Assembly (NCBI GenBank): GCA_003209755.1
Contig: QCPD01000001.1
Span: 186,001 to 250,000, forward strand
Origin: Prochlorococcus sp. AG-436-C14
Lineage (GTDB): Bacteria; Cyanobacteriota; Cyanobacteriia; PCC-6307; Cyanobiaceae
Direction of reading: 5' to 3'
DNA: 64,000 nt
Below are positions 1-64,000 of the stretch, in pieces (position 1 is the first letter of the stretch; every line of letters begins with the position of its first letter). A model generated the notes under the pieces. The model ran no database searches. It had not been told where the DNA came from and saw nothing but the letters and a program-made list of their open reading frames with translations. Position numbers and translations under genes: made by a program.

Positions 1-2173
1 AATTCCCAAGATTTTCTTCAGATACATTTGGGATCTCTCTTGTTATTTCTTCAGGACCTAGTTTGGTTTGACGAGCTTCTATTTCATATTTTTCTATATG
101 TACAGAAGTATATAGATCATCTTTAACTAACCTTTCGCTAACAAGAATTGCATCTTCATAGTTGTAACCTTCCCATGGCATATATGCAATTAAAACATTT
201 TGGCCAAGAGCTATTTCACCTCCCTCACATGCGGAACCATCCGCTAAGACTTGCCCAACTATTACTGGGTCACCATTAAAAACTATAGGTCTATGATTTA
301 AACAAGTATCTTGATTAGATCTCTGATATTTTTGCAAATAATGAGTATGATCATTGCCTTCCTCATCAGTAACGACAATTGCATTAGCGTCTACATAAGT
401 AACTGTTCCATTTACTTTTGAGATCGGAACCATACCAGAGTCTCTAGCAACCTGAGTCTCTAAACCAGTCCCTACTAAAGGTCTTTCTGGACGCAAAAGA
501 GGAACTGCTTGTCTTTGCATATTGGAACCCATCAAAGCTCGGTTAGCATCATCGTGTTCCAAAAATGGAATTAAGGATGCCGCTACCGAAATAACCTGAA
601 CAGGTGATAGTTGGACATAATCAACTTGCTCAGGAGAAACCGTTTCAAAATCTTGTCGATACCTAACTGGAACAAGTTCTGCTAATATTTTTCCTTCTTC
701 GTCTGTAGCTACATCACCTGGCGCAACCCTACATTCATCCTCTAAATCTGCAGAAAGGTAAATAGGATCACCTGATTTGATTATTCGCCCATTTTCCACC
801 TTCCAAAATGGTGTCTCAATAAAACCGTATTCATTTACTCGTGCGTGAGTTGCTAAAGAATTAATCAGACCTGCATTTGGTCCTTCAGGGGTTTCAATTG
901 GACAAAGTCTTCCATAATGAGATGGATGAATATCCCTAACTGCAAAACCAGCTCTTTCACGAGTTAAACCTCCTGGCCCCAAAGCAGAGATACGTCTTTT
1001 ATGAGTTAATTCAGCTAATGGATTTGTTTGATCCATAAATTGACTTAATTGACTTGAACCAAAAAATTCTTTTATTGCTGCAACTAAAGGTTTTGGATTC
1101 ACCAATTGAGCAGGAGTAAGTGAATCTGTTTCCCCAACGGTCATCCTCTCTTTAATTATCCTTTCAAGTCTATTTAAACCAACTCGAACTTGATTCTGTA
1201 AAAGTTCGCCTACAGACCTAACTCTTCTATTGCCTAAATGATCAATATCATCCAAAGTTGCTCCACCAACATCTAATTCTAAATTAATTAGATAATCTAA
1301 AGTAGAAAGAACATCTTCGTTTGTAAGTGTTCTTATGTTGTCAGGAATAGTTAAGCGTAATTTCTTATTTATTTTATACCTACCAACTCTTCCTAAGTCA
1401 TATCGTTTTGGATCAAAAAATCTTGTTTGGAGTAACTGTTGACCTCCACTAACTGAAGGAGGTTCGCCTGGTCTTAATTTCTTATAAAGCTCTAACAAGG
1501 CTTGATCTTCTGAGCTTATACCTTCTTCATTTGCTGCATCAATTGACTTTTTGTAAAACTCAGGATGTCGTAATTTATCTATTACATCATTATCTGATAA
1601 ACCCATTGCCCTCATTAAGACATGAGCGTTAATTTTTCGTGTTTTATCTACACGTACATGCAACAAATCATTTTTATCAGTTTCAAACTTTAACCATGCT
1701 CCGCGATTAGGAATAACACTTGCATTGTAAGTTCTTCTTCCATTTTTATCTTGCTCATCTTTGAAATAAACCCCTGGACTTCGAACAATTTGATTGACTA
1801 TTACTCTCTCAGCACCATTAATTATGAAAGTTCCACGTTCAGTCATTAAAGGTAGTTCACCTATAAAAACTTCCTGTTCTTTAATCTCGCCGGTTTCTTT
1901 ATTAACTAAACGACAAGTGACATACATTTGAGAGGCAAATGTTGCATCTCTTCTTTTTGCTTCTTCTACATCATGCCTCGGCCGTTTTAGCTTATATTCT
2001 GCTCCTATAAAATGTAATTCAAGCTTACCTGTATAATCAGTAATTGGAGAAAAATTGTCCAGTTCTTCTATCAAGCCTTTATCCAAAAACCACTTAAAAC
2101 TTGATCTTTGCACCTCAACTAGATCAGGCAGATATGTAGCTGCTTTGGCTACCTGAATCGCGCTTCTGCTCAT
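1..2173 (-). CDS. rpoB: RNA polymerase beta subunit, N-terminal part (cut by window edge)
   Basis: Catalytic beta subunit of DNA-dependent RNA polymerase. The reading frame starts at an ATG (2171-2173, protein [18 protein letters not shown]) and stays open for about 724 codons to the left edge, so the C-terminal third or so is missing. Readable beta-subunit motifs include [16 protein letters not shown], the rifampicin-region stretch [25 protein letters not shown] and [21 protein letters not shown]. It lies downstream of rpsT and tatD on the same strand; rpoC1 and rpoC2 would be expected next, off the left edge. The 253-bp gap before it (2174-2426) probably holds its promoter and leader. Confidence 0.97.
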
Positions 2174-2426
2174 TCGAGAACCTGCGTTTATATTTAGAGG
2201 ACGGGGTTAATGTCTTGTCCTTTAGGTCGAAAAATGATCTTTACTAAGAAAAAAACAAAAAACAATCTACTAAAAGACTGAGATTTGAAATTGATTTTAC
2301 TTAATCAACGAACAAACTGACTAAAAGGTAGAACCTTAAAGGTTTAAGCGCAGATACCACGCATAGACAAGACAATAAATAACTCTACACTTAAATCAGA
2401 GAATTAACTAGAGGAAATAATGATAT

Positions 2427-3218
2427 TTAAGGCAACGCAAACAATTCCCTTGCGTTTTGAGTGGTATTTTCAGCAATTTCAAAAAAGCTTTCACCTCTAA
2501 TCTCTGAGATTTTATCTACCACATGTTTTACAAAAGAAGGTTCATTCCTTTTTCCTCTATGAGGAACAGGTGACAAGAAAGGACTATCGGTTTCTACTAG
2601 AAATCTACTTTGCGGAACTTCTTTAGCGCATTCATGAATATCAAAAGCGTTTTTGAAAGTTACATTTCCGCTGAAGCTTATGTAAAAGCCAAGATCAAGG
2701 AACTCTCTCATCTCTTTAACATTCCCGCTCCAGCAATGCATAACACCTTTGGGACAACAGCCATCTGAAGAAAGCTTGGAAAAAACTTCTAACATTTCTT
2801 TTGCGGCATCTCTACAATGAACAATGACTGGCAAATTCAATTCAAAAGCCAAGTTTAATTGCGGCATTAAAATTGAAAGCTGCTCACTCAAGTTCTCTGC
2901 CTTAAAAAGATCAAGACCTAATTCTCCTATTGCAACAACTCTACTGTCATCAAGAGCTGCCTTTTTAAGTACACTTATAGTTTCAGGCTCCCAATGATTT
3001 ACATCCAATGGATGTACTCCTACTGAATATCTCATCTCCTCAAATTGATCAGCCATTGATTTAATAGCAGGGATTTCAGAGGGTTCTACGCAAGCATGTA
3101 ATAAAGCTTTAACTCCAACCGATCTCCACCTTTCAGCGACCTTTTCTCTATCTTCATTAAAGTTAGAAAAAACGATATGACAGTGACTATCAATTATTGA
3201 ACTTTTGGAGTTGCTCAA
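2427..3218 (-). CDS. tatD: TatD family metal-dependent hydrolase/DNase
   Basis: Predicted cytoplasmic TatD-type metal hydrolase (3'-5' exonuclease or DNA-repair-type nuclease in studied relatives). The 263 residues match the family length. Metal-binding motifs are visible: DSHCHI near residues 10-15, GELGLD near 98-103, HCRDA near 135, HCWSG near 160 and the terminal ETDSPFLSP. The start is a TTG; no ATG upstream fits. It lies between rpsT and rpoB on the same strand, a common cyanobacterial arrangement, with only 48 bp to rpsT, so co-transcription with rpsT is likely. Confidence 0.93.
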   Translation of the reverse strand: MSNSKSSIIDSHCHIVFSNFNEDREKVAERWRSVGVKALLHACVEPSEIPAIKSMADQFEEMRYSVGVHPLDVNHWEPETISVLKKAALDDSRVVAIGELGLDLFKAENLSEQLSILMPQLNLAFELNLPVIVHCRDAAKEMLEVFSKLSSDGCCPKGVMHCWSGNVKEMREFLDLGFYISFSGNVTFKNAFDIHECAKEVPQSRFLVETDSPFLSPVPHRGKRNEPSFVKHVVDKISEIRGESFFEIAENTTQNARELFALP

Positions 3219-3266
3219 GATAAAAATAAAATGTTCTTTAAATATTAAATCTTAAATTATTTATTC

Positions 3267-3569
<303 letters not shown>

Positions 3570-3680
3570 TTAGTAATTTAGTCTTATATTAATCCACACT
3601 ACCTCAAGACCATGAAGAAGATCTACATAAATCAAAATTAAGGCATAAGATAATCAAATTGAACCAATAGCCAAAAGTTC

Positions 3681-5033
3681 ATGAAGCAAATAATTAATAA
3701 AGATGAGGTTCAAGAAACCCCTTCAAAAAAACTGACCATTAAAACGGTTAAAAATATTGATCATGCACACTTTGAACTCAAGGCAATTACCAATAGAACA
3801 TCTGGGACAGTTCAAGATAAAGCAATAAAGGTGGTTGACGATATCCTTAAAAACGTTAAAGAAAGGGGGGATGAGGCTCTTAAAGAATACACATCTCGAT
3901 TTGATGGATTTCTATTGGAAGAATTTCAAGTTCCATCAGATTTAATAATTAAAGCTTGGAATGAGACGCCACTGGACTTACAAGATTCACTTTTATTGGC
4001 AAAAAAAAGAATTGAAAAATTTCATAGTCTTCAGGTACCAAAAAATATCAGCTATACTGGCCCCCATGGTGAATCATTAGGACGAAGATGGAGTCCTGTT
4101 GAAAAAGCGGGAATATATGTTCCTGGTGGAAGAGCCGCCTATCCAAGCACCGTATTAATGAATGCAATTCCTGCTTATGTTGCAGGAGTAAATCAAACCA
4201 TAATGGTCTCTCCGGCCAACTCTAAAGGGGAATTAAACCAAACCGTTTTAGCTGCAGCACATATTACAGGTATCAAAAAAGTTTTTCGTATTGGAGGAGC
4301 ACAAGCAATTGGCGCACTTGCTAGTGGAACTGAATCCATTCCAAAAGTAGATGTAATTACTGGTCCAGGAAATATTTATGTAACTTTGGCAAAGAAAAAA
4401 GTTTATGGAAAGGTAGGAATTGATTCTTTAGCTGGTCCAAGTGAGATCCTCATAATCGCTGATAAATCAGCAAAATTGGAACATGTCGCATCAGATATGT
4501 TAGCGCAATCTGAACATGATCCTTTAGCTTCGGCAATACTAATAACTACTAATAAAAAATTAGCCGAAAAATTACCCGCTGAAATTGAACGTCAATTAAT
4601 TAATCATCCAAGATTGGAAATCTGCCAAGAATCAATTTCCAATTGGGGTTTAATAGTCCTTTGTGATGATTTAGAAACTTGCACAAAATTAAGTGATACT
4701 TTTGCCCCAGAACATCTTGAATTACTTGTAGAGGATCCAAAAGAATTATCAAAAAGAATCAAGAATGCAGGGGCAATATTCATGGGGCCATGGAGCCCAG
4801 AGGCTATTGGAGATTATCTTGGGGGGCCGAATCACACTCTTCCCACATCAGGGACGGCAAGATTTGCTGGTGCACTTGGAGTTGAAACTTTTATGAAAAA
4901 TACTTCACTTATAAATTTTTCAAAACAAGCCTTCAATGAGAATAAAAATGCTGTAGTGAATTTAGCCAATAGCGAAGGGTTGCACAGTCACGCAGAATCA
5001 ATACGAATTAGAGATCTAAATCTTTTTAAGTGA
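3681..5033 (+). CDS. hisD: Histidinol dehydrogenase
   Basis: Catalyses the last two steps of histidine synthesis, oxidising L-histidinol to L-histidine with NAD+ and a zinc ion. The 450 residues match the family. Signature regions are present: [34 protein letters not shown], the GPGN segment, [13 protein letters not shown], the zinc/active-site [11 protein letters not shown], and the C-terminal FAPEHLEL and [15 protein letters not shown]. The start is ATG. Its last 18 bases overlap the 3' end of the convergent rpiA gene, so there is no room for separate terminators. Confidence 0.96.
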
Positions 5034-5726
5034 TTCAACCCCCACTATGTCATTTTCTACTTTCCCAACTAATACTTCATGTGTCAGGTTTACAAAAAGT
5101 CCATTTTCAAGGACACCTGGAATATTATTAATTTGACTCTCTAATAGATCAGGTTGCTCAATACCATTCCTAAAAGTTAAATCAAGTATTAAGTTTCCTT
5201 GATCAGTAACTACAGGGCCAGCTTTTTTTTGAGCCATTCTTAGATTTCCTTCTCCCTCAAGATTTTTTAATGTTTGTTGTACTTGCTTCCAAGAAGAAGG
5301 AAGAACCTCTACTGGTAATTTGAAATCAAGGTTCAATTTTTCAACAAGTTTTGTTGAGTCAACCACAACTATAAATTTTTTAGCTAAAGCAGCAACAAGT
5401 TTTTCCTGTACATGACAAGCTCCTCCTCCTTTAATTAGTTGAAATTTGGGATCAACTTCATCTGCCCCATCAATAGCAAGGTCAATTTCAGTAACTGAAG
5501 AAAGAGATTTTAGTGGTATTCCTAATTCAGAAGCAAGAACTTCACCCTGAAAAGATGTAGTTACTCCAACAACATCTTTAATTTCTCCTGATCTTATTTT
5601 CACAGCAAGTGCTTCAATCATTAAAGCTGCTGTAGAACCAGAACCAAGACCAAGAATCATCCCGTTTTGAATTTGATCAACAGCAGCTTTAGCAACTGCT
5701 TGTTTCATCTGATTTTGGAGATCCAT
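5016..5726 (-). CDS. rpiA: Ribose-5-phosphate isomerase A
   Basis: Interconverts ribose-5-phosphate and ribulose-5-phosphate in the pentose phosphate and Calvin-Benson cycles. The 236-residue length and motifs fit RpiA: the phosphate loop LGLGSGSTA (about 25-34), [15 protein letters not shown] with the catalytic Asp, [11 protein letters not shown], and the C-terminal [11 protein letters not shown]. The start is ATG (5724-5726). It is convergent with hisD and 36 bp from the HtrA-like protease upstream on the same strand, so the two may share a transcript. Confidence 0.95.
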
Positions 5727-5762
5727 TTAGTCGTACCTTTTCGAAAGACAGTAGCAAGATTT

Positions 5763-6941
<1,179 letters not shown>

Positions 6942-6970
6942 TCAATGCAAAATAAGAAGAACTTGATTTT

Positions 6971-7069
6971 AGAGGTAACCGAAACCTTTATCTAGTAATA
7001 TTTGATTGCCTGACGGTACCTCTTTGAATAGGGGCGGGTCAAACTTAACCGCTCGGGCGTCCTGCCCGA
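6971..7069 (+). promoter_or_regulatory. Structured leader upstream of rimP, with alternative hairpins
   Basis: Three pairings can be drawn. Arms 6971-6980 and 7015-7023 form a 9-bp stem with one bulged A. Arms 7053-7058 (TCGGGC) and 7064-7069 (GCCCGA) form a 6-bp stem with a 5-nt loop. Arms 7032-7038 (GGGCGGG) and 7061-7067 (CCTGCCC) form a 7-bp stem with one G-U pair. The last two share bases 7064-7067 and exclude each other. The GC-rich block 16 bp before the rimP TTG start stands out from the AT-rich surroundings. A regulatory role is inferred only. Confidence 0.45.
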
Positions 7070-7084
7070 CTTCGACACTGCCTT

Positions 7085-7555
7085 TTGTCTAATCAAACAG
7101 TTACAGAATTGAAATTTCTTACAGCAAAGTCAGCAAATAATTATGGCTTTGATGTAACTGATTTTAAGATGTTCACTCATCTAAATCCTCTATCAATTCA
7201 AGTAAATATCCGAAATCAAAATCCTGACGAGAAAGTCACCATTGATGATTGTTCTATAATTAGTCAACATATTAATGAAGCTATTATAGGTTCTTCAATC
7301 CTCGATCGACCCTTCATTTTAGAAGTCAGCAGCGAAGGAATTAGTAATTTCTTAACTGAAGAAAAAGATTTTCAAATTTTTAAAGGTTTTCCAATTGAAG
7401 TTACTTATCAGGATTTAAAAAAAATTGAACAACAAACAAATGGTTTGCTTCTAAAAAGGACAGATAATGATCTACAAATAAATCAAAAGGGGAAAACTCA
7501 CCGAATACCCGTCGAAGACGTTATTCAAGTCAGACTCACAACACCCTCTGGTTAA
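7085..7555 (+). CDS. rimP: Ribosome maturation factor RimP
   Basis: Cytoplasmic factor for 30S subunit maturation. The 156 residues contain the family pattern: an N-terminal alpha/beta domain with the segment around DCSIISQHINEAI, the conserved FILEVSSEGISNFLTEEKDF (usually EVSSPGLDRPL in other bacteria; here the Pro-Gly is replaced), then an Sm-like beta domain ending in the IPVEDVIQVRLT strand. The start is a TTG directly after a GC-rich hairpin region, without a clear Shine-Dalgarno sequence. It leads the rimP-nusA-ylxR-infB operon, the standard bacterial order. Confidence 0.9.
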   Translation: MSNQTVTELKFLTAKSANNYGFDVTDFKMFTHLNPLSIQVNIRNQNPDEKVTIDDCSIISQHINEAIIGSSILDRPFILEVSSEGISNFLTEEKDFQIFKGFPIEVTYQDLKKIEQQTNGLLLKRTDNDLQINQKGKTHRIPVEDVIQVRLTTPSG

Positions 7556-7610
7556 AATCTAGATATCAATTATCTAACCCAATCATTCTCATCTTTATAT
7601 CCCATCATCG

Positions 7611-9077
7611 ATGGCTCTAGTTCTACTCCCAGGCTTAAATAACTTAATTGAAGACATTAGTGAGGAAAAAAAACTTCCATCACAAGTTGTCGAAGCTGCT
7701 TTGAGAGAAGCACTTCTAAAAGGTTATGAGCGATATCGAAGAACTCTTTATTTAGGTATCAGCGAAGATCCTTTCGAAGAAGAATACTTCAGTAACTTTG
7801 ATGTTGGTTTAGATCTAGAAGAGGAAGGTTATAGAGTTTTGGCGAGCAAAATAATAGTTGAAGAGGTTGAGAGTGATGATCATCAAATAGCAATAGCTGA
7901 GGTAATGCAAGTTGCTGATGATGCTCAAGTTGGAGATACCGTTGTTCTAGATGTAACTCCAGAGAAAGAAGATTTTGGAAGAATGGCTGCAGCAACAACC
8001 AAGCAAGTTTTAGCCCAAAAATTGAGAGATCAGCAAAGAAGAATGATTCAAGAGGAATTTGCTGACCTAGAAGACCCAGTGCTCACTGCCAGAGTCATTA
8101 GATTTGAACGGCAGTCAGTCATTATGGCAGTAAGCTCTGGTTTAGGCAGACCCGAAGTAGAAGCAGAGCTTCCAAGAAGAGATCAATTGCCAAATGATAA
8201 TTATCGAGCGAACGCAACATTTAAAGTATTTCTTAAAGAAGTTAGTGAAATTCCTAGAAGAGGGCCTCAACTTTTTGTGAGCAGGTCAAATGCTGGACTT
8301 GTTGTCTATTTATTTGAAAATGAAGTTCCTGAAATTCAAGAAGGTTCAGTACGAATTGTTGCAGTTGCTCGTGAAGCAAATCCACCTTCAAGAGCAGTAG
8401 GTCCCAGAACAAAAGTAGCTGTTGATAGTATTGAAAGAGAGGTGGACCCTGTTGGGGCATGTATTGGCGCTAGAGGATCTAGAATTCAACAAGTAGTCAA
8501 TGAACTTCGCGGAGAAAAAATAGATGTAATTCGTTGGTCTTCTGACCCTGTTCAATACATTTGTAATTCATTAAGTCCTGCAAGAGTTGAAGTGGTCAGG
8601 CTTGTGGATCCAGAGGGGCAGCATGCACATGTACTAGTCCCTCCAGATCAACTTAGCCTCGCAATAGGTAGAGAAGGCCAAAATGTAAGACTTGCTGCAA
8701 GGCTTACAGGATGGAAAATAGATATCAAAAATTCACAAGAATATGATCAAGCCACTGAAGATTCTGAGGTTGCAGAATTAATTTCTCAAAGGGAGGAAGA
8801 AGAATCATTACAGAGAGAAGCTGAGCAGAGATTAGAGGCTGAGCAGGCAGCCAGAGCAGAGGAAGATGCACGATTAAGAGAGCTATACCCACTACCAGAA
8901 GACGAAGAAGACTTTCAAGATGAGCAATCACCAGATATCGGTTGTGAAGAAACTGAATCAACTATCGATTCAAATGACACAGAAACTGAAACTGATGAAA
9001 GTGATATTGAAGAAACAATCGAAGAAGCTTCTACTAGCGAAGATAAAATAATTACACAAGAGGAAGGAACCCGGTGA
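7611..9077 (+). CDS. nusA: Transcription termination/antitermination factor NusA
   Basis: Binds RNA polymerase and nascent RNA to modulate pausing, termination and antitermination. Domains in order: N-terminal polymerase-binding domain (1 to about 125), S1 domain (about 135-205, with EAELPRRDQLPND), KH1 (around DPVGACIGARGSRIQQVVNELRGEKIDVI) and KH2 (LSLAIGREGQNVRLAARLTGWKIDI). A long, very acidic tail (about 385-488), predicted coiled coil then disordered, replaces the C-terminal acidic repeats of E. coli NusA. The ATG start is 55 bp after rimP; its stop overlaps the ylxR start (GTGA). Confidence 0.96.
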   Translation: MALVLLPGLNNLIEDISEEKKLPSQVVEAALREALLKGYERYRRTLYLGISEDPFEEEYFSNFDVGLDLEEEGYRVLASKIIVEEVESDDHQIAIAEVMQVADDAQVGDTVVLDVTPEKEDFGRMAAATTKQVLAQKLRDQQRRMIQEEFADLEDPVLTARVIRFERQSVIMAVSSGLGRPEVEAELPRRDQLPNDNYRANATFKVFLKEVSEIPRRGPQLFVSRSNAGLVVYLFENEVPEIQEGSVRIVAVAREANPPSRAVGPRTKVAVDSIEREVDPVGACIGARGSRIQQVVNELRGEKIDVIRWSSDPVQYICNSLSPARVEVVRLVDPEGQHAHVLVPPDQLSLAIGREGQNVRLAARLTGWKIDIKNSQEYDQATEDSEVAELISQREEEESLQREAEQRLEAEQAARAEEDARLRELYPLPEDEEDFQDEQSPDIGCEETESTIDSNDTETETDESDIEETIEEASTSEDKIITQEEGTR

Positions 9078-9349
9078 GTCAAAGCCCCATTCTGCGTAAG
9101 TGTGTAGCTTGCAAAAAAGTTCTTGATCGCAAGTGTCTTTTAAAAGTTACTAGAGATTTTCAGAATGGCGTAGTTCTCTCAGGCGGGATGGGAAGATCAG
9201 CCTATCTCTGTCCAACTGAATCATGTTTTGAAGAGGCTTTGAAGCGTAAAAGATTACAAAAAGCTTTGAGATGTGATATTCACTCAAGCATTTTCAATAT
9301 GCTCCAAAAACAACTTAATACCTGCATTGATTCAGATACTGAGGCATGA
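9074..9349 (+). CDS. YlxR family (DUF448) RNA-binding protein
   Basis: Small basic protein of the YlxR/DUF448 family, found between nusA and infB in most bacteria and thought to bind RNA. The 91 residues begin with the family hallmark RKCVACKK, followed by KVTRD (usual L-R-V or similar) and a GRSAYLCP motif. The GTG start overlaps the nusA stop by 4 bases, implying translational coupling. A 60-bp gap separates it from infB. Confidence 0.9.
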   Translation: MSQSPILRKCVACKKVLDRKCLLKVTRDFQNGVVLSGGMGRSAYLCPTESCFEEALKRKRLQKALRCDIHSSIFNMLQKQLNTCIDSDTEA

Positions 9350-9409
9350 TGTTCATTAAGAGAACTCAGTCAACTCAAAAACCAAATCTAAAGTTCAAGC
9401 ACAACATTA

Positions 9410-12400
9410 ATGACCAGCAGCGGCAAAATCAGAATTTATGAATTGTCCAAGGAATTAAGCCTTGACAATAAAGATGTGCTAGACGCAGCTCGGAAACTTG
9501 CCATAGCGGCAAAGAGCCACAGCAGCTCGATAAGCGGTCCTGAAGCAAATCAAATCAAAGATTTTCTAAAAAAAACCAGTAGTGTAAAAAAGACTAGTAA
9601 ACCCAGCAAGAAATTAGATAAAGAAATTCTTTCAGTTAAAAAAAGTCCTACCAAAACTCAAAAGGATCAGAAGACTGAACTTAAGCAAAATACTCCCAAT
9701 CAATCTGAGCTTTCAAAGGCTCAGTTAAATGTACCATTAAAGCCAAGTCAAACTTTGGTTAAAAACCAAGGGTCTTCTCAAGCCAATAACCAAAAAACTT
9801 TAAAAAATAAATTTCCTGCACAACAACAAATAACTGCTCCCTCTAAGCCAAATAAACCACTACCTCCTAAACCAAGGCAAGAATTAAAACCAACTATTAC
9901 TAAGCCTTTAACTCCTACCAAGAAGGAAACTTCTGATGCCGAACTAAAAACAGATAGAAAATTAACAAATCAACCAACAAATTTTGAATCAGCTAAAAAT
10001 CCAATAACCAAACCACAACAAACTTATAGTCAGCAACCTAAGAGACCATTAGCACCACCAAGTAGACCAAATATAAATATTCAAGATAAAAAACCAATAC
10101 AAGTTAACAACCAAAAGCCAAAAACAAGGATTAATCAAGGTGGTATTTCTCATCAAAAAGGAGGTTCAGGGAATTTTCAAAGAATAAAAACTCAAAATAA
10201 GCAGAATTCGCCTTCCAGAACACCTCAGCCTCCATCAAAAAGAAATACTCTTGAACTTGTAGGTGCCCCGATACGAAGAGAAAAACCTATAAGTAAACCT
10301 CAGGCCAACGAAACAAGAAACAAACCATCAATTCCATCTAGACCTGGAACGCCAAAGCCGCCAGTCGCTGCAAATCGTCAAGGATTAACAAATCGATCCG
10401 GACCAAATAACAGAATGGGAGGGGCAAGTCGTCCTGGGTTGCAAAATCGACAAGGTTCTAATCGAGGCGGAGTAGCTAATCGACCTATTCAAAGTCAAAA
10501 TCGTCCAGGGGCTAATAATCGATTGGGAGGCCCAGTACGTTCTGGATCTACCAATCGAGCTGGAGTTCAGAATAAAGCTGGAGTCCCTAATAGGTCAGGT
10601 GGTGGGCCTAACCGTTCTAATAATCGTCCAGGTGTTCCAACTGGCATGAGAAAACCAGTTGCACCTAGTGAATTGATGCAACTGCAAAAGCCACAAGCTA
10701 GACCAAGCGGTCCTCAAAGGAAATCTGATTCTTCAACTAGTCCACGACCAAAAAGAGAAAACTCAACTGGAGCAAGGCCACCAGTAAATAGACCAACACC
10801 AGCAGCGCCTAAGAAGCCAGCTCATAGGCCAGGTGGTACCACCGCAGCACCTAGAAGGACTGGCAGGCCTGATTGGGATGACAGTGCAAAGCTTGATGCT
10901 TTAAGAAACAAATCACCTCAAAAACAGCGTCAAAAAGTCCACATCATTGGAGAAAATGATGATGCCCTTACTGCAGAGACAAGTGGATTTGCAGGGGAAC
11001 AACAAGCTGTCGTTCTATCAGCAAGCTTGGCTAGACCATCAAAGCCTAAAGCTGGCAAGAAAAACAATGGGAAACCTTTAACTGCGCTTAAAAAACGTAA
11101 GAAAGAAACTACTCGTCAAAGGCAACGAAGACGTGCGATGGAATTAAGAGCCGCTAGAGAAGCCAAGCTTGTTCGACCAGAAATGATTGTCGTCCCAGAA
11201 GACAATCTCACAGTTCAAGAGCTTGCTGACATGTTGAGTGTTGAAAGTTCCGAGATCATTAAATCATTATTTTTCAAAGGTATTACTGCCACTGTCACTC
11301 AATCACTCGATCTAGCGACAATCGAGACAGTTGCTGAAGAATTCGGCGTACCCGTTCTTCAAGATGATGTTGAAGAGGCTGCGAAGAAGACAGTTGAAAT
11401 GATTGAGGAGGGAGATTTAAAACATTTAATGAGAAGACCTCCCGTCGTTACCGTGATGGGGCACGTAGACCATGGGAAAACATCTTTACTTGACGCCATT
11501 AGAAAAGCAAGGGTTGCAGCAGGTGAAGCCGGAGGTATTACTCAACACATTGGGGCTTATCAAATTGAGACTGAACATGATGGATCAACTAAGAAACTAA
11601 CTTTTCTTGACACTCCTGGGCATGAAGCTTTCACAGCGATGAGAGCTCGAGGAACGAGGGTTACAGATGTAGCAATCTTAGTTGTAGCGGCAGATGACGG
11701 CGTCAGGCCTCAAACCCTTGAAGCAATTAGCCATGCAAGAGCAGCAGAAGTTCCCATTGTAGTAGCAATTAATAAAATAGATAAAGAAGGATCTTCTCCC
11801 GACCGCGTAAAACAAGAATTATCAGAGCAAGATTTATTGTCAGAAGAGTGGGGTGGAGACGTAGTAATGGTGCCCGTCAGCGCCATTAAAGGCGAAAACA
11901 TAGATAAACTTTTAGAAATGGTTTTGCTCGTAACTGAAGTAGAAGATTTACAAGCTAACCCAGATAGATTGGCTAAAGGAACAGTTATTGAGGCTCACTT
12001 AGATAAAGCGAAAGGACCCGTCGCAACATTACTGGTTCAAAACGGTACCCTTAAGTCCGGAGATGTAGTCGCAGCAGGGCCAGTGCTTGGGAAAGTTAGG
12101 GCGATGGTAGATGAAAATGGATCAAGGATCAAAAAGGCAGGTCCATCTTGTCCAGTGGAGGCTCTTGGATTCAGCGAGGTACCAACAGCTGGGGATGAGT
12201 TCGAAGTTTACCCAGATGAAAAGTCCGCAAGGGCAGTGGTTGGAGAACGTGCCACAGATGCTCGAGCAGCAAGACTTGCTCAGCAAATGGCTTCCAGACG
12301 AGTATCACTTTCTTCGATGTCTGGCCAAGCAAGTGAGGGTGAACTTAAAGAATTAAATATCATCCTCAAGGCTGATGTACAAGGAAGCTTAGAAGCAATA

Positions 12401-12961
12401 CTTGGTTCTCTAGAACAGCTTCCTAAAGACGAAGTACAAGTAAGAGTTTTGTTATCAGCTCCTGGTGAAATTACTGAGACTGATGTTGACTTAGCTGCGG
12501 CCTCTGGTGCAGTCATTGTTGGATTCAATACTTCAATGGCATCCGGTGCTAAACGCGCAGCTGATGCGAATAGTGTCGATGTAAGAGATTACGAGGTGAT
12601 TTATAAGCTTTTAGAGGATATCCAGTTAGCCATGGAAGGTCTTCTAGAACCAGAAATGATAGAAGAAGCCTTAGGGGTCGCGGAGGTAAGAGCAATATTC
12701 TCAATAGGAAAGAGTGCCGTTGCTGGTTGCTATGTCACAAATGGAAAAATACAACGGAATTGCCGAGCCAGAGTCAAACGAGGAAAGCAAATCGTTTTTG
12801 AAGGCGATCTCGATTCACTAAAAAGGAACAAAGATGATGTCAAAGATGTATCAACAGGTTTCGAATGCGGAATAGGTTGTGATCGCTTCGCAAACTGGGA
12901 AGAAGGAGATCAAATAGAAGCCTTTAAGCTTGTGACTCAAAGAAGAAAATTGACTAATTAG
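9410..12961 (+). CDS. infB: Translation initiation factor IF-2
   Basis: GTPase that delivers initiator fMet-tRNA to the ribosomal P site. The N-terminal ~570 residues are disordered and basic, rich in Pro, Gln, Asn and Arg, with degenerate repeats such as NRPG, NRSG and NRQG between about 320 and 400; marine cyanobacteria typically have this long extension. The conserved core has the IF2_N motif ([20 protein letters not shown]), then the G domain with [14 protein letters not shown] (G1), DTPGHEAF (G3) and NKID (G4), followed by the beta-barrel and C-terminal domains. The ATG start follows AT-rich sequence. It ends the rimP-nusA-ylxR-infB operon. Confidence 0.97.
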
Positions 12962-13019
12962 TTTAGCTTATTAGTTAAACCCAATACCAGAATAAATATA
13001 ATTAATAAAAGCTAGAAAA

Positions 13020-13286
13020 CTAATTCACCTCATCTTTACTCCTATCTTTAAACAACAAAAAGCCGAGAATTACTAATGCTGAGGCTTGGATTGCAAGATC
13101 ATTTATAGATACGGTATCTCCCGCAATAATATTGGTAACCATAATAAACAAACCTAGGGCCGCTGACCCAAAAAGTGCTATCCAAAAAGCTCTTCTTAAG
13201 CCGCGATAAGGATTTTTAGTCTCCTTCAACAATCGAGCTCTTAAATTAGGATCCAGATTGGATTCAGGCTTATTGGAGTTACTCAA
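13020..13286 (-). CDS. DUF3493 (LPA1/Rep27-related) small membrane protein
   Basis: 88-residue protein with the block KETKNPYRGLRRAFWIALFGSA typical of the cyanobacterial/plastid DUF3493 family, whose plant and algal members (LPA1, REP27) act in photosystem II assembly. Two hydrophobic segments (about 30-50 and 60-80) predict two membrane helices. I place the start at the TTG at 13284-13286 (MSNSNKPESN). The open frame runs 32 codons further upstream, but that extension translates the antisense of the tRNA gene (reading MELNHRPTGYESVALPLSYTG) and is an artefact. A photosystem II role is inferred from family membership. Confidence 0.75.
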   Translation of the reverse strand: MSNSNKPESNLDPNLRARLLKETKNPYRGLRRAFWIALFGSAALGLFIMVTNIIAGDTVSINDLAIQASALVILGFLLFKDRSKDEVN

Positions 13287-13319
13287 AAATAAAATTAAAG
13301 ATGATAAATTTATTCTAGT

Positions 13320-13391
13320 GCCGGTGTAGCTCAGGGGTAGAGCAACTGATTCGTAACCAGTAGGTCGGTGGTTCAATTCCACTCATCGGCA
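13320..13391 (+). tRNA. tRNA-Thr (anticodon CGT)
   Basis: Complete cloverleaf of 72 nt. The acceptor stem pairs GCCGGTG (13320-13326) with CATCGGC (13384-13390), with one G-T pair. The D stem is GCTC/GAGC. The anticodon arm is ACTGA/CCAGT with a mismatch at its loop end, the loop TTCGTAA giving anticodon CGT (reads ACG, Thr). The T arm is GGTGG, TTCAATT, CCACT. The discriminator is A and the 3' CCA is not encoded. It is divergent from the DUF3493 gene. Confidence 0.93.
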
Positions 13392-13649
13392 TAAAGTTTT
13401 TTAATGGGTTTAGAGAGAATTTGCCTGAAAGAAGATGACTTAACTAAAGCACTTATTCAGATGTTTCTTCTTTTATTAAACTTTAATCACTGCTTGAAAT
13501 GGCTAAGACCTTGCCTTAGAAAATAACTGTACTTAATGATTCGAAGAAAGCGCCTAGGTATTCTGTTCATAACGAATGTCAACACGATATGTTAGGGTCT
13601 TAGCGCTCTAAATGTATGTCATCGGTTTTTACCCTTACAAACAAAGGTT

Positions 13650-14396
13650 ATGACTTCTACTGCTCCTAATGAGAATGTTAAGGATAGTTTAAAAGATCAA
13701 ATTTCTTGCAAATTAGTCTCAGAAATAATTCGTGAACGCATTCAAGCCAATGGAGCTAGATTCCATGCAAATGATAATATTTCTGATTTCATTCAGCCTG
13801 GAGAGCTTGAAACCCTTGAAAGAGAAGTTGCAACCAGAGTCAGAGATTTGTTGAAAACTTTATTAATTGATATTGATAATGATCACAATACTCAAGAAAC
13901 TGCAGAAAGAGTTTCTAGAATGTATCTAAATGAAGTATTCAAAGGCAGATATCACCCACAACCTAAAGTAACAAATTTCCCTAACGATAGAAATTTAGAT
14001 GAGATTTATACACTTGGTCCAATAACTGTTCGATCAGCATGTTCTCATCACTTTGTTCCAATTCTAGGAGATTGCTGGATAGGAATAAAACCTGGAGAAA
14101 AAGTTATTGGAATCTCTAAGTTCGCAAGAGTAGCTGATTGGGTTTTCTCTAGGCCACATATTCAGGAAGAAGCTGTAATGATTCTTGCTGATGAAATAGA
14201 ACGTTTATGCGAACCCAAAGGCTTAGCAATCCTTGTGAAGGCTCAACATTATTGTATGAAATGGCGAGGAGTAAAAGAACCTGAAACTAGCATGATCAAC
14301 TCAATTGTTAGGGGTGATTTTCGACATGATGCAAGCTTGAAGCAGGAGTTCTTTGAACTTGTTAAACAGCAGTCAAACTTCGGCAAGAATTATTAA
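13650..14396 (+). CDS. folE: GTP cyclohydrolase I (FolE-type)
   Basis: First enzyme of folate/pterin synthesis, converting GTP to dihydroneopterin triphosphate. Zinc and active-site segments are recognisable: RSACSHHFVPILGD, KVIGISKFARVADW, and QHYCMKWRGVKEPETSM. The C-terminal half matches the family; about 60 N-terminal residues are variable. The usual QERL segment after the KFAR helix reads HIQEEA here, so a normally conserved Arg is replaced by Glu. It could therefore be the divergent second FolE paralog seen in some cyanobacteria. The upstream 258-bp gap after the tRNA shows no clear gene. Confidence 0.85.
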   Translation: MTSTAPNENVKDSLKDQISCKLVSEIIRERIQANGARFHANDNISDFIQPGELETLEREVATRVRDLLKTLLIDIDNDHNTQETAERVSRMYLNEVFKGRYHPQPKVTNFPNDRNLDEIYTLGPITVRSACSHHFVPILGDCWIGIKPGEKVIGISKFARVADWVFSRPHIQEEAVMILADEIERLCEPKGLAILVKAQHYCMKWRGVKEPETSMINSIVRGDFRHDASLKQEFFELVKQQSNFGKNY

Positions 14397-14443
14397 ATCA
14401 ACTGAAAAAAGATTGATTAGTACAACTTTTGAAAAAATCCTTA

Positions 14444-14983
14444 TTAGAGAAATGAGGGATCTAAAAGTGATGGTCGATAAGAAAGCAAAAATGGCTTTTG
14501 GTCGCTCTTAACTGCAACAATCACATCTTCTCCAGTATGCCAAATCCATTGTTGTTGAGAAGATCCACCTTCGATATCGACGTTTGTTGCAACTGGAGAA
14601 CCAAAACGATAACGTAATCCTGCTAGGACCTCAGTCATGTTTTCTTTGTCAATTTCATAAGCAAGTTGTTTTAATCCAGCCCCCTTTTCAATTCGTAGTC
14701 TAAGAGCCTCTACAGGTAAACCACTTATTTGAAAATCTTGCACTTCGAAAAGATTCTGATTAGTTTTTTCTTTAATAGAAATTAAAGAGACACCAAGATG
14801 AGTCTCTACGCTCGAAAGATCCATTCCCCATTTCAAGCCGTCAATACATGCATCAACTGGTTGAGAAAAAACTTGAATAAGAACACAAAAAACTATAATA
14901 AAAATATATTTAGAAGCCTTAGTGATAGTCAAGAATTCAACCCTTTTCAATCTTAATAATAGAACTCTAGATACAAAAGTCAT
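14444..14983 (-). CDS. Hypothetical secreted protein
   Basis: No family recognised. About 179 residues from the ATG at 14981-14983. A hydrophobic segment (KYIFIIVFCVLIQVFSQPVDA) near residues 26-46 looks like a signal peptide, so the mature part is probably periplasmic. The mature domain begins CIDGLKWGMDLSSVETHLGVSL and contains YRFGSPV and SSQQQWIWHTGEDVIVAV; this resembles the general layout of small exported proteins that start 'IxGLxWGMsxxeV', but no function can be assigned. It is convergent with folE and upstream, on the same strand, of nothing obvious except the porin promoter side. Confidence 0.7.
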   Translation of the reverse strand: MTFVSRVLLLRLKRVEFLTITKASKYIFIIVFCVLIQVFSQPVDACIDGLKWGMDLSSVETHLGVSLISIKEKTNQNLFEVQDFQISGLPVEALRLRIEKGAGLKQLAYEIDKENMTEVLAGLRYRFGSPVATNVDIEGGSSQQQWIWHTGEDVIVAVKSDQKPFLLSYRPSLLDPSFL

Positions 14984-15081
14984 TATTTCCACTCTTCATG
15001 ACATAATCCTCGACAATTGAGATAATAACTTTGATATTGTCTACTCAATTGGCGTAATCGAAGTAAAAACAAATATTAGAA

Positions 15082-16272
15082 TCAAAACTTGAAAGTAGTT
15101 TTCATCAAAGCTCCATTAACGTCCTCTTTACCATCTTTCTCGATAACAAAGATAGCTGGAGTAACAGTGACGCTATCATTCACTGTAAAATCATAAAAAG
15201 CTTCCCAAGCCAAAGGATCGTCATAACCACTGTCATCTCTATGTGTTTCGGCTGTTCCAATACCAAATCCAAACTTATTACCTTCTATAAATGCATCATT
15301 CCATATGAATCCAACAGACCATGTATTGCCATGCTCCACCTTATTCATTGAAGTATCAGGACTATCCTCATTATCAGGATTTTTCCATCCCATTCCCACA
15401 CTTAAACTATAGTCATCTCCTAATTGATAGCTACCACTAATTCCAAAAGACGAGTAGTCGTTAACATCAGGAGAATTATCAGTCCTCCCGTTGTCAGCCT
15501 GTGTGTATGCAGCTGCAAGAGTAAATTTCTCATCAACCCATGCCAACTGAGTTGTTATGTGGTCTTTCCCTTCATCAGCTAAGAAACCAATCGAAGAATT
15601 TGAGGCGTCTTCTGAAACGAAAAGTGCAGAAGCAACTAACTTGTCATGAGACCAAGTAATTCCAGCGCCAGCACCCATCTTTTTAGAATAAGTATCATTC
15701 GCACCTGCCTGATTCAAGACAAACAAAACCCCATCACCTGGATAAGTACTAGGCCACACTCCAAGCAAATCATCTTGGCGGAGCTTGGGACCAAAAGTAA
15801 CTTGCATATTATCTCCAACAGGGAACTGATAATAAGCCTTATGAAGTTCTAACGAATCATTACTACTGAAAGCAGTATCTAATCTTGCCTCACCCATCAT
15901 CCCGAAGGGCTCCATCATTGCAAAATCACCAATGCGAACAGCAGTTTTAAGCATGTCTTGACCAGTGAAACTGGTCATAAACATTAACTTTGTATCATAA
16001 TGAAAAACTGTTCCATCCTTGTCTTCAGAGGTAGGCATTCCACCCATTCCACCCATTCCACCCATTCCAGAATCGCTCACGCCATCTACTCCCCCCAAAA
16101 CAAAAGTCGTTTTACCCATAAACATAGTTGAGGGGTATGAATCTTCCTTATTAATGTGACCACTATGGTGATCATGATGACCTTTGTGGTTGCCGGATCC
16201 CGCTTCAACAGAAATTGGTGCTATTAGACCTAATGCGGCAGGGAATACAAGTAATTGCGAAAAGAGCCTCAT
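15082..16272 (-). CDS. Outer-membrane porin-like protein with His-rich N-terminus
   Basis: Predicted beta-barrel outer-membrane protein of 396 residues. The signal peptide (MRLFSQLLVFPAALGLIAPISVEA) closely matches that of the porin at 39752, and both end with an SVTxTPxxF strand and a terminal Phe, the outer-membrane assembly signal. There is no SLH domain, unlike larger cyanobacterial Som porins. Two segments are unusual: residues about 27-40 contain GNHKGHHDHHSGH, and about 66-77 are GMGGMGGMGGMP. Its position beside the Zur/Znu genes and the His-rich mature N-terminus suggest metal (zinc) passage or scavenging; that is inference. A 17-bp palindrome (16284-16300) lies just before the start. 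Confidence 0.8.
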   Translation of the reverse strand: MRLFSQLLVFPAALGLIAPISVEAGSGNHKGHHDHHSGHINKEDSYPSTMFMGKTTFVLGGVDGVSDSGMGGMGGMGGMPTSEDKDGTVFHYDTKLMFMTSFTGQDMLKTAVRIGDFAMMEPFGMMGEARLDTAFSSNDSLELHKAYYQFPVGDNMQVTFGPKLRQDDLLGVWPSTYPGDGVLFVLNQAGANDTYSKKMGAGAGITWSHDKLVASALFVSEDASNSSIGFLADEGKDHITTQLAWVDEKFTLAAAYTQADNGRTDNSPDVNDYSSFGISGSYQLGDDYSLSVGMGWKNPDNEDSPDTSMNKVEHGNTWSVGFIWNDAFIEGNKFGFGIGTAETHRDDSGYDDPLAWEAFYDFTVNDSVTVTPAIFVIEKDGKEDVNGALMKTTFKF

Positions 16273-16283
16273 GTACCCAAAAA

Positions 16284-16300
16284 TACTAGCTAAACTAGTA
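16284..16300. promoter_or_regulatory. Short palindrome before the His-rich porin gene
   Basis: TACTAG and CTAGTA flank a 5-base centre (16284-16289, 16295-16300), a perfect 6-5-6 inverted repeat 11 bases upstream of the porin ATG. It would lie in the mRNA leader and could be an operator or a weak hairpin affecting ribosome access. It does not resemble the Zur-like sites nearby. Confidence 0.25.
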
Positions 16301-16584
16301 AACCTATAATTTCGTACAACAATAAGCTCAAAACTTTAAGGATACTACAAAAATGTGCTTTTCACTACAAAAGCATCTATCTTACGCTACATGTAATTTA
16401 TATTAGTGGGTATTTTTTGAGCAGAAAACTAAAAATTTCTTGTCTTTACCTCATTAAAGGAAAAGAAAAATCCAAGCTTGTTGATTATTAATTTGCTTTA
16501 TATTTCTAGAGTTTTTAAATTATTAATGACAAAATTCTATATTTAATTAATCTGAAGCTAGTGAAAATAGACAGATCTAGCAAG

Positions 16585-16845
16585 ATGAGACATCTAAGAT
16601 CATTATTTACAGCCATAATTATTTCAATATCATTTTCAGTGATGGGATGCTCTGGTAATTCCCAAACAAACAGAACTCCTGCACTTTTTGAAACGAAAGA
16701 GGAAGCCAAAAAAGCAGCAAAGGATTTCAATTGCACAGGAGCTCACAAGATGGGAGATAAATGGATGCCTTGTCAAAGTCATTCAGATCATGAAGAGGCA
16801 GAAAAACAGGATTCTCATAATGGCCATCATCATCACCACCACTGA
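16585..16845 (+). CDS. DUF3721-like lipoprotein with C-terminal six-His tail
   Basis: Small lipoprotein of 86 residues from the ATG at 16585 (a GTG 24 bp upstream is also open). The N-terminus MRHLRSLFTAIIISISFSVMGC has a lipobox ending at Cys22. A short helix (ETKEEAKKAAKDF) precedes the motif C50-x3-H54-x8-C63-x2-H66 (CTGAHKMGDKWMPCQSH), which I relate to DUF3721. The C-terminus is acidic and ends in six consecutive histidines. The four Cys/His plus the His tail suggest zinc or another metal as ligand (inference). The next gene, 12 bp downstream, carries the same motif, so the two are probably co-transcribed. Confidence 0.75.
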   Translation: MRHLRSLFTAIIISISFSVMGCSGNSQTNRTPALFETKEEAKKAAKDFNCTGAHKMGDKWMPCQSHSDHEEAEKQDSHNGHHHHHH

Positions 16846-16857
16846 AATTTTTAGATA

Positions 16858-17301
16858 ATGACAAATTCAAATAATGTCGATCAGAAAAATCTCGAAGGTA
16901 CTTCGCATTGCGGAAGTAAACCCAAAAAAATTGCCTTTGGGATAGCACCACTCGGATTTATATCCGTTGGAATTGTTCCAATGGGGATTGTTACCATTGG
17001 AATTGTTCCCATGGGTGTAGTTTCTATAGGCGTAGTAGCTATGGGAGTCGTAAATGCCTCAATAGTAGGAATGGGTATATTTTCTGCAGGGATAACAACT
17101 ATGGGTCTAAAAGTATGGAGTCCGGAAAATAATGCTATTCAGGAATCAATAAATCGTTCACATTCTCCTTCTTCAAAAAATTTATATGCTTATCCATCTA
17201 AATCTCAGGCAGAAATCGAAGCCAAAAAACTCGGTTGCGCTGGTGTCCATAAAATGGGGAAATTATGGATGCCCTGCGCCACTCACTTCAATCCAGACTA
17301 A
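16858..17301 (+). CDS. Pentapeptide-repeat-like protein fused to a DUF3721-like motif
   Basis: 147 residues in two parts. Residues 28-83 are eleven tandem five-residue units of the form G-[IV]-[VI]-x-[MIL] (GIVPM, GIVTI, GVVSI, GVVAM), which could form a membrane-associated or beta-helical rod. After a linker, residues 127-143 repeat the C-x3-H-x8-C-x2-H motif with CAGVHKMGKLWMPCATH, nearly identical to the preceding lipoprotein. There is no classical signal peptide. Only 12 bp separate the two genes. Function is unknown; position in a Zur/Znu neighbourhood suggests metal handling (inference). Confidence 0.75.
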   Translation: MTNSNNVDQKNLEGTSHCGSKPKKIAFGIAPLGFISVGIVPMGIVTIGIVPMGVVSIGVVAMGVVNASIVGMGIFSAGITTMGLKVWSPENNAIQESINRSHSPSSKNLYAYPSKSQAEIEAKKLGCAGVHKMGKLWMPCATHFNPD

Positions 17302-17401
17302 TATTTATGTTATAAATAATTTATAGTTTTTGTATTAACTACTTAGGAATAAATCTAGAAAAAATCCAAACTTATTTAAGTTTTCAATACAACTTTAAAC
17401 T

Positions 17402-18058
17402 TTAGGTTTCATTACCATTGAAAAACTGATCTGATTTTCTATAGGAATATATATCTTCGACTAGTATTGATCCTTTTTCGCAAATTTGTTGCTGTGAGGG
17501 GAAATTCTTAACTGAGCAACAACACTGGCCTCTATCTGAATTATTTATCCAATTAATTATCCCTGTTCGAATTGGTTGAGGACATATTTCTCCATCTTTA
17601 AGGTGATTAATTTCATCGCTTGTTAAAGGGTCGCCATGTTCAAAGAAAAGAGATTCTTTAAGTCTGAAAGAACATATATCATCCCATTGATCAAAACAGT
17701 TTATGTGATTTATAAAATCATTCCATGCTTCTTTTATTGATTTGTATCCCTTCCTTTTCAACTCTTTTTTAAAAACAGCCTTGATAAATTCATTAAAATT
17801 ATGTAGTTCCTGAGATGTAAAAGTTGGAGTTTTGTGAGTTTGAAGAGCTGGTAATTCAATTTTCTTCTCTATTGATTCAAGTCTTTGTTCAATCGCTTGG
17901 AATCGAGACTCTAGCGATTCAACAGGAAGGTTTTCTATTTGATTAATAAAGCAATCAGAGACAAAACCAACCAATGACTTTCCTGAAATTCTGGCAGTCT
18001 CCTTAATCTTCTCTAAGAGTTTTGGGTCAATACTTACATTGAGTTGAGTTCTCTTCAT
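17402..18058 (-). CDS. Ribbon-helix-helix N-terminal protein, Cys-rich C-terminus
   Basis: 218 residues. Residues 1 to about 43 (MKRTQLNVSIDPKLLEKIKETARISGKSLVGFVSDCF) look like a ribbon-helix-helix (CopG/Arc-type) DNA-binding fold. Residues about 50-72 (LESRFQAIEQRLESIEKKI) form a short coiled coil. The remaining ~140 residues are an unrecognised domain ending with several cysteines (ICPQPIR, QCCCSV, QICEKG), which could bind metal or an Fe-S group. A Zur-box-like half palindrome lies about 60-77 bp upstream. It may be a second regulator of the zinc island; target and ligand are unknown. Confidence 0.65.
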   Translation of the reverse strand: MKRTQLNVSIDPKLLEKIKETARISGKSLVGFVSDCFINQIENLPVESLESRFQAIEQRLESIEKKIELPALQTHKTPTFTSQELHNFNEFIKAVFKKELKRKGYKSIKEAWNDFINHINCFDQWDDICSFRLKESLFFEHGDPLTSDEINHLKDGEICPQPIRTGIINWINNSDRGQCCCSVKNFPSQQQICEKGSILVEDIYSYRKSDQFFNGNET

Positions 18059-18118
18059 GAGTTAATCAATGAAAGGGTGGAAAATATCCATTTAATTTAT
18101 TTTATTAAATTCAAAACC

Positions 18119-18135
18119 ATATCGTTATCATTTTC
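18119..18135 (-). promoter_or_regulatory. Candidate Zur-type site upstream of the ribbon-helix-helix gene
   Basis: Read on the minus strand the sequence is GAAAATGATAACGATAT. Its left part, AAAATGAT-A, matches the left part of the stronger site in front of znuA (AAAATGATTATCGTTTT), while the right half is degenerate. It sits 61-77 bases before the ATG of the 17402-18058 gene, with AT-rich -10-like sequence in between. It is a candidate only, as one half-site is poor. Confidence 0.4.
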
Positions 18136-18220
18136 AGATTTCTTGATCTTTAAAGACCTATCTATCTTTTTTCATATCTCCATAAAGTTCTTCGTAGATA
18201 AAATAAGAGTAAAAATAAAT

Positions 18221-19006
18221 TTATCTATTTCTTGGTAGCAATATCAATGAAATCACACATAGAACACTAATCAAAGGTCCAGGAGGCAAATTCAAAATCA
18301 TAGCCAGCGAAAAACCTATAAGCGATAAAATCAATCCAAATATGGAGGCTCGAGCCATCGCAATCCATAGAGATCTTGCTTTCTGTAACCCCAACAAAGT
18401 TGGAGTTGAAAGTAAAGCAATCACGAGAATGACTCCAACTGCAGACATTGAGCTAACAATGACAAGTGCTGTAGTAAAACCTAGAGCCAAATTTAAAAAA
18501 GATACATTCACTCCACTTGAAGCAGCTCCTTCTGGATCTAGACCAATATGAACAAGCTTGTCGTAACCAAAAAGCATCAAGCAAATAAATACAGAGAAAG
18601 CGATAAAAGTTCTTAGTAGATCGCTCAAGTTTGCAGTTAATAAATCTCCAAATAAAACAGCTTCCAAATCAATCCTGATCCCCAGTAGAGGTATAAGTAA
18701 AACACCGAGTCCCATCGAACCAGCAAGAATTGTATTCATAACGGCTTCATAATTTTGATTTTTTTTATTTGTCAAGCTTTCTGCTGCAATAGCTCCTACC
18801 AAGCCACTAATAACTCCACCAATAGAAGGATCCAAACCAAGCGCCATAGCCAAAGCAAGACCTGGTAGAACACAATGCGAAATTAAGTTAACTTGAAGAA
18901 GCCTTTTATGAGTGATCAATACAGTTCCCATAGCAGGGCAAAGTATTCCTGAAAAAGAAGTGATCAAAAGAGGAATTATCCACCAATTTGTATTGAAAAA
19001 AGACAT
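18221..19006 (-). CDS. znuB: Zinc ABC transporter permease ZnuB
   Basis: Inner-membrane permease of the ABC-3 family, 261 residues with about eight hydrophobic helices. Family features: the N-terminal LLITSFSGILCPAMGTVLITHKRLLQVNLISHCVLPGLALA region, GLDPEGAASSGV (the cytoplasmic coupling motif with D-P-x-x-A) and the SAVGVILVIALLSTPTL stretch. Together with ZnuA and ZnuC it imports Zn2+. It is on the same strand as znuC but separated from it by zur, which is on the opposite strand; only 17 bp separate its ATG from that of zur. Confidence 0.92.
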   Translation of the reverse strand: MSFFNTNWWIIPLLITSFSGILCPAMGTVLITHKRLLQVNLISHCVLPGLALAMALGLDPSIGGVISGLVGAIAAESLTNKKNQNYEAVMNTILAGSMGLGVLLIPLLGIRIDLEAVLFGDLLTANLSDLLRTFIAFSVFICLMLFGYDKLVHIGLDPEGAASSGVNVSFLNLALGFTTALVIVSSMSAVGVILVIALLSTPTLLGLQKARSLWIAMARASIFGLILSLIGFSLAMILNLPPGPLISVLCVISLILLPRNR

Positions 19007-19023
19007 TAAGCCAATGATTCAGT

Positions 19024-19464
19024 ATGGTCAGTAATGAAGATCAAGTTAAGATCTTGCTAATGAATAAAAGCAAGCCCGAAATCACTAAACGTCAACAACA
19101 ACTGCTCAATGAACTCAAGAAATGTAATGATGAATTGAGTGGGCAAGAGCTGCATAGACAACTTCATAATGGTGAAAAGATAATGGGGCTGACGACGGTC
19201 TATCGAAACCTGCAAGCACTTGTAAAGCAAGGTTTGATTCGTTCGAGACATCTTCCCAACGGTGAGGTTCTTTATGCGCCAGTTGAAAGAGATATTCATC
19301 ATTTAACTTGCGTAAGCTGTGGAGAAACCACGCAACTGAAGGGATGTCCTGTCAAAACTCTGAACATGCCTGAAAAAACCTCTAAAAAATTTGAGCTGTT
19401 GTTTCATACTCTTGAATACTTTGGCCTCTGCCAAAATTGTTCTCAAGAATTGAATACTGGATGA
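19024..19464 (+). CDS. zur: Fur-family zinc uptake regulator (Zur)
   Basis: Fur-family repressor, 146 residues from the ATG at 19024; an in-frame ATG at 19060 (MNKSKPEITKRQQQLL) is an alternative start. The winged helix (TKRQQQLLNELKK to GLTTVYRNLQALVKQGLI) is typical. The C-terminal domain has the metal ligands: HHLTCVSC with a first CxxC and CQNC with a second, forming the structural Zn site. Genomic setting inside znu genes and Zur-box-like sites nearby favour Zur over Fur or PerR. It is oriented against znuB and znuC, its start 17 bp from the znuB start and its end 23 bp from the znuC stop. Confidence 0.9.
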   Translation: MVSNEDQVKILLMNKSKPEITKRQQQLLNELKKCNDELSGQELHRQLHNGEKIMGLTTVYRNLQALVKQGLIRSRHLPNGEVLYAPVERDIHHLTCVSCGETTQLKGCPVKTLNMPEKTSKKFELLFHTLEYFGLCQNCSQELNTG

Positions 19465-19487
19465 GATTGAATAAACATCAATCAAAA

Positions 19488-20186
19488 CTATAGTTTCCAC
19501 CTAAGATAGTTTATTGAACTGAGTTTTTCCTGAACTTGCTGAGGGCTGCCAGAAGCCAAAATAATTTTATCTAAAGCAACAACCTTGTCATAAGCATTTA
19601 AAGATGTTCCCCAGTCGTGGCTACTGACAAAAACAGTCAATCCCGAATCGGCTAGCTGACGAATGATTAATAGGAAATCTTCTTTTGCAGGAGGATCAAA
19701 GGCGGAACAAGGTTCATCAAGAAGAAAAATTTTAGCTGGATTCATTAAAGTTTTGGCAAGTAATGCCCTTTGTTGCTGTCCACCAGATAAAGCATCAAGT
19801 CTCCTTTTTGCTAAATGAGATATTCCAACACGTTGGAGAGCAGCCTCTAACTCACAACAAGTTGATTTCGAATGATTTACTCGACCTAATGAAACTAATC
19901 CTTCAACAGTAATAGGAAAATTCCAATTCAATTTTCCTCGTTGAGGCATTAAAGCTACTTGAGATCGATTATTGATTAATGGTTCTCCCCCAACAGTGAT
20001 TTCTCCTTTATCTGGTTTACTGTTCCCTTGAAGCAAACTTAATAAGGTGGACTTCCCAGCACCATTAGGACCAACAAGAGCAGTCAATGTACCTGGCTCA
20101 AGTTTAAGAGAAACCTTACTTAAAGCAGGTTTGATTTTATTGGAATAGGAATATGTCACATTTTCAGCAATCAAATTAGACATCAA
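19488..20186 (-). CDS. znuC: Zinc ABC transporter ATP-binding protein ZnuC
   Basis: Cytoplasmic ATPase subunit of the zinc transporter, 232 residues. Walker A is GPNGAGKS (about 38-45), the signature is LSGGQQQRALLA and Walker B is IFLLDEP; the H-loop His is in VFVSSHDWG. The start is MMSN, so either of two adjacent ATG codons. It is divergent from znuA across 91 bp containing a Zur box, with a -10-like TATATT/TATTAT on its own strand near 20203-20215. znuB, the expected next gene, comes only after the opposite-strand zur gene. Confidence 0.93.
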   Translation of the reverse strand: MMSNLIAENVTYSYSNKIKPALSKVSLKLEPGTLTALVGPNGAGKSTLLSLLQGNSKPDKGEITVGGEPLINNRSQVALMPQRGKLNWNFPITVEGLVSLGRVNHSKSTCCELEAALQRVGISHLAKRRLDALSGGQQQRALLAKTLMNPAKIFLLDEPCSAFDPPAKEDFLLIIRQLADSGLTVFVSSHDWGTSLNAYDKVVALDKIILASGSPQQVQEKLSSINYLRWKL

Positions 20187-20235
20187 TTAGAGGATTTGCT
20201 GACAAGAAACATAATATACTTGCCAATCTCGAATG

Positions 20236-20252
20236 AAAATGATTATCGTTTT
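20236..20252 (+). promoter_or_regulatory. Zur box in the znuC-znuA divergent promoter
   Basis: AAAATGATTATCGTTTT is a 17-bp imperfect palindrome: 14 of 17 positions match its reverse complement, counting the unpaired centre as a mismatch. It matches the general Zur/Fur-family operator pattern of cyanobacteria (GATAAT-like halves). A -10-like TATGAT follows immediately (20253-20258), 20 bp before the znuA ATG, so bound Zur would cover the znuA promoter; the same site is about 50 bp from the znuC start. Confidence 0.75.
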
Positions 20253-20277
20253 TATGATACGCTAATTTTTTGATTAA

Positions 20278-21804
20278 ATGTCGAAATTGTTCAATCAACC
20301 AATCAAAAGTAAATCAATAATCAATAAAACAATTATCAAGAGCTCTTTTCTTGCTGGAGCATTTTTATTTTCAGGAATTTATCAGAGCGCACAGGCAAAT
20401 TCAAAATCAATTGTTGCTGTAGAGCCATTAGTTTGCGATGTCGTTTCAGCTATTGCACCACCCTCATCGCCCGTAACCTGCTTAATTGACAGAAAACAAG
20501 ATGTTCATGATGTCAAGATCACTCCAAGGCAGGCTCAAACACTAAAAAGTGCGAATCAAGTATTTACGCTTGGTTCAGAGATGACCCCTGCAATTAAAAA
20601 ATGGTTAGATAATCCCTTGACTGTTGTCGTTGGTGTAAGTGCAATAGAAATAGACGATCATCATGACGACCACGATGATCATTCAGCTGCTAAACATGAC
20701 GATCATGATGACCACGATGATCATTCAGCTGCTAAACATGACGATCATGATGACCACGATGATCATGGTGATAGCCATGGGGAAGGAGCTTTTGAATGGG
20801 CTGGTGTTTTTGATCTTTCAGCAGGAACATACAAATGGTCTTTTGCCAAAGTCGATGGAGACTATGCTGATCCTGCAATGAAAATGGTTATTCTCAATTC
20901 TGGTGATATTGAAGCATCAGAAGAGCTTGCTAAAGAATTATTAGGATCCAAGGATTCAGAAACCAAACGCAATAATGACAAACTTGTTGCGCAGGAAAAA
21001 GCATATTTTCTTTCATTCAATGAGAAGAAAGACATCACAACATTTACTGTAGAAATCAAAAAAGCTGGTAAATATGCATTCTTTACTGAGCATATGCCTT
21101 TTGAGTTTGAAGCCGACGAACATTTCTTTAAGGATGTTTCAGGCGACGATGTTGAACCTATAGCTCAAGTCCCAGATGAAGGCGATCATCATCATCACCA
21201 TGACCATGGTGAGCTAGATCCTCATATCTGGCATGACCCTCATAACATCATCAAGATGGGAAATGTCATTTCTAAAAATATCAATAAGAAAATTTCCTTC
21301 TTTGACAGAGAAACAAAAAAAGTTTTAAAAGAAAGAACTCAAGCCGTTAATTCTATTTTGGAAGATCTCGACTTATGGACTCAAAAACAAGTTGCTACAA
21401 TTCCTACTGATCGAAGGACAATCGTTTCTAAGCACAAAGCGATGGAATATTACGGAGATGCATTTGGCTTGAAGACTTTGAGTCTATTAGATTTCCTTGG
21501 TGATTCTTCCAGCCTTAGACCAGAGACTATTTCTACGGTAATAGCTGAGCTCAAAGAAGAAAACGTGAACGTCTTATTCGCTGAGCAAAAGCCTCCTTCC
21601 AAGCTATTAAAAAACTTGAGCAGACAAACTTCCACCCCTATCGCAAGAAATCAAATCTTTGTCGATAATCTAATGCTAGAAGGGAATACTGTTTCAGTAG
21701 CAGTACACAACACATGTACAATTGTTGATTCTCTTGGTGGAGAATGTGATGAAAAAGAGGGTGAGAAACTCGAGAATGAATGGAATTCCTTAACTAATCC
21801 TTAA
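20278..21804 (+). CDS. znuA: Zinc-binding protein ZnuA with an inserted extra domain
   Basis: Periplasmic zinc-binding component of ZnuABC, 508 residues against about 300 for a usual ZnuA. Signal peptide 1 to about 40. Core ligands and motifs: DVHDVKITPRQAQTLK (72-90), ELDPHIWHDPHN (312-323), KHKAMEYYGDAFGL and the late EQKPPSKLL and VDNLML. The added part, residues about 126-310, contains two His/Asp-rich loops (126-168, with DDHDDHSAAKH repeats; 303-310, DHHHHHDH) flanking an extra domain (about 171-285) that begins FEWAGVFDL and ends near YAFFTEHMPFEF. The same domain is in the COG0523 GTPase at 22188. A Zur box lies directly upstream; genes to 24631 follow as one operon. Confidence 0.93.
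   Translation: MSKLFNQPIKSKSIINKTIIKSSFLAGAFLFSGIYQSAQANSKSIVAVEPLVCDVVSAIAPPSSPVTCLIDRKQDVHDVKITPRQAQTLKSANQVFTLGSEMTPAIKKWLDNPLTVVVGVSAIEIDDHHDDHDDHSAAKHDDHDDHDDHSAAKHDDHDDHDDHGDSHGEGAFEWAGVFDLSAGTYKWSFAKVDGDYADPAMKMVILNSGDIEASEELAKELLGSKDSETKRNNDKLVAQEKAYFLSFNEKKDITTFTVEIKKAGKYAFFTEHMPFEFEADEHFFKDVSGDDVEPIAQVPDEGDHHHHHDHGELDPHIWHDPHNIIKMGNVISKNINKKISFFDRETKKVLKERTQAVNSILEDLDLWTQKQVATIPTDRRTIVSKHKAMEYYGDAFGLKTLSLLDFLGDSSSLRPETISTVIAELKEENVNVLFAEQKPPSKLLKNLSRQTSTPIARNQIFVDNLMLEGNTVSVAVHNTCTIVDSLGGECDEKEGEKLENEWNSLTNP
20659..20766 (+). repeat. 42-bp tandem repeat in znuA encoding His/Asp-rich units
   Basis: Copies start at 20659, 20701 and 20743. The first two match at 40 of 42 positions and the third keeps the first 24 bases exactly, then diverges. 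Each unit encodes DHDDHDDHSAAKHD-type residues, so changes in copy number would lengthen or shorten the metal-binding loop in frame. Confidence 0.85.
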
Positions 21805-21821
21805 TTTTTAAGGTTGAGAGA

Positions 21822-22178
21822 ATGTCTAGTTTTATTAAAGGTAGACATTCTTTCAACTCAATGTTTCAAACAAAAGGATATAAAGCTTACAAACAACATT
21901 GGGAAGACCAGGCAGGTTTCATGGATAAGCCACCATGGAATAAAGACAAGGTCTTAAAACTTACTATCTCAACTGATTTCGTAGAAAATCTAAAAGAACT
22001 TCAATTTTCAAATCATTCGCTAAGAAAAGAGAAGGGAAAACATACATTAAGAGTAAAGGTTCCATACAACTATAGTGATCTTGATGACTTTGAAATAAAA
22101 TCACTTGACTTATTGGGTATCAAAGAGAATTGGTTAACTGATATTTCTCTTGATAATTCTCATTGTTCACATTATTAA
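21822..22178 (+). CDS. Hypothetical protein in the zinc operon
   Basis: 118 residues, no family recognised and no signal peptide or membrane helix seen. It is basic and mixed alpha/beta in character: KGYKAYKQHWEDQAGFMDKPPWNKDKVLKLTIS at the front, a Lys-rich middle, then YNYSDLDDFEIKSLDLLGI, and a C-terminal HCSHY that could be a metal ligand. It lies 17 bp after znuA and 9 bp before the GTPase gene, so it should be co-transcribed and Zur-controlled. Function is unknown. Confidence 0.7.
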   Translation: MSSFIKGRHSFNSMFQTKGYKAYKQHWEDQAGFMDKPPWNKDKVLKLTISTDFVENLKELQFSNHSLRKEKGKHTLRVKVPYNYSDLDDFEIKSLDLLGIKENWLTDISLDNSHCSHY

Positions 22179-22187
22179 GTAAAAAAA

Positions 22188-23570
22188 ATGAGCAACAAGC
22201 AAAAAGTACCGGTTACAATACTGACTGGTTTTCTAGGATCTGGAAAAACAACTCTACTTAATCGAATCCTGAGTGAAGAGCATGGTAAAAAAATAGCTGT
22301 TATTGAAAATGAATATGGTGAAGTTGGCATTGATCAAGGATTAGTAATCAATGCTGACGAAGAGGTCTTCGAGATGTCGAATGGTTGCATCTGCTGCACC
22401 GTTCGGGGTGATCTTATTCGTGTACTTGGAAACCTCATGAAGAGGCGAGACAAATTTGACTATGTATTAGTTGAAACTACTGGCCTTGCTGATCCTGGTC
22501 CTGTTGCTCAGACTTTCTTTATGGACGATGAAATCCGTGAGGAGTTTGCACTTGATGGCATAGTCACACTTGTTGATGCAGCCCATATAGAGCAACAACT
22601 TGGTCGAAGTGATGAGAGTTCAGAGCAAGTTGCCTTTGCTGACGTCCTTATCCTAAATAAAACTGATCTAGTTTCAGATGAATCACTCGACAACTTAGAG
22701 TCACGGCTACGCGATATGAATCGCATGGCTCGTTTGATACGCAGTAAGCAAGCAGACGTCTCAATTGATACTGTGCTAAATCTAAGTGCTTTTGATCTAG
22801 ATCAAGTACTTCAGCGTCGTCCAACTTTTCTGGAACCAGAATATCCATTTGAGTGGACAGGTGTGTTTGCACTTGAAGAAGGTCGCTATGAACTTACTCT
22901 CGAAGAAGGGCCAGACCCTACTATGTCTCTTGTCCTGTTGTTAAACCAAGGCAAGGATGAGACATCACTCAACTCAGGGGCTGAATCATGCGTAAGACTA
23001 TATGCCGAACAAGAACAACCTTTGGAACCAGGCGACATAGTCCCCGTTGGGAAGCATGTGAGCCTTCAACTTCAATCCAAAGGGACTAAGTCTTTCTTCA
23101 TAGATGTTGATAAGGCAAAGGATATAGGTCTATTTACTCAACATACAGCCGAAGAATTTAATATGAAGTTAAAGAAAGTAAATACTCCTTCTAAGGACGA
23201 GATAAATAATGATCAGAGCATCTCTACAATTTCTCCAATAGCTGAACGAGTTTGGGTAGCAGAGCACGAACATGATGACGAAGTAGGTTCCATTGCTATC
23301 GAGCGAACAGGGGATGTAGATCCAGAGAAACTCAATAGGTGGTTAAGCCGGCTCCTATCAGAAAAAGGAGTGGATATATTTCGTACGAAGGGATTCATTA
23401 GTTACGCGGGCGAGTCTAAGAGAATAGTTTTTCAAGGAGTACATATGCTCTTCACCGCCCAACCTGATAAAGAGTGGGGCAATGAGCCTCGCCGTAACCA
23501 ACTAGTCTTTATCGGTAGAAATCTTGACGAAGCAGAAATGAGTAGAGAGTTTGACAAATGTCTGGTATAG
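22188..23570 (+). CDS. COG0523/CobW-family GTPase with an inserted extra domain
   Basis: Putative zinc metallochaperone GTPase, 460 residues. The G domain (1 to about 210) has Walker A GFLGSGKTT (14-22), ENEYGEVGID, the metal-binding CICC (67-70), ETTGLADP and NKTD. Residues about 221-330 are an extra domain beginning FEWTGVFALEEGRYEL and ending near GLFTQHTAEEF, which matches the insert in ZnuA. Residues about 350-455 are the CobW C-terminal domain (GVDIFRTKGFISYAG, FQGVHMLFTAQP, RRNQLVFIGRNLDE). Family members linked to Zur hand Zn to target enzymes; place in the znuA operon supports this. It overlaps the WD40 gene by 13 bp. Confidence 0.92.
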   Translation: MSNKQKVPVTILTGFLGSGKTTLLNRILSEEHGKKIAVIENEYGEVGIDQGLVINADEEVFEMSNGCICCTVRGDLIRVLGNLMKRRDKFDYVLVETTGLADPGPVAQTFFMDDEIREEFALDGIVTLVDAAHIEQQLGRSDESSEQVAFADVLILNKTDLVSDESLDNLESRLRDMNRMARLIRSKQADVSIDTVLNLSAFDLDQVLQRRPTFLEPEYPFEWTGVFALEEGRYELTLEEGPDPTMSLVLLLNQGKDETSLNSGAESCVRLYAEQEQPLEPGDIVPVGKHVSLQLQSKGTKSFFIDVDKAKDIGLFTQHTAEEFNMKLKKVNTPSKDEINNDQSISTISPIAERVWVAEHEHDDEVGSIAIERTGDVDPEKLNRWLSRLLSEKGVDIFRTKGFISYAGESKRIVFQGVHMLFTAQPDKEWGNEPRRNQLVFIGRNLDEAEMSREFDKCLV

Positions 23571-24631
23571 AAGCATTTAGTCCAAAAGGAATGCTTCATG
23601 AAGGTTGGTCTGCTCAAGTTGACGACTATGCGATTGTCTGCGGCTGGGCATTACAAGGTAAAACTTTTTTAGTAGGTGATGTTGCTGGAGGTCTTTACGC
23701 GTTTGAGGGGAAATCTGGAAAGCTTATTTGGCAATCAAAAGACATACATAAAGGTGGCTTACTAGCAATGTCTATTCATCCAGATGGAAATACTTTTGCA
23801 ACTGCTGGCCAGGATGGACATGTTTGTATATGGGAAAGCAAAGAGGGTAAGTCAACTAAAAATTTGGAACTAGGGAAAGGATGGGTTGAACACATCAAGT
23901 GGTCCCCAGACGGAAAATTTTTAGCAGTAGTTTTTACTAAATACGTCTATGTTTTTGATGAAAATGGTCAAGAACATTGGCGATCAGAGGAGCATCCCAG
24001 CACTGTCAGCGCGATTTCCTGGTCTAATTCCAATGAACTAGCCACAGCATGCTATGGCCAAGTAACTTTTTTTGATGTAGTAAGCGACAAGATCAATCAA
24101 AAGTTGGAGTGGCGAGGCTCACTGGTATCTATGGTGCTTAGTCCAGATGGAGACATCGTGGCATGCGGCAGTCAGGATAATTCTGTTCATTTCTGGCGTC
24201 GTTCCACTGATCAAGATTCAGAGATGACAGGCTACCCAGGCAAACCAAGCCATCTAGCTTTTGATCAAACCGGCACAGTCCTTGCTACCGGGGGTAGTGA
24301 TCGAGTGACGGTTTGGAGTTTTCAAGGCGATGGCCCTGAGGGCACTGTGCCAGGAGAGTTAATGCTTCATACGGAACCCATTTCATGCCTTGCTTTCTCA
24401 CATAGCGGGATGCTTTTAGCTTCTGGCGCGCGCGATGGTTCAGTTTTTTCTTGGTTTCTCCAAAAAGATGGTCAGGGTGATCCAGTTGGTGGTGCATTTG
24501 CAGGTGACCTTGTCAGCCAAATCGCTTGGCATCCTGATGACACTGCCTTGGCTGCAATAAATGCAAATGGCGGAATTACGGTTTGGGAGTTTAAGGCTCG
24601 GACAAAAACAACACCTCAAGGAGTCAGATAA
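23558..24631 (+). CDS. WD40 repeat protein in the zinc operon
   Basis: 357 residues made of about seven beta-propeller blades. Blade ends can be read as GQDGHVCIWES, SQDNSVHFWRR, GSDRVTVWSF, ARDGSVFSWFL and ANGGITVWEF. No signal peptide, so cytoplasmic. The ATG lies inside the GTPase gene's last 13 bp, which strongly implies coupled translation. It is likely a scaffold or partner of the GTPase, perhaps holding its zinc-requiring client; this is inference from adjacency. It ends the znuA operon. Confidence 0.88.
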   Translation: MSGIEAFSPKGMLHEGWSAQVDDYAIVCGWALQGKTFLVGDVAGGLYAFEGKSGKLIWQSKDIHKGGLLAMSIHPDGNTFATAGQDGHVCIWESKEGKSTKNLELGKGWVEHIKWSPDGKFLAVVFTKYVYVFDENGQEHWRSEEHPSTVSAISWSNSNELATACYGQVTFFDVVSDKINQKLEWRGSLVSMVLSPDGDIVACGSQDNSVHFWRRSTDQDSEMTGYPGKPSHLAFDQTGTVLATGGSDRVTVWSFQGDGPEGTVPGELMLHTEPISCLAFSHSGMLLASGARDGSVFSWFLQKDGQGDPVGGAFAGDLVSQIAWHPDDTALAAINANGGITVWEFKARTKTTPQGVR

Positions 24632-24776
24632 GGTCAAAATTTCTTATTCCAATAGAGACTCGAGAGCTGCTCGATTGCTATTGCTTAGAAAATTAAAAAT
24701 TCAACAAGAGGAGTTTTTACTGATGTATAAATATTCCACATAACTTATATATGGTTATAGCCCACCAGAGGACTAA

Positions 24777-24920
24777 ATGAAAAAAACAATTCTTTGGCTT
24801 CAAGAATTACTCATTTCAATGGGGAATGCTCTATTTCATCCTTATAAAGATAACTCACCTCCAAGTTTTGAGGCACAGCCTTTCAGAGATGACCCGTATA
24901 AGAACCGAGGAATTGCATAG
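24777..24920 (+). CDS. Small hypothetical protein (47 aa)
   Basis: ATG frame of 47 codons with a good Shine-Dalgarno (GAGG, 24767-24771 region) and a terminator-like hairpin 32 bp after its stop. The sequence is MKKTILWLQELLISMGNALF then HPYKDNSPPSFEAQPFRDDPYKNRGIA: an amphipathic/hydrophobic N-terminal helix followed by a polar Pro/Asp/Tyr tail. Such tails occur in small picocyanobacterial proteins, but no function is known to me. Confidence 0.65.
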   Translation: MKKTILWLQELLISMGNALFHPYKDNSPPSFEAQPFRDDPYKNRGIA

Positions 24921-24952
24921 GTTAAGGTCAAAATTGTTTTAAATTTCAAAGA

Positions 24953-24976
24953 GGGGGTCAGCTGGGCCTCCTTTTT
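24953..24976 (+). terminator. Rho-independent terminator after the 47-aa gene
   Basis: Arms 24953-24959 and 24965-24971 form a 7-bp stem (with two G-T pairs) around a 5-base loop, followed by TTTTT at 24972-24976. It lies 32 bp downstream of the 24777-24920 stop. Confidence 0.6.
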
Positions 24977-25047
24977 ATTATCTATTTACGAGAAGAAAAA
25001 GTAATGACCGAACAATGAGGAATTAGAGAATATGCTTTAATAGTCCC

Positions 25048-25203
25048 ATGAATACACCGATTAAGAAGAAGTTAAGCACTGGCAATTCTAGCGTTAACTT
25101 AAAAAAAACTGACAACAAACAACCTACTTGGCATTTTGAAGTAGAAGGTAGCGGTCAAAGGAAGAGATATTTAAGATCTCTTAAAGACAAGGCTATAGCT
25201 TAA
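25048..25203 (+). CDS. Small basic hypothetical protein (51 aa)
   Basis: ATG frame of 51 codons: MNTPIKKKLSTGNSSVNLKK, then TDNKQPTWHFEVEGSGQRKR and YLRSLKDKAIA. Highly basic with no hydrophobic segment, which fits a nucleic-acid-binding or ribosome-associated microprotein, but no family is recognised. It lies between the 47-aa gene and the oxygenase, with 152 bp of featureless sequence after it. Confidence 0.55.
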   Translation: MNTPIKKKLSTGNSSVNLKKTDNKQPTWHFEVEGSGQRKRYLRSLKDKAIA

Positions 25204-25355
25204 TTTATAGACTTTTAATTAAAAAAACTTCATCGAAATTAAACATAAGCGCCAGCTAATCACGAGAGAGCAAAAGTCCATTTCAGATTTTGATTGAAAT
25301 GGTACTTTCAAACGATTTAAAGTATCCAGAGATCAAAAAAACTTAAAAAAATTCT

Positions 25356-25985
25356 ATGAATTTAATAGCTAGTTATAGAAATAAAGGTTTCGAATCTGTT
25401 GCTGATGGTGTGATGTCGTTTTTCGATCGTCGCACGGACTTGCATCGCAATGGAATCGCCTTCAGTAATGGGGCAAATAACGATTCAGACCCTGCAAAAA
25501 TTTCTACTGATATCAGCCTTGTAGCAATAGATCGAACTGATCCAGAATCATTTGCTTTGTCTGCAGTAATAATAAGAGGAGTTAATGCTGGTCTTCAAAA
25601 ATACCTTGCAGAACGCCCACTTTTTAGCGAATGCGCTCCTGAACAATCTCTCTTTGTTAATCCCATTTTCAATCTACAACGTTATGCACCTGGTGAGGGA
25701 TTTAAGAAATGGCACTGTGATTGGACTATTAACCAAGAAGCGACCGAACCAGTTCACAGAGTCTTAGCTTGGATTCTGTATTGCAATGATGTCGATTCAG
25801 GAGGAACAGAATTTCACTGGCAGGAATATCATGAGACAGCGGAACGAGGAAAACTAATTATTTTTCCCGCTGGTCTTACACATATTCATAGAGGTCGAGT
25901 TAATAAGACTCATCCAAAAACGATCGCGACCGGATGGATCAATGCCGGTTCAATAGATTCATATATTTCTAGACTCGCAAGATAG
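25356..25985 (+). CDS. 2-oxoglutarate/Fe(II)-dependent dioxygenase (prolyl 4-hydroxylase-like)
   Basis: 209 residues. The C-terminal half has the double-stranded beta-helix signature: the H-x-D pair in KKWHCDWTI (about residue 123-125), LAWILYCNDVDSGGTEFHWQE, and the second His plus 2OG-binding region PAGLTHIHRGRV with a following basic residue. It therefore probably hydroxylates a protein, peptide or small-molecule substrate using 2-oxoglutarate, O2 and Fe(II). The layout resembles the 2OG-FeII oxygenases common in marine cyanobacteria and cyanophages. Substrate unknown. It is an isolated gene within a region of small ORFs. Confidence 0.85.
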   Translation: MNLIASYRNKGFESVADGVMSFFDRRTDLHRNGIAFSNGANNDSDPAKISTDISLVAIDRTDPESFALSAVIIRGVNAGLQKYLAERPLFSECAPEQSLFVNPIFNLQRYAPGEGFKKWHCDWTINQEATEPVHRVLAWILYCNDVDSGGTEFHWQEYHETAERGKLIIFPAGLTHIHRGRVNKTHPKTIATGWINAGSIDSYISRLAR

Positions 25986-26058
25986 TTAATTACTAATTTC
26001 ATTCATTTAATAAGACCTCTACTTAGGAATATTCAATCTGATTGCCACTAATTCTTTA

Positions 26059-26160
26059 ATGAATCACGAGTTCAGATCTAGATTGATAATAATTTTTGAA
26101 GAAACTTCAACAGATTGGGAATGTATTGTGTATCATCAAACGACGTTCAGCTCAATTTGA
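26059..26160 (+). CDS. Possible microprotein (33 aa)
   Basis: ATG frame MNHEFRSRLIIIFEETSTDW then ECIVYHQTTFSSI, 33 residues. The composition (charged start, hydrophobic strand, acidic EETSTDWE) looks protein-like, but length and lack of a clear ribosome binding site leave it uncertain. It lies 56 bp upstream of the DUF4278 gene. Confidence 0.35.
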   Translation: MNHEFRSRLIIIFEETSTDWECIVYHQTTFSSI

Positions 26161-26215
26161 GTCGCAGTTAGATTCAAGCCATGGAACGGGGACTTGAACA
26201 TTGAAAATCATTCCA

Positions 26216-26356
26216 ATGGCTGAGCTAACTTACAGAGGACTTAAGTACACTCAAAACAAATCCGCTAAAGGGTCACAAGAAGTGCACTTGCAATATTGTG
26301 GTCATGAAATCATGAGTAAAAGAATCCATGAAGCAATGAAAGCAGAGATGGGTTAA
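26216..26356 (+). CDS. DUF4278-type small protein
   Basis: 46 residues: MAELTYRGLKYTQNKSAKGS then QEVHLQYCGHEIMSKRIHEA and MKAEMG. The opening L-T-Y-R-G-x-x-Y is the hallmark of the DUF4278 family of small cyanobacterial proteins. Function is unknown in the family. A 6-bp inverted repeat (26173-26178 with 26193-26198) lies just before it and may be a leader hairpin. No neighbour suggests a pathway. Confidence 0.65.
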   Translation: MAELTYRGLKYTQNKSAKGSQEVHLQYCGHEIMSKRIHEAMKAEMG

Positions 26357-26525
26357 TAAATAAAGTCCAAAAAACTTAATTTCTAATCGTATTAGAATTT
26401 TTAATTATATATTATTAATTTATAATTTTTTAAAAATTAATAACCAAATAGATTTAATTATTTGAATCAACATATACAGATTTAATTATTTGATTCCTTT
26501 ATTTATATACTCTTTACTTTCCAAC

Positions 26526-26726
26526 ATGCAATACGAGCCAGGAACAATTGATTGTCATATTTTCTTAGAATGCAAAGAGCAAATAGAGAAAATGCTACTC
26601 AGATTAAACAAAGTAGAAAATACTGAACATATTTGTGATCAACTACAGTCTATTTACAAACAAATAGAAGGTATGCACGAGTTGAAAAAAGTCAAACGAA
26701 AAAAATACTATCTAATAAAGAATTGA
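26526..26726 (+). CDS. Small helical hypothetical protein (66 aa)
   Basis: I start at the ATG 26526 (MQYEPGTIDCHIFLECKEQI); a TTG 36 bp upstream is also in frame. The protein is predicted mostly helical, with EQIEKMLLRLNKVENTEHICDQLQSIYKQIEGM as a heptad-like stretch and a strongly basic tail (KKVKRKKYYLIKN). No family recognised; possibly a small coiled-coil protein. It is flanked by very AT-rich DNA. Confidence 0.5.
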   Translation: MQYEPGTIDCHIFLECKEQIEKMLLRLNKVENTEHICDQLQSIYKQIEGMHELKKVKRKKYYLIKN

Positions 26727-26824
26727 TTAAATAAATTCATAAGATATACAAATTGTTCATAGATTTTTGATTTTGTATCAATTAAGTCTTAACTTATTGA
26801 ACTAAATTCCTATAACTATTTTAT

Positions 26825-26890
26825 CAGAAAACCCGTTCCAAAGTTTTCTGTAGGGAGGTCACCACTACTGGGAAGGGTTTTGACCTCCCT
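26825..26890 (+). ncRNA. Candidate small RNA: two adjacent perfect hairpins
   Basis: Stem 1 is CAGAAAAC (26825-26832) with GTTTTCTG (26843-26850), 8 bp, 10-nt loop. Stem 2 is AGGGAGGTCA (26852-26861) with TGACCTCCCT (26881-26890), 10 bp, 19-nt loop. One base separates them. A -10-like TATAAC (26811-26816) is positioned so that transcription would begin almost exactly at stem 1. No reading frame crosses the region. There is no T tract after stem 2, so it could alternatively be a terminator or leader for the minus-strand gene at 26932. Confidence 0.45.
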
Positions 26891-26931
26891 CCCCAATCTT
26901 AAGAAAAAAACAAGCTTATCTAATGAATGTA

Positions 26932-27138
26932 CTAATTAAATCCTAGGTTCAAAGTTCCCCAAAGATCAAATGCGCCAAATAAAAAAGCTATAAAAACCAA
27001 GTCCCATGCTTTCTGCTTAATAGCCCATGGGGCAAAAAAGACCTCACCAATCCCATGAAGAGCTGCTCCTACTCCTAGATGATCTAAAACCAAAAGGCCA
27101 TGTGATAATAAAAATAATCCGCTAGCGAAGTATCTCAA
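26932..27138 (-). CDS. Small membrane protein (68 aa), hypothetical
   Basis: 68 residues beginning MRYFASGLFLLSHGLLVLDHLGVGAALHGIGEV. Two or three hydrophobic stretches (about 5-20, 22-36 and 46-62) predict a small integral membrane protein with a His in each of the first two. The ATG start is clear. No family recognised. The tandem hairpin element lies 42 bp beyond its stop. Confidence 0.6.
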   Translation of the reverse strand: MRYFASGLFLLSHGLLVLDHLGVGAALHGIGEVFFAPWAIKQKAWDLVFIAFLFGAFDLWGTLNLGFN

Positions 27139-27160
27139 AAATATATCGTAAGTTATGAGT

Positions 27161-27271
27161 TTAATTTTTTTTTATGTTCGAAAAAGTTATCGCTGTTGCG
27201 GGGATAGATTTAAAGGTTTTAATCATTTCATCAACGAAAAGTTTTTTATTTTTAATAATTGATTTAGCCAT
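27161..27271 (-). CDS. Possible microprotein (36 aa) in the 27139-27465 gap
   Basis: ATG frame MAKSIIKNKKLFVDEMIKTF then KSIPATAITFSNIKKN. Basic and possibly helical; no family recognised and no clear ribosome binding site, so it may be a chance frame or a gene remnant. The rest of the 327-bp gap between the membrane protein and the cupin-like gene is AT-rich and holds nothing else I can support apart from presumed promoters. Confidence 0.25.
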   Translation of the reverse strand: MAKSIIKNKKLFVDEMIKTFKSIPATAITFSNIKKN

Positions 27272-27465
27272 GACTTAATAATATTTACTTGATTCAACTT
27301 ATTAATATTTGCCATAATCTTGTGTATCATTAATTGCATTGTGAGCTAACTAGAACAAATCATATTTGATGCCTTTTAGTAAAATCAAATACTCTTATTG
27401 CCCAAAAGATAATTAATTCTCTAAAAGTGAATTAATTAATACATTTAGATATATTTATTCCAGTA

Positions 27466-27999
27466 ATGTTTGAACAAATAAATTTTTTAATGAAACTCAA
27501 TTTTGTACCGGTTAATATTTTTCGAGAGACTCCTGAAGTAACTTTTTTAGATGCAAGTGTTGAAGGTTCAAATGGTAGTGATGTTGTTATTCATAGAGGA
27601 GGAGCAACTTCACCTCCTGATTTAAATGGCTTTGAGCAATATTATGTACACCATCATCAAACAGATAATAATCTTGTACTTGAGGGAGATAGAACCTTCA
27701 CACTATTAAATCCTCTTTGGGATGAACCCCATCACATAATTTATCTCCATAGATTCATGGGTGCACTTCAAATACCTATCGGCACATTTCATAGATCAAT
27801 ATCTGGAAAAGATGGAAGTATTGTTATCAATCAGGCAATTAGAGATAAACAATTTGAATCAAATACAGAATTTAATCCTATAAGTATTGAAAACAGAATT
27901 GATCTACAACAAGCAAAATCTAAAGAGCCTATTATCTGGTTATGGAAAGATGGAGAAATCAAAAGAATAAAAGATTCTCTATTTTTAAAAGTAGCTTAA
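27466..27999 (+). CDS. Cupin-like hypothetical protein
   Basis: 177 residues. The central region DLNGFEQYYVHHHQTDNNLVLEGDRTFTLLNP, then DEPHHIIYLHRFMGALQIPIGTFHRSISG, has the look of a single cupin beta-barrel: a HHHQ metal-ligand cluster and a later G-T-F-H-R. This would bind a metal and perhaps a sugar or small acid; no substrate can be given. The start is the ATG at 27466 (MFEQINFLMKLNF). It stands alone, with an HLIP-like gene on the opposite strand 47 bp downstream. Confidence 0.6.
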   Translation: MFEQINFLMKLNFVPVNIFRETPEVTFLDASVEGSNGSDVVIHRGGATSPPDLNGFEQYYVHHHQTDNNLVLEGDRTFTLLNPLWDEPHHIIYLHRFMGALQIPIGTFHRSISGKDGSIVINQAIRDKQFESNTEFNPISIENRIDLQQAKSKEPIIWLWKDGEIKRIKDSLFLKVA

Positions 28000-28046
28000 T
28001 TTAAGTAGGTTTTATTAAAACCAAATTAATTTCATATATATAGTAT

Positions 28047-28157
28047 CTAAGCAATACTTAACTTAGATACTATTTCAAGTAATAAAATAACTAATACACC
28101 TGACATTGCAATTCTGCCATTGACTATCTCAGTTTTGCTTAATCTTTCGAAGGACAT
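28047..28157 (-). CDS. High-light-inducible-protein-like (HLIP) microprotein
   Basis: 36 codons from ATG 28155-28157, MSFERLSKTEIVNGRIAMSG followed by VLVILLLEIVSKLSIA. The block E-x-x-N-G-R-x-A-M-x-G is the chlorophyll-binding signature of one-helix LHC-like proteins (HLIPs/SCPs), followed by a single transmembrane helix. Such proteins sit in the thylakoid membrane, bind chlorophyll and carotenoid, and protect photosystems or assist chlorophyll recycling under stress. It is shorter than most HLIPs and the N-terminal extension is minimal. It is missed by length-limited gene calling. Confidence 0.8.
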   Translation of the reverse strand: MSFERLSKTEIVNGRIAMSGVLVILLLEIVSKLSIA

Positions 28158-28351
28158 CCAATAGAAGCACTTGATCAACTTATAACAAACTAAATAAATA
28201 GAGCAAGTATCAAAAAATGCTTTTTAATATTAATTAAATAAATTAGTATTATCTTTAAAAATCAAAGTCTACGGCCAAAAAAATCTTGTATCTGTTAAGA
28301 CAGAATGAAAATAGTATGATAAATAGCTATATAAAAAAGATTCAGTAATAA

Positions 28352-28495
28352 ATGAGTCCACTCTTCAAATGTCTTGGCTGTGGACAAAATATCGAAAGGT
28401 CAACAAAGACTTTTTGGAAAAAAAAAGGTCATATTCTTTGCTCTACTTGCCAAGACAAAATAGAGCAAGAAACTGCTTTTACTCAAACAAAATAG
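28352..28495 (+). CDS. Small zinc-ribbon-like protein (47 aa)
   Basis: MSPLFKCLGCGQNIERSTKT, then FWKKKGHILCSTCQDKIEQE and TAFTQTK. Two CxxC pairs (CLGC and CSTC) spaced by about 24 residues form a likely zinc ribbon. A -10-like TATGAT lies at 28315-28320. The stop is 2 bp from the 3' end of urtE on the opposite strand, so the two are convergent. Function is unknown; a nucleic-acid or protein-binding role is the usual one for such knuckles. Confidence 0.6.
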   Translation: MSPLFKCLGCGQNIERSTKTFWKKKGHILCSTCQDKIEQETAFTQTK

Positions 28496-28497
28496 AC

Positions 28498-29205
28498 TTA
28501 AACACTAAGGAATTTCTCTACCACAGCTTTACTTAATTCACTAGTTGGTCCATTTGCAACTATGCCTCCGCGTTGCATTGCATAATAACGATCTGCTTGC
28601 CTCACAAAATGCAGATGTTGCTCTACCAATAAAACCCCAACACCAGTCTCACTAATGATCCTTTTAACTGCAGACTCAATATCTTGAACGATATTCGGTT
28701 GTATTCCTTCAGTTGGTTCATCAAGTAAAAGCAACTTTGGTCTCCCAAGTAATGCTCGAGCAATTGCAAGTTGTTGCTGCTGCCCTCCGCTTAAATCTCC
28801 TCCTTTACGAGCTAGAAATTGTTTTAAAACAGGAAAAAGTTCATATACCAATTCATCAATCTTTTTATGCTTTGCTAAGCCTCCAGGCAAAGCTTCCAAT
28901 CCAAGTTGAAGATTTTCTTCTACGGTTAGATAAGGTATTATTTCTCGTCCTTGAGGAACATATGCGATTCCAGAACGAGCCCTTTGATGTGGCGGCTTTC
29001 TATTTACCAAATCTCCATTAAAAATAATCTCTCCACACCGTGGCGTTAATAAACCTATTAAAGATTTAAGCAATGTTGTTTTACCTACTCCATTTCGACC
29101 AATAAGACAAATCATCTCACCTTGATTGATATTCATATCAACATCTCGAAGAATATGACTCTCGCCATAGTAAGTATTCAAGCCTTTTATCTGAAGCATA
29201 GTCAT
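28498..29205 (-). CDS. urtE: Urea ABC transporter ATP-binding protein UrtE
   Basis: One of two ATPases of the high-affinity urea transporter. 235 residues with Walker A GRNGVGKT (about 36-43), the signature LSGGQQQQLAIARAL, Walker B LLLLDEPTEG and the H-loop EQHLHF. The motif GRNGVGKTTLLKSLIG and the following YVPQGREI are typical of LivF/UrtE-type ATPases. The start overlaps the urtD stop by 4 bases. Last gene of the urtABCDE run; the UrtA-binding-protein gene is at the upstream end. Confidence 0.95.
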   Translation of the reverse strand: MTMLQIKGLNTYYGESHILRDVDMNINQGEMICLIGRNGVGKTTLLKSLIGLLTPRCGEIIFNGDLVNRKPPHQRARSGIAYVPQGREIIPYLTVEENLQLGLEALPGGLAKHKKIDELVYELFPVLKQFLARKGGDLSGGQQQQLAIARALLGRPKLLLLDEPTEGIQPNIVQDIESAVKRIISETGVGVLLVEQHLHFVRQADRYYAMQRGGIVANGPTSELSKAVVEKFLSV

Positions 29206-29957
29206 TCTTCTTCCTCCTCAGATTTTCCTAGATAAACCTCTATCACTAAAGGATCTTTTTGTATGTCGCTCATAGATCCCTCTTTCAAGACATGCCCTTG
29301 ATGTAAAACACTAACAGGACAATCAAGTCTACGAATAAATTCCATATCATGATCAATGACTAAGACAGTATGATCACCAGCTAAAGATTTAAGAAGATCA
29401 GCAGTTAAATCTGTTTCTTCATCAGTCAAGCCAGCTACAGGTTCATCAACAAGTAAAAGATCAGGATCTTGTCCAACTAGCATAGCTATCTCAAGCCATT
29501 GTTTTTGACCATGAGAAAGCGCTCCAGCCCTGATATTGGCTTTTGATTGAAGGTTGACAATACTCATCAAATGTTGAATTTGATCTAAATGTTTAACCTT
29601 TAAACTATTAATTAATAATGAAAAAGGAGTTTTAGGCCTGCTAACCGATAGAGCTAAATTTTCTTGTACAGATAAATTCTCAAATATCCTAGGACTTTGA
29701 AATTTCCTTCCAATCCCTTTACGCGCTATACGAAACTCTTTTTGACCAAGCAAAGATTTTTCTTTAAAAATTACATCCCCACTTGTCGGTAGGACTTTCC
29801 CAGTAATTACATCTAAAAATGTGGTTTTACCTGCACCATTGGGACCAATAACTGCTCTAAGATCGCCTTGATTCAAAACCAGATCAAGATCTCTGAGGGC
29901 AAGAAATCCTTCAAAACTAACTGAAATTTGTTTTAGCTCTAGCAATGGAGAAGTCAT
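29202..29957 (-). CDS. urtD: Urea ABC transporter ATP-binding protein UrtD
   Basis: Second ATPase, LivG-like, 251 residues. Walker A is GPNGAGKT, the signature LSHGQKQWLEIAMLV (with the H-G-Q-K-Q-W form characteristic of UrtD) and Walker B LLLVDEPVAGLT. The segment ARKGIGRKFQSPRIFENLSVQENL is also typical of this family. It overlaps urtC by 4 bp and urtE by 4 bp, so the five proteins are probably translated together. Its acidic end SEEEEE is just before urtE. Confidence 0.95.
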   Translation of the reverse strand: MTSPLLELKQISVSFEGFLALRDLDLVLNQGDLRAVIGPNGAGKTTFLDVITGKVLPTSGDVIFKEKSLLGQKEFRIARKGIGRKFQSPRIFENLSVQENLALSVSRPKTPFSLLINSLKVKHLDQIQHLMSIVNLQSKANIRAGALSHGQKQWLEIAMLVGQDPDLLLVDEPVAGLTDEETDLTADLLKSLAGDHTVLVIDHDMEFIRRLDCPVSVLHQGHVLKEGSMSDIQKDPLVIEVYLGKSEEEEE

Positions 29958-31081
29958 GACTTCACCTCACCTTGTTCATTGACTTCAAGACTTGGATATG
30001 TCTCTAGTTTTTTATTTATGCCGATTAAAAAAAGTAATTTCTTGGGACCGTCTTTTCGAATCCACCCTAGTACACCCTCTGGAAGAGCTGTTACAACAAG
30101 AATAAATAATCCACCTTGAATAAACATCCAGCTTGCTGGTAATGCTTCACTTACTAAACTTTTTGCATAATTAATTAAAACAGCTCCAAGGATTGCTCCT
30201 AGCAAAGTTCCTCTACCACCAACGGCAACCCAAATAACCATTTCTATAGAGAAAGGAACAGTCATAAACTGAGGTGAAACGATTCCGGATTGGACTGTAT
30301 ACAAGGCCCCCGAAATACCAGCTAATCCTCCTGCTATTGAAAAGATTATTGTCTTAAAAATTACTGGATTATAGCCCGTAAAACGAACTCGAGCTTCATC
30401 ATCTCGAATTCCAATAAGAACATTTCCAAATCTATCTCGAACAATCCACCGAGCAAAAAACCATGCAAGTATGACTAAAACAGCTGATATCCAAAAAAAC
30501 CATCTTTGCATTATTTCTGAACCAACCATTTGTCCAAAAAGTTGGGTCACGTCAGTTTTTAAACCATTTGTTCCATTAATCAATTTCTGTTGTCCATTAA
30601 AGAAATTGAAAAAAACTAAAAGAGCCGCTTGTGTAAGAATTGAAAAATAAACGCCTTTAATTCTATTTCTAAAAACTAAATAACCAAGAAGTCCAGCAAT
30701 TATTGCCGGTAACAACCAAATGGAAATAAGAGTAAAAATTGAACTTTTAAAAGGCTCCCAAAAAAATGGAAGTTTTTCGACTCCATATAAACCAAAAAAC
30801 TCGGGAATACCATTTGGGAATTCTCCTGCACTATTCAATTGGAGGAACATCGCCGCACAATATCCACCGAGAGCAAAGAAAATTCCTTGACCTAAACTCA
30901 ACATCCCTGTGAATCCCCAAATCAAATCAACTCCAAGAGCCACAATTGCAAGAGATAAATATCTTCCTAAGAGATTTAATCTAAAAACAGGAAGTAAGGA
31001 GGGTGCTGCAATAATGAAGGCAATAATTAATACCCAAATAGTTAAGTTAATCCAACTTTTTTTTGTAGAAAAAATACTCAT
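29954..31081 (-). CDS. urtC: Urea ABC transporter permease UrtC
   Basis: LivM-type permease, 375 residues with about ten hydrophobic helices. Family blocks: ALGVDLIWGFTGMLSLGQGIFFALGGYCAAM near residues 45-75, the coupling segment GIRDDEARVRFTGYNP, and VWVAVGGRGTLLGAILGAV near the C-terminal end. The start is ATG. Three bp after urtB and overlapping urtD. It forms the membrane channel with UrtB. Confidence 0.95.
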   Translation of the reverse strand: MSIFSTKKSWINLTIWVLIIAFIIAAPSLLPVFRLNLLGRYLSLAIVALGVDLIWGFTGMLSLGQGIFFALGGYCAAMFLQLNSAGEFPNGIPEFFGLYGVEKLPFFWEPFKSSIFTLISIWLLPAIIAGLLGYLVFRNRIKGVYFSILTQAALLVFFNFFNGQQKLINGTNGLKTDVTQLFGQMVGSEIMQRWFFWISAVLVILAWFFARWIVRDRFGNVLIGIRDDEARVRFTGYNPVIFKTIIFSIAGGLAGISGALYTVQSGIVSPQFMTVPFSIEMVIWVAVGGRGTLLGAILGAVLINYAKSLVSEALPASWMFIQGGLFILVVTALPEGVLGWIRKDGPKKLLFLIGINKKLETYPSLEVNEQGEVKS

Positions 31082-31084
31082 AAA

Positions 31085-32242
31085 TCAAGACTCCACCATT
31101 CTTCCTTTTTGAGGAAACATCCCAGTTGGTCTGAATTGCAGGAATATGACTATTAGAGCAAATATCATTACTCTAGCCATGCTTGTTGTCGCAAAAAAAT
31201 CTATTGTTGAATAAAGAGGGGATGGCATCTCTGGCCAAATCGTAAGTAGTCTTCCTGCTCCTATTAAATCGGTCATTATTCCAATAGAAAAAGAAGCAAG
31301 TATTGTTCCTAATAAATTGCCTACTCCACCAAGAACGACAACCATAAAACATCCCACAATATAATTTCCACCAACATTTGGGCCCACTGAGCCAAGGAGT
31401 GAAACCGCAACTCCTGCGACACCAGCCAAACCAGATCCAATTCCAAAAGTAATAATATCTACTGTTTCTGTTGATATACCTAGACAGTCACTCATAGATC
31501 TATTTTGAGTTACTGCTCGAATTCTCATTCCCCAAGCTGTTTTATCAAGAAAGAAAATCACTACTAAAACAGATATTAAGGTAATAAGGATTATTAAAAG
31601 ACGAGTTTTAGGAAAAGTAATTCCAACAAAATCAATTCCACCTCTCATCCAAGAAGGAGCTGTAACATCAACATTTCTTGCGCTAGCGCGACTAAGTTTA
31701 CTTACTAAAGACGATAAAATCCCTCCTGTTGCGACACCTAATAATGCTGAGAATCCCCAAGTAGATGCCCTTATTAATTTACCTTTAGCACCCTGAAGTA
31801 AGTCATCCGAAATAAATAATGGTGCAAACAAGCCAAAGAAAAGCGTAATTACCAGTCCACTTCCATAGGCTAGGGGAACACTTCTAACAAATTGTTGAAG
31901 TATGAGGCTAACTCCCCATGTCGCTAACAGAGTCTCGAGCGGACTTCCATAGAGTCGTCTAATAACTGTTCTCTCTAAAAGAATGCCAACTGTTCCACTA
32001 ACTAAAAAAGCAATCCCAATAGCAACAATGACATATGAATCATAAAAAGGTTTTAAAAAAGAAACTTGTTTGAAAATTAATTGGGTTATGTATGTTGAAT
32101 ATGCTCCAAGCATCATCAATTCACCATGAGCAAGATTGATAACACCCATTAATCCAAAGACAATTGCAAGTCCCAGTGCTGCTACAAGCAAAACTGAGCC
32201 AATAGCAACGCCATTAAAAAGGCTTTCAAAAATAAGTTGCAC
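31085..32242 (-). CDS. urtB: Urea ABC transporter permease UrtB
   Basis: LivH-type permease, 385 residues. The N-terminus MQLIFESLFNGVAIGSVLLVAALGLAIVFGLMGVINLAHGELMMLGAY is a textbook permease start. The loop after about residue 145 (DDLLQGAKGKLIRAS to RASARNVDVTAPSWMRGG) is the longer insertion expected in UrtB. ENRSMSDCLGI-like (TQNRSMSDCLGISTETVD) is the ATPase-coupling site. It follows urtA after a 77-bp gap that contains a strong UUCG hairpin, and precedes urtC by 3 bp. Confidence 0.95.
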   Translation of the reverse strand: MQLIFESLFNGVAIGSVLLVAALGLAIVFGLMGVINLAHGELMMLGAYSTYITQLIFKQVSFLKPFYDSYVIVAIGIAFLVSGTVGILLERTVIRRLYGSPLETLLATWGVSLILQQFVRSVPLAYGSGLVITLFFGLFAPLFISDDLLQGAKGKLIRASTWGFSALLGVATGGILSSLVSKLSRASARNVDVTAPSWMRGGIDFVGITFPKTRLLIILITLISVLVVIFFLDKTAWGMRIRAVTQNRSMSDCLGISTETVDIITFGIGSGLAGVAGVAVSLLGSVGPNVGGNYIVGCFMVVVLGGVGNLLGTILASFSIGIMTDLIGAGRLLTIWPEMPSPLYSTIDFFATTSMARVMIFALIVIFLQFRPTGMFPQKGRMVES

Positions 32243-32268
32243 TAGCTTGGTTGATATTTTTAATGAAC

Positions 32269-32290
32269 TAAGGAGCCCGAAGGCTCCTTA
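32269..32290 (-). promoter_or_regulatory. UUCG-tetraloop hairpin between urtA and urtB
   Basis: On the minus strand the sequence is TAAGGAGCC-TTCG-GGCTCCTTA: a perfect 9-bp stem with a UUCG loop closed by C-G, the most stable tetraloop class. It lies 30 bp after the urtA stop and has no T tract, so it fits an mRNA stabiliser or partial terminator that raises urtA levels over urtBCDE rather than a full terminator. Confidence 0.75.
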
Positions 32291-32319
32291 ATAGATTCTA
32301 TCTATAACTCAAAAACAAA

Positions 32320-33597
32320 TCATAATCTGTATTTTTCACCTTTCTTAGGATCAGTCCAATCACAAGCGAACCCTTTAGAACTTGGATGTTTTTGGTTCCA
32401 TGCTTGTGGTTCAACTACTCCAGTTTCTTCGAGAATTGTAAATCCACCTTCAGAGTTAATTTCACCGATTCTCACTGTTTGAGATAGATGATGATTAGGC
32501 ATAACTTCTACAGGCCCTTGTGGAGCATCGAATGTCTGACCAACCAAAGCTTCTCTAACAGCATTGTCATCAAATGTGCCGGCATCTTCAACTGCCTGCT
32601 TCCATAGATAAACCATGTTATAAGCAGATTCTTGAGGATCAGCCACAACACGATCGTTACCCCATCTCTTCTTAAAGCTCTTGGCAAATTTCTTAGAAGC
32701 TGGTGTATCAATAGACATCATGTAGTTCCAAGCACCATAATGGCCCTCAAGGAACTCAGGCCCAATAGTACTAATCTCTTCCTCCGCAATGGAGTAGTTC
32801 ATTACATAGTAACCATTAGAAGGAGTAATTCCTGCGTCCTGGATTTGCTTGAAGAAAGCAACGTTTTGGTCACCATTCAAAGTGTTAATAATTATTCCGC
32901 CATCAGGAAGAGCAACTTTTATCTTGGAGATAATAGGTGCTACCTCTGTGTTCCCCAAAGGAAGGTAATCTTCGCCAACAACTTTACCGCCAAGTTGCTT
33001 AACTTGAGCTTTAGTAATTGTATTAGAAGTTCTTGGGAAAACATAATCAGAACCAACTAAGAAGAAATCTCCTCCAGCAGCGGGTGAGCGCTTGTACATG
33101 AAATCTGTAGCAGGCTCGGATTGCTGATTAGGAGTCGCTCCGGTATAGAAAATGTTATTGGAGCACTCTTGTGCTTCATATTGAATTGGATAGTAAAGGA
33201 ATGCATCTTTAGATTCATAAACAGGAAGCATTGCCTTACGACTTGCAGATGTCCAGCCACCAAAAACAACTGGTACTCCATCCTGGTCAATTAACTTCTT
33301 AGACTTCTCAGCAAAGGTAGGCCAGTCTGAGGCACCATCTTCAACGATGTACTCAATTTTATAGCTTTTACCGTCGACTGTTACACCACCAGCTGCATTG
33401 ATCTCTTCAATAGCCATTTTCTCTGTATCAACAAGAGTTGATTCGGAGATTGCCATGGTCCCTGATAGAGAATGGAGAATTCCAACCGTTACGGTGTCAT
33501 CAAAGTTGCCTGAGGAATCTGATCCACCACAAGCAGTTACAGTTACAGCCAACGAGGCCGTAGCTAAACCTGCAAAAATACGCTTTGAAAGCTTCAT
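32320..33597 (-). CDS. urtA: Urea-binding protein UrtA
   Basis: Substrate-binding lipoprotein of the urea transporter, 425 residues. The leader MKLSKRIFAGLATASLAVTVTACGG has a lipobox with Cys23. The mature region matches UrtA (GILHSLSGTMAISESTLVDTEKMAIEEINAAGGV, then SDWPTFAEKSKKLI, VFGGWTSASRKAMLPVYE, FYTGATPNQQ). The start is ATG. An NtcA-like site lies about 80 bp upstream, so nitrogen limitation should induce it. It is the first gene of urtABCDE. Confidence 0.96.
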   Translation of the reverse strand: MKLSKRIFAGLATASLAVTVTACGGSDSSGNFDDTVTVGILHSLSGTMAISESTLVDTEKMAIEEINAAGGVTVDGKSYKIEYIVEDGASDWPTFAEKSKKLIDQDGVPVVFGGWTSASRKAMLPVYESKDAFLYYPIQYEAQECSNNIFYTGATPNQQSEPATDFMYKRSPAAGGDFFLVGSDYVFPRTSNTITKAQVKQLGGKVVGEDYLPLGNTEVAPIISKIKVALPDGGIIINTLNGDQNVAFFKQIQDAGITPSNGYYVMNYSIAEEEISTIGPEFLEGHYGAWNYMMSIDTPASKKFAKSFKKRWGNDRVVADPQESAYNMVYLWKQAVEDAGTFDDNAVREALVGQTFDAPQGPVEVMPNHHLSQTVRIGEINSEGGFTILEETGVVEPQAWNQKHPSSKGFACDWTDPKKGEKYRL

Positions 33598-33674
33598 GAA
33601 TTACTAACTAAATTAGTTGATTGCCCACCTTGGGAGGGTCAACGGAAGGTATTCAACTGAACACCCATTTTTTT

Positions 33675-33688
33675 GTAGCCAATGTAAC
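33675..33688 (-). promoter_or_regulatory. NtcA-like binding site upstream of urtA
   Basis: On the minus strand GTTACATTGGCTAC reads GTT-N8-TAC, one base off the GTA-N8-TAC consensus of the cyanobacterial nitrogen regulator NtcA. A -10-like GAATAC (33649-33654 on the plus coordinates) lies about 20 bases downstream, the usual spacing of NtcA-activated promoters, and about 50 bases before the urtA ATG. The urea transporter is a known NtcA target in cyanobacteria. Confidence 0.65.
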
Positions 33689-33744
33689 CTTTTTTACTAT
33701 TTCAGTGAACGAAAATATTGTTTGGTATCGCCCAATACACTTTT

Positions 33745-34350
33745 TCAAGATTTTTGTATTTGATTACACAAAAAAGATTCGATGATATTAAGTCCTTCCC
33801 CTGTCTTGGTATTTGTAAAGCACCATGGAAGATCTCCCCTCATCAACATGGTGTCTCTCTCCATCACTTCCAAACTTGCACCTACCATTTCAGCAAGATC
33901 AATCTTATTAATTACTAATAAATCTGAGCGTGTTATCCCAGGCCCTCCTTTCCTTGGAATCTTATCTCCAGCTGCAACGTCAATTATATAAATACACAAA
34001 TCTACTAACTCTGGACTAAAACTTGCAGCAAGATTATCACCACCACTTTCAACAAATACTAAATCTAGAGTTGCAAATCTCTGTTCTAGCTCTTCAACAG
34101 CAATGCGATTTATAGAACAATCTTCTCTTATCGCTGTATGTGGACATCCTCCAGTCTCAACTCCTTTGATACGTTCTGGTACTAAAGCCTTTGAATTAGT
34201 CAAAAATTTTGCATCTTCTTGTGTATAGATATCATTAGTTACCACGGCTATCTCTAGTTGATCTTTAAGATTTTCACATAGTCTCTGAATAATAGCTGTT
34301 TTGCCAGATCCTACTGGACCAGCTATTCCAACCCTTAATTTACTTTCCAT
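33745..34350 (-). CDS. ureG: Urease accessory GTPase UreG
   Basis: GTPase that powers nickel insertion into urease. 201 residues from the ATG at 34348-34350 ([21 protein letters not shown]); the open frame runs 25 codons further upstream but that part lies in ureF. The P loop is GPVGSGKT, the nickel/zinc dimer motif is [13 protein letters not shown] with Cys-Pro-His, then [17 protein letters not shown] and the NKID base-recognition motif. It overlaps ureF by one base (TAATG). The gene order is ureE-ureF-ureG on the minus strand. Confidence 0.95.
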
Positions 34351-35021
34351 TAGCTCCTGAATAATCTTGAATAAAGTTCTATATGCGACTGTTGAGCCAT
34401 AATAGCGCCGACATCGCCAACCCAAATTTCTTTGGGATTCTGTTCCAATAAGTAACTTGCTTGAGACTTAATAAGTTTTAGAGATTTCTTTTGAAGCTGT
34501 TGAGCTTTTGTTGGCCCTAATGACAAAAGTCTTAACGCTGCACTTAATTGATTAGCCACCCAACTATATAAAAACCCCTCCACTAAATCAATTTGAGGTA
34601 TATCCCAGCAGACTCCAGCCCAAGCCCAAGCTATCGGCCATATAAATTTCTTTTCATTATTAGGAAGAGGATGATCAAGATCAATGAGCAGCTGTAAAAG
34701 AGATTCGCCCATTTGTATTTGTTGAGATCTAAGCTCTTGAGAATCTCTTAGCGAAGTAAGCCAAGAATTCCACTCTTCAATAAGTAACTTATATTGCTCA
34801 TCTTTCTTATCCCTCCAATCAACTAAATCTTTCATGATGTGAGCAATTGAGCTTGCCTCAATTGTTATTTGACCTCGAGAAAGTTCGCTTTCAAGCCAAC
34901 TGAAAAGACTGATTTCGTCATGTACTTTTTTATTTTGAACAAGCCACTCCAATCCCTCTGAATAACTAAAAGCCCCAACTGGTAATGATGGGCTTATTAA
35001 TTGTAAAAATTCAAGTTTCAT
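34350..35021 (-). CDS. ureF: Urease accessory protein UreF
   Basis: All-helical accessory protein that, with UreD/UreH and UreG, delivers nickel to apo-urease; 223 residues. Recognisable regions: [23 protein letters not shown] at the N-terminus, the Gly-Ala-Phe-Ser-Tyr-Ser-x-Gly block being the UreF hallmark, and [15 protein letters not shown] near the C-terminus. The ATG start is clear. It lies 20 bp after ureE and overlaps ureG. Confidence 0.93.
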
Positions 35022-35041
35022 AAATAGAGTTAATTCAACCT

Positions 35042-35482
35042 CTACTCATAAGCTCCAATCTCGGGAGAAAAAGCTCTTTTGAAAGTTTCTATTTCAAAAC
35101 CTTGTCTCTCTAACATCTTTTTCATAACTACATCATTGAGTAAATATAACTCTTTATCATGCAACTCAATCTCAACATGTCTATTCCCTAAATGATAAGC
35201 AGCTTTTAACAATTTCAATCTATTTTCTGAGCTAATTCTTATTACATCTTCATGAGCAGCCTCAATACTTACAAAAACTTTTGAATTTTCACTTTTCAGT
35301 ACCTCTCCAGGCATCAACCTACCTCCTCCTCTAGGCAAATTTAAAATAACATCTATCCCATCTAAAGTTGATCGCTTTCCCCGAAGCTGAGTCCTCTCTT
35401 TTGCAGACAAGGGAAGTAAAAGACAATGTTTTATCCCCAGAGCACTAATTCTCTCAGTGAGATAGATTGATTTGTGTAACAA
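35042..35482 (-). CDS. ureE: Urease accessory nickel chaperone UreE
   Basis: Nickel-binding metallochaperone, 146 residues from a TTG start at 35480-35482 (MLHKSIYLTERISALG). Family blocks: LPLSAKERTQLRGKRSTLDGIDVILNLPRGGGRLMPGEVL at the front and AYHLGNRHVEIELHDKELYLL with the conserved metal His in GNRHV. Unlike Klebsiella-type UreE it has no His-rich tail, so it should use the conserved dimer-interface His only. The intergenic region to the divergent ureD contains a long inverted repeat. First of ureEFG. Confidence 0.9.
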   Translation of the reverse strand: MLHKSIYLTERISALGIKHCLLLPLSAKERTQLRGKRSTLDGIDVILNLPRGGGRLMPGEVLKSENSKVFVSIEAAHEDVIRISSENRLKLLKAAYHLGNRHVEIELHDKELYLLNDVVMKKMLERQGFEIETFKRAFSPEIGAYE

Positions 35483-35494
35483 GCTTCAATTCTT

Positions 35495-35526
35495 TGTAGA
35501 TATAGATTTTAAAGATTATATCTACA
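35495..35526. promoter_or_regulatory. Perfect inverted repeat between ureE and ureD
   Basis: TGTAGATATA (35495-35504) and TATATCTACA (35517-35526) are exact reverse complements with a 12-base spacer. The repeat sits in the 101-bp divergent promoter region, 13 bp before the ureE start and about 58 bp before the ureD start, so it could bind a dimeric regulator for both operons. The GTA/TAC halves are too far apart for NtcA. Confidence 0.55.
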
Positions 35527-35583
35527 GATAAGACAATTATTATTTTCTCAATACTAAATGAGCAAAATCGATAAAACTATTCA

Positions 35584-36507
35584 ATGACATCTCAATGGCA
35601 TGGAACTTGTGATCTAAGGCTTTTCAAGAAGTCAAGTCCTAATGAGATCGATAGTCTCAAAACAATTCATCAAGCAAAATGTACTGCTCCATTGAAATTA
35701 ATGAAAGTATTCAATGATAAAAAAGATGGAAGATGTGAAATACCAATTCTCCATAGTGCTGGAGGCATTGTTGGCGGTGATCAACTGATAATAAATGTAA
35801 ACGCTGAAAAAGAAAGCAGGGCTATATGTTCATCAGTAGCAGCTCAAAAAGTTTATGGAAGTAGAGGCAGGTCAAAACTAAATCCTCAGGGGAGCTGGGC
35901 AAATCAAAAATGTTTTTTTCAAATTGAAAAAAACTCTGACTTTGAGTGGATCCCGCAAGAATTAATTGTCTATAAGGGAGGTCTTTTCGAACAAAATATG
36001 ACTGTTAATCTTGATCCTTCATCAAGCTTTTTATGCGTTGATTTGGTTCGTTTGGGAAGGACTGCTGCAGGAGAAGGACTTGGTAGTGGAATATGGAGAT
36101 CATCTTTGGAAATTTTTAGGGAGAATACTCAAGGTAAACATTATGAATTTAGTGATCGCTTAGAACTATCTGGAGAAGCTTTAAAATCTATTCATGGATT
36201 AGAACAGAAACCCGTATTCGGATCCTTAACTTGGATAAAACCCGAAGAAATCAAGCAAAAAGAATTGTCTAATTTATTAGTAAAATGCCGACAACAAAGA
36301 GCTGGACTTGAGGGATTTATGACTTGTAGTCTTCTTGAAAATGGAATATCTGCAAGATACACAGGCTCATCAACACAATCAGCTCGATTTTGGTTTTATA
36401 GAATTTGGAGTCTTACAAGAATTTTAAGAAAATTAAGCATGCCTGAATACATGAGGATTTGGCCAATGCAAGAAAACCCATCAACAGATACAAAATGTCC
36501 ATCATGA
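35584..36507 (+). CDS. ureD: Urease accessory protein UreD (UreH)
   Basis: Scaffold of the urease maturation complex, binding apo-urease and channelling nickel from UreG. 307 residues from the ATG 35584 (MTSQWHGTCDLRLF). Diagnostic parts: KCTAPLKLMKVF, ILHSAGGIVGGDQL near residues 57-70, QELIVYKGG and the later AAGEGLGSGIWRS. It starts the ureDABC plus-strand operon, 49 bp before ureA. Confidence 0.93.
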   Translation: MTSQWHGTCDLRLFKKSSPNEIDSLKTIHQAKCTAPLKLMKVFNDKKDGRCEIPILHSAGGIVGGDQLIINVNAEKESRAICSSVAAQKVYGSRGRSKLNPQGSWANQKCFFQIEKNSDFEWIPQELIVYKGGLFEQNMTVNLDPSSSFLCVDLVRLGRTAAGEGLGSGIWRSSLEIFRENTQGKHYEFSDRLELSGEALKSIHGLEQKPVFGSLTWIKPEEIKQKELSNLLVKCRQQRAGLEGFMTCSLLENGISARYTGSSTQSARFWFYRIWSLTRILRKLSMPEYMRIWPMQENPSTDTKCPS

Positions 36508-36556
36508 ACTTTTAAGCATTTTTTTGCTAGTAAAATGTGTTTCTAACTATTAAAAA

Positions 36557-36859
36557 ATGTACTTAAGCCCTCAAGAAAAAGACAAATTACTTGTAGTCAC
36601 AGCTGCTCTTTTGGCAGAGAGAAGATTAAATAGAGGTTTGAAATTAAATCATCCCGAAGCAGTTGCTTGGCTTAGCTTTCAAGTACTTGAAGGAGCTAGA
36701 GATGGAAAGAGTGTCTCAACCTTAATGAACGAGGGAACCACTTGGTTAACAAAAGAACAAGTTATGGAAGGTGTACCCGAACTAATTCATGAAGTTCAAA
36801 TAGAAGCTGTTTTCCCAGATGGAACAAAGCTGGTAACACTTCACAATCCAATTAGTTAA
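36557..36859 (+). CDS. ureA: Urease gamma subunit
   Basis: Smallest structural subunit of nickel urease, 100 residues starting [31 protein letters not shown], the standard UreA opening. The following [22 protein letters not shown] block and [13 protein letters not shown] end complete the family profile. The ATG start is preceded by AT-rich sequence. It is 8 bp before ureB. Confidence 0.97.
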
Positions 36860-36867
36860 CTACAGTT

Positions 36868-37185
36868 ATGTCTTATTTAATTCCTGGAGAAGTTATTCCC
36901 GAAGATGGTTTTATTGAACTCAACAAAGGAAGAGAAATCACAACTCTCAAAGTCGCTAACACTTCTGATCGACCAATACAAATTGGCTCTCATTATCATT
37001 TCTATGAGTCAAATAAAGGTCTAGAATTTGATCGTCAAAAATCTCTCGGCAAAAGATTAGACATCCCAGCTGGTACTGCTATCAGATTTGAGCCAGGTGA
37101 CAAAAGAGACGTTAATCTTGTTCCTTATGCAGGAGATCGTAATATTTTTGGGTTTAACGCACTTATAAACGATTCACTTCACTAA
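36868..37185 (+). CDS. ureB: Urease beta subunit
   Basis: Beta subunit of urease, 105 residues. The opening [20 protein letters not shown] and the blocks [27 protein letters not shown] and [25 protein letters not shown] are characteristic. It overlaps no gene: 8 bp after ureA and 4 bp before ureC. Separate ureA and ureB genes are the usual bacterial arrangement. Confidence 0.97.
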
Positions 37186-37189
37186 TAAA

Positions 37190-38899
37190 ATGCCTTTCAA
37201 AATTTCTCGCCAAGCATATGCAGAGACCTATGGTCCGACGAAAGGGGATCGTATTAGACTTGCAGATACAGACTTAATACTCGAAGTCGAACAGGATCAT
37301 ACTCACTATGGAGACGAAGTTAAATTTGGTGGAGGTAAAGTTATTCGTGATGGGATGGGACAATCACAACAAAATAGAGACAATGGAGTGGTAGATACAG
37401 TTATCACAAATGCACTGATTTTGGATTGGTGGGGAATTGTTAAAGCAGATATTGGCATTAAAGACGGAAAAATTTCAGGTATCGGAAAAGCTGGCAATCC
37501 TGATACTCAAGAAGGGGTCAACATTATTGTAGGAGCCAGTACAGAAGCAATTGCAGGTGAAGGAAACATTATTACTGCAGGAGCTATTGATAGTCATATT
37601 CATTTTATCTGTCCACAACAAATTGAAACTGCTTTAGCTAGTGGGGTAACCACAATGCTCGGAGGAGGAACAGGCCCAGCGACAGGTACTAATGCAACAA
37701 CATGTACGCCAGGAGCATTTCACATCTCAAGAATGCTGCAATCAGCAGAGGGATTTCCTGTTAATCTGGGATTCTTTGGGAAAGGCAATGCAACTAACAA
37801 AGCAGCATTAGAAGAGCAAGTAAGAGCAGGTGCTTGTGGATTAAAACTTCATGAAGACTGGGGAACCACACCAGCCTGTATTGATTCTTGCCTAAGTGTT
37901 GCAGATAAACTAGACGTACAAGTTTGTATTCATACAGATACCCTAAACGAAGCTGGTTTTGTTGAAGATACAATTAGAGCAATAAAAGGAAGAACAATTC
38001 ATACTTTTCATACTGAAGGAGCTGGGGGTGGTCATGCTCCTGACATTATAAAAATTTGTGGGGAATCTAATGTGATCCCCAGCAGTACAAATCCCACCAG
38101 ACCTTTCACTCTAAATACTCTTGAAGAACATTTAGACATGTTGATGGTTTGTCATCACTTGGATCCCAAGATTCCTGAGGATGTTGCCTTTGCCGAGTCA
38201 AGAATACGTCGTGAAACAATTGCTGCTGAGGACATACTCCACGATTTAGGAGCCTTTTCTATTATTGCTAGTGACTCCCAGGCTATGGGAAGAGTTGGAG
38301 AAGTTATTAGTCGAACTTTTCAAACTGCTCATAAAATGAAAGTCCAAAGAGGAGCCTTGCCAGAGGATAGTAAAAGGAATGATAATCATCGCCTGAAAAG
38401 ATACATCTCAAAGGTAACTATTAATCCAGCTATAGCTCATGGAATCAGTAGTCATGTTGGGTCAATTGAAGTTGGGAAACTGGCAGACTTAGTACTTTGG
38501 AAACCAGGTTTTTTTGGAATCAAACCTGACTTAGTAATCAAAGGTGGATCTATCGCATGGGCTCAAATGGGAGATGCAAATGCCTCAATTCCTACTCCAC
38601 AACCAGTACATGGTCGCCCGATGTTTGCTTCTTTTGGGAAGGCGATGAATCCTACATGCCTTACTTTCTTAAGTCAGATAGCAATAGAAGATGGCATACC
38701 AGAACAACTCAAATTGGAACGTTCTTATGCTGCAGTTAAAGATACAAGAAAGATCTCTAAACAATCAATGAAACTCAATGATACAAGGCCGAAAATAGAA
38801 GTCGACCCTCAAACATATGAAGTTTTTGCTAACGGAGTGCTTTTAACTTGTGAACCAGCTGAATCTCTACCACTCGCACAAAGATATCTATTACTTTGA
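37190..38899 (+). CDS. ureC: Urease alpha subunit
   Basis: Catalytic subunit hydrolysing urea to ammonia and carbamate at a binickel site; 569 residues. Ligands visible: His pair in DSHIHFICP, the carbamylated Lys in [12 protein letters not shown], His in [12 protein letters not shown] and [15 protein letters not shown], the flap loop [22 protein letters not shown], and the Asp of [14 protein letters not shown]. The first residues [24 protein letters not shown] are standard. It ends the ureDABC operon; nothing suggests damage. Confidence 0.97.
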
Positions 38900-38919
38900 A
38901 GAATTAAATCTTAAAGGAC

Positions 38920-39147
38920 CTACGCTGCAACTGGATCTTCTGCCATAGAAGTAGATACTCTGAATCGTTGCTCTAAATTTGGGCCATAAGACTCTATACC
39001 CCAAATTTCTAGCTGAGACCCTTCAGGTGCCATGGATGAAAAAACTTCTTGAGGGAAAATAGCTCTTTCTAAAAAAAATCTATCAGGTCCTATACATTTC
39101 AATATGACCATGCTTTTGGTGATGTTTTTGTAAGAGAAATCGACCAT
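38920..39147 (-). CDS. DUF1830-type small protein
   Basis: 75 residues from the ATG 39145-39147 (MVDFSYKNITKSMVILKCIG); an upstream in-frame extension into Phe/Ile-rich sequence is unlikely to be translated. The pattern of an N-terminal Y-x-N-x-T, then FLERAIFPQEVFSSMAPEGSQLEIW, fits DUF1830, a family of small cyanobacterial proteins of unknown function. It is convergent with ureC, 20 bp apart, and unrelated to urease by sequence. Confidence 0.6.
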   Translation of the reverse strand: MVDFSYKNITKSMVILKCIGPDRFFLERAIFPQEVFSSMAPEGSQLEIWGIESYGPNLEQRFRVSTSMAEDPVAA

Positions 39148-39302
39148 TAAAGTACAATTATTTGTTGAAATTAAAACAAATAAACAAAAAAATATTTGTA
39201 CCTTTTTATACAAAAGGCAAATATAAAATTTAAAAAAATATAAAAGAGTTTAAAGCGAACAGCTTCTTAAAGGGGGCTTAGTTAAAAAACAAAAAAACAT
39301 CC

Positions 39303-39482
39303 ATGATCTCTACTGCAACAAGAATTCGAATTAAAAATATACTTAATCGAATAGAAAATAATCAATCAGTTACTTTAGAAGAGAGGATTTTTCTTCATAA
39401 ACTATCCAGCATCTCTGTTGTAGTATCAAAATGGGTTACTTCTTCTTTAGGCCCTGAAGCCAGCTCAATAGATAATGATTAA
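39303..39482 (+). CDS. Small hypothetical protein (59 aa)
   Basis: ATG frame of 59 codons: MISTATRIRIKNILNRIENN, QSVTLEERIFLHKLSSISVV, VSKWVTSSLGPEASSIDND. Likely two helices, the first basic, the second amphipathic. A charged, ordered-looking sequence with an acidic tail suggests a real gene, but no family is recognised. The 269-bp gap after it, before the porin, is AT-rich and probably just the porin promoter and leader. Confidence 0.55.
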   Translation: MISTATRIRIKNILNRIENNQSVTLEERIFLHKLSSISVVVSKWVTSSLGPEASSIDND

Positions 39483-39751
39483 GATTAAATCCAAGTAACT
39501 TAATTCTTTAATCGAATCTAGTATTAGACAACTCAGGGTTAAATTACTTAATAGATAATTATTTTTGGTCCTACCGAAATTAATTAATAAATTATTCAAC
39601 AATAATAATCCATATAGTTGTTTTATAAATCAACGAAAAGCTATAAATGTATTAGCCAATACTTAATGATCTCTAATAATGTATTATTAAATACTTCTAA
39701 TTAATTAGTTAATTTAGAAAATAAATTGTTCATAATTTGTGTGAGGACACA

Positions 39752-40762
39752 ATGAAGCTTTTTCAGCGCTTGCTGGTAGCTCCTGCTGCATTGGGCCTAA
39801 TGGCTCCAGTTGCAGTTAATGCAGATACTGCATTTTCATCAACCACAACTCTTTCTGGTGGTGCATTCTTTACTGTTGGTTCCGTTTCGGATGGTGGAAC
39901 ATCTGACACAGAAGAAGAGCTTTATATGCAGTATGCATATGGACTTGATGTAACTTCTAGCTTCACTGGTGAAGACATGCTTTATATGGGCATGGAAACT
40001 GGTAATGCTAGTGGTCCACTCTCAAGTATGGATAGCGCAACCAGTGGAACCGGTGCTATTACATTGCACTCTCTATTTTACGCTTTCCCTGTTGGCGATC
40101 TAGAAGTAACTGCTGGTCCTTTGCTTGATCAGGATGACGTTGTTTCGGCAACAACTTCTGCTTACTCAGATGCTTTCAGACTAGGCAGCATGCCTTACTC
40201 TTTAGCTGGTAACGAAACTGGTCCTGGAATTGCTGTTGCTTATTCTGGAGACAACGGTTTTGTTGCTTCTGCTAGCTTCGTTTCTACAGGTGGTACTGAT
40301 TCAACAGTAGGAATCGGTGCCGATGATGGTGATGATGTTGCAACTTTCACACTTGGCTATAACGGCGACGGATTTGGTGGCGGTCTTGTACTAGCTACTA
40401 ACGACGGTGATGCTGGGACAGCTGGATATGACACACTTGGTGGTGGTATCTACTACACTCCTGAGTCATTCGATGCAACAATCAGTATCGCTTATGACAC
40501 AATTGATCCTGAAACTGGTGCTGATGCTAGTGACTTGTTCGTTGGCATTGACTACGAAGTTGGTCCAGGAACATTAAGTGCTGCTTACAATTCAACTGAT
40601 GTTGATGGCAATAGTGCTTTAGATTCAACAGGATTTGAAGTTTCTTACACTTACGCATTAAACGACAGCGTTACAATCACTCCTGGATTCTTCACTGTAG
40701 AAGATACAAGTACTGGTGATGACGACTCTGGTGTTGTTGTTGAAACTGCATTTAGCTTCTAA
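39752..40762 (+). CDS. Outer-membrane porin-like protein
   Basis: 336 residues from the ATG 39752 (MKLFQRLLVAPAALGLMAPVAVNA signal peptide). The mature part alternates beta strands rich in Gly/Thr/Asp (for example AFFTVGSVSDGG, YGLDVTSSFTGEDMLYMGME, LEVTAGPLLDQDD) and ends with SVTITPGFF and VVVETAFSF, giving the terminal Phe needed for barrel insertion. It is acidic, with no SLH domain, and is a paralog of the His-rich porin at 15082 but without His clusters. Codon use (many GGT, GCT, TCT) suggests high expression. A very long terminator hairpin follows. Confidence 0.85.
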   Translation: MKLFQRLLVAPAALGLMAPVAVNADTAFSSTTTLSGGAFFTVGSVSDGGTSDTEEELYMQYAYGLDVTSSFTGEDMLYMGMETGNASGPLSSMDSATSGTGAITLHSLFYAFPVGDLEVTAGPLLDQDDVVSATTSAYSDAFRLGSMPYSLAGNETGPGIAVAYSGDNGFVASASFVSTGGTDSTVGIGADDGDDVATFTLGYNGDGFGGGLVLATNDGDAGTAGYDTLGGGIYYTPESFDATISIAYDTIDPETGADASDLFVGIDYEVGPGTLSAAYNSTDVDGNSALDSTGFEVSYTYALNDSVTITPGFFTVEDTSTGDDDSGVVVETAFSF

Positions 40763-40776
40763 TTCATTAGCAAACT

Positions 40777-40844
40777 AAATTCCCCAGTTAAAAAAAAAAG
40801 CTCTTGTCCAATGGACAAGAGCTTTTTTTTTAACTGGGGAATTT
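40777..40844. terminator. Very long bidirectional terminator hairpin after the porin gene
   Basis: Outer arms AAATTCCCCAGTT (40777-40789) and AACTGGGGAATTT (40832-40844), then A10 (40790-40799) opposite T9 (40823-40831), then inner arms GCTCTTGTCC (40800-40809) and GGACAAGAGC (40813-40822) around an AAT loop. All arms pair exactly, about 32 bp with only one unpaired A. The inner hairpin plus the T tract is a rho-independent terminator in both directions, serving the porin and the 45-aa gene on the opposite strand. Confidence 0.9.
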
Positions 40845-40895
40845 AATAAATAAAACAAATTAATTTGATAGTGTGAAAACAAAAAAATAAATTTT

Positions 40896-41033
40896 TTATT
40901 CAATAAATTTATTTTTTTGTTTCTGAAATACTTGAGATGTAATTAATGCTTCATAAGGATCAAGTTTTCCTAATCTAACTACATCTTCATAAGGATCAGG
41001 ATTACATTTTTCATTTCTTTTAGTTTTTTTCAT
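40896..41033 (-). CDS. Small hypothetical protein (45 aa) with DPYE motifs
   Basis: MKKTKRNEKCNPDPYEDVVR, LGKLDPYEALITSQVFQKQK, NKFIE. The basic start and two DPYE segments (positions 13-16 and 25-28, from near-identical DNA) suggest a small binding motif duplicated within the gene. No transmembrane helix or known family. It runs towards the long hairpin, convergent with the porin. Confidence 0.5.
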   Translation of the reverse strand: MKKTKRNEKCNPDPYEDVVRLGKLDPYEALITSQVFQKQKNKFIE

Positions 41034-41132
41034 TTAATTTCGAAAGGTATAAAATTGATCAAAATTTTCACTTCATGCATCTATATCAGCCTTCAAACCC
41101 CTATAAAGACTACCTTTAAACCATCTCAATTG

Positions 41133-41339
41133 ATGAGTAATACGATGTCCGTTAGGATACAAGTAATTAAGATGATCAATGTTCTCACTTGTAATGATAT
41201 TCTCATTTTTATTAATAACATCTTGAATAGTATTATTTTGATTGAATCCCATAAAAAAAATATAACTAAACTATTAAATACATCAAATTCCTCAACTGAT
41301 GTCCGTGATGAACAAAATGATGACTCCAAAAATAAATAA
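41133..41339 (+). CDS. Small hypothetical protein (68 aa)
   Basis: From ATG 41133: MSNTMSVRIQVIKMINVLTC, then NDILIFINNILNSIILIESH, KKNITKLLNTSNSSTDVRDE and QNDDSKNK. A hydrophobic, Ile/Leu/Asn-rich core and an acidic tail. The frame continues 26 codons upstream without a better start. Possible real gene, since a terminator-like hairpin follows at 41414, but an antisense frame overlaps it, so the call is tentative. Confidence 0.4.
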   Translation: MSNTMSVRIQVIKMINVLTCNDILIFINNILNSIILIESHKKNITKLLNTSNSSTDVRDEQNDDSKNK

Positions 41340-41413
41340 TTAAAAAAGATTAACTACGGAAAATTTGTTAGAAATGAATTTTTTTAATTCAAGTTAATTT
41401 TAAAATACAGAAA

Positions 41414-41440
41414 AAAATGCAGTCCAATGAACTGCATTTT
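41414..41440. terminator. Bidirectional terminator hairpin
   Basis: AAAATGCAGT (41414-41423) and ACTGCATTTT (41431-41440) pair exactly over 10 bp with a 7-base loop; A-rich sequence lies to the left and T's within the right arm, so it can terminate in both directions. It lies between the 68-aa gene and the membrane protein gene that ends at 41465. Confidence 0.75.
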
Positions 41441-41464
41441 CAAAAAATCAATTTTATTTAGAAA

Positions 41465-41737
41465 TTAAAAATATTTAAAAGGGAAAAATATTTTATCAGG
41501 GCCTGCAAGCATAACTGAAGCGGCAATAAGAGCAGTAACTACTTGTACACCAATAAATTGTTTTTGAAGGTACTGATAAGATCCTGATTCAGAAAGCTCA
41601 ACTGATGGTTCATTCTCAGGTAATCCATAATAATAAATCTGAGAGATCTGAAAAAAGATCACTAATCCAGCAATTGCAGCTAAAGGATTAAATCCACCAA
41701 ATGTGATTGTTGAAAAAGGGATTGTTGAGTAAAGCAT
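41465..41737 (-). CDS. Small membrane protein (90 aa)
   Basis: Two predicted transmembrane helices: about residues 17-37 (NPLAAIAGLVIFFQISQIYYYGL) and 64-82 (GVQVVTALIAASVMLAGPD), joined by an acidic loop (PENEPSVELSESGSYQ). The opening MLYSTIPFSTITFGGF and the GPDKIFFPFKYF end have no family I recognise. The pattern fits small thylakoid or inner-membrane proteins of cyanobacteria, but no partner is suggested by the neighbours. Confidence 0.6.
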   Translation of the reverse strand: MLYSTIPFSTITFGGFNPLAAIAGLVIFFQISQIYYYGLPENEPSVELSESGSYQYLQKQFIGVQVVTALIAASVMLAGPDKIFFPFKYF

Positions 41738-41902
41738 TAAAAAAGCATCGCTCTTAACTGCTAATCATTACAGCATCAATTTGAGAAAATGCTTTAATCG
41801 CTAATAGACTGAAATCAAAAGTTAATTATAATCCTCAAAATTAAACAAAATAGATCCTGACACTTTAGAAAGTGCACTAATGAAAAAATATCCATATCTA
41901 GA

Positions 41903-42151
41903 TTAATTGTTTTTTGGTCTAGCTTTTGTAACCCTGATCGCTCTCCCCATCCATTCAACATCTTGAAGATCATCGATTGCTTTTTGTTCTTGAGCGTCAT
42001 CGCCCATATCAACGAATGCGAAACCTCTTTTCCTTCCAGTTTCTCTTTCTAGTGGCAGCTTGCAGTTAGTAACTTCACCATAACTACTAAACACACCAAC
42101 AATATCTTCAACCTCAGCATCAAACGAGAGATTCCCGATGTAAATAGTCAT
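41903..42151 (-). CDS. RNA-binding protein with one RRM domain
   Basis: 82-residue single RRM protein of the cyanobacterial Rbp type. RNP2 is IYIGNLSFDA (3-12) and RNP1 is KRGFAFVDM (about 42-50); the end is short and basic (RVTKARPKNN) with no Gly-rich tail. Such proteins bind mRNA and in cyanobacteria are involved in cold response or mRNA localisation. A leader hairpin (CGGACC 42160-42165 with GGTCCG 42183-42188) lies just upstream. Divergent from rpsU, a pairing repeatedly seen with Rbp genes in cyanobacteria. Confidence 0.9.
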   Translation of the reverse strand: MTIYIGNLSFDAEVEDIVGVFSSYGEVTNCKLPLERETGRKRGFAFVDMGDDAQEQKAIDDLQDVEWMGRAIRVTKARPKNN

Positions 42152-42348
42152 TGGATAACGGACCTATGAAGTAATAATGAATGGTCCGAAAAGGGGAAAA
42201 CCTCAATGATTTGACTAATAATCAAAACTTGAAGAAAGCTATTTGGATAATTCAAGAAATATTCTAGATCTTTTTCCTCAAAAAAGGTCAAAACAAAAAT
42301 TTGCTTTATCGTCCTGTAAAATTATCTAAATAGCATTTTTTTATCTTT

Positions 42349-42525
42349 TTGACTCAAGTAACTGTTGGAGAAAACGAAGGCATTGAATCAGCACTTCGTC
42401 GTTTTAAACGTCAGGTTTCCAAAGCTGGCATCTTTGGGGAGCTAAAGCGCCTGCGTCATCATGAAACTCCTGTTGAAAAATATAAGCGTAAATTGCAACA
42501 AAGACGCAGAAGCAGAAGAAGATAA
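42349..42525 (+). CDS. rpsU: 30S ribosomal protein S21
   Basis: 58 residues from a TTG start: [20 protein letters not shown], then [20 protein letters not shown] and [18 protein letters not shown]. The V-x-V-x-x-N-E segment and the basic C-terminus define S21. S21 contacts 16S rRNA and the mRNA near the anti-Shine-Dalgarno region. The gene is too short for ordinary length limits. The rbp gene diverges from it. Confidence 0.93.
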
Positions 42526-42584
42526 ACAAAATCAATAACGTGATTTCAAAACTAATTTTCAAGATTCTTAGTTAGCTGGATCAA

Positions 42585-42809
42585 ATGGATAGAGAAAACT
42601 GTTGGGTTTGGTTTAAAGGTTCATTTAAAGAAGGAGGATATTGGAAGTCAGGTTTTACTTACAAAAAAGATGAGAATCCTGGTGTTCTTATTCAGAATCC
42701 TGGATATGTACAATGTCGAGTACCTGATTGGAGAATAAGCACCACAGAGCCTTTAGATAAATACAAAGGGCCAATAATACCAGAAAACTCTGTTTGGAAA
42801 ATTTTATAA
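42585..42809 (+). CDS. Small hypothetical protein (74 aa)
   Basis: MDRENCWVWFKGSFKEGGYWKSGFTYKKDENPG at the front, then YVQCRVPDWRISTTEPLDKYKGP. Soluble, rich in aromatics (seven Trp or more across the protein) and Gly, possibly a small beta barrel. It starts 59 bp after rpsU, so it may be on the same transcript. No family recognised with certainty. Confidence 0.6.
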   Translation: MDRENCWVWFKGSFKEGGYWKSGFTYKKDENPGVLIQNPGYVQCRVPDWRISTTEPLDKYKGPIIPENSVWKIL

Positions 42810-42870
42810 AGTTAAAAAGCTTTGGAGAATATTTGATGAATAATTTTTTTGAGTTTTTTTTAGCACATCT

Positions 42871-43383
42871 CTAATTAGCATTAACAAGAGGAGTTAAATA
42901 CTTAACCACAGCTGGAGTGATTAATAAAACCGCAATCAATCTAAACGCGTGAATTGCTGCTACTGCAGCTCCGACTCCAAGCTCTGCTCCAACCAGGCTC
43001 ATACCAAGAGTTCCTCCTGGCGCAGATCCTAACAGGGCTATTAATGGATCAATTCCAAATAAACGTGCTACTAGGAACCCAACGGCTAGGCCAGTAAGAA
43101 TCAAAGTAATAGTAATTAAGATCGCTGGCTTCCAAAGAGTTTGCAACTCTGCAAGCGTGTCCTTATTAATACCAGTACCTATGACTGTCCCTACACCTAT
43201 TCCAAGCAAAGTTTTGGTACCCATAGGCCATTGGGCAGGTTCAAATTGACCACTTATGCTTAAGCATCCTGCTGCCAAAATCGAGCCAAGAAGAGGAGCT
43301 GCAGGAATACCACTTAGAAGCATCAAACTTCCTAGAGCAGCTCCACTGAGAATGTATATGATCAAATTCATTGTAGGATTCAT
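42871..43383 (-). CDS. AbrB-family membrane protein, single repeat unit
   Basis: 170 residues with about five hydrophobic helices. The segments GAALGSLMLLSGIPAAPLLGSILAAG, GIGVGTVIGTGI and LGSAPGGTLGMSLVGAELGVGAAVAAIHAFRLI match the AbrB/AmoA-like family (membrane regulators, distinct from the AbrB transcription factor). Typical members contain this unit twice in about 350 residues; here only one copy is present. It may work as a homodimer, or pair with another half gene elsewhere. Role unknown. Confidence 0.75.
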   Translation of the reverse strand: MNPTMNLIIYILSGAALGSLMLLSGIPAAPLLGSILAAGCLSISGQFEPAQWPMGTKTLLGIGVGTVIGTGINKDTLAELQTLWKPAILITITLILTGLAVGFLVARLFGIDPLIALLGSAPGGTLGMSLVGAELGVGAAVAAIHAFRLIAVLLITPAVVKYLTPLVNAN

Positions 43384-43648
43384 AATCCAAGCATTAAATC
43401 AATAGACTTAGTCTGATCTATTTTTTGTGTTTTAAACCAATTGGTCAATATCAATTCTAAAAGCCTCTAAAAAACTTTCTTTCAATTAATTTTTTAAATA
43501 ACTGCTTGCAAAAAGCATGAAAAAAGAGTTTTTAACTAGGTTTTGACTAGATTTGGAATGGAATTGTATTTTTTTACTTTTACTATTAATCTAATTTTCA
43601 ATCAAAAAGGTCAACAAATTGTTAGTGTTTATCTCTAAATGATTATTT

Positions 43649-45283
43649 TTGTTATCAATAGATGCTCTGATGAAAGCAAATTTGACTTCTGAATTAAAAC
43701 TTCTTGGACCTAAATCAGAGGTTAAGATCTTATATGTAAGACTGCCTTGTAATCCTATATTTCCAATTGGACCAATTTATTTGGCTGATCATGTTCATAA
43801 ATGCTTTCCAAAGATTCAACAATTAATTGTAGATTTAGCTTCATTACCCATTTTAGATGTCGAAAGAGTACTAACAAATACTATCAAAAGTTTTAAACCT
43901 TCTCTTTTAGTTTTTTCATGGAGAGATATACAAATTTATGCTCCTGTAGATGGTAGAGGAGGTAATCCATTACAAAATTCATTTGAAGTTTTTTATGCTC
44001 GCAATCCTCTCAAAAAAATCCGAGGTGCTTTAGGTGGTTTTCGATTATTAAAAAGTCATTATGGAGAAATATGGAGAAACCAAAGATTAATCAAAAAGGG
44101 ATTAAAAAGTGCAAAGAAATACAATTCAAATGCAAGAGTAATATTAGGTGGAGGTGCTGTTAGTGTTTTTTATAATCAACTAAAAAAATCACTACCTAAA
44201 GGTACTATTATATCACTAGGGGAAGGCGAACTATTAATAGAAAAATTATTAAGAGATGAATCCATTATGGATGAAAGATGTTTTGTAGTAGGTGAGACTC
44301 CAAGAGAAAAACTGATTCACGAGAAACCAAATAATATAATTAAAACTGCATGTGATTATGGCTATATACAATCTATCTGGCCTGAATTTAAATGGTATTT
44401 AGAAGGTGGCGACTTTTATATTGGAGTGCAAACCAAAAGAGGTTGCCCACATAACTGTTGTTATTGTATTTACACTGTTATAGAAGGTAAAAAAGTAAGA
44501 ATTAATCCAGTAAGTGAGGTGGTTAAAGAAATTAAACAACTTTACGAGCTTGGTGTTCGTGGCTTTTGGTTTACAGATGCTCAATTCATCCCCTCTAGAG
44601 GACATATTCAAAATGCCAAAGATATTCTTCAAACTATTTACGATGAAGGGTTACATGATATTCATTGGGCAGCATACATACGAGCTGACAACTTAGATGA
44701 AGAATTAGCTGAGTTAATGGTTCGAACAGGTATGAGTTATTTCGAAATTGGAATAACTTCTGGATCCCAAGAACTCGTTAGAAAAATGAGAATGGGATAC
44801 AACTTAAAAACAGTCCTGAAAAATTGCGAACTTCTAGCAAAAGCAGGTTTTAAAGCACAGGTTTCAGTAAATTACTCATTCAATGTTATAGATGAGCGTC
44901 CAGAGACAATAAGACAAACAGTTGCCTATCATAGAGAACTAGAGAAGATTTTTGGAGCGGATATTGTTGAGCCTTCTATATTCTTTATAGGTCTTCAACC
45001 TCACACGTTATTAGAAGAGTATGGACTGAAAAAAGGTTTATTAGAACCTGGATATAACCCTATGAGTTTAATGCCTTGGACTGCAAGAAAACTTCTCTGG
45101 AATCCAGAGCCTATGGGGAAGGAGTTTGGCAGGGTTTGCTTAGAAGCCTTTGATACAAACCCAAATGATTTCGGTAGGACAGTAATGGACTTATTAGAAA
45201 GAGATTATGGAGTTTCATCTTTAAACGAAGCATTAACTGTTGAGGCTAAAAATCGTCCAGTTCTTGCAAAAAGTCTTCGTTGA
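43649..45283 (+). CDS. Radical SAM enzyme, B12-binding-type N-terminal region
   Basis: 544 residues from a TTG (MLSIDALMKANL); an ATG at 43670 is an alternative start. Residues about 25-230 form an alpha/beta region of the size of a cobalamin-binding domain (VRLPCNPIFPIGPIYLADHV, LLVFSWRDIQIYAPVDG, ARVILGGGAVSVFY, SLGEGELLIEKLL), without a clear DxHxxG motif. The radical SAM core has C266-x3-C270-x2-C273 (RGCPHNCCYCIY), then GVRGFWFTDAQFIPSRGH and FEIGITSGSQELVRKMRMGY. Substrate is unknown; family relatives make or modify cofactors or pigments. Its 3' end overlaps the convergent CPBP gene by 79 bp. Confidence 0.8.
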   Translation: MLSIDALMKANLTSELKLLGPKSEVKILYVRLPCNPIFPIGPIYLADHVHKCFPKIQQLIVDLASLPILDVERVLTNTIKSFKPSLLVFSWRDIQIYAPVDGRGGNPLQNSFEVFYARNPLKKIRGALGGFRLLKSHYGEIWRNQRLIKKGLKSAKKYNSNARVILGGGAVSVFYNQLKKSLPKGTIISLGEGELLIEKLLRDESIMDERCFVVGETPREKLIHEKPNNIIKTACDYGYIQSIWPEFKWYLEGGDFYIGVQTKRGCPHNCCYCIYTVIEGKKVRINPVSEVVKEIKQLYELGVRGFWFTDAQFIPSRGHIQNAKDILQTIYDEGLHDIHWAAYIRADNLDEELAELMVRTGMSYFEIGITSGSQELVRKMRMGYNLKTVLKNCELLAKAGFKAQVSVNYSFNVIDERPETIRQTVAYHRELEKIFGADIVEPSIFFIGLQPHTLLEEYGLKKGLLEPGYNPMSLMPWTARKLLWNPEPMGKEFGRVCLEAFDTNPNDFGRTVMDLLERDYGVSSLNEALTVEAKNRPVLAKSLR

Positions 45284-46083
45284 AAAAATATTATAACTAA
45301 TAAAACTGTTATACCAATAACACTCCCAATGGGGTTCACCATATCTTTACTTGGTCCTAACATAAAATAAGGGGTATCAATAGAAAAAATAACCATCCCT
45401 GAATCTAATAGATACCAAATACTAACTAAGCCACCATGCAAACCAATACAACCCAATAACGAACCTCTATCAATAGTTCGTCTTAAAGTTAAAACTAATC
45501 CAAAAAGAAACAAACCCGTAAAGAAAGGAATTAAAGCTACTAAACCAATATCAGATCTGTAATGGGCAAGACTAAAAATTGTAGATTGCAGAATCATTCC
45601 TCTTCTCAAACCAAATAAAAGAACCATTTCCTCCATTAACCATCCACGAAAAACTATCTCTTCAGCAAAAACAATGCCAACTATCAATAATATTGCGTTT
45701 AATAATTCAGTGAATTTTATATTTTCAACTCTATCAATCCAACCACATATGAAGAAAAATAGAAGCAGTATAAATATAAGAAAAACTGAAAATATAAATC
45801 CACTAAAAAATGTTTTTAATGCTATAAATTTATTTTTATAATCTAATCCAATTGATACCCATAGATTATTAGTTTTCCATCTTATAGTTCCCCAACTAGG
45901 TAGAACACTTAAAAACATTATGAATGTTATTATGGTACCTATAATACTTAAATTGTTAGAAGTAAGGTCTGGATTAAATAAGTAAGAAAAATGACTAATA
46001 AGCCATCCAGCAGGATATATAAATAAAAAAAGTGTTAACGTAGGTATCCATTGCATCTTTTGATGCAACCAGCTATTCCACAA
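45205..46083 (-). CDS. CPBP-family intramembrane metalloprotease
   Basis: 292 residues with several hydrophobic helices and the Abi/CPBP signature: EEIVFRGWLMEE (E-E-x-x-x-R, about 158-163), FSLAHYRSD (His ligand), and a later FGLVLTLRR. This places it with CAAX-prenyl-type intramembrane proteases; cyanobacterial members have largely unknown targets. The start is a TTG at 46081-46083. The last 79 bases overlap the end of the radical SAM gene on the opposite strand, an unusually long tail-to-tail overlap. clpS lies 17 bp upstream on the same strand. Confidence 0.85.
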   Translation of the reverse strand: MWNSWLHQKMQWIPTLTLFLFIYPAGWLISHFSYLFNPDLTSNNLSIIGTIITFIMFLSVLPSWGTIRWKTNNLWVSIGLDYKNKFIALKTFFSGFIFSVFLIFILLLFFFICGWIDRVENIKFTELLNAILLIVGIVFAEEIVFRGWLMEEMVLLFGLRRGMILQSTIFSLAHYRSDIGLVALIPFFTGLFLFGLVLTLRRTIDRGSLLGCIGLHGGLVSIWYLLDSGMVIFSIDTPYFMLGPSKDMVNPIGSVIGITVLLVIIFFQRRLFARTGRFLASTVNASFKDETP

Positions 46084-46100
46084 ACTTTTAATTGATGATT

Positions 46101-46412
46101 TCAGCTTTCTAATTCAATGGTACTAGTCAGGCCTTTTGCCTTTAAAGATTCAGAGTAAAATTCAGCAGGTTCTAAGTCACAAGTGATAACAAGTCCAACC
46201 CCATTATTATGTGTTTCTAACATAATATTCAAAGCATCCTGTTCGCTTAATTGAGGGACTACCTGCCTTAAACTGTCTACAACATAATCCATCGTATTCA
46301 CTGGATCATTATGAAGTAAAACCTTATATTTGGGAGATAATTTCCTAACTCGCTGAACTTCCCGATCAATAACCGCAGTGTCGCCATCAGTTGTACTTGC
46401 AGAATCAACCAT
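46101..46412 (-). CDS. clpS: ATP-dependent Clp protease adaptor ClpS
   Basis: Adaptor that presents N-degron substrates to ClpCP. 103 residues from the ATG 46410-46412 (MVDSASTTDGDTAVID), after an acidic disordered start. The core YKVLLHNDPVNTMDYVVDSLRQVV holds the N-D-x-x-N-T substrate-binding motif, followed by MLETHNNGVGLVITCDLEPAEFY. An upstream in-frame TTG would add 20 residues but overlaps dapL, so I reject it. Confidence 0.93.
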   Translation of the reverse strand: MVDSASTTDGDTAVIDREVQRVRKLSPKYKVLLHNDPVNTMDYVVDSLRQVVPQLSEQDALNIMLETHNNGVGLVITCDLEPAEFYSESLKAKGLTSTIELES

Positions 46413-46468
46413 AATTAAACTGCCAGGATAGATAGCACTTTTCAACAAGAAACTTACCATGAGATTCC

Positions 46469-47695
46469 TCAATTAAGTTTTAAGATCCTTTGCATAGCTT
46501 TTTCAACATTTTCTCTGCTGTTAAAGGCAGACAATCTAAAATATCCTTCCCCCGCGGCTCCAAACCCACTGCCTGGTGTGCCAACGACATTTGTTTTTTC
46601 AAGCAAGAAATCAAAGAAATCCCATGAGCTCATTTTGTTCGGTGTTTTTATCCATGCATAAGGGGCATTGATCGCACCAAAAACTTCAAACCCTGCAGTA
46701 GTCAGATCTGATTTGATTATTTGAGCATTATCCATATAAAAACTTACTAATTTTTTTATTTGTTTTTGCCCTTCTTTAGTGTAAACAGCTTCCGCCCCTC
46801 TCTGAACAACATAACTTACACCATTGAATTTAGTACTTTGTCTACGATTCCATAAGGACCACAAATCAACTTCTTCACTTCCTGCTTTACCTTTCAAAGA
46901 CTTTGGAATAACTGTAAAAGCACACCTTGTTCCTGTGAAGCCTGCATTTTTCGAGAAAGAGCGAAACTCAATTGCACAATCTTTAGATCCCTCAATTTCA
47001 AAAATCGAATGGGGAATCGAATCATCTTTAATGAAAGCCTCATAAGCTGCATCAAAAAGAATCAAAGAATTATTTTCTTTTGCATATTTAACCCAAGAAA
47101 CTAATTGTTCTCTAGTTGCTACGGCACCAGTGGGATTATTAGGGAAACAAAGATAAATTAAATCAAATTTTTCTTTTGGAATTGCTGCTTCAAATCCATT
47201 TCCTGAATTAATTGGAATATAACTTAAACCTTTATATTCTCCTGCAGAGTTGGCTTCTCCTGTCCTACCTGTCATCACATTCGTGTCAACATACACAGGA
47301 TAAACAGGGTCAGTGACTGCTATTCTATTTTCCTTACCAAGAATATCTAAAATATTACTGCTATCACATTTTGAGCCATCTGAAATAAAGATTTCTTCTG
47401 CTGAAATCTCACAACCACGAGATAAATAATCATGTATAGAGATGCTCTCGCGAAGCCATTCATATCCCTGCTCCGGGCCATAGCCCCTAAAGCCCTCGTC
47501 TGTTCCCATTTCCTCAATAGCCGCTTTCATGGCTTCACGACAAGCTAAAGGCAGGGGTTCGGTAACATCACCAATTCCTAGGCGGATCAAATCAGCATTT
47601 GGATTCTTAGAGACAAATTCTTTAATTCTTCTAGAAATTTCTGGAAAAAGATAGCCTGCTTTTAATTTCAGGTAATCAGCATTAACTTGAACCAC
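46469..47695 (-). CDS. dapL: LL-diaminopimelate aminotransferase DapL
   Basis: PLP enzyme that makes LL-diaminopimelate from tetrahydrodipicolinate, the cyanobacterial/plant route to lysine and cell-wall DAP. About 408 residues from the GTG at 47693-47695 ([20 protein letters not shown]); a TTG further up is less likely. Diagnostic: [50 protein letters not shown] and the PLP Lys in [13 protein letters not shown]. Upstream of clpS, 56 bp apart. Confidence 0.94.
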
Positions 47696-48084
47696 TTGAA
47701 AATCGCCAAGATTCAATTTAAGGATAATCCCTTAAACACCCTCAAATCTTTAAACATATATGATTCCAAGTTTAGGAACAAATTTTTAATAGGAGCTATA
47801 TCTCAAACCAAAAAACCAAAAAATGATCCTGTGTTAATATGAATGAAGAACTAAGTAAAGGGTTAAGCCCCTAATGTTCTTAATTAACGTCAGTTTTTCT
47901 TAAAGGGACACCTAGATTAAACGTTGGCAACCCCAGCGATTTCAACCGGATCATATTTATTCCCATTCCGAACAGTATTCAAAAATCTCTTTAAGTTTGT
48001 TTAGGCGTTAAAAGTTTCAAACAGTTCTATTTGCAGTTTTTCTGCTAATCAATTTTTAGAAGCTTAAAAAGCTCAACATTGTAT
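47696..48084 (+). promoter_or_regulatory. dapL-rne divergent region with rne leader
   Basis: 389 bp without a gene. It must hold the dapL promoter and the rne promoter. The part next to rne has U-rich blocks (around 47891-47900 and 48037-48057) and a small hairpin GCAG/CTGC (48033-48045) followed by T-rich sequence. RNase E mRNAs are commonly controlled through their own U-rich leaders, so an autoregulatory leader is likely. No conserved RNA family is recognised and no reading frame of note is present. Confidence 0.5.
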
Positions 48085-50007
48085 ATGCCCCAGCAAATTG
48101 TCATTGCTGAGCATTTGCGAATTGCCGCTCTGCTCACTGATGAGAGAATAGATGAATTAATCGTAGCTCAAGGCAGCTACCAAATAGGAGATATTTTCTT
48201 AGGAACGATTGAAAATGTTCTTCCAGGGATAGATGCTGCTTTTGTCAATATTGGAGAAAGTGAAAAAAATGGTTTTATTCATGTCAATGATTTAGGTCCA
48301 CTTAGATTAAAGAAAGCAACTGCAGGAATAACAGAATTACTTGAACCAAGACAAAAAGTTTTGGTTCAAGTAATGAAAGAGCCTACTGGATCAAAAGGAC
48401 CTAGATTAACTGGAAATATAGCTCTTCCTGGTAGATATCTAGTACTTCAACCGTATGGACAAGGTGTAAATATTTCTAGAAGAATAAGCACAGAAAGTGA
48501 AAGGAATCGACTTAGAGCATTAGGCGTACTAGTTAAGCCACCCAGTACTGGACTTTTAATAAGAACAGAAGCAGAAGATATTTCTGAAGAATTTTTAATT
48601 GATGATCTTGAAAATCTTCTTAAGCAATGGGAACTTATTCAACAAGCATCTGAAAATTGTACCCCGCCAATTCTTTTAAATAGAGATGAAGACTTTATTC
48701 ATAGAATTCTGAGAGATCATAATAATCAAAATGTTAATCAAATTGTTGTAGATAATACTGAAGCAATTAGTCGAGTTAAAAACTTCCTCGGCAAGGATTC
48801 CAAGGAATTAGCAATAGAATTACATAGCGATTCGCAAAATATATTAGAAAAATATAGAGTCATTTCTTCAATCAATGATGCATTGAAGCCCAGAGTGGAT
48901 CTGCCTTCAGGTGGATATATAATAATTGAACCAACAGAAGCATTGACAGTTATTGACGTTAACTCAGGTTCATTTACAAGATCTGCAAATTCGAGAGAGA
49001 CAGTTTTATGGACTAATTGTGAAGCAGCGATCGAGATAGCGAGGCAATTAAAATTGAGGAATATTGGCGGAGTTATTATTATTGATTTTATAGATATGGA
49101 TACAAAAAGGGATCAACTTCAATTATTAGAACATTTTACATCTGCCATTAATGGAGACTCAGCGCGGCCACAAATAGCTTCACTTACAGAACTTGGACTT
49201 GTAGAGCTAACGCGAAAAAGACAAGGTCAAAATATATATGAATTATTTGGAAAACCTTCTCATAATTCCCAATTACAAGATCATCTTCCAAGCATTACTA
49301 TTCAAGATATAAACCCAACAAACCCATCTGAAGCTGGTGTAATCAAATCAACTTTAATATTAGGAGAAGATATACAATCTTTACAAGAAAATAATAGCAA
49401 AAAGAAGCGTCTAAATAAAGCAAAAGATATAGAAGAAAACTCAATCAATGAAGAATATAAATCATCTTTAGACAACTCAAAATCTATCTCCACAGATAAA
49501 AACCTAGAAGATATTCCTAAAGAGATTATAAACAAAAGGAAAGAAAGCATAGTAATTAATATAAATATGGATGAGAATGAAGAGTTGGTTTATAGCACAA
49601 TGGGCTTGAATCCTATTTTACTTTTAGACGAACCTTTACCATCTGAAAACTATAGAGTTAATATAATAAGGCCTGGAAGAGAGGTAGTAAGAGAAGAAAC
49701 AACTAAAATACTCGAGGGTAGTCAAGAAAAAATATCTGAGGATACAAATACTAAGCATAAAAATAATCAAAAGGATATTGTTCGTCTTAAGAACAAAAAT
49801 ACTAGTGAACAAAACCTAGCTATTTCTGAAGAAATAGGCAATATTGAAGAAGAAGATATCAATATTGCTCTAGACAAAGAAACAAATAAAGTAATAAATT
49901 CTGATAACAATTCAATAAATGAAAAGAACGAATTAAGTTTCACCGAATCACAAGAAGTTAATGAGGATCCAAGACGAAAAAGAAGAAGATCTTCTGCCTC
50001 TTCTTAA
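48085..50007 (+). CDS. rne: Ribonuclease E/G
   Basis: Endoribonuclease for mRNA turnover and rRNA/tRNA processing. 640 residues from the ATG 48085 (MPQQIVIAEHLRIAALL). The S1 region contains GDIFLGTIENVLPGIDAAFVNIG (about 35-60); the catalytic Asp motifs are in TVIDVNSG and IIIDFIDMD, and the zinc-link region CxxC of E. coli type is absent. The linker after about residue 405 is long and acidic. The very C-terminus PRRKRRRSSASS is the Arg-rich tail that binds polynucleotide phosphorylase in cyanobacteria. rnhB starts 2 bp later. Confidence 0.95.
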   Translation: MPQQIVIAEHLRIAALLTDERIDELIVAQGSYQIGDIFLGTIENVLPGIDAAFVNIGESEKNGFIHVNDLGPLRLKKATAGITELLEPRQKVLVQVMKEPTGSKGPRLTGNIALPGRYLVLQPYGQGVNISRRISTESERNRLRALGVLVKPPSTGLLIRTEAEDISEEFLIDDLENLLKQWELIQQASENCTPPILLNRDEDFIHRILRDHNNQNVNQIVVDNTEAISRVKNFLGKDSKELAIELHSDSQNILEKYRVISSINDALKPRVDLPSGGYIIIEPTEALTVIDVNSGSFTRSANSRETVLWTNCEAAIEIARQLKLRNIGGVIIIDFIDMDTKRDQLQLLEHFTSAINGDSARPQIASLTELGLVELTRKRQGQNIYELFGKPSHNSQLQDHLPSITIQDINPTNPSEAGVIKSTLILGEDIQSLQENNSKKKRLNKAKDIEENSINEEYKSSLDNSKSISTDKNLEDIPKEIINKRKESIVININMDENEELVYSTMGLNPILLLDEPLPSENYRVNIIRPGREVVREETTKILEGSQEKISEDTNTKHKNNQKDIVRLKNKNTSEQNLAISEEIGNIEEEDINIALDKETNKVINSDNNSINEKNELSFTESQEVNEDPRRKRRRSSASS

Positions 50008-50009
50008 AC

Positions 50010-50597
50010 GTGGAAGCTAAGAAATCTTTGATTGCAGGAGTTGATGAAGTAGGAAAAGGTTGTTTATTTGGTCCTGTTTTTGCTGGAGCTGTAATTTTAG
50101 GTCAAGCGAACGAAACAAAACTCTTAAGTCAAGGTTTGAAAGACAGTAAAAAATTAAACCACCGACAAAGACATAACTTAGTTCCTCTGATCAAAAAAAA
50201 CTCAATAGCTTGGGCGATAGGACAGTCTTCAGCAAGAGAAATTGACAGGGTCGGAATCCGAGAGGCCACTGAAAAAGCAATGATAAGAGCATTAGAAAAA
50301 TTTTCATCTCCACCTGACTTAATTCTTGTAGACGGAATATTACCCTTACGCTTGTGGCCAGGGAAACAAAAGACACAAGTGAGAGGTGAAAGTCATTTTG
50401 CCTCAATTGCTGCTGCAAGTGTTTTAGCAAAAGAAGCCAGAGATGAATTAATTAAAAGACTAGCTAGCAAATACAGTATTTTTGAACTAGAAAAAAATAA
50501 GGGTTATGGAACTGAAATTCATAGAACAAACTTAATCAAAGAAGGTGCAACAAAACTCCACCGGAAAAGTTTTCTCTCGAGATTGAAAATCAATTGA
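50010..50597 (+). CDS. rnhB: Ribonuclease HII
   Basis: Removes ribonucleotides from DNA and RNA primers. 195 residues from a GTG start. The D-E acidic pair lies in GVDEVGKGCLFGPVFAGAVIL, with the other metal Asp in LVDGILPLR and the KxxGYGT-like NKGYGTEIH near the end. The usual G-R-G is G-K-G here. It overlaps nothing and is 2 bp after rne, so the two are almost certainly co-transcribed and translationally coupled. Confidence 0.94.
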   Translation: MEAKKSLIAGVDEVGKGCLFGPVFAGAVILGQANETKLLSQGLKDSKKLNHRQRHNLVPLIKKNSIAWAIGQSSAREIDRVGIREATEKAMIRALEKFSSPPDLILVDGILPLRLWPGKQKTQVRGESHFASIAAASVLAKEARDELIKRLASKYSIFELEKNKGYGTEIHRTNLIKEGATKLHRKSFLSRLKIN

Positions 50598-50611
50598 TAA
50601 TTATTTTGTAA

Positions 50612-51124
50612 CTAATTTTCATTACACCAACTATTAAAATCAGCAATTAGCTGTTTCTCAACCCTTGACTTAATTCCTAACAAAATTCCATTTAATATTG
50701 ATTGCCCAGTTGATTCGAGCATTTTAGGAGGAATTAATCTCAATATCTGAGGCTGACTGACCGTTACGCCCAAAAGTGCTTCGCCTTCAAGACCTGATGG
50801 TTTTGCCTCCAAAATTGCATCTAAAGTTAAATCAAAATCATCAACTAATCCCAAGCCATCCAAATGACTTTCGGTGACATACATTCTGATTTTTCTCTCA
50901 GTATTTTCCACCCCTATTGATACGACTGGATTTATTTGAAGTTGAAAAACCTTAAAACTTGTGACTTCATACTTAAAGCTTCCTGGGCCCAAAGGAGTCA
51001 ATTTCTTAGGATCAAGCATTGCTCCTACAACTCTTTCCTGTTGTAGGAGATAATCAGGTAGTTGCTCCTGATTATCTTGAACAATTAGATCAATTTTTTG
51101 TCGTGCTTTAAAGGCAAGAGACAT
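50612..51124 (-). CDS. DUF1997 protein
   Basis: 170 residues from the ATG 51122-51124 (MSLAFKARQKIDLIVQDNQE). The blocks GPGSFKYEVTSFKVFQLQINPVVSIGV and EALLGVTVSQPQILRLIPPKMLESTGQSIL fit the DUF1997 family of cyanobacteria and plastids, a SRPBCC-like fold of unknown role. The frame extends 21 codons upstream but would then overlap the pheA start. It is convergent with rnhB and divergent from pheA. Confidence 0.75.
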   Translation of the reverse strand: MSLAFKARQKIDLIVQDNQEQLPDYLLQQERVVGAMLDPKKLTPLGPGSFKYEVTSFKVFQLQINPVVSIGVENTERKIRMYVTESHLDGLGLVDDFDLTLDAILEAKPSGLEGEALLGVTVSQPQILRLIPPKMLESTGQSILNGILLGIKSRVEKQLIADFNSWCNEN

Positions 51125-51180
51125 TATCAAAAACTTGCTCAGTTTGATCTTATCGGCATTTACCCCTTTTTTTTTATCTA

Positions 51181-52011
51181 ATGTCAACCAGAGTGGCCTA
51201 CCTAGGACCTAAAGGAACATACGCTGAGAAGGCAGCAAAAGCCCTTGCAGCCTTAGAAAAACTTGACTCGCCAGAGTTCTCGCCATGCAAAGGTTTAAGG
51301 TCTGTGGTAGATAATCTTGCAAACAATCTTAGTGAAGCAGCCGTAGTACCGATTGAAAATTCAGTAGAGGGTGGAGTTACAACAACGTTAGATTCTCTAT
51401 GGAGAAATAAAAATCTATTTATTCACAGAGCACTAGTACTGCCTATAAAACACTCATTAATGAGCAGCGGCACATTATCAACAATTTCCGAGGTCCTTTC
51501 TCATCCTCAGGCTATAGCTCAATGCAGCCAATGGTTAAACGATAACATTCCAAATGCAGTTCATTTACCAACTAATTCAACCGCAGAAGCGATAAGGATG
51601 GTAAAAGGCAGCTCATTTAGAGCAGCGATAGGGTCCAAAGATGCGAGTGAAGAGCTGAATATTCTGGCTTATCCTATTAATGATATTGAAGGCAATTGTA
51701 CTAGATTCGTTCTTCTTAGCAAGAACAACATCAAAAAAGATGGCAATAAAGCAAGTATGGCTTTTTCTCTTAAGTCAAATAGTCCAGGTGCATTACTAAA
51801 AGCATTGAATTGCATCGCAAATCTTGGCCTGAATATGAGTAGAATTGAATCTCGTCCTTCTAAAAGAGAACTTGGGGAATATGTCTTTTTCATAGATCTA
51901 GATTTAAATAATAATAATCAAAAAGACTTTGAAAAAATTACTGAAGAGTTATCTCCGCTTTGCAATCAAATAATTAATTTTGGATGTTATTTTGGATCAG
52001 AAATTGAGTAA
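51181..52011 (+). CDS. pheA: Prephenate dehydratase
   Basis: Converts prephenate to phenylpyruvate for phenylalanine. 276 residues, no fused chorismate mutase. Catalytic domain: RVAYLGPKGTYAEKAAKA at the front, VPIENSVEGGV, then AIGSKDASEELNI and the NCTRFVLLS strand (T-R-F motif). C-terminal ACT domain (about 190-270) with SNSPGALLKALNC and the Phe-binding ESRPSKRELGEYVFFIDL. The ATG start follows 56 bp of intergenic DNA. Confidence 0.95.
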   Translation: MSTRVAYLGPKGTYAEKAAKALAALEKLDSPEFSPCKGLRSVVDNLANNLSEAAVVPIENSVEGGVTTTLDSLWRNKNLFIHRALVLPIKHSLMSSGTLSTISEVLSHPQAIAQCSQWLNDNIPNAVHLPTNSTAEAIRMVKGSSFRAAIGSKDASEELNILAYPINDIEGNCTRFVLLSKNNIKKDGNKASMAFSLKSNSPGALLKALNCIANLGLNMSRIESRPSKRELGEYVFFIDLDLNNNNQKDFEKITEELSPLCNQIINFGCYFGSEIE

Positions 52012-52012
52012 T

Positions 52013-52945
52013 TCATCCTCTTGATTTGAATACTCCAAATTTCATCAAGCCACTAGAAAAAGACCATCTCATCATAAGTATGGTTGGGATTTCTCTAAAT
52101 GCCTTCAGGAGTGATCTAAGACCTAATTTCAAAATAGATGACGGTCTTCTAAACCCTTCATATATAGATTCATTCCAAGATTGAATTGTGTATTGTGTCC
52201 AATTGGAAGACTCTACAGAACTTCCACAATAAGGACTGTTTAATAAGTTATTTTTAAATCCCTCAATACTTGAAAATTCAGGATGGGTCCATTGAATTAG
52301 TAATTGATTCATAATGAACTTTTCCAATAAATTAAAGGGTTGCTTTTTTGAATCTCTTTTATTCCAATCTGCAACTGCCAAAAAACCCCCAGGCCTTAGG
52401 ACTCTAAGCATCTCATCTGCAAACGTTTGTTTATCTAAGATATGAGGCCCAGCTTCAACGCTCCAAACACCGTCAAAGCTGCCCTTTTCAAAATTCAAGT
52501 CAAGTGCATTCATTACCTCAAAACGACAGAAAGCCTTATTAACTGTTAACTCGTTCGCTCTTTTAATTTGTTCTTGACTTATGGAAATACCAATAACATC
52601 GAATCCGTAATAATCAGACAAGATTCTTGAACTACCGCCTATTCCGCACCCAACGTCTAGCACTCTTGAGCCTTTCGGTAATTTATTCAAACCGCTCCAA
52701 CGAACTAATTCGTGAACAAAATCAACCTTGGCTTTCCTAAAGTCTTTTTTGATTCTTGGTTTTTCGTAAAAACCAAGATGGATATGTTCTCCCCAAAGAT
52801 TTTCTAATAAACGGTCATTAGTCCATGAATCATATGAAGATGCAACGCTATTAATAGACTCATATTTACGACTTTTCCTGAGCCATAGAGTAGTTAAAGT
52901 GAATAAAAAGAATGCACTAAATATAAAAATTAATATCCAATGCAT
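52013..52945 (-). CDS. MPBQ/MSBQ methyltransferase (slr0418 type)
   Basis: Methylates 2-methyl-6-phytyl- and solanesyl-benzoquinol in tocopherol and plastoquinone synthesis. 310 residues. The N-terminal helix (WILIFIFSAFFLFTLTTLWL) anchors it to the membrane. The SAM motif I is VLDVGCGIGGSSRIL (about 94-108), followed by GISISQEQIKRANEL, WSVEAGPHILDK and LRPGGFLAVADWNKRD. These blocks match what I recall of Synechocystis Slr0418, so I choose MPBQ/MSBQ methyltransferase rather than gamma-tocopherol methyltransferase. One bp separates its end from pheA. Confidence 0.85.
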   Translation of the reverse strand: MHWILIFIFSAFFLFTLTTLWLRKSRKYESINSVASSYDSWTNDRLLENLWGEHIHLGFYEKPRIKKDFRKAKVDFVHELVRWSGLNKLPKGSRVLDVGCGIGGSSRILSDYYGFDVIGISISQEQIKRANELTVNKAFCRFEVMNALDLNFEKGSFDGVWSVEAGPHILDKQTFADEMLRVLRPGGFLAVADWNKRDSKKQPFNLLEKFIMNQLLIQWTHPEFSSIEGFKNNLLNSPYCGSSVESSNWTQYTIQSWNESIYEGFRRPSSILKLGLRSLLKAFREIPTILMMRWSFSSGLMKFGVFKSRG

Positions 52946-52947
52946 AA

Positions 52948-53610
52948 TTAATTGTTAGTTTGATCAGCATTTGAGAAAGTATCTTTTAAAGCAGTTCTGG
53001 CAGCTAGTTGTCTTCTTGTGTGATCAAGAAGTTCATATTCTCTTTCCAGGCGGTGGAAAGTATTAGTTAGCTCTAATAAATTTTGCTGTTCACTTGCTAC
53101 TGGACCTCCGAGATGAGCCGCTATCCAAAAAGATAATTCTCTGGGAATATCGGGCAAAGAATCAGGGAGTGCCTTATCAGATTCAGTTAGTTTAGAGGTA
53201 AGTGAAACTACATCCTTAAGAGCAATGGAAACAGAGTCCTTTAGTTCCAATAGTTTTGTTTGATCTGAAATTTGTTCATCGTCAACCCAACTGACTAGCG
53301 CGTTAATAAAAGGATTTTCACTAATAATTTCTAAGATTCGAAATCTTTGCTGGCCAATAGTAACAATATTACTTCTACCATCTTGTGAAGTTTGATGCTT
53401 AATGATCTCAGCACAACAACCAACATCTGCCATCTTTTTTGCAATTGGATCCCATCTAACAACTCCAAATCGGCTATCGGATTTCAAAACAGATTGAAGC
53501 ATTACCCGATAACGAGTCTCAAAAATATGAAGTGGCAAGTACTCCTGAGGGAAAAGCACAACCTCAGGCAATGGGAAAAGTGGTAACTCCCTAACTGAAA
53601 GTTCGCTCAA
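52948..53610 (-). CDS. LON substrate-binding-domain protein
   Basis: 220 residues containing only the N-terminal (LAN/PUA-like) domain of Lon protease: RELPLFPLPEVVLFPQEYLPLHIFETRYRVML, then FGVVRWDPIAKKMADVGCCAEI and RFRILEI. No ATPase or protease domain follows. Such stand-alone proteins are widespread and of unknown function. It lies 2 bp after the methyltransferase gene end (52945) in the same direction, so the two are co-transcribed, and 60 bp upstream of it lies rpsJ. Confidence 0.88.
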   Translation of the reverse strand: MSELSVRELPLFPLPEVVLFPQEYLPLHIFETRYRVMLQSVLKSDSRFGVVRWDPIAKKMADVGCCAEIIKHQTSQDGRSNIVTIGQQRFRILEIISENPFINALVSWVDDEQISDQTKLLELKDSVSIALKDVVSLTSKLTESDKALPDSLPDIPRELSFWIAAHLGGPVASEQQNLLELTNTFHRLEREYELLDHTRRQLAARTALKDTFSNADQTNN

Positions 53611-53670
53611 ATGAGTATTCCTAATTAAACCTATCCTAGATAATCAATCTCTGGTTTGAGAGAAAAAGAT

Positions 53671-53991
53671 CTAGAGCTTAACTTCTATATCAACTCCGCT
53701 AGGAAGGTCCAACTTCATTAGAGCATCTATAGTTTTTGCGGAAGGGCTGTAAATATCGATAATTCGTCTATGTGTTCTTGTTTCAAAATGCTCTCTTGAA
53801 TCTTTATCAACATGAGGCGAACGAAGAACACAATAAATTTTTCTCTTTGTAGGAAGAGGAATAGGTCCTATTGCTGAAGCAGCAGTTGTGTCTGCAGTCT
53901 CAATTATTTTATCGCAAGATAAATCAAGCATTCTTCTATCAAAAGCCTTCAGGCGTATGCGTATTTTTTGCTGTGCAATTGCAGTTGACAT
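53671..53991 (-). CDS. rpsJ: 30S ribosomal protein S10
   Basis: 106 residues; the core [65 protein letters not shown] is canonical S10. The protein also acts with NusB in antitermination. The start is ATG (53989-53991). It is the last gene of the str operon (rpsL-rpsG-fusA-tuf-rpsJ), 122 bp after tuf, with an inverted repeat in between. Confidence 0.97.
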
Positions 53992-54071
53992 GATGGGGTT
54001 ACAAGAAGCTAATTAGGTTTTCGAGGTTCTTTTAAGGATGAACTAATTAGTTCATTTGTTTATTTAATTTA

Positions 54072-54104
54072 GAGGATGACCCGAGTAAATTACAAGTCAT
54101 CCTC
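54072..54104 (-). promoter_or_regulatory. Hairpin between tuf and rpsJ
   Basis: GAGGATGAC (54072-54080) and GTCATCCTC (54096-54104) are a perfect 9-bp inverted repeat with a 15-base loop, starting 9 bp after the tuf stop. On the minus strand the following sequence is A/T-mixed without a T run. It could be an mRNA stabiliser or a partial terminator that sets the tuf to rpsJ ratio. Confidence 0.6.
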
Positions 54105-54113
54105 AAAAACTAA

Positions 54114-55313
54114 TTACTCAATTATTTTTGAGACCACTCCGGCTCCAATGGTACGACCACCTTCGCGAATTGCAAATCTCATTCCTTGCTCAATAGCAAC
54201 TGGAGCAATTAATTCTCCAGTCATTTTTATTCTGTCACCAGGCATAACCATTTCAACGTTACTGCCATCGTCAGATGTAAAAGCTGTAATTTGACCTGTT
54301 ACATCAGTAGTACGAATGTAAAATTGAGGACGATATCCAGCAAAGAAAGGGGTATGACGACCACCCTCTTCTTTTTTCAATACATAAACCTCACCTTCAA
54401 ATTTAGTGTGAGGAGTAATAGATCCTTTTTTAACAAGAACCATTCCTCTCTCAATATCTTCCTTCTGAATACCTCGTAATAGAAGTCCAACGTTGTCTCC
54501 AGCCATACCTTCATCAAGAAGTTTTCTAAACATCTCAACACCGGTAACAGTTGTAATTCTTGTATCTCTAATTCCTACAATTTCAACCTCCTCTCCTACT
54601 GTTACTTTTCCTCTTTCAATTCGTCCAGTAGCAACTGTTCCACGACCAGTAATTGAGAAAACGTCTTCAATGGCCATTAAGAAAGGCTTATCAATTTCAC
54701 GCTCTGGTTCTGGAATTGAAGAATCAACAGCAGTCATCAATTCATCTATTTTTGTCTCCCAATCTGCTTCTCCTTCAATAGCTTTTAATCCTGAAACTTG
54801 AACAACAGGGATGTCATCGCCAGGGAAGTCATAACTTGTGAGAAGTTCACGTATCTCCATTTCTACTAGTTCTATCATTTCTTCATCATCAACCATGTCA
54901 CATTTGTTTAGCGCAACAACCAATGCAGGTACACCAACCTGCTTGGCCAAAAGAATATGTTCTTTTGTTTGTGCCATTGCTCCATCTGTAGCAGCCACAA
55001 CAAGAATTGCCCCATCCATTTGAGCAGCACCTGTGATCATGTTTTTTACATAATCAGCGTGACCTGGACAATCAACATGAGCGTAATGCCTACCATCGGT
55101 TTCATATTCAACGTGAGCAGTGTTGATTGTGATACCGCGTTCACGCTCTTCTGGAGCCCCATCAATTTCAGCGTAATCTTGCGCTTCGGCTTGACCTTTT
55201 TTGGCTAAAACCTTTGTGATTGCAGCAGTAAGAGTTGTTTTGCCATGGTCAACGTGGCCAATAGTACCTATGTTGACGTGAGGTTTGTTCCTCTCAAACT
55301 TCTCGCGAGCCAT
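54114..55313 (-). CDS. tuf: Elongation factor Tu
   Basis: GTPase that brings aminoacyl-tRNA to the ribosome; 399 residues. G1 is [10 protein letters not shown] (about 19-28), G3 [22 protein letters not shown]4 NKCDMVD, and domain II starts with [19 protein letters not shown]. The cyanobacterial/plastid insertion around [14 protein letters not shown] is present. Followed by rpsJ and preceded by fusA, 41 bp apart. Confidence 0.98.
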
Positions 55314-55354
55314 TTTTTTTAAAGAATCGGGGGGTGGTTAGTAAATTTTAGAGA

Positions 55355-57430
55355 TCAGGAATTGCCCTGATTCTTGGAGATAATTGCTTCAGCAACATTA
55401 CGAGGAACTTCCTCGTAGGTGCTGAACTCCATTGAGAAAATACCCCGACCTTGAGTCATTGATCGGAGTTGAGTGGCATAGCCAAACATTTCGGCTAATG
55501 GCACTTTTGCCTGGACTTTGGATTGTCCATCATCGATGGATTGACCTTCAACCTGACCTCTTCGAGAGGACAGATCTCCAATTATAGAGCCTAGGAAGTC
55601 CTCAGGAACTTCTACCTCAACTTTCATCATAGGTTCTAGAAGGACAGGATTGCACTTCTTGATTCCATCTTTGAAAGCCATTGACCCGGCAATCTTGAAA
55701 GCCATCTCTGATGAGTCAACATCATGATAAGAGCCATCAACCAATGTAACTTTTACATCAATCAAAGGATAGCCAGCAATCACACCAGACTCACAGGTTT
55801 CTTTCATTCCTGATTCAGCAGGTTTAATATATTCTTTTGGAACAGATCCACCGACAATTTTATTGACGAACTCAAAACCAGTTCCTGGTTCACCTGGCTC
55901 AACTTCAATAACAACATGACCATACTGCCCTTTACCTCCTGTTTGTCTCGCAAACTTTCCTTCACCTGAGGAGCTAGCTCTAATAGTTTCTCTATAAGAA
56001 ACTTGAGGTGCCCCAATATTTGCCTCTACCTTAAATTCTCTCAACATACGATCAACCAATATCTCTAGGTGAAGTTCACCCATACCTGCAATTACAGTTT
56101 GATTTGTCTCTTGATCAGTACTGACTCTGAATGTTGGATCTTCCTCAGACAAAGATGTTAGCGCTTTCCCTAACTTTTCCATATCACTCTTAGTCTTGGG
56201 TTCTACCGCAACTGAAATAACTGGCTCAGGGATATAAAGGGTTTCGAGAACAATTGCCTCTTCAGAAGCGCATAAAGTATCTCCGGTTGTTGTGTTTTTC
56301 AGACCAAGCACAGCCCCAAGATCTCCAGCTCTTAATTCATCAACTTCCTCGCGATCATCCGCTTTCAAAATTATTAATCTGGATATTCTCTCTTTTGCAT
56401 CCTTAGTTGAGTTGAGAACATAACTTCCTTTTTCAAGGACACCAGAATACATACGAACAAAAGTCAATTTGCCATATGGATCAGCCATTACCTTGAATGC
56501 AAGGGCGCTAAATGGGGCACTATCATCGGAAGGTCTAACAGCTTCTTTTCCATTCGGAAGCAAACCTTGAATAGGAGGAACATCAACAGGAGCAGGAAGA
56601 TAATTAACTACTGCATCTAGTAATAACTGAACCCCTTTATTTTTAAAAGCTGAACCACATAACATGGGAACCAAGCCATGCTTAAGAACACCTTCCCTAA
56701 TTCCAGTTTTGAGTTGTTCAATTGTTAACTCACCATTTTCTAGAAACGCATCAAGCAATTCTTCCTCAGTTTCTGCTATTGACTCCATTAATTTTGATCG
56801 CCAGTCAGAGACTAAATCAACCATGTCTGATGGAACATCAGTCTGCTCAATATCTTTTCCAAGATCATCTTTATAAATATATGCTTTATTTTCTACGAGA
56901 TCAATAATGCCCTTCAAATCATTTTCAGCTCCAATAGGTAACTGAATTGGAACTGCATTAGCTTTTAATCTATCTTTGATTTGACCGTGGACCTTAAGGA
57001 AATCTGCTCCAGTTCTATCCATTTTATTGACAAATACCATCCTGGGCACTGAATACCTATCCGCTTGACGCCAAACTGTTTCAGATTGAGGCTGTACTCC
57101 ACCAACTGCGCAAAAGACAGCAATTACACCATCGAGAACTCTCATCGAGCGTTCAACCTCAATGGTGAAGTCAACGTGTCCAGGGGTATCAATGATGTTT
57201 ATACGATGATCGTCCCATGTAGTCGAAATCGCCGCAGCGGTAATGGTGATTCCTCTCTCTCTCTCTTGGGCCATCCAATCAGTGACTGCGGCACCATCAT
57301 GGACCTCTCCCATTTTATGAACAACACCTGAATAGAAAAGAATTCTTTCAGTGCAAGTGGTTTTACCAGCATCAATATGTGCAGCAATCCCGATATTTCT
57401 AACTCGTTCTAAAGGAAAGGCGCGTGCCAC
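55355..57430 (-). CDS. fusA: Elongation factor G
   Basis: Translocation GTPase, 691 residues. G1 is [19 protein letters not shown] (about 17-35), G2 [10 protein letters not shown]3 [22 protein letters not shown]4 NKMDRTGAD. Domains II to V follow with [19 protein letters not shown] and the C-terminal [22 protein letters not shown]. The length and motifs are ordinary for EF-G1. It is the third gene of the str operon; the 106-bp gap to rpsG has no obvious gene. Confidence 0.98.
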
Positions 57431-57536
57431 AGAAAATACTCCGACTAAAGGGCTTTAAAATGCGCATGGACTCTACAACTAAGCATGCTAAAAAAGAAAT
57501 ATTTTTGAGAATTTAAATAGAAAAATTTGACCTAAA

Positions 57537-58007
57537 TCAATAGCGATAATGAGCAAAAGCTTTATTTGCTTCTGCCATCTTATGGGTCTCTTCCCTCTTC
57601 CTCACTGCATTTCCAGCCTCATTGGCTGCATCCATAAGCTCCCCAGCAAGTTTTTGAGCCATGCTTCTACCATTTCTTGATCTTGAGAAATTTACCAACC
57701 ATCTGAGTGCCATTGCAGTCCCTCTTTCTTGACGGACCTCCATTGGAACCTGATATGTAGCCCCACCAACTCTTCTCGCTCTAACTTCAACAAGAGGTGT
57801 GACATTTTTCACTGCTGTTTCAAATAATTCAATCGGGTCTGAACCAGTTCGTTCATTAATCAAACCAAAAGCATCAGAAAGAATTTTTTGAGCTGTTGAT
57901 TTCTTACCGTGCTTCATCAATCGATGAACCATCATACTTGCCAAACGATTATTGAACTGTGGATCAGGGAGAACAGGTCTTTTTTCTGCTGCGTTTCTTC
58001 TTGACAT
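57537..58007 (-). CDS. rpsG: 30S ribosomal protein S7
   Basis: 156 residues: [43 protein letters not shown] is the standard S7 opening, followed by [25 protein letters not shown] and [15 protein letters not shown] at the end. S7 nucleates assembly of the 30S head and regulates the str operon in E. coli. The ATG start is clear. It follows rpsL by 49 bp. Confidence 0.97.
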
Positions 58008-58056
58008 GAAATTGAGATTTGTATAAGGGGAAAATTCAATAAATCAAACTTAGTTT

Positions 58057-58431
58057 TTATTCCTTAGGAGATTTAGCTCCATATTTTGATCTTGACTGTC
58101 TACGGTCTTTAACCCCAGCGGTATCAAGAGTTCCTCTGACTATGTGATATCTAACTCCTGGTAGATCCTTAACTCTTCCGCCTCTAAGCAAAACTACGGA
58201 GTGCTCTTGAAGATTGTGACCGATACCGCCGATATAAGCAGTAACTTCAAAGCCTGAAGTTAATCTGACACGAGCTACTTTTCTTAGAGCAGAGTTAGGT
58301 TTTTTGGGAGTCGAGGTGTAAACCCTGGTACAGACTCCTCTCCTTTCTGGGCAACCTCGCAAAGCAGGAGATTTTGTCTTTGTTTTGAGAGTCTTTCTCT
58401 CTGTTCTTATCAACTGTTGAATGGTTGGCAT
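58057..58431 (-). CDS. rpsL: 30S ribosomal protein S12
   Basis: 124 residues from the ATG 58429-58431 ([22 protein letters not shown]); the frame runs 13 codons further but that part is non-canonical. The decoding-centre block [19 protein letters not shown] carries the two Lys sites of streptomycin resistance, both wild type (KPNS), and [19 protein letters not shown] follows. First gene of the str operon and divergent from gltB. Confidence 0.97.
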
Positions 58432-58615
58432 TAATTTTATATTTGGTCTAAGTTCGACCAGATTCAACAATTCCCAAGATTACTTGGTCAAGCTCCCAAA
58501 TTAGTATTTTTTTTCAATTAATATTTTATTTTTATTTAGGTTTAAGCATAAGAAACAAATATTTTAAAGAAAGTATTGAATAAAAAACTTGATGGTCGAC
58601 AAAAATGTTTAAGAT

Positions 58616-58629
58616 GTAACTCTAGGAAC
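58616..58629 (+). promoter_or_regulatory. NtcA-like site upstream of gltB
   Basis: GTAACTCTAGGAAC reads GTA-N8-AAC, one base off the NtcA consensus GTA-N8-TAC and of the same form as the urtA site read in reverse. It lies 80-94 bases before the gltB ATG. A clear -10 is not seen at the ideal distance (TCTAAT is close, at 58641-58646, but only about 12 bases away), so this is weaker than the urtA site. Confidence 0.3.
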
Positions 58630-58709
58630 TATCAAATCAATCTAATCATCTATTTCAAAGCTTACCGATAGCACTTTTGAAAGAAAAGAAAAATAGTAAG
58701 TTAAAAAAC

Positions 58710-61700
58710 ATGAATCAAAGACTCTCAAGATCAAATTGGCCTTACTGCGATAGCACCTATCCAGATGCCTTTTCTGGAGAAAAAGATTCTTGTGGAGTTG
58801 GCTTCATCGCTAGCGTCGAAGGCAAACAAAATCATTGGGTCTTGTCTCAAGCATTAAATGGTCTCAGCTGCATGGAGCACAGAGGAGGATGCGGGGGAGA
58901 TAGCGATTCAGGTGATGGTGCTGGGATTTTATGTGAAATTCCATGGTCATATTTAAAGCAAGTTTGGCAAATCGCCAAAGAATGCGAACCCCAATCATCA
59001 GGGATAGGCATGATTTTTATGCCTAAAGAAATAAAGAATAGAGAAATAGCAAAGAATATATGTGAACAAGAAGCTGAATATTTAGGCTTAACTTCTAAAG
59101 GATGGAGAGATGTTCCAGTTGATGATGAAGTTTTAGGAAAACTTGCAAAAGAAAATGAACCCTTTATTACACAATGGATAGTTAATATTAAGGATAAAGA
59201 GATTAATCTTGAGGCTTTACTTTTTAGATTAAGACAAAGGATTTCAAATCGAGCAAATATAGAATTAAAAGAAGATAAATTAGGGCTCTATATATGCTCT
59301 TTAAGTAGCAAAACAATTGTATATAAAGGGATGGTCAGATCTGAAATATTGGCTCCTTTTTATACAGATCTAAAGGACGATAGATTTGAAGTTTCATACG
59401 CGGTTTACCATAGAAGATTTAGTACGAATACTTTGCCAAAATGGCCATTAGCTCAACCTATGAGACTTTTAGGTCATAATGGAGAAATCAATACATTATT
59501 AGGAAATATAAATTGGGCAAAAGCAACAGAAACAGAGATAAGTACAGCATGGGATGATAGTGAAAGTGATCTAAAACCCATAGTCAATAATTTATTTAGC
59601 GATTCAGCCAATCTTGATTTAACCCTTGAATTATTAGTTCGAAGTGGTCGGCCAATAACTGATAGCTTATTAACACTTATACCTGAGGCTTTCAGAGACC
59701 AGCCTGAATTAATAAATAAACCTGAAATAACAGCTTTTTATGAATATGCAGCAGGAACTCAGGAGCCATGGGATGGACCAGCATTAATAGTTTTTACTGA
59801 TGGAATAAGTATAGGCGCAACATTAGACAGAAATGGACTGAGACCAGCTCGTTATTGCATCACTAAAAATGGATATGTTGTAATGGGATCTGAAACAGGT
59901 GTTGTTGAATTAGATGAGAATCAAATAAAAGAAAAAGGTCGACTTGGTCCCGGGCAAATGCTGGCAGTAGATTTAGAAAAAAAGAGGATTTTACGAAACT
60001 GGGATGTCAAAGAAGAATCAGCGAATAGATATCCATACTTAGATTGGTTAAAAGCAAATCGTATAAATCTCAACAACCAAAATTGGGAAGTAAATAATAA
60101 ATTTGATAAGCAAGAGTTACTGCAGCAACAAATTGCATTTGGATTTAGTTCTGAAGATTTTGATTACATAATTAATAGCATGGCAGCAAATGCTAAAGAA
60201 CCAACTTATTGCATGGGAGATGATATTCCTCTAGCTATACTTTCCAAGAAATCACATATTCTTTATGACTATTTCAAACAAAGGTTTGCACAAGTCACCA
60301 ATCCTCCAATTGACCCTCTTAGAGAAAAACTTGTTACTAGCTTAGAAATGTATCTAGGTGTTAGGAAAGCACCATTATCTCCAAAAGCAGAATCTGCAAG
60401 ACTAGTTCATATTAAATCACCAATTATTAATGAGAAGGAATTAACCTCGATAACAAAATCTGGTTTTAATTGCAAGAAAATATCCACATTAATTACTGTC
60501 AATCATGATGAAGCAAACTTAGATAAAGGTATTCAAAATCTATGCCGAGAAGCAGAAAATAGTGTAATTAATGGTGGAGAAATACTAATTCTTTCAGATA
60601 GAAATATTAATCGAGAAAAATCATACATTCCTCCTCTTCTTGCTGTTGGTGCAGTTCATCATCACTTACTTAGAAAGGGACTAAGGCTAAAAACTTCGAT
60701 AATTATAGATACAGCTCAATGTTGGAGTACTCACCACATAGCCTGTCTTATTGGATTTGGAGCTAGTGCAATTTGTCCATGGTTAACATGGGAAACCACA
60801 CGCCATTGGTGGCAACTACCTAAAACTCAAAAACTTATTTCTGATGGCAAGTTGTCTAATTTATCCATAGAGATTGCTCAAGATAATGTTAAGCAAGCAA
60901 TGGAAGATGGATTAAGAAAAATACTTTCAAAAATAGGAATCTCTGTTTTAGCAAGTTATCACGGAGCACAAATTTTTGAAGCCATAGGTATCGGTGCAGA
61001 TTTAATTGATTTAGCTTTCAAGGGAACGACAAGTCGTATAGCTGGACTAACTCTAAGCGAATTATCAATCGAGACAATTTCATTTCATAAAAAAGCTTTT
61101 CCAGAACTAGAACAAAAAAAACTCGATTTTAATGGTTTTGTTCAATATCGAAATAGTGGGGAATTTCATTTAAATAATCCAGAAATGTCGAAAATTCTTC
61201 ATGCTGCAGTCAAAGCTGGACCTGGATATGACCACTTCAAAACTTATCAACAACTTCTAGAAAGTCGTCCAGCTACAACCCTCAGAGATCTACTTACTTT
61301 TAAAAAAGCTCCACAGCCTTTACCTCTTGATCAAATAGAGAGTGTTGAGAGTATTTGTCAAAGATTCTGTACCGGTGGAATGAGTCTTGGTGCCCTATCA
61401 AGAGAAGCACATGAAGTTCTTGCAATAGCAATGAATAGAATTGGAGGCAAAAGCAATAGTGGTGAAGGAGGGGAAGATCCTGCGAGATTCAATGTCCTTA
61501 AAGATGTAGATGAAAATAATCAGTCAAAAACCTTACCCAATCTCAAAGGACTTTTAAACGGAGATACAGCTTGTTCTGCAATCAAACAAATTGCGTCTGG
61601 CAGATTTGGGGTAACCCCTGAATATTTAACTAGCGGAAAGCAATTAGAAATCAAAGTAGCTCAAGGTGCAAAGCCAGGAGAAGGTGGACAATTGCCAGGA

Positions 61701-63299
61701 GCAAAAGTTGATGAATACATAGCCAAGCTTCGTAATAGCAAGCCAGGAGTAGCTCTTATTTCTCCTCCTCCACATCATGATATTTACTCCATAGAAGACC
61801 TTGCTCAACTTATTCACGACCTACATCAAATAAATCCAACTGCAAAAGTCAGTGTAAAATTAGTTGCTGAAATAGGCATTGGCACAATTGCAGGTGGAGT
61901 GGCCAAAGCCAATGCTGATGTAATCCAAATTTCAGGACATGATGGTGGGACGGGCGCCTCGCCACTGAGTTCAATTAAACATGCTGGTTTGCCATGGGAA
62001 CTTGGATTAACTGAAGTTCATCGATCTTTATTAGAAAATGGTTTGCGCAAAAGGGTTTTATTAAGAGCAGATGGAGGTTTAAAGACAGGATGGGATGTCC
62101 TGATTGCGGCTTTACTTGGAGCAGAAGAATATGGTTTTGGCACAATCGCAATGATTGCAGAAGGTTGTATCATGGCGAGGATTTGCCATACAAATAAATG
62201 TCCAGTCGGGGTGGCAACTCAACAAGAAGGCTTAAGAAAAAGATTCCCAGGGTTACCAGAACATGTGGTTAACTTCTTTATTTTCGTAGCTGAGGAAGTC
62301 AGACAATTGATGAGTCAAGTTGGTGTAGCAAAGCTTGAAGATCTTATTGGAAGAACAGATTTATTAATCCCAAGGAAGCTAGACCTAACAAAAACAAAAG
62401 AGGTCGACCTATCTAGCTTACTCAAACCAATAGACAACTCAACAGATCGTTCATGGTTGAGCCACGAAATGGAAGCTCATAGCAATGGAGAAGTTCTTGA
62501 GAACTCTCTTCTCAAAGATGAAGAAATTTCCGAAGCGATTAAAACTCATGAGAGCATTACTAAAGAAATCTCAATTGTTAATACAGATAGAAGTGTTTGT
62601 GCACGCATCTCTGGAGTAATAGCTAAAAAATATGGAAACAAAGGTTTTAAAGGAAATTTAAATTTGATATTTAAAGGTTCCGCAGGGCAAAGTTTTGGTG
62701 CATTTATTTTAAAAGGAATGAATATTTCTTTGATAGGAGAAGCAAATGATTATGTAGGCAAAGGCATTAACGGAGGTTCCATTACGATTGTTCCCGAAAT
62801 CATCAATGAAACATCTAACGCTCAGGTAATACTTGGAAATACATGTTTATATGGAGCAACCGGTGGAAAATTATTTGCCCTTGGGATAGCAGGGGAACGT
62901 TTTGGTGTTCGCAATAGTGGAGCTCATGCTGTTATTGAAGGAGCGGGAGACCATTGTTGCGAATATATGACTGGAGGAGTAGTTGTTGTGCTCGGAAAAA
63001 CTGGAAGAAATATTGGAGCAGGAATGACTGGAGGCATAGCATTTATTCTTGACAAAAAAAATGAACTTGACTTAAGAACTAATAAAGAAATTGTTGAGGT
63101 ACATGATCTGACTTCAACTAACCAAGAGCAATTCTTAAAGGATCTAATTATTGAATATCATCAGAAAACTAATAGTCCAAAGGCAAACAATATTCTCTCA
63201 GATTGGTCTTCATGGAAGAAGTTATTTAAAATATTAGTTCCTCCAAGCGAAAAAAATAAATTAGGTATTCAGGGAGTGCTTGAGAAAGCGACAATATAG
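58710..63299 (+). CDS. Ferredoxin-dependent glutamate synthase (Fd-GOGAT)
   Basis: Makes two glutamates from glutamine and 2-oxoglutarate using reduced ferredoxin. I start at ATG 58710 (MNQRLSRSNWPY); a TTG 33 bp upstream adds a Lys-rich tail. About 1529 residues, a single polypeptide. Order: class II glutaminase with the propeptide and CGVGFIAS, RFSTNTLPKWPLAQPM, GHNGEINTLLGN; central domain; FMN/synthase domain with GEGGEDPARF, GLLNGDTACSAIKQIASGRFGVT, DGGTGASPL and the 3Fe-4S Cys in CIMARICHTNKCPVGVATQ; C-terminal GXGXG beta-helix. Gene name glsF/gltB. No GltD gene is present, which suits the ferredoxin type. Confidence 0.95.
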   Translation: MNQRLSRSNWPYCDSTYPDAFSGEKDSCGVGFIASVEGKQNHWVLSQALNGLSCMEHRGGCGGDSDSGDGAGILCEIPWSYLKQVWQIAKECEPQSSGIGMIFMPKEIKNREIAKNICEQEAEYLGLTSKGWRDVPVDDEVLGKLAKENEPFITQWIVNIKDKEINLEALLFRLRQRISNRANIELKEDKLGLYICSLSSKTIVYKGMVRSEILAPFYTDLKDDRFEVSYAVYHRRFSTNTLPKWPLAQPMRLLGHNGEINTLLGNINWAKATETEISTAWDDSESDLKPIVNNLFSDSANLDLTLELLVRSGRPITDSLLTLIPEAFRDQPELINKPEITAFYEYAAGTQEPWDGPALIVFTDGISIGATLDRNGLRPARYCITKNGYVVMGSETGVVELDENQIKEKGRLGPGQMLAVDLEKKRILRNWDVKEESANRYPYLDWLKANRINLNNQNWEVNNKFDKQELLQQQIAFGFSSEDFDYIINSMAANAKEPTYCMGDDIPLAILSKKSHILYDYFKQRFAQVTNPPIDPLREKLVTSLEMYLGVRKAPLSPKAESARLVHIKSPIINEKELTSITKSGFNCKKISTLITVNHDEANLDKGIQNLCREAENSVINGGEILILSDRNINREKSYIPPLLAVGAVHHHLLRKGLRLKTSIIIDTAQCWSTHHIACLIGFGASAICPWLTWETTRHWWQLPKTQKLISDGKLSNLSIEIAQDNVKQAMEDGLRKILSKIGISVLASYHGAQIFEAIGIGADLIDLAFKGTTSRIAGLTLSELSIETISFHKKAFPELEQKKLDFNGFVQYRNSGEFHLNNPEMSKILHAAVKAGPGYDHFKTYQQLLESRPATTLRDLLTFKKAPQPLPLDQIESVESICQRFCTGGMSLGALSREAHEVLAIAMNRIGGKSNSGEGGEDPARFNVLKDVDENNQSKTLPNLKGLLNGDTACSAIKQIASGRFGVTPEYLTSGKQLEIKVAQGAKPGEGGQLPGAKVDEYIAKLRNSKPGVALISPPPHHDIYSIEDLAQLIHDLHQINPTAKVSVKLVAEIGIGTIAGGVAKANADVIQISGHDGGTGASPLSSIKHAGLPWELGLTEVHRSLLENGLRKRVLLRADGGLKTGWDVLIAALLGAEEYGFGTIAMIAEGCIMARICHTNKCPVGVATQQEGLRKRFPGLPEHVVNFFIFVAEEVRQLMSQVGVAKLEDLIGRTDLLIPRKLDLTKTKEVDLSSLLKPIDNSTDRSWLSHEMEAHSNGEVLENSLLKDEEISEAIKTHESITKEISIVNTDRSVCARISGVIAKKYGNKGFKGNLNLIFKGSAGQSFGAFILKGMNISLIGEANDYVGKGINGGSITIVPEIINETSNAQVILGNTCLYGATGGKLFALGIAGERFGVRNSGAHAVIEGAGDHCCEYMTGGVVVVLGKTGRNIGAGMTGGIAFILDKKNELDLRTNKEIVEVHDLTSTNQEQFLKDLIIEYHQKTNSPKANNILSDWSSWKKLFKILVPPSEKNKLGIQGVLEKATI

Positions 63300-63309
63300 A
63301 AAGACAAGA

Positions 63310-63636
63310 ATGCCTATATTTATTAAGAAAGAGAATTTCAAAGATAAAACCCTAGAATTATCTAATAATGAAAGGAAAAAATTCTTATTAATGCACAAAG
63401 AATGGGTCAAAGAAATTCATAAATCAGGTCATTACATTCATAGCGGATATTTAATAAATGAAAAAAAGATGCCAGGCGGAGGAGGTTTATTAATTCTTGA
63501 AGCGAAGGATTATTTAACAGCAAAAAAGATCATAGAGAATGATCCCATGATTAAAAATGATTTAGTAAACTGGGATCTTAAAGAATGGATATCAATTGAT
63601 GGAAGTCAACCAAAGTTTTCCAATCATCTTGGGTGA
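63310..63636 (+). CDS. YCII-like small protein
   Basis: 108 residues from the ATG 63310 ([21 protein letters not shown]); a start further up would overlap gltB. The segment [57 protein letters not shown] matches the YCII/YciI fold (ferredoxin-like alpha/beta with a catalytic-looking His and Asp). Function unknown in most members. It is 10 bp after gltB, so on the same transcript, and its 3' end overlaps lipA by 13 bp on the opposite strand. Confidence 0.75.
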
Positions 63637-64000
63637 GACATCATTAATTTTTTAACTTCTCCAGCGTGATAACTACTTCTAGTTAATGGTGAACTGATGA
63701 CCTGTAAAAATCCTAATTTATTTTCTCCCTCAACACGGTAACTATCAAATTGAGAAGGAGATACAAATCTATTAACAGGTAAATGTTTTGGTCCTGGTGA
63801 TAAATATTGACCAATAGTTACTATGTCGACTTTATTTAGATGCAGATCATAAAGAACGCTCAAAATCTCTTCATCCGTTTCTCCTAATCCAGCCATTAAG
63901 CCTGATTTTGTATATACTCTTGGCCAACCTTCACGAACTCTTTTTAATAATTCCAAAGACCTTTCATATTTTCCTTGAGGCCTTACTCTTTGATAAAGCC
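63624..64000 (-). CDS. lipA: Lipoyl synthase, C-terminal part (cut by window edge)
   Basis: Radical SAM enzyme inserting two sulfurs into octanoyl-lipoyl domains. Only the last ~125 residues are in the window: the frame is open to the right edge (reading [21 protein letters not shown]) and then [51 protein letters not shown]. These are conserved C-terminal LipA blocks, including the final R-S-S-Y-x-A with the Ser that binds the auxiliary cluster. The radical SAM CxxxCxxC is off the edge. Confidence 0.93.

Follow-up and report, generated by a model that had tools for sequence, protein, structure and literature searches.

A shared, unnamed domain in the ZnuA-type protein and the adjacent COG0523 GTPase of a probable zinc operon in Prochlorococcus

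The window, a 64,000-nucleotide stretch of Prochlorococcus sp. AG-436-C14, contains a probable zinc operon in which a gene for an exported ZnuA-type protein is followed by a gene for a cytoplasmic GTPase. The genes and features around these two proteins, in window coordinates, are:

18221..19006, minus strand: ABC transporter permease, ZnuB-like (PF00950, E = 7.9e-43).
19024..19464, plus strand: Fur-family regulator, Zur candidate (PF01475, E = 3.9e-17).
19488..20186, minus strand: ABC transporter ATPase, ZnuC-like, divergent from znuA (PF00005, E = 9.2e-31).
20234..20248, plus strand: palindromic Zur-box-like site between znuC and znuA, conserved across related upstream regions.
20278..21804, plus strand: exported metal-binding protein of the ZnuA type, 508 aa, whose His/Asp-rich loop region holds the extra domain (PF01297, E = 2.6e-44).
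20788..21141, plus strand: domain copy 1, ZnuA residues 171-288 (quartet E173, D198, H272, E276; model pLDDT 85).
21822..22178, plus strand: 118-aa open reading frame between znuA and the GTPase gene, without a family and outside the domain.
22188..23570, plus strand: COG0523/CobW-type G3E GTPase, 460 aa (PF02492, E = 4.7e-62; PF07683, E = 1.2e-25).
22845..23183, plus strand: domain copy 2, GTPase residues 220-332 (quartet E222, D243, H319, E323; model pLDDT 87).
23558..24631, plus strand: WD40 beta-propeller protein, its start overlapping the 3′ end of the GTPase gene (PF00400, E = 7.8e-31).

The window ZnuA belongs to PF01297 (152.1 bits against a cut-off of 29) and carries DVHDVK at residue 75, DPHIWHDP at 314, SKHKAMEYYG at 384 and FAEQ at 434, which we take to be metal-ligand motifs. 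By eye, its N-terminus is signal-like and ends in AQA, and the closest relative among the genome contigs compared has a ZnuA 97% identical to it. It thus shares the family match, the usual motifs and a His-rich loop with other ZnuA or cluster A-I zinc-binding proteins, and differs in having a predicted folded domain of about 115 residues in the His/Asp loop region. The GTPase is a COG0523 member with cobW (PF02492, 209.2 bits) and CobW_C (PF07683, 89.6 bits) matches, a P-loop close to the N-terminus (GSGKTT), a CxCC motif (GCICC), ETTGLADP, an NKxD motif (NKTD) and HEHDD; no signal peptide was seen on it by eye. Here, the domain is placed between the G domain and the HEHDD motif at residue 360. 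The first-pass annotation had proposed these two positions, and they hold, as do the motif coordinates: in ZnuA, FEW, DPxM and FT[EQ]H lie at residues 172, 198 and 269, and in the GTPase at 221, 243 and 316. The small open reading frame between the two genes has homologues at 62 of 157 loci.

ZnuA residues 171-288 and GTPase residues 220-332 are copies of one domain family of about 115 residues, as had been proposed from the motifs. Their local alignment scores 91, a value reached by 0 of 5000 shuffles (mean 27.7, sd 5.0, maximum 58), on which chance motif matches are rejected, and a one-sequence BLASTP search without composition adjustment gives 44.3 bits (E = 5e-9). Comparison of profiles built from 12 ZnuA and 12 GTPase rows returns a probability of 96.6 (E = 6.4e-10) over 100 columns. 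Larger profiles, built from 61 unique ZnuA-type rows and 97 unique GTPase-type rows, score 50.2, and the highest of 100 column shuffles reaches 14.2. The similarity is concentrated at the ends of the domain, and the core is variable. When the core (DPxM to FTxH) of ZnuA and GTPase copies is compared directly, the result is non-significant, both in one comparison (6.9, equalled by 9 of 100 shuffles) and in a second (14.2 against a null maximum of 16.2). The core is instead connected in steps, from ZnuA to the haloarchaeal and Alicyclobacillus copies (28.5 against a shuffle maximum of 16.0), from the haloarchaeal copies to those of deep cyanobacterial GTPases (30.1 against 15.1), and from these to the GTPases of the window's family (38.4 against 15.7). 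Direct comparison of that last group with the haloarchaeal copies (17.7 against 16.2), or with the haloarchaeal and Alicyclobacillus copies together (19.7 against 19.3), is marginal; 25 shuffles were used for the second direct comparison and for each of these five. Similarity beyond the short motifs, which had been set as a check, is significant in the core through intermediates, but not directly. Although that direct result is what would be expected if there were no single domain and the short motifs were alike through chance or convergence, we regard this as very improbable given the shuffled alignments, the intermediates, the nearly identical order of strands and helix in two structural models, and the retrieval of the same 11 plasmid records with three different starting copies.

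The fold is predicted to be beta-rich with one helix, and is probably a beta-sandwich. The best of five AlphaFold models has a pLDDT of 85.2 for copy 1 and 86.7 for copy 2, with the other four of the first run between 69.9 and 80.7. Both models contain three strands, a helix and five strands, each having one short or late strand absent from the other; the first was built on mixed rows and is therefore not independent, while the second was built on GTPase rows only. The possibility that structure prediction would reveal unrelated folds is thus answered by a secondary-structure order that is nearly the same in both. Foldseek searches of the PDB with both models gave no matches at E ≤ 0.001, with adhesins, carbohydrate-binding modules and viral haemagglutinins among the non-significant neighbours, and nothing significant came from a sequence-profile search of the PDB (best E 0.3 and 0.051). 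The domain had been described as lacking a known name, and it is unnamed across Pfam (searched with whole proteins), NCBIfam and PHROGs, where zero significant matches cover it. The sole Pfam best stretch within a copy is FAP42_B3 (E = 0.12), in the GTPase of locus L141. ZrgA is a periplasmic zinc helper protein, like ZinT and AztD; its match in the window ZnuA spans residues 85-169, N-terminal to the domain, and no NCBIfam match lies inside either window copy. A literature search found no title or abstract start describing the domain, with most subscription papers outside its coverage.

Four residues stand out in the family. From 237 domain hits, 173 unique copies remained after identical ones and those shorter than 95 residues were dropped, including cut copies at L152 (39 residues) and L157 (78 residues). 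The first glutamate of the quartet is conserved in 172 of these, the lone exception being a copy that starts late, while the aspartate, the histidine and the last glutamate are each found in all 173; of these copies, 158 belong to organisms of the family from which the window comes, and the motifs are part of the profiles used to retrieve the copies. With nine groups equally weighted, the quartet positions are the only charged or histidine columns at or above 0.8. Glutamate, aspartate and histidine are often metal ligands. Columns of W, G, L, P, T and F likewise reach 0.8 under this weighting, and with W, G, P and F conserved next to the quartet, its four residues could instead have a structural role. 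Cysteine occurs in 73 of the 173 copies, and no cysteine column is above half of them, which fits use both inside and outside the cytoplasm.

The domain is a wider family across archaea and bacteria and is not private to the operon of the window. Its own genome (1.72 Mb) contains just the two window matches. This genome also encodes a second ZnuA-family protein (333 aa) and has three strong G3E GTPase matches; the former has no match to the domain. At 80 loci chosen by ZnuA similarity, the ZnuA copy is found in 80 and the GTPase copy in 76, the four loci without the latter (L029, L037, L066, L078) ending within about 0.5 kb of znuA. Among 386 genomes of the phylum, 31 match profile A3 (27 from the window's family and four of the 18 genomes of one other class) and 33 match profile A4, two of them weakly. 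Within the window's family, 50 of 201 genomes match. Five genomes reported as 99-100% complete (G219, G221, G257, G291, G358) have a single match each, in a frame of 453-467 aa. G339 and G351 gave weak matches to part of the domain (E about 0.001-0.01), which were not accepted. No match was found among 50,697 phage records, and none of 37 pattern stretches on viral contigs was confirmed.

Among 72,556 plasmid records, nine match the window ZnuA copy, and each of three other copies retrieves an identical set of 11; ten of the 11, all except Haloarcula rara, were inspected. These searches yielded both kinds of protein that had been sought outside the operon. ZnuA proteins with the domain are encoded on plasmids of Halorientalis, Halorubrum and Haloarcula halophila, where the frame is shortened in H. 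halophila at the site inspected, and stand-alone proteins with His-rich ends and a lipobox-like cysteine are present in Natrinema, Halomontanus and Halosolutus. The Natrinema gene directly follows urease genes; those of Halomontanus and Halosolutus have no obvious adjacent metal gene. An Alicyclobacillus protein has hydrophobic segments, with His-rich stretches flanking the domain and cation transporter genes around it. GTPase hosts occur on plasmids of Paraburkholderia and two Pantoea, one of them apparently broken. Nickel/cobalt-transporter-like genes lie close to the GTPases at L140 and L141 (by eye), and a nickel transporter is annotated at L157. In two haloarchaeal loci (L152, L155), GTPase genes beside a domain-bearing ZnuA gave no match to the domain (one was examined at full length). 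The proposal of one module used by two proteins of a probable zinc operon, one exported and one cytoplasmic, is upheld; the haloarchaeal, Alicyclobacillus and other bacterial copies show that the module is not specific to that operon.

In ZnuA, the segments around the domain are rich in His and Asp. Counting identical proteins, 85 of 86 ZnuA-type copies have at least four histidines in their flanks, and an HxHD motif follows within 75 residues C-terminal of the domain in 118 of 122 distinct GTPases, the four misses being two cut frames and two near variants. As a universal rule, histidine enrichment is borne out in part only: measured against each protein's own His density, the flank ranks in the top 5% for only 59 of 209 proteins, a test that excludes L145 and frames containing unknown residues. 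Most domain-bearing GTPases have the short HxHD alone.

In a domain tree of 31 rows taken from the 173 unique sequences, a branch (92/88) separates the GTPase copies from those of the ZnuA, stand-alone and Alicyclobacillus proteins, and the ZnuA copies of the window's family group with haloarchaeal ones (94/86), both forks being under the tool's starred level and the ZnuA branch being long (2.7). This split argues against recent copying from GTPase to ZnuA, an argument limited by the long branches, and recent duplication within the operon is disfavoured to the same extent. Six of 81 genomes from the family encode a GTPase of 57-61% identity that aligns no further than residue 218 or 219, and in the five of these that were examined (not G413), the domain is missing as a block right before the H-x-H. 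Same-family ZnuA-type proteins without the domain also exist, so the domain is not essential to either host. Of 136 domain-bearing GTPase copies counted, 131 have a WD40 gene next to them, 124 with an identical 12-base offset, in a count that excludes L002-L004 and four copies short of downstream sequence and that includes some hits twice in overlapping loci; the five misses are a haloarchaeal false GTPase found by a loose motif (L153) and two GTPases counted twice (L112/L141 and L114/L142). Four of the five domain-free GTPases also have a separate adjacent WD40 gene, and the frame of the fifth ends WD40-like. The pairing of GTPase and WD40 protein is therefore independent of the domain, which disfavours the idea of an adaptor required by the WD40 protein.

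The operon with both domain copies is probably under Zur control. Across 79 znuA upstream regions, the Zur-box-like site is exact in 60 and present with at most one mismatch in 72, against 0.4% of shuffled regions at that level, although these regions are mutually related, the pattern was picked after the window site was known, and one of 80 regions was too short to be used. The site mostly lies about 40 bases upstream of the longest znuA frame. Within the window itself, the number of matches to the pattern is ordinary (three, equalled by 6 of 100 shuffles). In Synechococcus WH8102, divergent znuC and znuA are bound and repressed by Zur, probably via one shared box, according to PMC9337993; the window matches this arrangement, the likeness being one of gene order.

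Some of this neighbourhood is known. WD40 and znuABC neighbours of COG0523 subfamily 5 are reported by Haas et al., 2009 (PMC2770081). The window GTPase shares with that subfamily, to which it is likened by its neighbours, the G domain, GCICC, CobW_C and the adjacent WD40 and znu genes, and it differs in carrying an insert between the G domain and HxHD that same-family relatives lack.

It is hypothesized that the domain binds a transition metal through its E, D, H and E residues and acts as an intermediate site beside a His-containing loop, a reading from sequence to which we give roughly even odds (about 0.5). The metal would be zinc here, and perhaps nickel or cobalt in some hosts. The His-containing loop would collect the metal, the domain would hold it through the quartet, and it would then be handed to the main site, which for ZnuA is the cleft outside the cytoplasmic membrane and for the GTPase would be the HxHD/CobW_C region inside the cell, with the two copies in one operon derived from separate sub-lineages. 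Three observations suggest such a role: every host of known type is a metal protein, the domain adjoins or lies in His-rich or HxHD segments, and its near-invariant charged and histidine residues are E, D, H and E. The earlier suggestion of a zinc-related role survives in this conditional form, and none of the observations points to dimerisation, which had been offered as an alternative. AztD and ZinT act as additional carriers that supply zinc to a ZnuA-type protein (PMC6689063), and the window domain may work in a manner like these and ZrgA. Which metal the ZnuA-like proteins of picocyanobacteria carry is itself called unresolved in a review (PMC8786288, section 11).

Two other explanations were weighed. 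In one, it is a docking module whose contact with a partner or a second copy joins carriers, the kept residues forming a contact surface or stabilising the fold. Recognition is a frequent role of beta-rich folds, and the non-significant structural neighbours, together with the WD40 gene beside nearly all counted GTPase copies, point in this direction; however, WD40 genes are present where the GTPase is without the domain, the hosts occupy different compartments, and the invariant charged and histidine residues are of metal-ligand type, and so we consider docking unlikely. In the other, which appears to us a poorer prospect, the domain binds no metal itself and serves passively, as a cap or spacer that keeps the His-rich loop ordered and either shields the metal site or controls access to it. 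Its position in the ZnuA loop region and ahead of HxHD in the GTPase would suit this, as would conserved ends around a variable core, but retention of the E/D/H/E quartet in both compartments is unexpected of a passive spacer.

An extension of the metal-binding hypothesis, put forward tentatively and somewhat against the odds, is that the domain might be a portable relay with one E/D/H/E site on both sides of the membrane, in archaea and bacteria, so that metal could move between like sites all the way from uptake to delivery. Its hosts may then be capture proteins, a permease-like protein, lipoprotein-like carriers and delivery GTPases. Picocyanobacteria inhabit waters very low in zinc, and to our knowledge the route of zinc from import proteins to cytoplasmic users is poorly known. 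With the domain at both ends of the pathway, four defined residues and relatives with and without it, the question becomes testable, and the family would flag metal proteins now labelled hypothetical, such as the haloarchaeal stand-alone proteins.

Two cases of apparent doubling were also seen. In G223, an 873-aa ZnuA frame shows the domain twice, but this is probably an assembly product, since a run of unknown residues splits two like stretches. The tandem copies of G161 look real and are identical at 88 of 116 residues.

Among the places where the unnamed domain occurs are two plasmid records from outside cyanobacteria and one ZnuA that carries it twice (coordinates local to each locus):

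L149:4887-5435, Natrinema, stand-alone domain protein
L150:4788-5696, Alicyclobacillus, domain protein
L144:3718-5556, genome G161, ZnuA frame with two domain copies

Together with a lipobox-like start and ends rich in His, the domain makes up the Natrinema protein, whose gene is immediately preceded by one of the ureF family; we regard this protein as a candidate nickel carrier. In the Alicyclobacillus protein, which gave no significant Pfam match, hydrophobic segments flank the domain; this protein also has an H-x4-D-H motif that we take to be reminiscent of nickel/cobalt permeases. The two copies in the G161 ZnuA are arranged in tandem and differ from one another, with 88 of 116 residues identical.

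Three further features lie within the window:

21822-22178, 118-aa ORF between znuA and the GTPase gene
about 33826-34332, minus strand, further G3E GTPase
16561-17301, two adjacent ORFs

The 118-aa ORF has no family match; its homologues are found at 62 of the 157 loci compared; in loci such as L039 the znuA-to-GTPase gap is about 80 bases, too short to hold it. Inspected by eye, the sequence of the further G3E GTPase reads like UreG, and urease genes may therefore be present in the window. The first ORF of the adjacent pair matches DUF3721 and carries a tail of six His, and a similar segment was read by eye in the second.
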